Part shown: positions 1 to 34,953 of the stretch, in pieces
Layout: every line of letters begins with the position of its first letter
How positions within the stretch are numbered: position 1 is the first letter of the stretch
Origin: Chthonomonadales bacterium
GTDB lineage: Bacteria; Armatimonadota; Chthonomonadetes; Chthonomonadales; CAJBBX01
Reading direction: 5' to 3'
Length of the DNA: 34,953 nt
NCBI GenBank assembly: GCA_027459625.1
Contig: DAIDHP010000043.1
Span: forward strand, 1 to 34,953
The notes under the pieces: model-generated
What the model was told of the DNA's origin: nothing
What the model saw: the letters and a program-made list of their open reading frames with translations, nothing else
Database searches by the model: none
Translations under genes and position numbers: made by a program

Positions 1-462
1 TTAGCTCCGAATGCAGCGAGATTTCTGGATCCCGCCGCGACCGCCGCCGCATCCACCCTGGTCGTCGAAAACGCCGAAAATCCGGCGGCGGAAGAGGAGG
101 AGATTAACGAGTTCGGAACCGATTGCCTGAATGCGATTGAGGGGGAACTCCAAAACAGTGAAGCGACGGAAGTCAACGAGGGCGAAAACGTTGAACAAAC
201 GCGTGAACAGTGGGAGGAGCAGGCGAATGAAAGATACCCCAAAAAGGTTGGGAAGGAGGAATGGCATCACATATGGCCTAGATACTTGGGAAACATAGGT
301 GGCAAAGTAATCAAATTGAAAGCCCCCTATCATCAGCTTCTTACCAACGCCATTCGCGAAGAATTTCCATACGGGGATGATTATTCTGATATGCCGAATG
401 AAGAAATATGGAGTAAACTGAATAAAATATATTGTAAATATGGATTAAATTTTGGTCAGTGA
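1..462 (+). CDS. RHS tip with HNH/Endo VII-like toxin domain (partial, module 1)
   Basis: The reading frame is open from the first base to the stop at 460-462, so the N-terminal RHS part lies left of the window. The first ~40 residues are Ala/Glu-rich linker ending in ENAENPAAEEE, which resembles the pre-toxin linker of module 5 (AEEAENPAADEQ near 5940). The C-terminal ~80 residues contain W-H-H (His codons at 265-270), then PRYLGN and, further on, AYHQLLTNAIREEF-like sequence (PYHQLLTNAIREEF here). This pattern is known from HNH/Endo VII-type nuclease tips of RHS and other polymorphic toxins. A nuclease acting in the cytoplasm of a competitor is inferred. An immunity gene follows after 8 bases. 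It may be the tip of the expressed RHS gene or another displaced tip; the window cannot tell. Confidence 0.7.
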   Translation, partial: LAPNAARFLDPAATAAASTLVVENAENPAAEEEEINEFGTDCLNAIEGELQNSEATEVNEGENVEQTREQWEEQANERYPKKVGKEEWHHIWPRYLGNIGGKVIKLKAPYHQLLTNAIREEFPYGDDYSDMPNEEIWSKLNKIYCKYGLNFGQ

Positions 463-470
463 GGAATAAT

Positions 471-1565
471 ATGAGGGAACGATTTGAAATACGACTTGAC
501 AGGGATTTTGCCGACTCTAAATTCCCGGACATATCTCAACCATTGTCCGATATCACAAGTCGCATGGTTATTAATTCGGACAACCCAGATTATTCAAGCA
601 TTATTAATGCGTTAAGGGAATACAACAGGGAGAAATTTCTTGGATTTTGTTGGATTGAACGATACTACACTCGATCTGAGATGGAGAAAGCGAAACTTTT
701 TAATCTGATAATAAAACCAACATCAACGTTCGAACCCGACGGTGAGGATTGCGGCACAATATATGATATTTCGGGGAAGTGCGAGCGCTGCGGGGCGGGC
801 GCGAGGCAGATGAGTGATCTTATGCTGAATACGCGCACGATCCCCAAGGGCAAGGATATCTGTCGCACCATTTCGAATGAATGGGTTATATCTGAAAGGT
901 TGCATCGACTTCTGATCGAGAACAACATTGCGGGATTCGAGGCGAAACCGATAAAACATCATCCGGAGGCTCCGCACTCGGTTCGTCTGAAAATGACCGA
1001 AACTGGACGCGAACTTATTAAAATGGCAAGGATGGAAGGGATGGATCCGAACTCCTACAAATTCAGTCGTTGTCTGCAAATAGGCGAGTTACACGAAAAA
1101 TTCAACGAGATGATAGATCCGAACTCCTACAAATTCAATCGTTGGCTTGACGAGCCGGATCATGAGGCGATGTTCATCAAAGCCCTGTACGAGTACGCCG
1201 AGAAATACGAAAAGCGATACGGCCCGAAAAGCGTTGAAATGGCGTCGCCATGGCGTCAACTGACAATAACTTCCAAACCCGTGGAATTGACGAACGATAC
1301 GAAATACGGAATTATCCGGGATTTAAAAACGGAGGATGTATGTCCTTACGGTCACGCATTAAGAATTAATATCGCGACGGAACTCTATGTGCATAAGGAT
1401 TCATGGGATGAATATGATTTTGCGAGAACCCGCATATTGTTTGGTTTTAATGTGCATGGTTGTAATGGCCCGCCTCCGAAACTTTTCATATCCCCGAAAC
1501 TGCATCGTTTATTCGCGGAGAACAATATAAAGGGATATCGCGTGGAAATCGCTCATTTGGTGTGA
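471..1565 (+). CDS. Immunity protein, CERCG-type two-domain family (module 1)
   Basis: A 364-residue protein. I chose ATG 471 because GAGGA lies 5-9 bases upstream; an in-frame GTG at 459 would overlap the toxin stop. The N-terminal half holds CERCGAGARQ followed by WVISERLHRLLIENN and AGFEAKP. The C-terminal half holds CPYGH, then LFISPKLHRLFAENN and KGYRVEIAHLV. Both halves end with the same S-(E/P)-(R/K)-LHRL-xx-ENN-I-x-G pattern, so it looks like a duplicated fold. This resembles the cysteine-pair immunity proteins often found beside RHS nucleases. A short internal duplication of DPNSYKF(S/N)R sits between the halves (near 1045 and 1117). Its likely role is to bind and block the module 1 toxin in the producer's cytoplasm. 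Family assignment is from remembered motifs. Confidence 0.65.
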   Translation: MRERFEIRLDRDFADSKFPDISQPLSDITSRMVINSDNPDYSSIINALREYNREKFLGFCWIERYYTRSEMEKAKLFNLIIKPTSTFEPDGEDCGTIYDISGKCERCGAGARQMSDLMLNTRTIPKGKDICRTISNEWVISERLHRLLIENNIAGFEAKPIKHHPEAPHSVRLKMTETGRELIKMARMEGMDPNSYKFSRCLQIGELHEKFNEMIDPNSYKFNRWLDEPDHEAMFIKALYEYAEKYEKRYGPKSVEMASPWRQLTITSKPVELTNDTKYGIIRDLKTEDVCPYGHALRINIATELYVHKDSWDEYDFARTRILFGFNVHGCNGPPPKLFISPKLHRLFAENNIKGYRVEIAHLV

Positions 1566-1648
1566 CGGATGGATAACCTTCGTCATATGAGGCTGTGACA
1601 CGCCTGACGTTTAATCCGAATAACCGTACGCCATATCGGGACGGGACG

Positions 1649-2734
1649 TGTCTACGACGCCCTCGGCAGGCGGATGTCCAAAACCGTCGGCTCAAGTACC
1701 ACCTATTACCTGTACGACGGCGACGCCCTGATAGCGGAGGTGGACGCCTCCACGAACCAGGTCACCAGGTCGTACACCTGGGGCGCGGACGGCCTGATTA
1801 GCGACCTTGCGGGGACGCAGAGCAGGTTTTACCTCTTCGATGCGCTCGGGAACGCGCGGAGCCTGCTGGATCCGAACGGGAACTGCCTGGCAGCAGCCGC
1901 ATACTCGGCATACGGGACGCCCATCGGAACTCCGCTCCCCTCCACGCCTTATGGATGGCAGGGGCAGGCGGGATGCCGCACGGACTCCGAGACCGGGCTG
2001 ATCTATATGCAGGCGCGGTATTATGCGCCGTCCCTGGGCAGGTTCGTCAGCCGAGACCCCATCGGGTTCGCCGGCGGGATAAACCTCTGCGCATACTGCG
2101 GCGGGGATCCCGTGAATTATTCGGATGCTGATGGAACACTGGCGGGCCCGCCAATTTATACGGAACTTCCGTATGTGTCGGATATTGTAGGTTCCGGAGA
2201 AATTGGTGTGGCTGGAGGCAGCGCTGCGGGAGGAGCAACGATCGGCGCCGGTGGAGTGGTTACTCTTTGCGCAGCGGATTTCACCGTGTTTACACCGCAT
2301 TCCATCCGTTAGGGGTTTGGATTGCGAATAAGCTGTATCCGATGGATGATATAGGATGCGGTCCAGCGGAAATGGCGGCAAATCCCAGAGAAGCCGTACG
2401 CAGGAAAACCATCGACAGATGCCATCCTCCCGAAACCATAATGCGGCTTGTAGGGGATGAGGAGGCGAACAAGATAAGAATGAATGGCGGATTTGTGTCT
2501 ATAATAAAATGGAACCGACCTTTGAACTTAACAAGGGTGTTTTTACCAAAGGATTTGCATAAAATGCTGATGGATGTAACATTTGAGAATAGAACTTATC
2601 TGGTGACCGCGAATGTTAAAGATGGCTGGAGAAACGCCATATTAAGTCAAGATGGATTTGCATTTACTGTTGCCACACCTGAGATCAATGATTATTTAAT
2701 CGGTCATCCGATGGTGACTCACTTAGAGAGGTGA
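1649..2734 (+). pseudogene. RHS tip with frameshifted toxin of unknown family (module 2)
   Basis: From about 1649 the frame reads the end of an RHS core: YDALGRRMSKTVG, YYLYDGDALIAEVD, ARYYAPSLGRFVSRDPIGF and GGDPVNYSDADG. The frame then enters a Gly/Ala-rich stretch and stops at 2310-2312. A second frame, open from about 2267 to 2734, continues with AFHPLGVWIANKLYPMDD and a ~110-residue C-terminal domain that I do not recognise. The two parts read as one protein if one base is changed between about 2255 and 2312. An immunity-like gene follows 3 bases after the stop, which supports the second frame being the old toxin tip. There is no convincing start codon with a ribosome binding site for the RHS part. 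Whether the shift is real or a sequencing error is open. Confidence 0.6.
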
Positions 2735-2737
2735 GGA

Positions 2738-3178
2738 ATGAAAAATACAAGTGCTTACAAGCCTATTGTTCTGTCAATCCAAACGGATTCCATCAGGGAA
2801 GCGGTGGAGGAATCGATCACAGCCTCCGGTCTGAAATTCGTACGCACAAATCCCGTGGATCTTATAAGATTTGACTTGACAGACACGATCGCGTTTCTGG
2901 AAACGGGAAGCGATATCGCTTATTCCGTTATGACGGTGCATGAGCACTACAGGTATAACGATTTAAAAGACGGCGGTACGAATATATTTGTCATCACTAC
3001 CGATGAGATATTTGAAAAAAACGAACACTTGGGTATGTGGCATATCGCAGACAGAGCGGCGGTGAATGCTGTGTTATTTACAAAGTATTTAGATGAATAT
3101 ATGCCTTCCATTTTGAAAGCGCATAAGGAGGGCAGATGGATAGGTAGATTCGAGCAACATAACATAAATTCCATTTGA
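2738..3178 (+). CDS. Putative immunity protein, unrecognised family (module 2)
   Basis: A 146-residue protein starting at ATG 2738, with AGGTGAGG directly upstream overlapping the stop of the preceding toxin frame (2732-2734). That spacing implies translational coupling to the toxin. There is no signal peptide, membrane segment or cysteine pair. It is mixed alpha/beta in appearance with an acidic N-terminal half (ESITASG, DLIRFDLTDTIAFLETG) and a basic C-terminus. I recognise no family. Its role is inferred only from position: every other tip in this array is followed by an immunity gene in the same strand and spacing. Confidence 0.6.
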   Translation: MKNTSAYKPIVLSIQTDSIREAVEESITASGLKFVRTNPVDLIRFDLTDTIAFLETGSDIAYSVMTVHEHYRYNDLKDGGTNIFVITTDEIFEKNEHLGMWHIADRAAVNAVLFTKYLDEYMPSILKAHKEGRWIGRFEQHNINSI

Positions 3179-3195
3179 TTATTTGATAACCTTGG

Positions 3196-3270
3196 ATGCG
3201 ACGCCTTCCGGAAATCTGATCTAGATGAACGGCGAATCGCTCTCCAAGGATGCATGGGGGGGAGTTAAGC
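3196..3270 (+). pseudogene. Degenerate RHS remnant
   Basis: Read in frame, this stretch gives ATPSGNLI-stop-MNGESLSKDAWG. It lines up with the RHS sequence of module 8 near 11025-11095 (ASGNLTSLNGETLS-stop-DAWGELSG). It breaks off at about 3270, where a later RHS segment (WQGQTG) begins. The roughly 500 bp of RHS sequence that should lie between these points is missing, so this is a scar of a deletion or recombination. Confidence 0.55.
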
Positions 3271-3274
3271 GAAC

Positions 3275-4120
3275 TGGCAGGGGCAGACGGGATGCCTCTC
3301 GGATTCCGAGACCGGCTTGGTCTACATGCGGACGCGGTATTATGCTCCGTCTCTGGGGAGGTTCGTCAGCAGGGACCCGATAGGCTTCGCAGGCGGGATA
3401 AACCTGTACGCGTACTGCTACGGGGACCCGATAAATTATTGGGACCCGAGCGGCACGGATGGAATTTTCGGCGTTCCCGCCGGGACTGTTGTGGGAGCCG
3501 GGGGTTACTTTCTTTTCACGTTTCTATCCGGAGGGAACCCCGTAATAGGGGCTTTGGGAGGAGCCGCCGCGGGAGCCGCCTGGAGTTATTTCGTTGACCA
3601 CAAGGATATTCAAACATCCCTGGCGGATGGTTTCACCGGAGCCCTTGTCTCCAACGGCCTGGATGATGTCCTTATCGCGGGAAGAGCGTATTTCAATTAC
3701 TCGTCAAATCCTCCCGCCGAGGCGGCGTCCGAACCTGCGGCGGCCGCGGAGGAAGCCAACTCGGAGACGTTATGCCGGCTTAGGGCGAAGCTTGACGATC
3801 CTCAAGTAAGGAGGGAGATCGTCAATAATGATGAGACGGAGGGCGAACAATCTTTTCTTCGATTTAAAAATATAGTTAACGATGATGGAATTACAGGTTA
3901 TACCAAACATGGAATAAACCAAGCGATATCCAGAAACGGTGTTGGCGTACATCCATCCGCCATTCTTGATACCATAAAAAATCCACTCAATGTGACTTTT
4001 CAACCATCAACTAACACATATAAATTTATCGGTAATAGGGCTGTAGTAATTTTAAATCAAAGCAGGAAAATTGTTACAGTTTGGGCAAGATTTCATGGGA
4101 ATACACGGATGGGATACTAA
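3275..4120 (+). CDS. Orphan RHS tip with DUF4258/BECR-like toxin (module 3)
   Basis: The frame starts inside the RHS core at WQGQTGC and continues through MRTRYYAPSLGRFVSRDP and GDPINYWDPSGTDG. It then runs through the pre-toxin linker shared with modules 6 and 7 (357 bp). After LDDPQVRRE the sequence becomes unique: GITGYTKHGINQAISRNGVG, SAILDTIKNP, and a C-terminus with VVILNQSRKIVTVWARF. A conserved His early, an S-A-I-L-D-x-I-K-N-P helix and a final V-V-T-V-W-like strand are the pattern of DUF4258/BECR-type RNase tips; this is from memory and not tested. There is no proper start, so I take it as a silent cassette. A small AT-rich immunity gene follows. Confidence 0.65.
   Translation, partial: WQGQTGCLSDSETGLVYMRTRYYAPSLGRFVSRDPIGFAGGINLYAYCYGDPINYWDPSGTDGIFGVPAGTVVGAGGYFLFTFLSGGNPVIGALGGAAAGAAWSYFVDHKDIQTSLADGFTGALVSNGLDDVLIAGRAYFNYSSNPPAEAASEPAAAAEEANSETLCRLRAKLDDPQVRREIVNNDETEGEQSFLRFKNIVNDDGITGYTKHGINQAISRNGVGVHPSAILDTIKNPLNVTFQPSTNTYKFIGNRAVVILNQSRKIVTVWARFHGNTRMGY
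3461..3817 (+). repeat. 357-bp RHS pre-toxin repeat, copy A
   Basis: This copy runs from GGAATTTTCGG to GGAGGGAG and is nearly identical in DNA to the segments at 7923-8279 and 9508-9864. It encodes the linker GIFGVPAGTVVGAGGYF...DHKDIQTSLADGF...DDPQVRRE. It marks the constant part after which toxin domains diverge. Confidence 0.9.
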
Positions 4121-4128
4121 AATTTATT

Positions 4129-4380
4129 ATGGAAGTTAAAATAAATCAAACTGAATATGATACGTTCAATAAATATGTATATCCAAATATAAAAAGAGAA
4201 GCTATCGTAATTGATCATTACACGCATAATAAATATAGGATTGTAATACCAGATGATATAAAAGAGGAGATAATCGAAATATGTGCTTCCAAATTAATGG
4301 AAATAGGTTTGGATGTAACATATGAGCCAAATAATATTGGGATGATTTTAGAAAATTTAATTGATTATTTTAATAAGTAG
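4129..4380 (+). CDS. Small immunity protein (module 3)
   Basis: An 83-residue AT-rich gene directly after the module 3 toxin. I take ATG 4129 as the start because it lies 8 bases after the toxin stop; a TTG at 4081 in frame would overlap the toxin by 40 bases. No clear Shine-Dalgarno sequence is visible. The protein is acidic and helical with the ending GMILENLIDYFNK; no signal peptide. I do not recognise a named family. The small size and position fit an immunity partner for a small RNase tip. Confidence 0.6.
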   Translation: MEVKINQTEYDTFNKYVYPNIKREAIVIDHYTHNKYRIVIPDDIKEEIIEICASKLMEIGLDVTYEPNNIGMILENLIDYFNK

Positions 4381-4407
4381 AAAATATTTATTATTGTAAA
4401 ATGACTA

Positions 4408-4613
4408 TTGAATCCGAACGGGAACACTCCAAAACGTTTCCAGGTTTACGGTTTGTAAGAGATTGGGGAACCGATGATTACGATGTTCAACGAGGAAGAG
4501 AGCAACAGTTGTACGATATGTATAATCCCCCGCTAAACAGGATAAGACCGATAAGCCTGAAAAACAAGTCGTTAATGAAATACATCAACGCGGCGCAAAG
4601 GTTCGGAGAATGA
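4408..4613 (+). pseudogene. Truncated toxin tip (module 4)
   Basis: Bases 4408-4425 match the RHS codons for LDPNGN in 16 of 18 positions, but the reading frame that continues is a different one, so the RHS part has shrunk to a scar. The continuing frame (from ATG 4401) encodes the end of a toxin: YDVQRGREQQLYDMYNPP, NRIRPISLKNKS and YINAAQRFGE. The RGREQ...N...I.PIS..N....YI.AA pattern is familiar from RHS and other polymorphic toxin C-termini. Without its N-terminal part it is unlikely to be active. Its stop overlaps the immunity ATG (ATGA at 4610-4613). Confidence 0.55.
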
Positions 4614-5095
4614 AAAGAAAAATACCGTGCAGGGAGGGCGACTGGTTCACCGTTCCGTTAGAAAACGAGGGGAACGCCCTAGGACTGGTGTCGAGATACA
4701 TGCACAATGGAAAAATAGCCCTCGGATATTTCTTCGAGTATCCGGGCAACGAGAACGATATCGAATCTCACATACGCAAATTGACGCCGGATGATTCCAT
4801 TTTGATAACCTTGTTTAACTGGCCTCCCGACAAAGATCCAATTTACAGGATCATCTATCACGATAACGACTGGGACAGAGACAAATGGCCGGTGCCTTTT
4901 TTCGGACACGTCGACGTGCTGAATCCGTGGAGGGCCATGAAAACGTATTATGATTTTGATGATCCGGATAATTTTGACAAATCTATGATCGTATCTCCCG
5001 AGGAGGTTGCATCCTTATATCCGGAAATATTATATGGATATTTATCATTGCCTTCTAAATTAGATAAAATCATCGGAACTAGGAAAGTGAATTAA
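4610..5095 (+). CDS. Imm26-family immunity protein (module 4)
   Basis: A 161-residue protein whose ATG overlaps the toxin stop in ATGA. The N-terminus REGDWFTVPLENEGNALGLV matches the start of Imm26 immunity proteins (GD-x-F-x-(I/V)-PL followed by a glycine-rich beta strand), and the length fits that family. It has no signal peptide. It is the best preserved part of module 4; the toxin it should neutralise is cut down to its last ~60 residues. Retaining an immunity gene without a full toxin would protect against kin carrying the intact toxin. Confidence 0.65.
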   Translation: MKRKIPCREGDWFTVPLENEGNALGLVSRYMHNGKIALGYFFEYPGNENDIESHIRKLTPDDSILITLFNWPPDKDPIYRIIYHDNDWDRDKWPVPFFGHVDVLNPWRAMKTYYDFDDPDNFDKSMIVSPEEVASLYPEILYGYLSLPSKLDKIIGTRKVN

Positions 5096-5125
5096 GTATG
5101 TTTTGCAAGCGTCCATAAAGAAAAG

Positions 5126-5168
5126 CAGAGCGGGTTTTACCTCTTCGGCGCCCCGGGGAATCCCGGCC
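5126..5168 (+). pseudogene. Degenerate RHS remnant, out of order
   Basis: The bases read as QSGFYLFGAPGNPGR, a decayed copy of the RHS peptide QSRFYLFDALGNARS. In an intact tip this peptide lies about 150 bp downstream of the segment that here follows it (SYTYDAFGRGMSKTV at 5188). The order of the two RHS pieces is therefore reversed, which marks a recombination junction. Confidence 0.5.
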
Positions 5169-5187
5169 GGTGAGATTGTCGAACCGC

Positions 5188-6313
5188 GAGCTACACCTAC
5201 GACGCCTTCGGCAGGGGGATGTCCAAAACCGTCGGCTCAAGTACGACCTACTACCTGTACGACGGCGACGCCCTGATAGCTGAGGTTGACTCCTCCACCA
5301 ACCAGGTCACCAGGTCGTACACTTGGGGCGCGGACGGCTTGGTGAGCGACCATGCCGGGACGCAGAGCAGGTTTTACCTCCTCGACGCGCTCGGGAACGC
5401 GCGAAGTTTGCTGGACCCGAATGGGAATCTCCTCGCCACGGCTGCGTACACCGCCTATGGGACGCCCGTCGGCGCTCCGTTGCCGTCAACCCCCTTCGGG
5501 TGGCAGGGGGAGGCTGGATGCTGCACGGACGCCGAGACCGGGCTGGTCTTCATGCAGGCGCGGTATTACGCTCCGTCCCTGGGGAGGTTTGTCAGCAGGG
5601 ACCCGATCGGCTTCGCGGGAGGGATAAATCATTACGCGTACTGCTATGACGACCCGATAAATTACATTGATCCCGGCGGTACGGAAGCCTCCCCCCTTAT
5701 GACGGGATTGGAGGCTCTGAGATACGCCTTCACGTTCACCCTTTGGAAGCCTGACGAGGAATGCGAGTCCTCTCCGGGATGGGAGGTAAGTAAATATTCC
5801 GCTGCAATAGGTGCGATTGCCACCTATACGGCGGCGGCGATGTACGTAGGGCCGGCTGTGGTAAGTTTGGCGCCGGCCGCCCCTAAAGTGTTGAATCCCA
5901 TTATGGATTCCCCACTTCCTGCCATGGCCGCCGAGGAGGCTGAGAATCCGGCGGCGGATGAGCAATCGGTAAATATTTCTGATTCTTTCTGTCAAACAGT
6001 TTACAAACTTACGCATGACTTTCAGGGAAGACTTGCCTTGGGATTATCTAGAAATTTAAGACAATTTGCAATAGAACATGGGGCGGCATTTTTTGAGCAT
6101 TTTGCGGAAGATCCTGACATGCAAACGCAGGAAGGGATATTAAACCTCATGAATCACGCAAATGAAATATATTTTAACTTTAAAGGCTTTGATTTGAATG
6201 AATACGGAACGTATCTTATGAAAGGAGATTATTCCGGATTAAGCACAAACTGGGAATATATGACAATAATGAAAAATCCATCGCTATTTAATAAAACATC
6301 TTTTATTCCATGA
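5188..6313 (+). CDS. Orphan RHS tip with toxin of unknown family (module 5)
   Basis: The frame enters the RHS core at about 5188 (ASYTYDAFGRGMSKTVG). It continues through the conserved end (ARYYAPSLGRFVSRDPIGF, DDPINYIDPGGTE). A variable Ala-rich segment follows (SAAIGAIATYTAAAMYVGP), which could cross or insert in a membrane, and then AEEAENPAADEQ. The last ~105 residues, from SDSFCQTVYKL to NKTSFIP, form an AT-rich unique domain with HDFQGRLALGLSRNLRQFAI. I recognise no toxin family; there is no HNH or BECR signature. The next gene is a pentapeptide-repeat protein. An ATG at 5219 exists but has no ribosome binding site. Confidence 0.65.
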
Positions 6314-6361
6314 TAAATATGAATTTAATTCATTTATGATGCATTAATAAGGAAATTTGGA

Positions 6362-7444
6362 ATGACGCATGTACCTAGACGTGACTATAGAAATGTAATA
6401 TTGTTTGAAACGTCACAGGATAATCTTAACGATTTGATCCTTGCGGATATAAATCTTGAAGGGGGGTTGCTAACGTTTCAAAGCGCACAGCGTTGCGATT
6501 TCACCAACGCCAATCTGAGGTGGACTCACTGGCGTCAGGCGGATCTTTCCGGATCCACCTTGAACGGAGCCGATATGACGGACTCCAATCTTGTCTTCGC
6601 GAAACTAAGGAACATTCATGCAAGCAATGCGATTTTGAACGATGTTTTCGGTGCGGCGGCGGATTTCAGTGATTCAATCATGATTTCGGTAAAAATGAAT
6701 CATTGTGAATTGGCTCACTGTAATTTTACGGGATGCGACTTGTCAAAATCGGAAATTAAGCACACAAATATTCATTCTGCAAAGTTCAGATCAACGAATT
6801 TACAAGAAATAAATTTTAGTTATTCGTGGTTCAATACTGTATATCCGCGAGAGAGACAAATTGTTGAATTTGCAATTTTTCAAAAAACGGATATTTCAAA
6901 ATCAATTTTTTACAGAGCGGATTTAAGAGGATTGGATTTAACAGATACGATTCATGAACAGACAGATTTTGAAAATGCTTTTTATGACATCAGTACGAAA
7001 TGGCCAAATGAAGTGAAACCGGAAAATGAAGGTGCAATATTATTATATCCGAGAATGAATTTATTAGGTATGAATCTTAACGATATCCATTTATGTGGTG
7101 TGACATTATCCAGAGTTAATGCTTCGAATATTAGTCTTCATGGAGCTTATTTGTGGTGTTCAGATTTTAGTTATGGGAATCTGAAACAAGCCGATTTAAG
7201 TTCTTGTTTTTTACTTGATTCCACGTTTGAAAATGCCATATTAAACGAGGCTTCCTTTTTAAATGCGAAGATTGCAAGATGTAATTTTAGGAATGCGGAT
7301 TTAAGAGGAGCCGACATGAGATTTGATACAAAGCATTTTCACTCCTGTACAGACGAAAAACGTGAGTTTACTCTCGAAAATGCCAAATATGATAAAACCA
7401 CCATTTGGCCGGATGAATTCGATCCCAGGGAATGGGATAGGTAG
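6362..7444 (+). CDS. Pentapeptide-repeat protein, probable immunity (module 5)
   Basis: A 360-residue protein starting at ATG 6362 with AAGGAA at 6349-6354. It is built of A(D/N)LXX-type repeats: FTNANLRW, ADLSGSTLNGADMTDSNLVF, FYRADLRGLDL, LKQADLSSC, FRNADLRGADM. Such repeats fold as a right-handed square beta-helix. The two blocks of repeats are separated by a region with TKWPNEVKPENEG; a similar TIWPDEFDP ends the second block, so the protein may be two halves of one ancestral unit. Its place 48 bases after the module 5 tip suggests an immunity role. In known pentapeptide proteins of the Qnr/MfpA type the helix mimics DNA, but there is nothing here that shows a gyrase target. Confidence 0.75.
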   Translation: MTHVPRRDYRNVILFETSQDNLNDLILADINLEGGLLTFQSAQRCDFTNANLRWTHWRQADLSGSTLNGADMTDSNLVFAKLRNIHASNAILNDVFGAAADFSDSIMISVKMNHCELAHCNFTGCDLSKSEIKHTNIHSAKFRSTNLQEINFSYSWFNTVYPRERQIVEFAIFQKTDISKSIFYRADLRGLDLTDTIHEQTDFENAFYDISTKWPNEVKPENEGAILLYPRMNLLGMNLNDIHLCGVTLSRVNASNISLHGAYLWCSDFSYGNLKQADLSSCFLLDSTFENAILNEASFLNAKIARCNFRNADLRGADMRFDTKHFHSCTDEKREFTLENAKYDKTTIWPDEFDPREWDR

Positions 7445-7502
7445 ATTATAATAGTATTACGTAACAGACGGTTCTTAGACTAAGGATTATCTCCATCCTA
7501 AC

Positions 7503-8576
7503 GACGCCTTGATAACGGAGGTGGACGCCTCCACCAACCAGGTCACCAGGTCGTACACTTGGAGCGCGGACGGTTTGGTGAGCGACCATGCGGGGACGCA
7601 GAGCCGGTTTTATCTCTTCGACGCGCTCGGGAACGCGCGGAGCCTGCTGGATCCGAACGGGAGCCTTCTCGCCACGGCCGCGTACACCGCCTACGGGACG
7701 CCCGTCGGTGCTCCGCTCCCGTCAACCCCCTTCGGGTGGCAGGGCCAGGCGGGCTGCTATTCGGACGTCGAGACCGGGCTGGTGTACATGGAGGCGCGGT
7801 ATTATGCTCCGTCTCTGGGGAGGTTCGTCAGCAGGGACCCGATAGGCTTCGCAGGCGGGATTAACCTGTACGCATATTGCGGCGGGGACCCGATTAATTA
7901 CTGGGACCCTGAAGGCACGGACGGAATTTTCGGCGTTCCCGCCGGGACCGTTGTGGGAGCCGGAGGATACTTTCTTTTCACGGCTCTATCCGGGGGGAAC
8001 CCCGTAATAGGGGCTTTGGGAGGAGCCGCCGCAGGAGCCGCCTGGAGTTATTTCGTTGACCACAAGGATATTCAAACATCCCTGGCGGATGGTTTCACCG
8101 GAGCCCTTGTCTCCAACGGCCTGGATGATGTCCTTATCGCGGGAAGAGCGTATTTCAATTACTCGTCAACTCCTCCAGCCGAAGCTGCGTCAGAACCTGC
8201 GGCGGATGCGGAGGACGCCAACTCAGAGACGTTATGCCGGCTTAGGGCGAAGCTTGACGATCCGCAAGTACGGAGGGAGTTGGTTGATCCTCCAACCGAT
8301 CGCGGCGGATTGCGGCGGAATATGGGCGATCCGCCATTTGAAGGGGCGCAGGCGCACCACAAGCTGCCGTGGTTATTCAAAGATAAATTCGCGCAAGCCG
8401 GGCTGGATGTGAATGACCCTCAATACGGATCGTGGGTTGAACCGCACGCGCATGCAAGATTCAGCTATGGATACAATCGGCAATGGAGATTGTTTTTCAA
8501 AAATAATCCATCTCCAAGTCATTTAGATATAATCAATGAATTGCAAAGATTGGATAATACGGGGCTTTATAAATGA
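7503..8576 (+). CDS. Orphan RHS tip with AHH-type HNH nuclease toxin (module 6)
   Basis: The frame starts in the RHS core at DALITEVDASTNQV, passes ARYYAPSLGRFVSRDPIGF and GGDPINYWDPEGTDG, and contains the 357-bp shared pre-toxin repeat. The toxin domain begins near LVDPPTDRGGLRRNMGDPP. It has AHHKLPWLFKDKF (His codons 8355-8360), then AGLDVNDPQYGSW and a C-terminal YGYNRQW. An A-H-H motif followed by a Pro-rich turn is typical of HNH/Endo VII (AHH-type) nucleases in polymorphic toxins. The paired immunity gene belongs to a family known from Myxococcus Sit systems with similar nuclease-like partners. There is no convincing start codon, so it is likely a silent donor. Confidence 0.75.
   Translation, partial: DALITEVDASTNQVTRSYTWSADGLVSDHAGTQSRFYLFDALGNARSLLDPNGSLLATAAYTAYGTPVGAPLPSTPFGWQGQAGCYSDVETGLVYMEARYYAPSLGRFVSRDPIGFAGGINLYAYCGGDPINYWDPEGTDGIFGVPAGTVVGAGGYFLFTALSGGNPVIGALGGAAAGAAWSYFVDHKDIQTSLADGFTGALVSNGLDDVLIAGRAYFNYSSTPPAEAASEPAADAEDANSETLCRLRAKLDDPQVRRELVDPPTDRGGLRRNMGDPPFEGAQAHHKLPWLFKDKFAQAGLDVNDPQYGSWVEPHAHARFSYGYNRQWRLFFKNNPSPSHLDIINELQRLDNTGLYK
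7923..8279 (+). repeat. 357-bp RHS pre-toxin repeat, copy B
   Basis: A near-identical copy of 3461-3817. Differences are scattered single bases, for example TTTCTATCC to GCTCTATCC and AATCCTCCC to ACTCCTCCA. It ends where the toxin domain of module 6 begins. Confidence 0.9.
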
Positions 8577-8595
8577 TTTCAGAAAGGAATACAGA

Positions 8596-9294
8596 ATGAT
8601 ATTCTATATATTCGATGATAACACCTTCGCCACAAGGGGATACACATGGGCTATGTCCCTGAAGCCCAGACCGGAGGAGTTTTCCAGAAGATGCCCAAAA
8701 TGCAAGGCGGGAATGAGCGTGGAATATCCAAAGCATTCCATTAACCTGGCTGTTGAAGGGGGAAGCAAATATCCGGATATTTTAGGCTGCGGAGCAGAAA
8801 CAATCCTCATAGTATCCCAAAACGTTATTAACGATTGGGAAGGCGCGGGGATCACAGGATATGAAAAATATGATGTGAATATCGTGGAGGCGAAGGGTAA
8901 GCGCATAAAGGATGCAGAGCCTCCCAGGTATTATCACATCAATGTTATCGGAAGAGCTGAATATGATATGGAGGCTATGGGATTCAAATGCCAAATCATT
9001 TGTGAATATTGCGGTCGTATTGAAGTTACCAACCCGAATGACAAATTGCATCCGTTAGACCCTACAATAATCAAGGAAGGATCCTGGGATGGGTCGGACA
9101 TATTCGCGATGGATATAACTCCAAGAAAGACTTATTGTATGGAGAAGGTTCTCTTCCTTGCCGGGATAAACGAGAGAACGAATTTTTATTTCGCTCCTCT
9201 TGAACTAACAGGAGATGTGAATTTCAGGGGGTTGGATTACAGATCAATGGCGAAAAAGATGGCTCGAAATAACGAGATTCCTCTTCAGAGGTAA
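8596..9294 (+). CDS. SitI6-like double-CXXC immunity protein (module 6)
   Basis: A 232-residue protein starting at ATG 8596, with GAAAGGA 8-14 bases upstream and 19 bases after the toxin stop. The first cysteine pair is RCPKC (C33, C36) and a second is ICEYCG near residue 138. Between them are GGSKYPDILGCG, an ISV-like stretch and GYEKYDV. The C-terminal part has GSWDGSDIFAMD and INERTNFYF. This order matches the double-CXXCG immunity family first described in Myxococcus (SitI6), where paired cysteines probably bind zinc. It should block the nuclease of module 6. The RHS homology of module 7 starts 4 bases after its stop codon. Confidence 0.8.
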   Translation: MIFYIFDDNTFATRGYTWAMSLKPRPEEFSRRCPKCKAGMSVEYPKHSINLAVEGGSKYPDILGCGAETILIVSQNVINDWEGAGITGYEKYDVNIVEAKGKRIKDAEPPRYYHINVIGRAEYDMEAMGFKCQIICEYCGRIEVTNPNDKLHPLDPTIIKEGSWDGSDIFAMDITPRKTYCMEKVLFLAGINERTNFYFAPLELTGDVNFRGLDYRSMAKKMARNNEIPLQR

Positions 9295-9297
9295 CAG

Positions 9298-10161
9298 CCA
9301 TTCCCCTCCACGCCCTGCGGATGGCAAGGCCAGGCGGGATGCTATTCTGACTCCGAGACCGGGCTGGTCTTCATGGAGGCGCGGTATTACGCTCCGTCCC
9401 TGGGGAGGTTCGTCAGCAGGGATCCCATAGGCTTCGCGAGCGGGATAAACCTCTACGCGTACTGCTACGGGAATCCCATTAATTACTGGGACCCTGAAGG
9501 CACGGACGGAATTTTCGGCGTTCCCGCCGGGACCGTTGTGGGAGCCGGGGGATACTTTCTTTTCACGGTTCTATCCGGGGGAAACCCTGTAATAGGGGCT
9601 TTGGGAGGAGCCGCCGCTGGCACCGCCTGGAGTTATTTCGTTGACCACAAGGATATTCAAACATCCCTGGCGGATGGTTTCACCGGAGCCCTTGTCGCCA
9701 ACGGGCTGGATGATGTCCTTATCGCGGGAAGAGCGTATTTCAATTACTCGTCAACTCCTCCCGCCGAGGCGGCGTCCGAACCTGCGGCGGCTGCGGAGGA
9801 CGCCAACTCGGAGACGTTATGCCGGCTTAGGGCGAAGCTTGACGATCCTCAAATACGGAGGGAGTCGGTTGATCCTCCAACCGATCGCGGTGGATTGCGA
9901 AAAAATATGGGTGATCCGCCTGGCGAAGGATACCATGCTCATCATATGTTGCCATGGAAATTTAAAGAATACTTCGCGAAAGCCGGGTTGGATGTGAATG
10001 ACCCTCAATATGGCTCATGGATCAAAGAAGAGAGGCATTTGGGATTTAGCTATGATTATAATCAAAAATGGGGTGAATTTATCGCAGAACATCCTCTTTC
10101 CGATAAAACGAACATATTAAACTATCTTGATGAATTAAATAATACAGGTAGGTATAAATAA
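9298..10161 (+). CDS. Orphan RHS tip with AHH-type HNH nuclease toxin (module 7)
   Basis: The RHS frame starts directly after the stop of the previous immunity gene (PFPSTPCGWQGQAGC), with no spacer. It passes EARYYAPSLGRFVSRDPIGF and GNPINYWDPEGTDG and the third copy of the 357-bp repeat. The toxin has AHHMLPWKFKEYF (His codons 9940-9945) and AGLDVNDPQYGSW, then FSYDYNQKWGEF. It is a clear paralogue of the module 6 toxin, most similar up to QYGSW and more divergent after it. The divergent end is where specificity for the immunity partner probably lies. It lacks its own start. Confidence 0.75.
   Translation, partial: PFPSTPCGWQGQAGCYSDSETGLVFMEARYYAPSLGRFVSRDPIGFASGINLYAYCYGNPINYWDPEGTDGIFGVPAGTVVGAGGYFLFTVLSGGNPVIGALGGAAAGTAWSYFVDHKDIQTSLADGFTGALVANGLDDVLIAGRAYFNYSSTPPAEAASEPAAAAEDANSETLCRLRAKLDDPQIRRESVDPPTDRGGLRKNMGDPPGEGYHAHHMLPWKFKEYFAKAGLDVNDPQYGSWIKEERHLGFSYDYNQKWGEFIAEHPLSDKTNILNYLDELNNTGRYK
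9508..9864 (+). repeat. 357-bp RHS pre-toxin repeat, copy C
   Basis: Third near-identical copy of the segment at 3461-3817 and 7923-8279. With copy B it is placed to recombine modules 6 and 7, which would swap or delete the intervening immunity gene. Confidence 0.9.
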
Positions 10162-10179
10162 TCACAGAAAGGAAATGAC

Positions 10180-10878
10180 ATGTTCTTTTATAAATTCAGT
10201 CATAATTCGTTTTACACTAGAGGATACACATGGGCTTATTCTTGGAAAAATAGTTCGGAATATACAAAAATTTGTCCTATGTGTAATTCGCCATTAATAG
10301 TTTATCCTGATAACACAATCCATCTTACGGTGGAAGGAGGAATAAAATATCCTGACATTCTTGGATGCGGGGAATATCCATTCCTTATCGTATCCGAAAA
10401 TATGATTAATGATTGGGAGAGATTTGGGATAACAGGATATAAAAAGTATAAGGCTGATATTGTTGAAGTCAAAGGAAAACGTATCAAAGACATTGAACCT
10501 CCGAAATATTATCATATCGATGTGATAGGAAGAGCCGAATACGATCTAAATGCTATGAAGTGCCAGATAAGTATCATATGCAATAATTGTAAACGAATTC
10601 AATATTTGGATTCTTCCGGGAAAATTATAAATGTTCTTCCAGATTCAATTATATTTAAAAATAATTCGTGGGATGGTTCCGATCTATTTGTTGACAGCTT
10701 AACTCCAAGATATATATTTTGCACCAATAAAATATTAAATCTGGCAGGAATTAATGAAAGAACAAACTGCAGGTTCGTTCCCTTGGATGACAAAGATCCA
10801 GTGAGTAACAAAGGACTGGATTACAAGGCGATAGCGAAAAAGATGCTGCGTGACAAGCGAAACCCCTTGGAAAGATAA
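10180..10878 (+). CDS. SitI6-like double-CXXC immunity protein (module 7)
   Basis: A 232-residue paralogue of the module 6 immunity protein, with the same length and motif order: ICPMC, GGIKYPDILGCG, GKRIKDIEPPKYYHI, ICNNCK, NSWDGSDLF, INERTNCRF and GLDYKAIAKKM. The start is ATG 10180, with AGAAAGGA upstream and 18 bases from the toxin stop. It is noticeably more AT-rich than its paralogue, so the two have not been copied from each other recently. The second cysteine pair ends in CNNCK and not in CG. Its expected job is to block the module 7 nuclease. Confidence 0.8.
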   Translation: MFFYKFSHNSFYTRGYTWAYSWKNSSEYTKICPMCNSPLIVYPDNTIHLTVEGGIKYPDILGCGEYPFLIVSENMINDWERFGITGYKKYKADIVEVKGKRIKDIEPPKYYHIDVIGRAEYDLNAMKCQISIICNNCKRIQYLDSSGKIINVLPDSIIFKNNSWDGSDLFVDSLTPRYIFCTNKILNLAGINERTNCRFVPLDDKDPVSNKGLDYKAIAKKMLRDKRNPLER

Positions 10879-11024
10879 GCTCCCGCCTCTTTCCTCCCTT
10901 CCGTTTGAGGAGTAAGGCGAAAAGTATGGTTTTTTATCCATCTAAACGGTACGGGATGGCGTGCATTCCCTGAAGTATATGATGATCTCGCATAGTCTAT
11001 TTATAGCTATGTGAGGCGTTCTAA

Positions 11025-11488
11025 TGCGCACACGCCTCCGGCAACCTGACATCCCTGAACGGGGAGACGCTTTCGTGAGACGCGTGGGGCGAGCTGAGCG
11101 GGGTGACGGGGACGCCCTCCGGGAACGTGAGCTATGCGTACGACGCCTTCGGCAGGCGGATGTCCAAAACCGTCGGCTCGCAGACCACCTATTGCCTGTA
11201 CGACGGCGACGCCCTGATAGCGGAGGTTGACGCCTCCACCGACCAGGTCACCAGGTCGTACACTTGGGGCGAGGATGGCTTGGTGAGCGACCATACGGCA
11301 GCGCAGAGCCGTATAAAAAGTCACTTATCAGCGAAAGATTTTACACCAACAATTTGGACTTGACCAAACAGACCGTTTATAGGGAGAACTTAAGTGAAAT
11401 ACCGAGGAACCATAATATTCTTCTGCGTAATCTTGAGATGGAACAAAATATTGAATTAATAGAGGTAATTGCAAAATTCAGAAAATGA
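11025..11488 (+). pseudogene. Dead RHS remnant closing the array (module 8)
   Basis: The frame reads ASGNLTSLNGETLS, a TGA at 11076-11078, then DAWGELSGVTGTPSGNVSYA and DAFGRRMSKTVG up to TWGEDGLVSDHTAAQSR. Intact RHS repeats have Trp at the TGA position (LTWDAWG), so TGG to TGA is the likely change. RHS homology ends near 11309. The sequence that follows is AT-rich and open in another frame to 11488 (LISERFYTNNLDLTKQ, EIPRNHNILLRNLEM), which could be the end of a lost toxin or immunity gene. Nothing here looks expressed. Confidence 0.6.
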
Positions 11489-11549
11489 GGCTAATATCGC
11501 TCATTTTATGCTCGGCGAAATACCTGAAAAGCGAATTTTGCAATTACCT
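11463..11549. repeat. Dispersed inverted-repeat element, copy 1
   Basis: Arms AGGTAATTGCAAAATTC (11463-11479) and GAATTTTGCAATTACCT (11533-11549) are perfect inverted repeats of 17 bases. Between them is a smaller stem, AAAATGAG with CTCATTTT. The element separates the end of the RHS array from the end of the minus-strand operon, so it may act as a two-way transcript end. Related elements are at 24726 and 29616. Confidence 0.8.
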
Positions 11550-11612
11550 GTTAATTGATTACTATCCATTTGCTGAGGAATAGATTGGGATAGAAAATAA
11601 GCGATTATTCAT

Positions 11613-12104
11613 TCACTTCGGGATCGGAAGGTTTAAGGAGCGGTAGATGCTTTCGATAAGCTGTTTGTAGGAGGCGGCGTCGGAGTTTTGGGGGTCGAGT
11701 TGCAAGGTGCGCCGAAAGTAGCGCAAAGCCATGCGATAGCGAAGCTTCCTGTCGGTCTTCTGGCTCATCATCATTGCGTAGCCTGCGCGAAAATTGGCGT
11801 CTGCGGCGCGTTGAATCAGTCTCTTGTCATTTGGCATGGCTTTCAGTTCCTTTTCAAGTTTTTTCACCACCGCCGTTAACCCAGGCAACTCCGCATCCGT
11901 CGGGGCGGGTTGTGTTTTGGGAGCCATCGTGAAGCCTTGAGGCATTGGCATGGGTTCGGATTTTTGCGTCGCGGTTTGATTCCGTTGCGAGGAGCAGCCT
12001 GCCAATGCAAACGCCGCGTAACAACTCAAAGCCACCAACCGAACCCGAGCCAAGCCTCGGTGTTTGAAAATTGGAATATTAGGCTTCGTTATTCTTCGTG
12101 TCAT
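11613..12104 (-). CDS. TPR-like lipoprotein
   Basis: A 163-residue protein with a signal peptide and lipobox FALAGC (lipidated Cys37). The N-terminal region before the hydrophobic stretch is long and basic. After a Pro-rich linker there are two helical segments (AAVKKLEKEL-like and ADANFRAGYAMM) and a segment YRMALRYFRRTLQLDPQNSDAA, which is a classical tetratricopeptide second helix plus turn. It therefore should sit on a membrane facing the periplasm and bind other proteins. It is the last gene of the operon that begins at 15634, and its start overlaps the previous gene by 26 bases. No specific function can be named. Confidence 0.7.
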   Translation of the reverse strand: MTRRITKPNIPIFKHRGLARVRLVALSCYAAFALAGCSSQRNQTATQKSEPMPMPQGFTMAPKTQPAPTDAELPGLTAVVKKLEKELKAMPNDKRLIQRAADANFRAGYAMMMSQKTDRKLRYRMALRYFRRTLQLDPQNSDAASYKQLIESIYRSLNLPIPK

Positions 12105-12504
12105 TCGCCTCGTCGTTTATTGATTCCGCATCGCGTTCGGATTTGTTGGGATCCGCCTCTTCCGCCTCCATAAGCTCCTCCTCGGAAATCGGAGCGTTCA
12201 ATATCGCCTTGGCTTCCTCCGCCTTGTCCTCCAATACGAAAATATCCATGTCATCAACATCGTCATTTACTGCGAAACTTTCCTGGGGCAGCACGAAATT
12301 CGGAGAGCCGGAGAATGCGACGATTCCCTCCGCCTCAAGGGTCGCGATAACCACTTTCGCTTCATTCTCGGAGGATGCGTGATAAATTAAAACAGGCTTT
12401 CGCTCCAGTTCGGATTCCAGTTTATCCACAAGCGCGGAGCCGCAATCAGCGCATGTGGTTATTCCCGCGTCGTATTCCTCAAGACACTTCGGGCACCAAG
12501 GCAT
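12079..12504 (-). CDS. Zinc-ribbon and DUF2007 domain protein
   Basis: A 141-residue protein. C4-x2-C7 and C18-x2-C21 (MPWCPKC, TTCADC) form an N-terminal zinc ribbon. Residues ~35-105 (VLIYHASSENEAKVVIATLE, GIVAFSGSPNFV, DIFVLEDKAEEAKAIL) match the DUF2007 pattern of a ferredoxin-like fold in which a helix starting with NEA is followed by an exposed Gly-rich strand and a final AEEA helix. That family is called a putative signal-transducing domain, with no defined ligand. The C-terminal tail is highly acidic. AAAGGAAGG lies upstream of the ATG. It is part of the operon, 18 bases after the previous gene. Confidence 0.75.
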   Translation of the reverse strand: MPWCPKCLEEYDAGITTCADCGSALVDKLESELERKPVLIYHASSENEAKVVIATLEAEGIVAFSGSPNFVLPQESFAVNDDVDDMDIFVLEDKAEEAKAILNAPISEEELMEAEEADPNKSERDAESINDEANDTKNNEA

Positions 12505-12522
12505 AATCGTAATACCTTCCTT

Positions 12523-13140
12523 TCAGTTTTTCCCCTCGGAGTTTTTACGAACGCATAGCTCCTTTAGTTTCCGCCTCCGGTCGCGCAACGCCACCGACAC
12601 CTTGCTCTGCTTAATTTTCCCATCATGCAACCCAGCGGAAGCCGATACAATCATCTCCCGCATCGCCTTCAGATGATTGACGCTTTTTCGGGGTTTGCGA
12701 AGCGCCACCTGATCGTGCAGAACTAGATCGCATTGGATGATGATTCTCGCCAATTGACGGCTCATTCCGTGCGACAGTTCGGAGGAGTTCTCCCCTTTTA
12801 GCAGTTCCTGAGCCTGATTCATCAGTTCTTGTGCCAGTGTTGTCGCCAGTTCTCTGTTGGAGGGAGCACCCTCCGCAGTCTCCTCCATCGGAGGTGGGCT
12901 TGGTTTTTCGACATGCTCCTGAATGTAATCCAGAATCTGCTTCGCTTTCACGGGAGTGATTCCAGGGATGCGACTCAACTCCTCGGCTGAGAGTGTCATG
13001 ATGTCGTTCAGGGTGCGCAATCCCGCCTTGTTAAGCGTTCGCAGCCTTATCGGACCGAGATTGGGAATCCTCTCCGGTGAATCCTCCCCGACCAACAGAA
13101 TCTCCTGCGCCGGATGACCGGGATGCTCGATTTCGCTCAT
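12523..13140 (-). CDS. Helix-hairpin-helix domain protein
   Basis: A 205-residue protein. Residues ~25-75 contain IPNLGPIRLRTLNKAG and LSRIPGITPVKAKQILDYI, two helix-hairpin-helix motifs as in DUF4332 or Rad51/PolX N-terminal domains. These usually contact DNA backbone or mediate protein contacts. The C-terminal ~110 residues are helical and basic (ALRDRRRKLKELCVRKN) and I recognise nothing in them. The ATG at 13140 has AAGGGGG upstream, and its first 110 bases overlap the end of the CHAD-C gene in another frame. Its position beside CHAD proteins suggests a shared role with them, but the sequence gives no proof. Confidence 0.7.
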   Translation of the reverse strand: MSEIEHPGHPAQEILLVGEDSPERIPNLGPIRLRTLNKAGLRTLNDIMTLSAEELSRIPGITPVKAKQILDYIQEHVEKPSPPPMEETAEGAPSNRELATTLAQELMNQAQELLKGENSSELSHGMSRQLARIIIQCDLVLHDQVALRKPRKSVNHLKAMREMIVSASAGLHDGKIKQSKVSVALRDRRRKLKELCVRKNSEGKN

Positions 13141-13684
13141 TATGTTTTCCCCCTTTGCCTTCCTCCGCTTTTTGCTCCTTCATAATATCTCGTATCGACT
13201 CAAAAAAGCCTTCCACTCTCAATGATTTCCAGTACGCTAAAAACTGGCGGTACTTGGATTTGCGTTCATCCCGCTTTTTTCTGCACAAGATCAGCAGTCC
13301 CATTGCTGCATCGTAATCTCCGGCATAGACACCCTTGCGCAGGATATCCTTTTGCGATATTCGCAGTGAGCTTCGCAGGTGCCGTTGCATTTCCGGCGCC
13401 AGAACGTCGGCATCGTGGATATCCCCCACAGCTTCCTGGACATTCTTAACCTTCTCAATGGCGTCCTTGAAGGATTGTCCGTAAAAAGGGGCGAATAGTT
13501 CCATCGTGTACCTTAGCCTTTTGGCGGCGATCCGCATTTGATGCAATTCGGGTACGTTCGCCGGGTTGGTGATGAATTTCTCCCAAACTAAAAGATCCGC
13601 CACTCTCGCAGGTATGATCACCTCGGCGTTCTCCTGAATCGTGTCGGTGGGATCGATGCCATAGACCACCCTCTGTTTTAACAT
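13031..13684 (-). CDS. CHAD domain, C-terminal half
   Basis: A 217-residue protein with ELHQMRIAAKRLRYTMELF near residue 47, the hallmark helix of the second half of a CHAD domain, whose basic face binds polyphosphate. It is followed by VKNVQEAVGDIHDADVLAP, also typical. A canonical CHAD protein has two such four-helix units in one chain; here the first unit is in the preceding gene. The start ATG overlaps that gene's stop by 7 bases, so the two are probably translated together and pair as subunits. The C-terminal ~45 residues are low-complexity and basic (RNRASRSSGAGDSVGRGG), encoded in the DNA shared with the next gene. Confidence 0.8.
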   Translation of the reverse strand: MLKQRVVYGIDPTDTIQENAEVIIPARVADLLVWEKFITNPANVPELHQMRIAAKRLRYTMELFAPFYGQSFKDAIEKVKNVQEAVGDIHDADVLAPEMQRHLRSSLRISQKDILRKGVYAGDYDAAMGLLILCRKKRDERKSKYRQFLAYWKSLRVEGFFESIRDIMKEQKAEEGKGGKHNERNRASRSSGAGDSVGRGGFTGEDSQSRSDKAANA

Positions 13685-14193
13685 GGCTCACCCCCGCTCT
13701 CCTCGCGCGTATGGGAGTCGCCCAATAATCCGGAGAGGGACATATTCGCATGGTCTCCACTTGCGATCTCTTCGAACCACCCCACCAAATCCCGGTTTTC
13801 CAGATGATCGAACGCTCTGATCACGTCGCGCTGGCATTTCATCCGTTCGTCCTTTTTAATATCGATGAAAGAATCCACCCCGCCTTGCTGCATTTTCGGC
13901 AGCGATTGCTTCATTTCCTCAAGCGTGAGGATCATGACATCCAAGTCGCGAGCGTTGGCGAGTGCGTCGGTGATGGCTTTAATCTCGCGTTCGAAACGGA
14001 GAAACTCCTGCGAGACGAAGACCGATTTAAAAACGTTCAGGGCGGCGCGGAGTCTTCTCGAAGCAACCCTCATATCATGGACCGCTTCGATATCCTCGCC
14101 TCGCCGCACTCCCCGCATGTGGGCGAGCATTTTGATCAACCTTTCGCGGATGACCTGTACTCCGTATTCTCGAAATGTCAGTTGCTCTTCCAT
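13678..14193 (-). CDS. CHAD domain, N-terminal half
   Basis: A 171-residue protein that contains VHDMRVASRRLRAALNVFKS near residue 38, the first basic helix of a CHAD domain, and ITDALANARDLDVMILTLEE, the conserved helix that follows. It stops after about 170 residues, at the end of the first four-helix unit; the second unit is the next gene. The frames differ, so a plain frameshift in one ancestral gene would explain it, but the neat ATG/TAA overlap (7 bases) and good conservation of both halves favour a working two-chain CHAD. CHAD proteins bind inorganic polyphosphate and often localise to polyphosphate granules. Confidence 0.8.
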   Translation of the reverse strand: MEEQLTFREYGVQVIRERLIKMLAHMRGVRRGEDIEAVHDMRVASRRLRAALNVFKSVFVSQEFLRFEREIKAITDALANARDLDVMILTLEEMKQSLPKMQQGGVDSFIDIKKDERMKCQRDVIRAFDHLENRDLVGWFEEIASGDHANMSLSGLLGDSHTREESGGEPC

Positions 14194-14225
14194 ATTACGC
14201 TCTCTTCGGATTTATGTTTTCAAGC

Positions 14226-14930
14226 TCATGATGATACCGGATGTGTTTCGTCTTGAATCTCTTCGATTTTGATTTTCAGCTCCTCGAAGATAACGTGAGG
14301 ATCGCGGTTTGCGTCCATGGTCACAAAGCCGTACTCCGTGGCCATTTTGTCGAACTGGGCGAGCAATCGAGTTTGATAGAGGCAGAAGCTGTCGTAAAGA
14401 TCATCCGCCAGCCCCATATCGAGTCCAGCCTCCCAGTAGTTGAATCCGCGCCCGTTTACAACTCTTTGGATAAGATGCTCCAAGTCCACTTTGAGATAGA
14501 GAACCAGATCCGGCACCAGTGCAAATCCATACACCCCTCGCACCCAATTGGGGTCCGCGCCGCGAACGATATCCCTTGCGCCGATGGAGTAGAAATAGCG
14601 ATCGGAAAGCACATAGTAGCCCGCTTTCAACGCGGGAATGATCTGGTTTTCCAATCGGTCCGCGAAATCCGTGGCGTAAAAGAGGCTGAACGTGGTTCTG
14701 CCAAGAGTGTGCCCCTGTTTCGCCGCATCCAGCCCGGGTTGTGTCAGCGGGGATCGGCTAAGTCCGGTGTTTGAGACTGCATGCCCGTTCTCCTCAAGCC
14801 AACGCTGAAGCATCTCTATTTGCGTGGATCGTCCTACGCCATCCGTGCCCTCCAGCACAATTAATTTGCCAGGCAGATGTCCGAGAGGCATGTAGGGATA
14901 ACCTTCGCCATAATAACTCGCAATGCTCAT
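14226..14930 (-). CDS. Thymidylate-kinase-like protein with altered Walker A
   Basis: A 234-residue P-loop kinase-like protein of the thymidylate kinase fold. The Walker A motif reads GTDGVGRST at residues 28-36, with Arg34 where the family has Lys. Other family marks are present: LSDRYFYS (DRY), ATDFADR, and the region GRGFNYWEAGLDMG where the lid lies. The TREPGGT-like motif of true Tmk is replaced by LSRSPLTQP. The loss of the Walker A Lys could mean it is inactive and supports its neighbour, or it may use a different phosphate donor. The start overlaps the preceding gene in ATGA, so the two are translationally coupled. True dTMP kinase activity should not be assumed. Confidence 0.75.
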   Translation of the reverse strand: MSIASYYGEGYPYMPLGHLPGKLIVLEGTDGVGRSTQIEMLQRWLEENGHAVSNTGLSRSPLTQPGLDAAKQGHTLGRTTFSLFYATDFADRLENQIIPALKAGYYVLSDRYFYSIGARDIVRGADPNWVRGVYGFALVPDLVLYLKVDLEHLIQRVVNGRGFNYWEAGLDMGLADDLYDSFCLYQTRLLAQFDKMATEYGFVTMDANRDPHVIFEELKIKIEEIQDETHPVSS

Positions 14931-15634
14931 TTGCTCACTCCCGCCATGGCCATGAAATCTCTCGGAGCATTGTGCAATCGGGAGGAGCTATCCAAAACAT
15001 GCTGCGTGAGGGATCGCATTTTCTTCTGCTGTTCCTCAATGGGACGTGTGCCGTCCATAACCGTTAGATTGAATTCGTTGATCATATTGTCGTATTCGTG
15101 CATGATTTTACCTTGGAATAGTTCGAACGATTCCCTGATGTCGTCGGACAGCCCCAGATCCATCCCAGCCTCGTAATATTTAATTTGCGCCCTCCCTGTG
15201 AGGATACGGCTGACGGAGACCTCCAGAGGTACCCGGAAGTAAAAAGCCAAATCAGGCTCCACAGCGAAATCGTAGAGGTTGCGAACCCAACGCTTCGAGA
15301 CTCCCCGAGCCACGTCTCTTGCGAACGCCGTGTAGACATACCGATCAGCCAACACAATCACCCCCGCCTTAAGTAACGGGATGATACGGTTCTCCATGCG
15401 GTCGGCGAAGTCGGTCGCATGGCTGAGGCTGAATGTCGTTGGGGTGAACATCCGTTTTTTCTTGCCCATCTTGGTGGTGCTTTTCACCAAGGTTGAGGAG
15501 TTCCATTCGCTGAAAAAGACATTATATCCTTGAGATTGCAACCATTTATAGAGCAGATCAATTTGAGTGGACTTCCCCGAACCGTCAATTCCCTCCACGA
15601 TAAAGAGCCGTCCGGGATAATTATGAGGTTTCAT
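14927..15634 (-). CDS. Thymidylate-kinase-like P-loop kinase
   Basis: A 235-residue paralogue of the next gene. Walker A is canonical, GIDGSGKST at residues 15-23. The DRY motif is LADRYVYTAFARD, and the region after the catalytic core is KYYEAGMDLGLSDD. The Tmk motif TREPGGT is missing; FSEWNSSTLVK takes its place, so the substrate may differ from dTMP. ATG 15634 is preferred over TTG 15637 because GGAG lies 7 bases upstream. It is the first gene of the minus-strand operon. Its position beside CHAD genes suggests a nucleotide kinase that works with polyphosphate, perhaps as the phosphate source; this is inference. Confidence 0.8.
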   Translation of the reverse strand: MKPHNYPGRLFIVEGIDGSGKSTQIDLLYKWLQSQGYNVFFSEWNSSTLVKSTTKMGKKKRMFTPTTFSLSHATDFADRMENRIIPLLKAGVIVLADRYVYTAFARDVARGVSKRWVRNLYDFAVEPDLAFYFRVPLEVSVSRILTGRAQIKYYEAGMDLGLSDDIRESFELFQGKIMHEYDNMINEFNLTVMDGTRPIEEQQKKMRSLTQHVLDSSSRLHNAPRDFMAMAGVSK

Positions 15635-15918
15635 CAATACACTCCAAGTGTCATGAAGTTAAGTAAAAAAGCCATTCTATCGTATATACAGCTTTCGCTC
15701 GTCTGCGGTTTCATTCGTAACGCAGGAATACTATTCATATTATGAGCGGTATTTGCAAAATAATCCTCAAATATTGAATCGCAATGAAAAAATATATCGC
15801 AACATTTGCCTGCAATGCTTCTACGCATGCCGCACTCGATGATTTTCAATGCCATGGGGCACATATACGCCTCCCCAAGAGTTTGGGGTATCATTCCCAA
15901 AAATAGGGGAGTGAGAGT

Positions 15919-16794
15919 ATGAAATTCCATCCACGATCGTTTGGTAACATCGCCCTGATAATGATCCTTTCGTCTATCGCGAGCATTGGCGCCTCCGTAT
16001 CGAAAACCGTCGGTCCCATTGCCATTTTGGGTGCTCTTCCCAGCGAGATCCGAATGCTGAGCGGTTCCATCCATGGGAGGAGCTTCATACTGGCGGATGG
16101 CGTGCAGGTGTATCGCGGCGATCTGGAAGGCCGCCCCGTAGTCCTTGCGATGTGCGGCGAAGGCAAGGTCAATGCGGCGATGGCGACGACGGTGCTGAAG
16201 GATTTCTTTCATCCCTCCATGCTCATCTTCACCGGAATCGCAGGCGGGGTGAACCCTCGTCTTCATCCCGGGGACATCGTCATCGGCGCCAAGACTTTTC
16301 AGCACGATTTCGGCTACCTTACAAATGCCGGATTACGGAACGATCCGACGAAGAACCCCTTCACAGGTGCGAATAACCCCTTCTATTTTCAAGCTTCGCC
16401 GGTTCTGCTCCGAGCTGCGGAACGCGCAATGCATATCGTGCATCTGAAACCCATTGTTGCGGGCGGGGTGGCGAGAACCCCCGTAATCCAAGTGGGCGTC
16501 ATCGCCACCGGGGATCAGTTTATCGCTTCATCGAACAAGGTGGCTCAACTCCGCTCAAAGTTCCACGCTGACGCGGTGGAGATGGAAGGCGCGGCAGTTG
16601 CTCAAGTTTGCCATGCGCAAAACATACCCTGTCTCATCATCCGCAGCCTTAGCGATTCCGCCAATGAGACCGCCAAACAAGATATCGCCCGCTTTTATCA
16701 GGTCGCGGCGAATAACTCGGCGACTCTCGTGAAATCGATACTTCGATCTCTATCGGCAAAAGAGGGTTCGAGCGCGACCGGATCAGCGTTGTGA
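15919..16794 (+). CDS. Exported MTA/SAH-nucleosidase-like protein
   Basis: A 291-residue member of the nucleoside phosphorylase/MTAN superfamily. Residues 1-27 form a signal peptide (IALIMILSSIASIGASVS). The core has PIAILGALPSEIRML, IFTGIAGGVNP, VIATGDQFI, DAVEMEGAAVAQVC (the purine and ribose binding Met-Glu) and IIRSLSDSAN (the catalytic Asp), all in family order. Cytoplasmic MTAN is ~230 residues; here the extra length is the signal peptide and a short C-terminal tail. GGAG is present upstream of the ATG. It should cleave purine nucleosides or thio-adenosyl compounds in the periplasm. The start is supported by the RBS; the export call depends on the hydrophobic N-terminus. Confidence 0.8.
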   Translation: MKFHPRSFGNIALIMILSSIASIGASVSKTVGPIAILGALPSEIRMLSGSIHGRSFILADGVQVYRGDLEGRPVVLAMCGEGKVNAAMATTVLKDFFHPSMLIFTGIAGGVNPRLHPGDIVIGAKTFQHDFGYLTNAGLRNDPTKNPFTGANNPFYFQASPVLLRAAERAMHIVHLKPIVAGGVARTPVIQVGVIATGDQFIASSNKVAQLRSKFHADAVEMEGAAVAQVCHAQNIPCLIIRSLSDSANETAKQDIARFYQVAANNSATLVKSILRSLSAKEGSSATGSAL

Positions 16795-16834
16795 GACGAT
16801 CGTCTCGACCTTATAAAGCTGTCAATCATAAGGT
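16793..16834. terminator. Possible two-way terminator between converging genes
   Basis: GAGACGATCGTCTC (16793-16806) is a perfect palindrome at the stop of the nucleosidase gene. It is followed by ACCTTAT (16808-16814) and its inverse ATAAGGT (16828-16834), a stem of 7 with a 13-base loop. There is no long T run, so the call is weak, but the position between two converging genes fits. Confidence 0.35.
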
Positions 16835-17329
16835 TTAGGAGGACTCACCGTTCGCCTTCACCATCAGCCCTGGGGTCAGCATCCATTCCAGTAAGCCCGC
16901 CCCGGGTTGTATGATATCCGTCTCGATGGAGATGATCCCGCCTTTCTTAAGTTCGATGTTCCCTCCCCCTATCAGTTCCATCGGCACAATGCTGAAAGAC
17001 GGGTTGTGTCCCACAAAGAGATATCTCCCTCGTCGGTTCTTATCATGCATTATGCGAACCAAATCCGACATCTGAAAACCCGGCGCCAAACCGCTTTCCA
17101 CTGTGAGTTTGTCCATTTGCCCCAAGGCGTCCGCGATGATCTCTGCGGTTTTCAACGCTCTGGCGTAAGGGCTGGTGCATATCTCATCGAATTTGAGCTT
17201 TATCTTATCGAGATAATCCCCGATGACGCGTGTTTTGACAATTCCGTCCTTCGTCAACTGTCTGTCGCGGTCATCCATTCCGAAACCGCCGTCTTCGGCG
17301 ATTCCGTGTCGCATGAATACCAGTTTCAT
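16835..17329 (-). CDS. SixA-type phosphohistidine phosphatase
   Basis: A 164-residue histidine phosphatase. The N-terminus MKLVFMRHG carries the catalytic RHG (His8), followed by DRDRQLTKDG, CTSPYARALKTAEIIADAL and a second His in FVGHNPSF, the order of SixA-like proteins. SixA removes phosphate from phospho-His in signalling or PTS proteins. I took ATG 17329 because AAGGAAGG lies about 12 bases upstream; the TTG at 17341 touches it. A beta-strand extension with GAGLLEWMLTPGLMV is usual for this branch. It faces the nucleosidase gene tail-to-tail. Confidence 0.8.
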   Translation of the reverse strand: MKLVFMRHGIAEDGGFGMDDRDRQLTKDGIVKTRVIGDYLDKIKLKFDEICTSPYARALKTAEIIADALGQMDKLTVESGLAPGFQMSDLVRIMHDKNRRGRYLFVGHNPSFSIVPMELIGGGNIELKKGGIISIETDIIQPGAGLLEWMLTPGLMVKANGESS

Positions 17330-17401
17330 GTTTTCGTTCAACCTTCCTTCTGGTACAATAGCCTAGTCGAATGTATATCCTGCTCGATACAAGGAGCGTG
17401 T

Positions 17402-17953
17402 ATGATGAAACTTCATTCCTGGTTTGGCTTGACTGTACTCATTGTGTGCAGCCTCATGGTTGTAGGGTCCCGAGCCGATTCCCCGTCTCCGTCCAAGATA
17501 AGCGTGGACGGCAGGATCCGCAAGACATCATTTGAGTTTTATTACGCCTTGGTTTTCGGTGACCAGGATGAGTACATGAAGAACGCCAGACTGCCTATAT
17601 ATGAAATCCATGACGGCGCAGGCGTCAAACTGGACGCCAAGGGCGTATCGCAAACACTTGCCAAGTCACGGGAGATGATCGCACAATTGAAGATCACGCC
17701 CGATCTGGAGAAAAGCATGCTCGGCGATATGCTTAAGAACTTGGATGAAGCCGCAGTGCAGTTCAACGGCGCCAACACCGCCAACATCACTTTCGTCACC
17801 AAGCGCTCCAAAGACGGGGATTCCCTCGCCACCTTCATCCTGTATAAAACCGACACTGGGTGGAAGGTGATTTCCGTGATCTCGGATAGTCAAGCCGTGC
17901 CGCCTTCCTACTACGATGATCTCTTGCAAAGCTTGCCCAAAGTGCGACAATGA
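17402..17953 (+). CDS. Small secreted protein, unknown function
   Basis: A 183-residue protein with a signal peptide (FGLTVLIVCSLMVVGSRA) starting at ATG 17402, with AAGGAG 5 bases upstream. The frame is open far upstream but that part is antisense to the SixA gene and has no RBS. The mature part has a short helical region with DEYMKNARLPIYEI, a central helical block and a C-terminal WKVISVISDSQAVPPSYYDDL. The last part is reminiscent of NTF2-like proteins, in which a final strand reads WKV, but this is weak. Periplasmic or outside location is expected. Confidence 0.6.
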   Translation: MMKLHSWFGLTVLIVCSLMVVGSRADSPSPSKISVDGRIRKTSFEFYYALVFGDQDEYMKNARLPIYEIHDGAGVKLDAKGVSQTLAKSREMIAQLKITPDLEKSMLGDMLKNLDEAAVQFNGANTANITFVTKRSKDGDSLATFILYKTDTGWKVISVISDSQAVPPSYYDDLLQSLPKVRQ

Positions 17954-17954
17954 A

Positions 17955-19187
17955 TCATCGTATCTGATGCGGCGGCTCCACCGAGTAATCCTTGGATGCG
18001 CTTTGTGCCGGTGCGGGTGTGAAGCAGTGCTTGTCGATATAGGCAAGGTAGCTGTCGGTTTTCCCGTTTTTCGTCAGGTCGTCATATGAGAAGAGGCAGA
18101 CGCCGTTCACACCCAATTCCATTGTCTTCCTGATCTTATCTACGGTGTCCTCGGGCGAAAGGCGCCATGATCCCAAGCCCGCATAGACTTTGTGACCATA
18201 CGCGGTTGCGATGTCCTCCGTGATTTGCTTCAGCACCAAGTCGGTGTTTTGGGAATACGCCATGGGGCATATGGCGTCGAGATATCCCTTTTTCATCCAA
18301 TCACTCCAATCCTGCCCTTTGTCCACGGCTGCGGTTTTGGGATCGGGGAAGACGGCTGCGGATATCTCAATGTTTGGCTTGATTCGACGTATTCCCTCGG
18401 ATACGCGTTTGACCAAGTTGGTCACCTGTTCGGCGCGCCATTTCTCCCATTGGTCTGGGAATGTGTGCACGTAAGCCAGTTTACCCCCATCCTTCTCCAC
18501 AGCCTCTCTGCCGGATGCGGTGATACGCTTGTCCATGTATTTCTTAAAGCGGAGCAATGTGGAGTCGGAGAAATCGTAATCGGAGTTCGGATAGCGAATG
18601 AAATCGAAATGGATGCCATCGATATCGTAGCGTTTGGCGATATCCAGATAAACCTTGTAGAGATGGTTCTGAACTGCCGGGTTGCTTGGTTGCAGGTAGG
18701 CTCCCTCCACCCTTCCATTATCCACCATGCTGAAATGCCCCCACTTATCGCGGCTGATCCAATTCGGGTGGGCGTTCATGATGTGATTTTTGGCCTTGGG
18801 CAAGCTCTCCCCGGTCCACACGAGATAGGCGTTCACCCAAGCGATCACCTTTATTCCTACATGATGAGCCTCCTGGATAATGGATGCAAGCGGATCGAAG
18901 CTGGCGGGCTGATCCGCAAGAGCCTCCGCCCTTGGTTCCAGTTTGGATTCATACCAAGCGTCACCCCTGCCACGCACCTGAACGAAGAGAGTGTTGAAAT
19001 CGGATTCGTGCGCGAGCTGCACCACTCTTTGCACCTGTTCGGGCGATGAGAGACTATAGCGCACCACCCACAGCGCGCGAACCTTTGGGATGAGATTTTC
19101 CGGTTGCACGGCGTTGGATGATAGGGACAATACGAGGAAAAGGAGTGACATAAAAACGACAAGCAAAGTACCGCCTCCGAATCGCAT
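17955..19187 (-). CDS. GHL10-family glycoside hydrolase-like protein
   Basis: A 410-residue protein. The start at ATG 19187 is chosen because AAGGAGA lies 8 bases upstream; the frame is open for another 87 bases. Residues 1-27 form a signal peptide. The body is a TIM barrel of the GHL10/DUF187 family: VRALWVVRYSLSSPEQV, FNTLFVQVRGRGDAWY, GIKVIAWVNAYLVW, YDIDGIHFDFIRYPNSDYD (putative catalytic Asp) and LDAICPMAYSQNT. It lacks a binding module. The family is thought to act on cell-surface or bacterial polysaccharides, but most members have no measured substrate. It faces GH51 head-to-head. Confidence 0.85.
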   Translation of the reverse strand: MRFGGGTLLVVFMSLLFLVLSLSSNAVQPENLIPKVRALWVVRYSLSSPEQVQRVVQLAHESDFNTLFVQVRGRGDAWYESKLEPRAEALADQPASFDPLASIIQEAHHVGIKVIAWVNAYLVWTGESLPKAKNHIMNAHPNWISRDKWGHFSMVDNGRVEGAYLQPSNPAVQNHLYKVYLDIAKRYDIDGIHFDFIRYPNSDYDFSDSTLLRFKKYMDKRITASGREAVEKDGGKLAYVHTFPDQWEKWRAEQVTNLVKRVSEGIRRIKPNIEISAAVFPDPKTAAVDKGQDWSDWMKKGYLDAICPMAYSQNTDLVLKQITEDIATAYGHKVYAGLGSWRLSPEDTVDKIRKTMELGVNGVCLFSYDDLTKNGKTDSYLAYIDKHCFTPAPAQSASKDYSVEPPHQIR

Positions 19188-19500
19188 AACACTAAATCTC
19201 CTTATGAAAAAGCAACTGCGAAATTCATCATTTTGACGCTTCAAGAAACGAAGCGGCGTGGATTTCGCAACCACCCGGATATGCCGAATATTTCAAGCAT
19301 TCCGGTACGAAGAAACGTTTATCGATGTGATGGTTGCATTACCGCAACATTTTTTCGCTATAGTGAGTTGAGAGATATTCAATTATTGGGTATTGTATCA
19401 TAACCTTCGGAACATAACAATCAATTTTCGCTATTCGCATCAAAATTCGCCGGGTTCCCTCTGCGAACGAAGTGCAATCCTCGGAAAAGAAGGATTCAAG
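19188..19500. promoter_or_regulatory. Divergent promoter region of GHL10 and GH51 genes
   Basis: This 313-bp gap holds the promoters of both glycosidase genes. AAACGTTT at 19313-19320 has the central CpG palindrome common in LacI-family operators, and GTTGC/GCAAC at 19333-19348 is a small stem followed by six T. Neither is strong enough to call by itself. I could not place convincing -35 and -10 boxes. Confidence 0.3.
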
Positions 19501-20967
19501 ATGAATTCATTGATCGTTCACGCCGACTTGGGCGTTACAAGAATATCCCGTCATATTTACGGTCATTTCGCCGAGCATCTTGGCAGATGCATCTATGAAG
19601 GACTCTGGGTGGGGGAGGATTCCCCTATTCCAAATACGAATGGCATTCGCAGTGATGTCACCGAAGCGCTTCGGAAATTGAATCCGCCGAACCTTCGCTG
19701 GCCGGGCGGATGCTTCGCGGACACCTATCATTGGCAGGATGGGATCGGTCCGAGGGAGAATCGCCCCTCCATCGTAAACGTTCACTGGGGAGGGGTTACG
19801 GAGAATAACCATTTCGGAACGCATGAGTTCATGGATCTTTGCGAAACCTTGGGGTGCGAGCCCTATATCTGCGGGAATCTCGGCTCCGGCACTGTGGAGG
19901 AGATGTCACAATGGCTCGAATATCTCACCATGCCAGCAAAAAGCCCAATGTCCGATCTGCGCAAGTCAAATGGCAGAGAAAAGCCATGGGAGGTCACCTA
20001 CTGGTCTGTGGGGAATGAGAACTGGGGTTGCGGCGGAAATATGCGCGCGGAGTATTACGTGGACCTCTATCGGCGCTACGCCACTTACTGTCGAAATTAC
20101 TCCGGCAAGCGGTTGTACAAAGTGGCGTGTGGGTTTCAGGATGAGTGGAACGAGGTGATCCTCCGCGAGAATCAACGCCTCATGGATGGATTAAGCGTGC
20201 ATTACTATTGCATGAGCGAAGGGTGGGAGCATAAGGGTTCCGCCACCGGCTTTCCCGAGAAGCAGTGGCACTCCCTGCTGAAGAGCGCGTTGGGAATAGA
20301 GGAGTTCATCAAGCGAACCGCAACCATCATGGATCGGTATGACCCTGGGAAGCGCATTGGGATGATCATGGACGAGTGGGGCGCATGGTATGATGTGGAG
20401 CCGGGAACCCACCCGGGATTTCTCTATCAGCAGAACACCATACGGGATGCGCTGGTGGCCGGAGTGACCCTCAATACCTTTAACGCCCACGCGGATAGGG
20501 TGCACATGGCTAACATCGCGCAAACGATCAATGTGCTCCAATCGATGATTCTCACGGACGGACCCCGAATGCTCCGCACGCCGACCTATCACATATTCGA
20601 AATGTACAAGGTTCATCAGGACTCCACTCTTTTGCCGACGAATCTCACCACGGAGGATTGTTCGATGGACGGGGTTACCATCCCGCGTCTCAGCGCATCC
20701 GCCTCCAAGAACAAGGAAGGCGTCATTCATATATCCCTGTGCAACATGGATCCCGTGAACGCTGCGGATATCACCTGCGACATTCGCGGGGATCATCGCT
20801 CAAAGGTCATTGGACGCATCCTTACATCCGAGGCGATGGACGGACATAACACATTCGATTCGCCGGACGCGGTTCACCCCGCCCCATTCAAGGACTGCAA
20901 ACTGGATGAAAACGTGCTTGCCATTAAACTGCCGGCGAAATCGGTGGTGGTATTGGGGCTAAGTTGA
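19501..20967 (+). CDS. abfA: GH51 alpha-L-arabinofuranosidase
   Basis: A 488-residue enzyme with no signal peptide, which is the usual size of intracellular GH51. GNEN at residues 171-174 supplies the acid/base Glu173, and [11 protein letters not shown] supplies the nucleophile Glu292. The spacing of the two matches Geobacillus AbfA. Other marks: [36 protein letters not shown]. It releases arabinose from arabino-oligosaccharides in the cytoplasm. The start at ATG 19501 has AAGAAGGA 6 bases upstream; a longer frame begins at 19393 but has no RBS. An ADP-ribosylglycohydrolase-family gene follows after 49 bases. Confidence 0.92.
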
Positions 20968-20972
20968 AGATT

Positions 20973-21001
20973 ATCCGTCCGATCGTACGGATCGGGCGGA
21001 T
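20973..21001 (+). other. Hairpin between GH51 and ADP-ribosylglycohydrolase-like genes
   Basis: ATCCGTCCGATC (20973-20984) pairs with GATCGGGCGGAT (20990-21001) with one G-U wobble, loop GTACG. No T run follows, so it is more likely an RNA-processing or stabilising hairpin within an operon. A similar GC-rich hairpin follows the next gene (22975-22991). Confidence 0.6.
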
Positions 21002-21016
21002 AAGAAAGAGAAGAAC

Positions 21017-22969
21017 ATGCGCGAACTATCATACGAAACATATTTGGATAAAACCCTGGGGTGTTGGATAGGCAAATCCCTCGGAGGGATCATAGGGGCG
21101 CCGTTCGAAGGGCATAAAATTCGAGGCGAAATGACGGCGGAGAACTGCTGGCCCAAGGAAATCGCCCCCAACGACGATTTAGACATTCAGGTGGTTTGGC
21201 TGGAGGCTCTGGAGGAGCGGGGACCTCTGCTCACCCAAGCCGATCTCACGGATATGTGGCGGGATCGTTGCTGGTATAACTTCGCGGAATACGGCGCCTT
21301 CCTCTATAATGTGCAGCGGGGAATCCATCCGCCGCTCTCCGGAAGGTTCAACAACGAGTTCTACAGGGAATCGATGGGTTGCCCCATTCGCGCGGAAATC
21401 TGGGGGGCGATCTGCCCGGGCGCACCGGAGATCGCGGCGGAATACGCGCTGCAGGACGGAGAATTGGATCATATCGATAACTCCGTATGGGCGGAGAGGT
21501 TCTGGGCCGCCGCATTGGCGGAAGCTTATTTCGCGGGGACTCTGGAGGCGGCTCTTAGGGCTGGGGTTTCGGTGATCTCGGAGGAGAGCGCGGTAGCCCA
21601 AATCTATTATGAGGTGAATTCCCTTCTTGAAGCGCACTCCGATTGGCGGCGAGTTTGGCTGGAACTGATCAGGCGATACGGGAACCGGGACGGGTCGAAA
21701 GTGCAGATCAATTTTGGGTTCACCTTGCTGTCGTTATACATAGGGGAAAGAGACCTGAAGCGCACTCTCGTCGCAGCCATCAACTATGGTTGGGATTCCG
21801 ACTGCACCGCCGCGACGGCAGGTGCGCTGGTGGGGGCGCTGCGCGGGGCGAAGGAGTTACCGGAGGATTGGAAAGAGCGCATGGGGAGGGTGTTAACGTG
21901 CGATGTGGCTGTGAAGCATAAGAACTCTCCGCTCGATCAGTTTGCTGAGGACACCTGTAAAGCCGGCTTGGAGATGATTATTACCCGAACCTTGCCGGTT
22001 AGGATAACGGGGGTTCCGCGCGCGTTGACGGAGGAGGTCGAAAGACGCATCAGGAACCGACCAACGCCATCGCCGATTGCTCTTTCCGTGTGCTACCCTA
22101 CCGGTCCTGTCTTGTATCCTGATATGCCCTCTCAGGTGAATATCCATGTGTATAACGACTTGAAAACTCCATGCTTTGGTGAGTTGGAGATCATGGCTCC
22201 CGATGGCGTCATGGTGAAACCGAACACCATCTCCTTGGCGGTTCCGGCGAAAGCGTCAAGCGAGTTCAAAATCGAGGCGTGTTATAAGTCCAAGCCGGAG
22301 ACGATATGGGACAAGAACCTCTTCTCCGTTCGGCTTAAAACCAGAGAGGCTGCGCAGGATTTCTCGTTCGGACTGACGGGAAGCCGTTTATGGCGAGTTT
22401 ACGGACCCTATTGGGATGCATGGGACACCACCCGGTTCAGTGAATGCCCCTATCGCAACGATCGGATCATCTCCCATCCCGTGCATATTCAGGGGTGTCA
22501 GGAGATGCTGGTTCACGAGCACGCCCGACTTGATCGCCAATATCTCAATGAAGCTGAACTGATTAAGCGCGAAATGCAGGAGGAGGCTCCGTTCCTCGTA
22601 GAAACCGGAGAGGATTTTCTCCATCATGACGATCTGGGCGGTTTTTTGGGGGAGTGCTGCTACTACCTCACCCGAGAGATCGTATCCTCCGAGGAGAGGA
22701 ACTGCGCGGTGAGCCTCGGCTCCACCGGACCTGTGGCGGCTTGGTGGGATGGCAGGGATGTTTTACGAGCGGATAACGTGGAGAGCCATTTCCTCACCGA
22801 GCATCAGTTCGGAGTGAGGCTTGATTCCAACCCGCATCGGTTGGTGGTGAAGTGCCTGCGATTGGCGGACCTTTTCCAGTTCTCTCTGCACTTCATCAAG
22901 GAGAACATACCCGGGGATAGGACGGTTGGGGTATCCTATTTTCTGGACTGCACGGGCGGTCGGCTTTAA
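21017..22969 (+). CDS. ADP-ribosylglycohydrolase-family protein with extra C-terminal domain
   Basis: A 650-residue protein. Residues 1-310 are the ADP-ribosylglycohydrolase fold: KTLGCWIGKSLGGIIGAPFEG, PNDDLDIQVVWLEAL (metal-binding Asp53/Asp54 region) and NYGWDSDCTAATAGALVGAL (Asp260 and Asp262). In the true family these Asp residues hold two Mg ions, and they are all present here. Residues ~350-470 look like a beta-sandwich, and the C-terminal part is unassigned. Members like this lie beside sugar hydrolases and may cleave N-glycosidic bonds in nucleosides or glycosides and not ADP-ribosyl-protein. GH51 lies upstream and an MBL-fold gene downstream. Confidence 0.8.
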   Translation: MRELSYETYLDKTLGCWIGKSLGGIIGAPFEGHKIRGEMTAENCWPKEIAPNDDLDIQVVWLEALEERGPLLTQADLTDMWRDRCWYNFAEYGAFLYNVQRGIHPPLSGRFNNEFYRESMGCPIRAEIWGAICPGAPEIAAEYALQDGELDHIDNSVWAERFWAAALAEAYFAGTLEAALRAGVSVISEESAVAQIYYEVNSLLEAHSDWRRVWLELIRRYGNRDGSKVQINFGFTLLSLYIGERDLKRTLVAAINYGWDSDCTAATAGALVGALRGAKELPEDWKERMGRVLTCDVAVKHKNSPLDQFAEDTCKAGLEMIITRTLPVRITGVPRALTEEVERRIRNRPTPSPIALSVCYPTGPVLYPDMPSQVNIHVYNDLKTPCFGELEIMAPDGVMVKPNTISLAVPAKASSEFKIEACYKSKPETIWDKNLFSVRLKTREAAQDFSFGLTGSRLWRVYGPYWDAWDTTRFSECPYRNDRIISHPVHIQGCQEMLVHEHARLDRQYLNEAELIKREMQEEAPFLVETGEDFLHHDDLGGFLGECCYYLTREIVSSEERNCAVSLGSTGPVAAWWDGRDVLRADNVESHFLTEHQFGVRLDSNPHRLVVKCLRLADLFQFSLHFIKENIPGDRTVGVSYFLDCTGGRL

Positions 22970-22974
22970 TCGAA

Positions 22975-22991
22975 CGGATCGGACCGATCCG
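22975..22991 (+). other. GC-rich palindrome between ADP-ribosylglycohydrolase-like and MBL-fold genes
   Basis: CGGATCGGACCGATCCG is a perfect palindrome around a central base, 5 bases after the stop codon. It shares the words GGATCGG and CCGATC with the hairpin at 20973-21001. Both are in the gaps of the same gene set. Confidence 0.5.
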
Positions 22992-23027
22992 CCCGATTAG
23001 GCTGAGAAAACCAGAGGATAATAAATC

Positions 23028-23843
23028 ATGAAATTGAAATTACTGGGCACTGCGGCTGCGGAGGGCTGGCCGGGGATTTACTGCGCATGCAATGTGTGCC
23101 AAAAGGCGCGGGAGTTGGGAGGAAAGAATATTCGCACCCGCACCTCCATGATGATCGGCGAAGCCGTGAAAATAGACTTTCCGCCCGACACCTACCACCA
23201 CGTCCTCACTCACGGGATTGATCTGCGAAAGGTGCGATATCTGCTGATCACGCATAACCACGACGATCATTTCCTTCCCGCCGACATCCTATACTGCGAA
23301 TCGCCGTTCGTGGCAGGGGAACCCGCTTCGCCATTCACGGTCATGGGACCCAAACCGGTGATCGACAGGTTCATGCCGCGTGGGGAAAACAGCAATTCCC
23401 CTGTGAAGCCGTTGGTTATCGAGCCGTATGTGACGGTTACGATGGAGAATTGGGGGTTTACACCCGTTCTGGCGTCGCACATGAATTACGGCGAAAGCTA
23501 CAACTACCTTGTAAGCAAAGACGGCAAAACCATCCTTTACGCCAGCGACACGGGCTGGTACAGTGATGAGACATGGGAGTTTCTGGCGGGGAAACGGATT
23601 GACTTCGTAGTGATGGAGTGCACCTCCGGTGGGAAGGAGACCAACTACTCCGGGCACCTCTCCATCACCGGTCTGCTGAAGATGCGAGAGAAGCTGATCG
23701 AACTAGGGGTTATACAATCCGCCACCCCCTACGTCGCCACCCACTTTTCGCACAACGGCGGCTTGCTGCATCACGAATTGGAAGCCCGTCTTAATCCTCA
23801 CGGCGTGGAGGTGGGGTATGACGGCTGGGAGGGGGAGGCGTAG
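23028..23843 (+). CDS. Metallo-beta-lactamase-fold hydrolase (PhnP-like)
   Basis: A 271-residue protein. KLKLLGTAAAEGWPGIYCAC followed by CQKAR is the N-terminal pattern of PhnP and related MBL enzymes, in which two early Cys may bind zinc. LLITHNHDDHFLPADI is the metal-binding HxHxDH motif, LYASDTGWYSDETW supplies the bridging Asp, and ATHFSHNGG the last His. PhnP opens cyclic phosphate sugars; other relatives cleave phosphodiesters or lactones. It is the third gene of the GH51 set, so a sugar or sugar phosphate substrate is plausible. The start is ATG 23028. Confidence 0.8.
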   Translation: MKLKLLGTAAAEGWPGIYCACNVCQKARELGGKNIRTRTSMMIGEAVKIDFPPDTYHHVLTHGIDLRKVRYLLITHNHDDHFLPADILYCESPFVAGEPASPFTVMGPKPVIDRFMPRGENSNSPVKPLVIEPYVTVTMENWGFTPVLASHMNYGESYNYLVSKDGKTILYASDTGWYSDETWEFLAGKRIDFVVMECTSGGKETNYSGHLSITGLLKMREKLIELGVIQSATPYVATHFSHNGGLLHHELEARLNPHGVEVGYDGWEGEA

Positions 23844-23904
23844 AAGTATCCGCAACTATGCCACCCACGCCCGGAATGCTTCTGACGCCGTGAAGAAGCC
23901 GAAC

Positions 23905-24711
23905 TCATTTTTTTGTTTGCGTATTTTCGGAAGCCCTCCATTTTTGGGGGTTATTGGCGACTTTTTCTTCAAACTCCTTGTACGTCATCGCATCGGAGGG
24001 AACGCCAGCCTGGCCCGGGAAAGCGCAGCCGAAATCACCGTATCCCTGCGGAACGTACAGTATATTATTGTATGGCACCTTCGTAACCGTTCCGTCATCC
24101 CAAAGCACGATGTAAAAGCCTACGGGATTCGATGTCGTTCGATCGCCTTTGTAATAGCGAACGTTTTGATGAACGTATAGATCGCTGTACGCAAGGACGT
24201 CACGGGTGCCGGGAGGTTTCGGACCTCCCACGGCGTTTCCGTCAGGGCGTTTATCGGAGATGAGGAACGGAATGGATCCGCTTGATTTGGGGAGATTCCG
24301 CAGCGCGGGACTGTCAGCGTATTTGAAATCCGGGCTGTTAAAGCTATGAATGAAATCGACGATTTTCCACCAGCGAGCCATTCCGTTCAGACCTACTCCA
24401 ATTCCGTAATATTCGGGATGCTTGTATATGTCCACATATAAATCTCCGGTTTTTTGAGGATACATTCCGTCGTGATTTTTACGATAAGCTTGAATTAACC
24501 GGAACAGACGCTTGGCGTCCTTAATTTCCTTGTCGGGATTGCCGGGAACCTTGCCGTGCGTATCGATCTCCTCCGCAATCCCCTGGGGCGGGATATAGCG
24601 CGCACCTGGATATCCTCTCTCGTGTTGTCTCAGATATTGATATCCGATTAAACTTAAAATTATAAAAAGCAAAACGATTCTCAGTTTTATATAATTTATT
24701 TTAAATCTCAT
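23905..24711 (-). CDS. Membrane-anchored protein, unknown function
   Basis: A 268-residue protein with one N-terminal membrane segment (IVLLFIILSLIGYQYL) and the rest outside the cytoplasm. The following region DAKRLFRLIQAYRKNHDGMYPQKTGDLY resembles the helix after the membrane segment in type II pseudopilins, where the words A-I-x-x-Y and Y-P often occur, but the Gly-Phe-Thr-Leu cleavage motif is missing. The C-terminal half has YVHQNVRYYKGDRTT and WDDGTVTKVPYNNILYVPQG. It faces the MBL gene tail-to-tail. No family can be assigned. Confidence 0.6.
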   Translation of the reverse strand: MRFKINYIKLRIVLLFIILSLIGYQYLRQHERGYPGARYIPPQGIAEEIDTHGKVPGNPDKEIKDAKRLFRLIQAYRKNHDGMYPQKTGDLYVDIYKHPEYYGIGVGLNGMARWWKIVDFIHSFNSPDFKYADSPALRNLPKSSGSIPFLISDKRPDGNAVGGPKPPGTRDVLAYSDLYVHQNVRYYKGDRTTSNPVGFYIVLWDDGTVTKVPYNNILYVPQGYGDFGCAFPGQAGVPSDAMTYKEFEEKVANNPQKWRASENTQTKK

Positions 24712-24725
24712 TTGTTGCTCGGTTT

Positions 24726-24810
24726 AGGTGATTGCAAATTTCAGCAAATAAATAATACATTGTTTTTTAGCTCAACTAAAATATATGTAAATTGCATTTT
24801 GCAATCACAT
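24726..24810. repeat. Dispersed inverted-repeat element, copy 2
   Basis: The left arm AGGTGATTGCAAATTTC matches copy 1 with two changes, and the similarity runs on (24726-24749 match 11463-11486 at 21 of 24 bases). The right arm GCATTTTGCAATCACAT is at 24794-24810. The distance between arms is the same as in copy 1 to within two bases, though the centre is unrelated and very AT-rich. Confidence 0.75.
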
Positions 24811-24820
24811 TATTATTTTT

Positions 24821-25171
24821 TTACAAAGAATTACATACCACGGGCGGATTCCCGACGGTACAGTCTTTCGTAATTGAGCAAGGAAAAGTTGTATTTGTTG
24901 TTCCATTATTTGGTGCGGGGCATGTGATATAACATGTATAATCTTGCCATTGACAAGTTACATAATGATAAATACCATCTCCATCATAATCTTTACAACA
25001 AATACAGTTTCCTTGAGAATCTAAACCTAGAGTTGCTTGGCAAGGAGATGTTGTCGAACATCCTGAACACCCATTAGGATTTCCATCACAATGTGATCCA
25101 TATCCTACGACTGCTAATGAAAGCAGATAGAGACAAAATAGAATATTCAATGTAAATCTAATTTTTCTCAT
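24821..25171 (-). CDS. Small cysteine-rich secreted protein
   Basis: A 116-residue protein with signal peptide (RFTLNILFCLYLLSLAVVGYG). I chose the ATG at 25171 because AAAGG is 9 bases upstream and the ATG at 25180 touches it. The mature part has about thirteen Cys, including CSGC, NCICC and paired TC words, and KDYDGDGIYH, which could bind a metal. Several disulfides are likely. It is AT-rich and comes 22 bases after a DUF1573 gene, so the two may form one transcript. Unknown family. Confidence 0.55.
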   Translation of the reverse strand: MRKIRFTLNILFCLYLLSLAVVGYGSHCDGNPNGCSGCSTTSPCQATLGLDSQGNCICCKDYDGDGIYHYVTCQWQDYTCYITCPAPNNGTTNTTFPCSITKDCTVGNPPVVCNSL

Positions 25172-25193
25172 TTTAATCATCCTTTCACTTTTT

Positions 25194-25628
25194 TTAATGT
25201 ATCAATGCCATCAATCTTAAGGCTGTTCCAGTTTTATTGTCATCAGTAATAACTCTTATGACATGTTCCTCCCTTCCAAATTTACCCGAAGTATCGAATG
25301 TTGCATAGATATTTACAGATTCCAAAGGATATAATACAAAAGGAGGTATCTTATTTATAAATTCTTTCGTGCATCCGCAGTCACCTGATATTCCTGAAAT
25401 TGAAACAGGCCAAGGATGGAAATTTCTTACTGTGAATACATGGCTAAGAACAATTCCAGCTTTTACATTATTAAAATCATAGTAATAATCACTTGAATAC
25501 AACTTGTTAGAAAATATGGGATAATATAATGTTGAGATGAGAATAAATAAAGCTATAATCATTATTATATCTATCAGTATATTATATATATTATATTTCA
25601 TCATCCATAAATTTTTAATCATTATCAT
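25194..25628 (-). CDS. Membrane-anchored DUF1573 protein
   Basis: A 144-residue protein with an N-terminal membrane segment (IDIIMIIALFILISTLYY) and one DUF1573 (Ig-like) domain: KAGIVLSHVFTVRNFHPWPV, GISGDCGCTKEF, PLESVNIYATFDTSGKFGR and HVIRVITDDNKTG. DUF1573 domains are thought to mediate contacts outside the cytoplasm. The CGCT word is the family mark. A paralogue lies at 28859-29290. The first codons hold several ATG, so the exact start is uncertain. Confidence 0.75.
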   Translation of the reverse strand: MIMIKNLWMMKYNIYNILIDIIMIIALFILISTLYYPIFSNKLYSSDYYYDFNNVKAGIVLSHVFTVRNFHPWPVSISGISGDCGCTKEFINKIPPFVLYPLESVNIYATFDTSGKFGREEHVIRVITDDNKTGTALRLMALIH

Positions 25629-25671
25629 AATTAAAATTTCTTAATTGTATCGCAAGAGAAATTTTCCTTTG

Positions 25672-26170
25672 TTATTCGTTGAAATCAGTCATGGTGATAC
25701 CCTTCTTAACTCGTCTCTCAGCACTATTTGGATCTGCAATCGTAAGAGGATTGCAGCCAGCATAAAATAATCCTCTCTCTGTGTCTGAACATCTCCCAGT
25801 TTCCCCGAATGATGGACTTGCCGGCGTAGCGTCGGTGAACACATCGGGAGGAAGTTTTACCATTTGTAAATACTTGATATCCTGAAGCAATCGGTTTTGA
25901 ATTTGCTCATTCCGCTGATACAAAAACGTCAGGACATCGACTCCCATGGATAGTACCACCCGCCCGACCATTCCGAGGCAGGATCTGACGAATATCTACC
26001 GGAAACTCCGCCGCTTCGCTTCGGTATTCTCCCTTTGTTTCGGGATTACTATTGGCTGGCGAGGTTTCGTATTTCCTTTTTTTATCTCCCACTATATAAA
26101 GCGATTCATCTTGTCGGAATTCCACAGTTTTCCGGAAAGTTTTGACAATGATATTCAACACACGACTCAA
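25672..26170 (-). pseudogene. Hypothetical reading frame, possibly frameshifted
   Basis: Two overlapping frames, 25907-26170 and 25672-25971, might be one gene. The first starts with TTG (VLNIIVKTFRKTVEF), the second with ATG (VVLSMGVDVLTFLYQRNEQI) and runs to TMTDFNE. A single-base change in the overlap near 25930-25970 would join PVDIRQILPRNGR to VVLSMGVDVLTFLYQ. I recognise no domain in either part. The region lies just downstream of the sigma-like gene. It may not be coding at all. Confidence 0.3.
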
Positions 26171-26179
26171 TCATCAATA

Positions 26180-26819
26180 TCATCCTTGGAGCGAGACGTA
26201 AGTGATCGTTTGCATTGCGGGGGGGGGGGGGGGGGGGAGGCGACCGATTATTTCGGGATACTTTTCAGGCAATCCTCGCTTCACGAAGATCTCCCGCATC
26301 CGATCCTCCATGCGCCGGATGGCTTCGCTTGCGGTTTTTCCTCTAAGGTTCATGGACGAGGCGATTTCGTGAACGGATTGCTCCTCAACCAATCGAAGCA
26401 GGAACAACTCTCTACCTCGGGGATTTAACTCCTCCGCCGCGTCGAACACATCATTCCAGAACTCCGTTCGTTCCAGCACCTGCTGGGGCATCGGAGCGGG
26501 GTCCGCAGGTTCCCAAGGGTTTTCCTCGTCCGAGTCCCCACCCAGTTCCGAAATAGGTATTTCATGCTGCAGGATCCCGTCCCGATTTTTTTTGAAATCC
26601 AGAAAGTCGTGTTCGGCGCATGGACGAAGTTGATTCTTGCGAGGGCAACCATTGCTCGGCGATCCTAGAATGCAACCATCCTCCCGAATCATATTGGAGA
26701 CGAATTTTTGAATGCAATCCTCCCTTTCCTCCGGCGAAAGATTGGAAGTGGTGACGTAGGGTTTTATGGCATTCCCGAGGCACCGCTTGCAGAAGTTGCT
26801 AGGGATATTCGTCGTTCAT
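26180..26819 (-). pseudogene. Sigma region 4-like regulator, damaged start, poly-C tract
   Basis: The frame 26180-26692 (170 residues) has ELNPRGRELFLLRLVEEQSV and HEIASSMNLRGKTASEAIRRM, a helix-turn-helix like sigma-70 region 4. The coding sense continues upstream in the same frame with SNFCKRCLGNAIKPYVTTSN, but no start is in frame; ATG 26819 (GGAGGAG upstream) is joined to it only if one C of CCC near 26806 is dropped. The N-terminal part is Cys-rich and not a sigma region 2. The C-terminus is coded by a run of 19 C on the minus strand (26219-26237) giving six Pro. It may regulate transcription, if it is functional. Confidence 0.5.
26219..26237 (+). repeat. Homopolymer of 19 G
   Basis: Nineteen consecutive G. 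On the minus strand it lies inside the 3' end of the sigma-like gene and codes Pro. Other lengths would give the C-terminus PQCKRSLTSRSKDD or RNANDHLRL. Such tracts slip during replication and can switch genes, but they are also typical assembly or sequencing problems. Confidence 0.85.
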
Positions 26820-27080
26820 CGCATGTACTCTCCTCCTCCGGCTATGGCGTGGTTATGGTGGGCGAATACGGACGCCGGGTTTTCCTAACCTGATTAATAT
26901 GTTGGATAACCTCCAACATTCGATTAAAATTAGCTGGCGAACATGCGAATTATACGCCTGTCAAACATAATTGTCAATAGGGATAATCGCAAAATATCGC
27001 TAAATGCTGATTGGTGAAATCTTAACATTATGCGATTATAATATAAAAAAAGAATAATAACATTAATATTAATTTATATT

Positions 27081-28724
27081 TTACGATCTTTGCTTTTGAA
27101 CCCAACAGTAATACGCCTTCCCGATATCCCCGTCATTTTTAATTTTCAATCCGGCATGATCCTCCAAAAGTTTTATCCCTGTTTCATGATTTGCCCCTCG
27201 TCGCAGGATAATCGTATCTTGCCCGATATTGATGATGCCATAAGACGGATTCGTTAAGATCGTGACGGTAAAATAAATATCATAAAATGGTGGCAGAAAA
27301 GTGACTGCGGAAGGATGCAAAGCAATATAATCCACATTCGATGAGGAAATTTTTTTTTCAAGCTCTTCTCGAGTGGGAAACGGACTTTCATCCCCTAGCG
27401 ATAGATTAAGAGCTTGAGGGTTATTCCCGTATCCGATCGGATAAAAGGGATTGGGTAACAAGTAAACACAGGTGCGATGGTCCAAATGCGACACCAATGG
27501 TAAGTCTGCGGCTACCGAGGCTGTTGGAGGAATGCATCGGATCATGCGTATGGTTTCTTCGGTATCTTGAGGAGATATCGGTGAACCTAATCGAGCATCC
27601 GGGTTCCATAATGGGCTCCACGTAAAAGTGGAAATATTGATCATGAAAAGGAGAAATAGCATTGCAACAGTGGTCGCGCGATTCCCCCACTTCGCCCATC
27701 GCTCCAACCCTATGATTGCGGCTACGAAAAGGATAGGCGTAATAAATGCAGTGTAATGATAATAGATGGTTGTCATTTGCGAGCGACCGCTTAACATGTT
27801 CGTCAAGAGTGCCGGGATCGCTATCGCAGAGACCTCAGGCGCCAGCAATGGTAGAAAGACAAGCGGCTCCAACAATTGAAAGAGATACCTTTTATTCTCG
27901 CCGTTATCCAAACTGCTAAGGATCCATAAAGGATGATGGATGAAATTCGCTGTCAGGGATGCCATATTATTCCCATATGCGGAATACAAGGACCAGTATT
28001 GTGATGGTTGCCCGTGGTTGAAATATCTTATTGTCGCCAGTGCCACCGTCAAAGCCATCGCCCCAAATCCAATGGATATCACGCCGATTCGCCATCGCCT
28101 CACGAGCAACGCATAACATCCTAACATGATAATAACAAGCCCGGCGGTTTCCTTGGTAAAAGCCGTTAAAAGGATCATTAGAAAATACCATCGACTTTTT
28201 CCCGAATAGAGATAATAGAATGCCGCCAATAACATTGGGGTTCCAAGTGTTTCGGGATGAAAATCGAAAGAGTTGGTCCATTCCATAGCCGGATAAATGA
28301 GATAGACTACGGTCATCGCTAGGGCGAAAGAAGCTTTTCCGGTTTTCATGCGTGTGATCGCATAAATAGGAAGAGCCCCAAGCCCTAGAGCTATGTTTTG
28401 AATTGTTAACAGAGTTTTTGGGCTATCCCAGATCCAGTACAGAGGAGCCAGGAGGTAGAGGATGATACTAAAATGATCTGCTAGCAGAGGCATACCACGA
28501 ACCGTGACAAACGCAGGATGCCCGTGGCTGATAAGCCATACCCCTTGGTCGAAAATGCTCAAGTCGAATGTAGTCTCAGCGAATCCATCGTATTGCCGAA
28601 AAGTGAACGAAATAAAATATAATATATAAGAGATAATCGCAATCCATAACCCTATGAGGCAAACAATTTCAATCTTTTTTGAGCAAGAAGGGTGGATTGC
28701 ATCATATTTCTTTTTCGCATCCAT
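27081..28724 (-). CDS. DUF2079 integral membrane protein
   Basis: A 547-residue protein with about ten membrane segments. The start of DUF2079 is clear: an early membrane segment, then FDLSIFDQGVWLISHGHPAF and LLADHFSIILYLLAPLY, followed by WTNSFDFHPETLGTPMLLAA. The family is related to GT-C-type glycosyltransferases, with an acidic residue in the first outside loop (FDL.IFDQ). The last ~150 residues form a soluble domain outside the membrane. The start has GGAGG 6 bases upstream. Enzymatic activity is not known; transfer of a lipid-linked sugar is the common guess. Confidence 0.85.
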   Translation of the reverse strand: MDAKKKYDAIHPSCSKKIEIVCLIGLWIAIISYILYFISFTFRQYDGFAETTFDLSIFDQGVWLISHGHPAFVTVRGMPLLADHFSIILYLLAPLYWIWDSPKTLLTIQNIALGLGALPIYAITRMKTGKASFALAMTVVYLIYPAMEWTNSFDFHPETLGTPMLLAAFYYLYSGKSRWYFLMILLTAFTKETAGLVIIMLGCYALLVRRWRIGVISIGFGAMALTVALATIRYFNHGQPSQYWSLYSAYGNNMASLTANFIHHPLWILSSLDNGENKRYLFQLLEPLVFLPLLAPEVSAIAIPALLTNMLSGRSQMTTIYYHYTAFITPILFVAAIIGLERWAKWGNRATTVAMLFLLFMINISTFTWSPLWNPDARLGSPISPQDTEETIRMIRCIPPTASVAADLPLVSHLDHRTCVYLLPNPFYPIGYGNNPQALNLSLGDESPFPTREELEKKISSSNVDYIALHPSAVTFLPPFYDIYFTVTILTNPSYGIINIGQDTIILRRGANHETGIKLLEDHAGLKIKNDGDIGKAYYCWVQKQRS

Positions 28725-28858
28725 GGGAAGCCTCCACTCTCATATGTTTTTGCACATTGGCAAACTTCAACCTTTCATAAGGTGGGCAAGCGATATTGTA
28801 TGCAACTCCTTGTACGTTATTACATTGTAGAGGATGCCCGCCTCCCTTACGCTCGCGA

Positions 28859-29290
28859 TTACGGCAGCGCCACGGCGACTAACGCCACGGGCGTTCCCTC
28901 CTTGTTGTCGCTGGTGAGAATGCGAACCACATTCTCGAACCCTCCGATTTTTCCCTTCGTATCCACACTCGCGCACAGGGTGACGGATTGCATCGGGTAG
29001 AGTGTGAAGGGAGGGGTTTTATTCATTATGACATCCGTATGCCCGTACTCCTCAGCGATGCCGGTGACTGTGACCGGCCAAGGGTGCGTATTTCGAAGGG
29101 TGAACTCGTAATTCAGCACGCTTCCGGACTTCACAACTTTGAAGTTGTGTGTGTATGTACGGGCGTATAATTGATTTGAGAAGATCGGATACCGAAAGGA
29201 GAATATCAGGATAACGATGGCGAGTACAAGCGCCAGGTTCAACGATATTTTCCATGTGCGGTATCCCTTGTTTGATTGGTTTTTTAACAT
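28859..29290 (-). CDS. Membrane-anchored DUF1573-like protein without CGC
   Basis: A 143-residue paralogue of the protein at 25194-25628, with the same layout: a membrane segment (LALVLAIVILIFSFRYPIFS), VKSGSVLNYEFTLRNTHPWPV, PPFTLYPMQSVTLCASVDTKGKIGG and VVRILTSDNKEG. The family CGCT word is replaced by EYGHTD, so the paired Cys are lost. The start is ATG 29290. It lies 134 bases upstream of the DUF2079 gene on the same strand, which could make them one transcript. The gap holds no other gene. Confidence 0.7.
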   Translation of the reverse strand: MLKNQSNKGYRTWKISLNLALVLAIVILIFSFRYPIFSNQLYARTYTHNFKVVKSGSVLNYEFTLRNTHPWPVTVTGIAEEYGHTDVIMNKTPPFTLYPMQSVTLCASVDTKGKIGGFENVVRILTSDNKEGTPVALVAVALP

Positions 29291-29865
29291 GCGCTCTCAT
29301 CTCATGTATGAGATTTGGTTCCAAACACTCCGTTTGCTATTAAGCATACAACATATTTCACATAAAATGAAGTGGTGTGAAATAAGCCTCGAATGATCTC
29401 CGAGATTGATGAGATGCACCGAGCCGATTTTGGATGACGGACATCGTCCTGGTCTCCTTCCGCCGTAGAGCTCCGCGAAGAGCTGCAACTTTTTTTTCGT
29501 TGATAATGTTTCGCTGTTATGTTATAATGAAAAAAAAGATATTGTATTTGTTCTTATCAAGCGGTGAAATGCCGCAAGTCCTTCGTTCCTGGCAACCCTT
29601 TTAATCCATAACTACAGGTAATCGCCGAAAATCGATGTTTGGCGTATCTTTACCCTCGTGAAATGTACGTTGCAAGCCGCTTTTTGATGAAATTCGCAAT
29701 TACCTCAAAAAACATGATGTAAGATGTAAGTTTTTATTATTATTTTTGATCATTGGATTGTATTGACCCAGGCATCCGATATCCATGGCATGGCGGAGGT
29801 CGAAATGAACAATCGGTTGATCCGGACGACCTCCGGTGTCCAGACAAACAGGAGGTCGTCTAGCA
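29291..29865. other. Intergenic region upstream of the S53 protease
   Basis: A 575-bp gap between divergent genes with no believable gene. It holds an AT-rich stretch (29510-29550), a possible structured RNA with the stem GCGG/CCGC at 29565-29579 followed by CTGGCAACCC, and inverted-repeat copy 3 at 29616-29705. The protease promoter must lie here but no clear boxes were found. Confidence 0.5.
29616..29705. repeat. Dispersed inverted-repeat element, copy 3
   Basis: The left arm AGGTAATCGCCGAAAAT (29616-29632) and right arm GAAATTCGCAATTACCT (29689-29705) are the most diverged of the three, but keep the outer word AGGTAAT...ATTACCT and the spacing. The right arm matches the copy 1 right arm at 15 of 17 bases. 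It lies 160 bases upstream of the protease start. Confidence 0.65.
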
Positions 29866-32800
29866 ATGAAGATTCGTTTTATTACCCACTCACTTATTGT
29901 TGCATTCGTGCTATCAATGCCTCTCCTAACGTGGAACAGCGCGAATGCCTCCTTAAACCCCCGTCATAATTCGTTCATTCAGAATGCCGGTGTACGCATG
30001 GTGTCTTCAACGATTCAGCGTATTGCCGCATTCAATTTATCCCAGTCCGGGGTGACCGACCATCTTGGTTACTCCGCTTCCTTCCAGCGTCCAGGGACAC
30101 TCAACCATAATCGCCCCATACCCTCTCCCGTACCCACTCCGGCACCCAATCCGAGCGAGTCCGTACGGATTCCGGGGCATATTCCTTATCGAATGATAGC
30201 TCGATCCCGTATGATTGGAGCGGTGAACCCTTCCACAACATTACATATCGCTCTGATATTGCCGGTGCGCAATCAGGCAAAGCTTACAAGTTTTTTGCAG
30301 GATCTGTACAACCCTAAGAGCCCACTCTATGAAAAATATCTCACTCCGAATGAGTTTACGCAGCAATTCGGTCCCACACAGCAGCAATACTCGGAAGTTG
30401 AGCAATACGCAATAAGCCAAGGGCTGACCATAGACCACACCCACCGGAACAGGCTGTTGCTGGATGTGTCCGGTTCCGCCGCGACGGTTGAAAAGGCCTT
30501 TGATTTGAAACTCTTGAATTACCGTTTGCCCGATGGAAGGGAATCTTACGCGCCTAATAATAATCCTTTGGTTCCTCGGAGTATCACAGGGGTGTTGGTC
30601 GGGCTTGTAGGCCTTGATAACATGATCCGCCTGCATCCGCAATATGTGAAACGCCCGGCGTTTTCGAGAATTGTGGCGCAGCAAATCGGCACGGGACCGC
30701 AAGGCGGCTTGTCCCCATCCGACATCAAAACCGCTTACAACCTGGCAAACCTGCCGTTAAATGGCGATGGCGAAACGTTAGGGCTTTTTGAATTGGATGG
30801 GTACGACGGTCCGGACATCACCCAGTATGAAAACCAGTTTGGATTGAACGCTCCCTATTTGCAGAATATTTCCGTGGATGGAGCCTCGGGCGTTCAAAAC
30901 GTTGACGGTCAAACGGAAGTGACGCTGGATATAGAGATGATGATCGCCGTGGCGCCAAACGCCAAGGAGATCGTGGTGTATCAGGGTCCTAACTCCGGGT
31001 CAGGACCACTCGACACTTTCGCTAAAATCGCCAACGACGATATCGTCAACGAAGTAAGCACTTCATGGGGGCTGGCGGAGACACAAAGTTCCACCGTCGA
31101 AATGCAGGCTGAAAATACGATATTCCAGCAGATGGCGGCGCAGGGACAGGCTATATTCGCCGCCGCAGGTGATAGCGGAGCATACGATGATGGTACCACG
31201 ATCTCTGTGGATGATCCCGCCTCCCAGCCTTATGTGACCGGGGTGGGCGGCACCAAACTTTCGGTGAGCCACGCTGGGGGGCCATGGAGTAGTGAGACCA
31301 CATGGAATGAACTGAATATCGGCGCAGGCGCAGGCGGAGGGGGTATCAGTACGATTTGGCCGATACCAAGCTATCAGCAACCCGTAGCCACGCCTAGCTG
31401 GGCGCAACTTTCACTGGGCTCCACCACAATGCGAAACGTGCCGGATGTCTCCTTGAATGCGGATCCAATGACGGGATACTCCATTGTTGTCAATGGTTCT
31501 TGGGAGATCGTCGGCGGAACAAGCGCCGCTGCGCCGCTATGGGCGGCGTATACCGCTCTGCTTAATCAACAGCGCGTGGCTAACGGGAATCCCCGCTACG
31601 GCTTTTTGAATCCGCTTCTTTATCAACTGGGGCAGGGTTCCAGTTACAATCAAGCCTTCCATGATATCAATGACGGAAGTAATAACGGATTCTATCCTGC
31701 CGTCGACGGATACGATGACGCCACGGGTTGGGGATCGTTCAACGGTATAAACTTTTCATGGATCTCTCCGTTATATCTCACGATCTACCCGTCAGAGGTG
31801 ATCGGGGGGACTTCCTCGGCGCTCACCGTGGCGACGCAAATCCCTGTGATAAGCCAGCACGGTCTGAACGTCGCTCTCTTAAGCGATACCCCTATTCTCA
31901 CGAGCATGTATACGGGGGTAATTATTAACAACGGGTTGACAACAAGCCCGCCGGTCATCATAAAGACATCCCCGGTGACCACTCAGACCACGGTGAACAT
32001 CACCGCGAGTTACACAACGACCAATGGAACGCAGATAAAGACCACAGGTTCGCTTATTCTGGATCCAATACCCGTGATTTCCTCGCTCGTTATCAATCCA
32101 TCGGAAGTGGTCGGAGGATCGGTGGCGAAGGCGACGGTGAATCTTCAGACTCCGGCTCCTCCAAGCGGCGTCACCATCACTTTGTCCAGTGATACCCCTT
32201 CGGTTGCAAGCATTCCCGCAAGTGTCTTTATCCCGGGAGGGGAATCCTCCAGCCCGCCGGTTATCATTACTACGCCGTCGGTGGCGTCTCAATCCACCGC
32301 CAATATAACCGCCAGTTACGTGGATTCGAGTGGGACGCATAATTCTGTGTCGAGCAAGATCATCGTCGACCCAACGCCCACACTGGCTGGAATAAGCATA
32401 ACGCCGACCTCGGTAATGGGAGGATCCGATGTTACAGCGACGGTTTCTTTGAAGGGACCCGCCCCCCAGGGTGGCGTTATAGTCTCATTAAGCAACGATA
32501 ACCCCGCCGTTGCCAGCGTTCCCGCAAGCGTCACCGTTCCGGCGGGGTCGTCCTCGGCGACTGTCAATATAACCACCATCACCGTAACTACTCCATCTCC
32601 GGTGACCGTGACCGCCAGTTACACGCCTCCAAACGGCGTAGCCAACGTTTTCACGGCGACGTTTACCGCATATCCTCAACCCGCCGTTTCGACGTTAAGC
32701 GTCGCTCCGAGTAATGTCATAGGCGGAGCCACGGCGACCGCCACCGTTGGGCTCAACTATCCCGCTCCCCAAGGTGGCATCCAAGTCTCGTTGGTCAGCG

Positions 32801-33606
32801 ATAACCCATCGGTCGCCAGTGTTCCCGCAAGCGTCACCATACCGGCGGGCGCGAACTCCGTTCAGGTTTCCATCACGACAACATCCGTGACATCCGCAGC
32901 ATCGGCAGCCATAACCGCAAGCTACGTGGATATCAATAAAGTATCGAGCAGCGCCCAAGCCAAGCTGAGTATCTACCCGGTGCCGCACATATCCGGGATC
33001 ACCATCAATCCGAACGAAGTGCCCGGAGGTACGGCGTCAGCAGCTACCATAACGCTTCAATCTCCCGCTCCTCCCGGAGGGGTGACCGTTACGTTATCCA
33101 GCGACACACCCTCCGCTGCAACTCCCCCGGCGAGCGTGACCATTCCCGAGGGGGCGACAACGAGTTCGTCGGTCAGCATTCCGACAAATGCTGTCAAGTC
33201 GACGGTTAACGTCAACATCACGGCGCAGTACATCGCGGGTGGGAAAACGATCAGTTCGGCGTCCAGCCCCCTTACGATTGTGGCTCCGTTATCGCAATTG
33301 ACAATAACTCCAAACGTGATCTTCTCGTTCTTCGGGGCCACGGGAGAGATTGTGTTGCCCGGACCGGCTCCGGCTGGCGGCGCGAACATATCCCTCGTGT
33401 CCAGCGATCCGAGCCTGTTGGCGGTTCCGTCCATCGTCACCGTTCCTGCGGGGTCCTCAAGCGCGACGTTCAATGTGGTTGCAGGGGGGACATTGACCAC
33501 GACCAATGTGACCGTAACCGCCACGTATGGATTGGCGAGCAACAAGATATCGACAAACGCATCGGTTTTGAGCATTCTCTATGGTTTCCTGCCCCTGTTC
33601 TATTAA
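29866..33606 (+). CDS. Secreted S53 (sedolisin) protease with six Ig-like repeats
   Basis: A 1246-residue protein. The start is ATG 29866 with AGGAGG 10 bases upstream. Residues 1-30 form a signal peptide ending NSANA. Residues ~110-250 are the pro-kumamolisin activation domain (LYNPKSPLYEKYLTPNEFTQ). The catalytic domain follows: Glu351 and Asp355 (TEVTLDIE), Asp436 (AAGDSGA) and Ser553 (GGTSAAAP). Spacings (4, 85 and 202 from the Glu) fit kumamolisin. From about residue 635 there are six ~100-residue repeats, each starting like L-x-I-x-P-x-x-V-x-GG and including SVASVPASVTVPAG. They resemble bacterial Ig-like adhesion modules. It is expected to digest proteins outside the cell at acid pH. 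Confidence 0.9.
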   Translation: MKIRFITHSLIVAFVLSMPLLTWNSANASLNPRHNSFIQNAGVRMVSSTIQRIAAFNLSQSGVTDHLGYSASFQRPGTLNHNRPIPSPVPTPAPNPSESVRIPGHIPYRMIARSRMIGAVNPSTTLHIALILPVRNQAKLTSFLQDLYNPKSPLYEKYLTPNEFTQQFGPTQQQYSEVEQYAISQGLTIDHTHRNRLLLDVSGSAATVEKAFDLKLLNYRLPDGRESYAPNNNPLVPRSITGVLVGLVGLDNMIRLHPQYVKRPAFSRIVAQQIGTGPQGGLSPSDIKTAYNLANLPLNGDGETLGLFELDGYDGPDITQYENQFGLNAPYLQNISVDGASGVQNVDGQTEVTLDIEMMIAVAPNAKEIVVYQGPNSGSGPLDTFAKIANDDIVNEVSTSWGLAETQSSTVEMQAENTIFQQMAAQGQAIFAAAGDSGAYDDGTTISVDDPASQPYVTGVGGTKLSVSHAGGPWSSETTWNELNIGAGAGGGGISTIWPIPSYQQPVATPSWAQLSLGSTTMRNVPDVSLNADPMTGYSIVVNGSWEIVGGTSAAAPLWAAYTALLNQQRVANGNPRYGFLNPLLYQLGQGSSYNQAFHDINDGSNNGFYPAVDGYDDATGWGSFNGINFSWISPLYLTIYPSEVIGGTSSALTVATQIPVISQHGLNVALLSDTPILTSMYTGVIINNGLTTSPPVIIKTSPVTTQTTVNITASYTTTNGTQIKTTGSLILDPIPVISSLVINPSEVVGGSVAKATVNLQTPAPPSGVTITLSSDTPSVASIPASVFIPGGESSSPPVIITTPSVASQSTANITASYVDSSGTHNSVSSKIIVDPTPTLAGISITPTSVMGGSDVTATVSLKGPAPQGGVIVSLSNDNPAVASVPASVTVPAGSSSATVNITTITVTTPSPVTVTASYTPPNGVANVFTATFTAYPQPAVSTLSVAPSNVIGGATATATVGLNYPAPQGGIQVSLVSDNPSVASVPASVTIPAGANSVQVSITTTSVTSAASAAITASYVDINKVSSSAQAKLSIYPVPHISGITINPNEVPGGTASAATITLQSPAPPGGVTVTLSSDTPSAATPPASVTIPEGATTSSSVSIPTNAVKSTVNVNITAQYIAGGKTISSASSPLTIVAPLSQLTITPNVIFSFFGATGEIVLPGPAPAGGANISLVSSDPSLLAVPSIVTVPAGSSSATFNVVAGGTLTTTNVTVTATYGLASNKISTNASVLSILYGFLPLFY

Positions 33607-33654
33607 AGGGATGGGATTGCATAACGAAATGATAATATCCAAAGGGGCAACACC

Positions 33655-34815
33655 ATGATCAAAGGTCGAAATAAATTATCTAAAAGAAACGCAGTTCTAT
33701 CTCTGATTGTTGCGTTGGCGCTTACTCCGCTTCTTGCCGGTTGCGGTGGAGGCGGAGGCGGAGGGTCCACTCCGCAATGGGGCGGATTCGGCGCCAATCC
33801 CATGAACACCAGGGCCGGAGGGGCGGGTGGAGCCACGGGGGTAAAGTTGTGGGCTCTCACCACGGGAGGCTATGTCTCCTCCTCCCCCGCCATAAGTTCG
33901 GACGGGACTGTTTACGCAGGTTCCTTCGATGACAAGGTTTACGCCATCGAAGGAACCACCGGCGTTACCAAATGGACGGTTACTACGGGGGGAAACGTCT
34001 TTTCCTCCCCTGCGGTCGGCTCGAATGGGATGGTCTACGTCGGTTCGTTCGATAAAAAGGTGTATGCAATCGATAATTCGACAGGCACCGTGAAATGGAG
34101 TTATCAAACCGGAGGTGAGATAACCTCCTCACCTGTGGTCGGTTCCGACGGCACGGTCTATATTGGCTCCCAGGATGACAAGCTCTATGCTTTGAACGGG
34201 TCCACGGGAGTTGTGAAATGGTCCTACACCGCCGGCGGATGGATCAGTTCGTCGCCCGCCATCGGGACGGATGGTTCCGTTTACGTAGGGTCGCTTGATG
34301 GCAAAGTATACGCATTGAACGGAGCGACAGGGACAGAGAAATGGGCTTTCACCACGGGCGGTCCCGTCATTTCCTCTCCCGCGGTTGGAACGAACGGGGA
34401 TATCTACATAGGCTCCGAGGATGATAATGTGTATGCGATCAACGCTTCAAGCGGCACGCAAGTGTGGAAATACGCCACTGGGGGTCCCGTCTTTTCCTCT
34501 CCTGCGATCGGAGCGAACGGGGACATATACATCGGTTCCTATGACAATAGCGTTTATGCTCTGGATGCAAGCACCGGCGCAAAGAAGTGGGCGTTCGCCA
34601 CGGGGGACAAGGTTGCGTCATCTCCCTCCATCGCCTCCGATGGCACGGTTTACGTGGGCTCGGATGACGACAAATTGTACGCTTTGAATGGGTCCACCGG
34701 CGCGGAAAAATGGAGTTTCACCACCACCGGCGCCGTATCCTCCTCTCCCGCAATTTCCTCCACCGGCGTGGTGTATGTCGGATCGAACGATAATAACATC
34801 TACGCGATAAAATAG
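33655..34815 (+). CDS. PQQ-like beta-propeller lipoprotein
   Basis: A 386-residue protein with signal peptide and lipobox LLAGC (Cys30), followed by seven Gly. Eight repeats of about 40 residues follow, each with SSSPAIG, DGTVYVGS and DDKLYALNGSTG-K-W, which fold as blades of a PQQ/WD-like propeller. No PQQ-binding residues or dehydrogenase domain are present, so it is a scaffold and not an enzyme, similar in kind to BamB. A strong terminator follows. It may be in one transcript with the protease, 48 bases upstream. Confidence 0.85.
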   Translation: MIKGRNKLSKRNAVLSLIVALALTPLLAGCGGGGGGGSTPQWGGFGANPMNTRAGGAGGATGVKLWALTTGGYVSSSPAISSDGTVYAGSFDDKVYAIEGTTGVTKWTVTTGGNVFSSPAVGSNGMVYVGSFDKKVYAIDNSTGTVKWSYQTGGEITSSPVVGSDGTVYIGSQDDKLYALNGSTGVVKWSYTAGGWISSSPAIGTDGSVYVGSLDGKVYALNGATGTEKWAFTTGGPVISSPAVGTNGDIYIGSEDDNVYAINASSGTQVWKYATGGPVFSSPAIGANGDIYIGSYDNSVYALDASTGAKKWAFATGDKVASSPSIASDGTVYVGSDDDKLYALNGSTGAEKWSFTTTGAVSSSPAISSTGVVYVGSNDNNIYAIK

Positions 34816-34852
34816 CGGGGATGATGAGTAAGTTCATAATACTTATGAGTGG

Positions 34853-34882
34853 GGAGCGCCAAGTAACGGCGCTCCTTTTTTT
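34853..34882 (+). terminator. Rho-independent terminator after the propeller gene
   Basis: GGAGCGCC (34853-34860) pairs perfectly with GGCGCTCC (34868-34875), loop AAGTAAC, followed by seven T. Confidence 0.92.
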
Positions 34883-34887
34883 GTATG

Positions 34888-34953
34888 CCGGGCATGTTCA
34901 TGCTCTCGGAGGTGCAAGTCCTCTACGGTGCAGGAAACCGTAACCGTTAAGCG
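34888..34953 (+). ncRNA. Possible structured RNA at the window edge
   Basis: Three stems in a row: GCATG/CATGC (34894-34905), GAGG/CCTC around TGCAAGT (34911-34925) and ACGGT/ACCGT (about 34927-34943). The words GGTGCAAGTCC and ACCGTAACCG occur in the core of cobalamin riboswitches, but group II intron domain I has similar words. The element is cut off by the window end, so it cannot be classed. Confidence 0.3.

Follow-up and report, generated by a model that had tools for sequence, protein, structure and literature searches.

An uncatalogued Rhs toxin tip with a putative pentapeptide-repeat immunity protein

We describe an Rhs toxin tip that very probably forms a toxin-immunity pair with a pentapeptide-repeat protein (PRP) encoded just downstream. 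On sequence grounds, the tip is one of a widespread, uncatalogued family of polymorphic toxins that has members in several phyla. The copy in the window (the entire 34,953-nucleotide stretch analysed here, contig C43 in a draft genome of 4.55 Mb) is best explained as a displaced, or orphan, Rhs cassette in which an exchangeable C-terminal tip is followed by its cognate immunity gene. To this explanation as a whole, including the fold, the enzymatic activity, and the direct binding by the PRP that are proposed below, we give a confidence of about 0.45. The Rhs arrangement itself is familiar. None of the libraries that we used names the toxin family, the immunity family that usually goes with it, or the PRP as its partner.

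Structure of the cassette

Over its initial 11 kb, the window carries Rhs C-terminal fragments in an array; every fragment ends in a different tip, and most have a partner gene after them. The genome contains 39 Rhs cores in all, and its prepilin-type genes suggest, from sequence, that it belongs to Armatimonadota. The cassette studied here begins with an open reading frame (ORF) of 364 amino acids (5219..6313, + strand), a displaced Rhs C-terminal fragment composed of Rhs core, linker, and toxin tip. Profile search of this ORF identified the Rhs repeat-associated core TIGR03696 (E 1.5e-22), which marks the conserved boundary ahead of an exchangeable tip and lies upstream of the tip at 5447..5680 (+; E 9.2e-23 for this segment). 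An Rhs core thus directly precedes a variable tip, as is expected of an Rhs polymorphic toxin. The tip itself (5963..6313, +) makes up the last ~95-116 residues of the ORF, with its core starting from LALG at 6032.

The ORF ends 48 bases before the start of the PRP gene (6362..7444, +), which encodes a putative immunity protein of 360 amino acids; by eye, and from the sequence only, AGGAAA at 6350..6355 (+) is a possible ribosome-binding site for it. Both ORFs described in the earlier note are real, and its naming of the partner as a PRP was borne out by two Pfam families (PF00805, E=1.3e-33; PF13599, E=1.5e-25). The Rhs core has a GC content of 62%, against 34% for the tip and 38% for the PRP gene, a drop that is as expected of an exchanged tip-plus-immunity cassette.

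Copies of the cassette in the genome

Two further copies of the tip, on contigs C39 and C9, are 47-62% identical over the aligned tip. All three tips in the genome have a 360-residue PRP directly 3', and all three PRPs lie directly 3' of a tip; the two further PRPs are 69% and 64% identical to the window PRP, and no other PRP of this family was found anywhere else in the genome. A gene that is directly 3' and specific to its tip, as expected of the immunity gene of an Rhs polymorphic toxin, is therefore seen for three of three tips. By our own arithmetic, random placement beside the 39 cores would put three PRPs on these three tips with a chance of ~1 in 9,139. The pairing, known from the three copies in this one genome, goes beyond chance because both extra tip copies directly precede PRPs and no other PRP of this family occurs in the genome. 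One weak PRP match, on contig C75, was set aside as a generic 212-residue PRP with a 630-residue gene between it and an Rhs fragment, and the best PRP elsewhere in the phylum had no Rhs neighbor on the 6 kb examined.

Comparison of the window and C39 copies gave dN/dS values of ~0.23 (tip) and ~0.27 (PRP), and therefore both appear to be kept as functional proteins under purifying selection. The window copy has no N-terminal Rhs shell, as might be expected if tip and PRP were an inert cassette, the decayed leftovers of Rhs recombination. Such decay is extremely improbable given three intact copies, dN/dS values of ~0.2-0.3, and one copy on a long Rhs frame: the C39 tip ends a frame of at least 1089 residues that runs off the contig, so that the tip is found in both orphan and long Rhs contexts. 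The toxin-immunity reading rests on the three-of-three pairing together with purifying selection on both proteins. It is this part of the earlier note, an unknown toxin with PRP immunity, that stands, with the tip matching no described family; its further proposal of a DNA or gyrase target is not supported, as all 16 relatives with a readable locus lack a PRP. As a separate observation, the window and C39 PRPs share 93-97% identity at residues 30-60 and ~43-60% in the middle of the protein, as if paralogues had exchanged segments.

The tip family

Searches of Pfam, NCBIfam, PADLOC, and PDB sequences gave no match to the window tip, in agreement with the earlier note, which saw no HNH, BECR, or other known mark in it. 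Across the family, matches to Pfam and NCBIfam models stay at chance level for every member; an HNH or BECR nuclease is further disfavored by the predicted fold, which has a different order of elements. Profile-profile comparison linked the own-genome tips to those of Bacteroidota: against Chryseobacterium and Chitinophagales tips, hhalign gave a probability of 98.9% (E 2.8e-17, 98 columns).

These relatives came from several searches of differing breadth. A three-row profile of the own-genome tips found no relative in 291 genomes of the window's phylum, which was covered by this narrow profile only, so that distant relatives with PRP partners there may have escaped it. Patterns taken straight from the sequences of the three own-genome tips proved too specific: they gave nothing in the genome or viral contig collections, and only chance matches in plasmids. 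A hand-chosen C-terminal motif, TNWE[LYFM]xxIxxNP, scanned over 84,980 genomes, hit 24 places, of which four are true relatives (two Chryseobacterium, one Chitinophagales, and one Planctomycetota genome); TNWE and TDWE matches in viral contigs were rejected as chance. HMM searches then recovered members in 7 of 395 and 7 of 296 Bacteroidota genomes and in 3 of 294 Planctomycetota genomes, and tblastn added one relative, on Streptomyces plasmids. In most cases the relative forms the C-terminal tip of a polymorphic-toxin protein, of the Rhs or another type.

Conservation among 15 members centers on a few positions. Gly27 is invariant (15/15; codon 6041..6043, +) at the end of strand 1, and a candidate active-site motif, Asn96-Trp97-Glu98 (codons 6248..6256, +), stands at a helix start, with N/D96 in all 15 members, W97 in 13, and E98 in 14. 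N72 and K/R111 are each conserved in 13 of 15.

Immunity partners across the family

Outside the window's genome, the tip is found with other partners. Among 16 relatives with a readable locus, none has a PRP partner, and in 11 (Bacteroidota and Planctomycetota) the next gene encodes a ~130-residue immunity-family protein unrelated to the PRP. These proteins share the motif 'F+IW.Y.VSHS.LLIRS...NIDIEF' and span ~115-137 residues, two of them being shorter or cut. An HMM built from seven of the eleven recovers all 11 (E 7.7e-75 to 1.4e-8) and rejects the PRP. Another small partner is common to two Planctomycetota tips, a further two tips have different ones, and the Streptomyces tip gene has no evident partner.

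In a tree of the tips, which is small and weakly supported, the three PRP-linked tips cluster together (84/94), and tips with the VSHS-type partner lie to either side of the midpoint root. The simplest reading of these sequence relationships is a partner exchange in the window's lineage, in which the PRP would have replaced the ~130-residue immunity protein. The VSHS/NIDIEF partners (L050, L052, L056, L078, L080, L086-L089, L091, and L092) are themselves uncatalogued and occur in two phyla, which makes them candidates for a new family model.

Role of the PRP

These partners bear on what the PRP does. The earlier note had reasoned from Qnr and MfpA that the PRP may mimic DNA and protect gyrase or DNA, and that the tip would act on a DNA-bound enzyme or on DNA itself. 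In favor of this, gyrase is the site of action of the PRPs Qnr, MfpA, and microcin B17 immunity protein (PMC10886550), and the PRP here is acidic (pI 4.9-5.6). Against it, PRPs are absent from all 16 relatives' loci and unrelated partners stand in their place; the co-occurrence of tip and PRP thus holds for three of three tips in the window's genome and for none of the 16 relatives, which is the outcome that the earlier note had named as speaking against its idea. The PRP also scores far below the curated cut-offs for Qnr (41.4 of 240 bits) and MfpA (37 of 360), with generic PRPs scoring best. Since relatives of the tip pair with unrelated proteins, a DNA or gyrase target cannot be read from the PRP, and we regard a gyrase shield as very unlikely. 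The own-genome tips are acidic, which could also be held against it, but weakly: many tip relatives are basic (pI 8-10), and a tip of this array that has a nuclease-type WHH motif is also acidic, so we dropped tip charge as an argument against a nucleic-acid target.

PRPs are also known as accessories of type VI secretion systems (T6SS) beside vgrG and rhs genes (PMC3942780, PMC13373197), and the PRP could be a secretion accessory like TagB/TvpB rather than an immunity protein. This is about as improbable: the PRP follows this tip type only (3 of 39 Rhs cores), occupies the immunity position in an array where other tips also precede a partner gene, and accompanies displaced tips lacking an N-terminal part for export. 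No vgrG, PAAR, or DUF2169 gene was found beside it, the neighbors in the window and on C39 being other Rhs tips and their partners. It is likely, instead, that the PRP neutralizes the tip by direct binding, because its position, its specificity, and the precedents of unrelated immunity folds all fit. Such precedents include the ARC (CD38-like) and Tde5 toxins, in which immunity proteins of unrelated structure neutralize a single toxin family (PMC12356396, PMC12605009, PMC13392607); those systems differ from the tip and PRP in having other folds and no PRP.

Predicted structure and candidate activity

AlphaFold2 models of the window tip (pLDDT 83.6, pTM 0.77) and of a Chryseobacterium homologue (pLDDT 91.7, pTM 0.84) both predict a compact beta-alpha fold in the order strand-helix-short strand-helix-strand-helix(es)-strand (b-a-b-a-b-a-b). 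Foldseek returned no match at E<0.001 for either model, the best being 0.096. For the Chryseobacterium model, the TRAM TIR domain ranked first against the PDB (probability 0.72, E about 0.1), TIR-STING structures followed with probabilities of 0.69 and 0.63 (TM 0.52), and the top 50 also held TLR1, TLR2, and AbTir TIRs and nucleoside 2'-deoxyribosyltransferases (NDTs). For the window tip, TIRs appeared at ranks 2 and 36. Small alpha/beta proteins easily collect TIR-like structural matches. When 16 TIR domains taken from related genomes were compared by hhalign, the alignment fell in the expected register and scored 17.6, versus a maximum of 15.1 in 100 column shuffles, at a probability of 2%; none of 15 members matched a TIR or NDT Pfam model at E<=10.

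By prediction, the tip may share with TIR NADases and NDTs its strand-helix order and the position of a conserved Glu after strand 3, and these proteins lead its Foldseek matches; it is smaller and has neither a significant structural match nor a Pfam match. In the window tip model, E98 lies in helix 94-104, after strand 68-72. The Trp-to-Glu spacing is i+4 in TIR NADases, unlike the i+1 of the tip. Weighing these models, we put a TIR/NDT-like fold at roughly even odds. The near-invariant Glu98 of the N-W-E motif would then sit in the helix after strand 3, the place of the catalytic Glu in TIR/NDT enzymes, and the tip might hydrolyze the N-glycosidic bond of NAD(P)+ or of a nucleotide, perhaps via Glu98, until the PRP binds it directly and blocks it. 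We offer an NAD or nucleotide glycohydrolase activity as a tentative suggestion only. An ADP-ribosyl cyclase (CD38) fold was considered and rejected, as such domains are bigger than the tip and depend on two Trp plus two Glu residues, and no such structure was among the matches.

Somewhat less plausible than our best explanation as a whole, and short of even odds, is that the tip is a toxin of another kind, such as an RNase or an enzyme that modifies nucleotides, built on a small alpha/beta fold that would be novel, the PRP again being a direct-binding immunity protein. The lack of any significant structural or sequence match of the tip to an enzyme would suit this, as would a conserved polar set (N72, N/D96, E98, and K/R111) compatible with other chemistries and the basic character of many relatives. 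Weighing on the other side, TIR and NDT structures lead the weak matches of the better model, and TIRs are already among those of the window tip.

Relation to known systems

The tip and PRP are like the Rhs tip-immunity cassettes of Zhang et al. 2012 (PMC3482391) in having an Rhs core, a variable tip, an immunity gene directly 3', and arrays of displaced cassettes, as far as the compared parts of that paper go. The tip family is absent from the Pfam models and from the tip tables in those parts; the repeat-type immunity proteins named there are LRR, ankyrin, and HEAT repeats, with 0 occurrences of 'pentapeptide'. With McbG, AlbG, Qnr, and MfpA the PRP shares the pentapeptide-repeat fold, and McbG is likewise an immunity protein. 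These proteins counter small molecules or peptides at gyrase, whereas the 360-residue PRP here is paired with a protein toxin and falls below all Qnr/MfpA cut-offs.

In the literature, which we covered incompletely, we found no PRP described as polymorphic-toxin immunity. The most specific interpretation would be a minimal TIR/NDT-like NAD(P)+ or nucleotide glycohydrolase that serves as an Rhs tip and that the PRP inhibits by binding it directly. It would be the first case of a PRP giving immunity to a protein toxin from a polymorphic system, in a family that elsewhere uses an unrelated, undescribed immunity family; taken together, we consider this doubtful. A toxin family and a matching immunity family extend over several phyla without a name in the family libraries used, and immunity folds unrelated to one another, among them a pentapeptide solenoid, appear to counter one and the same toxin family. 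Should the PRP bind the toxin, pentapeptide proteins would act as protein-toxin inhibitors, a role beyond topoisomerases. The case also warns that an antidote's fold is an unsafe guide to the toxin's target.

Neighboring cassettes

The 39 Rhs cores in one 4.5-Mb genome, many of them within displaced-tip arrays, represent an unusually large reservoir. At 1-1565 of the window, a tip with a WHH motif ('KEEWHHIWPRY') is followed by a 368-residue partner without a Pfam match, and an Imm26 protein (PF15428, E 2.5e-6) is encoded at 4610-5095, just before the cassette studied here. AHH-type, HNH-like Rhs tips ('AHHKLPW') occur in three copies (window 7509-9294 and 9373-10878; L121:3847-6348), each followed by a partner of ~231-252 residues with CxxC motifs; in the copy examined (window 7509-9294), neither tip nor partner belongs to a Pfam family. 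On contig C39 (L009:13654-15436), an Rhs tip whose caspase/CHAT-like signal is weak (DUF4347, E 0.013) precedes an ankyrin-repeat protein, a second repeat-type partner in the same array.
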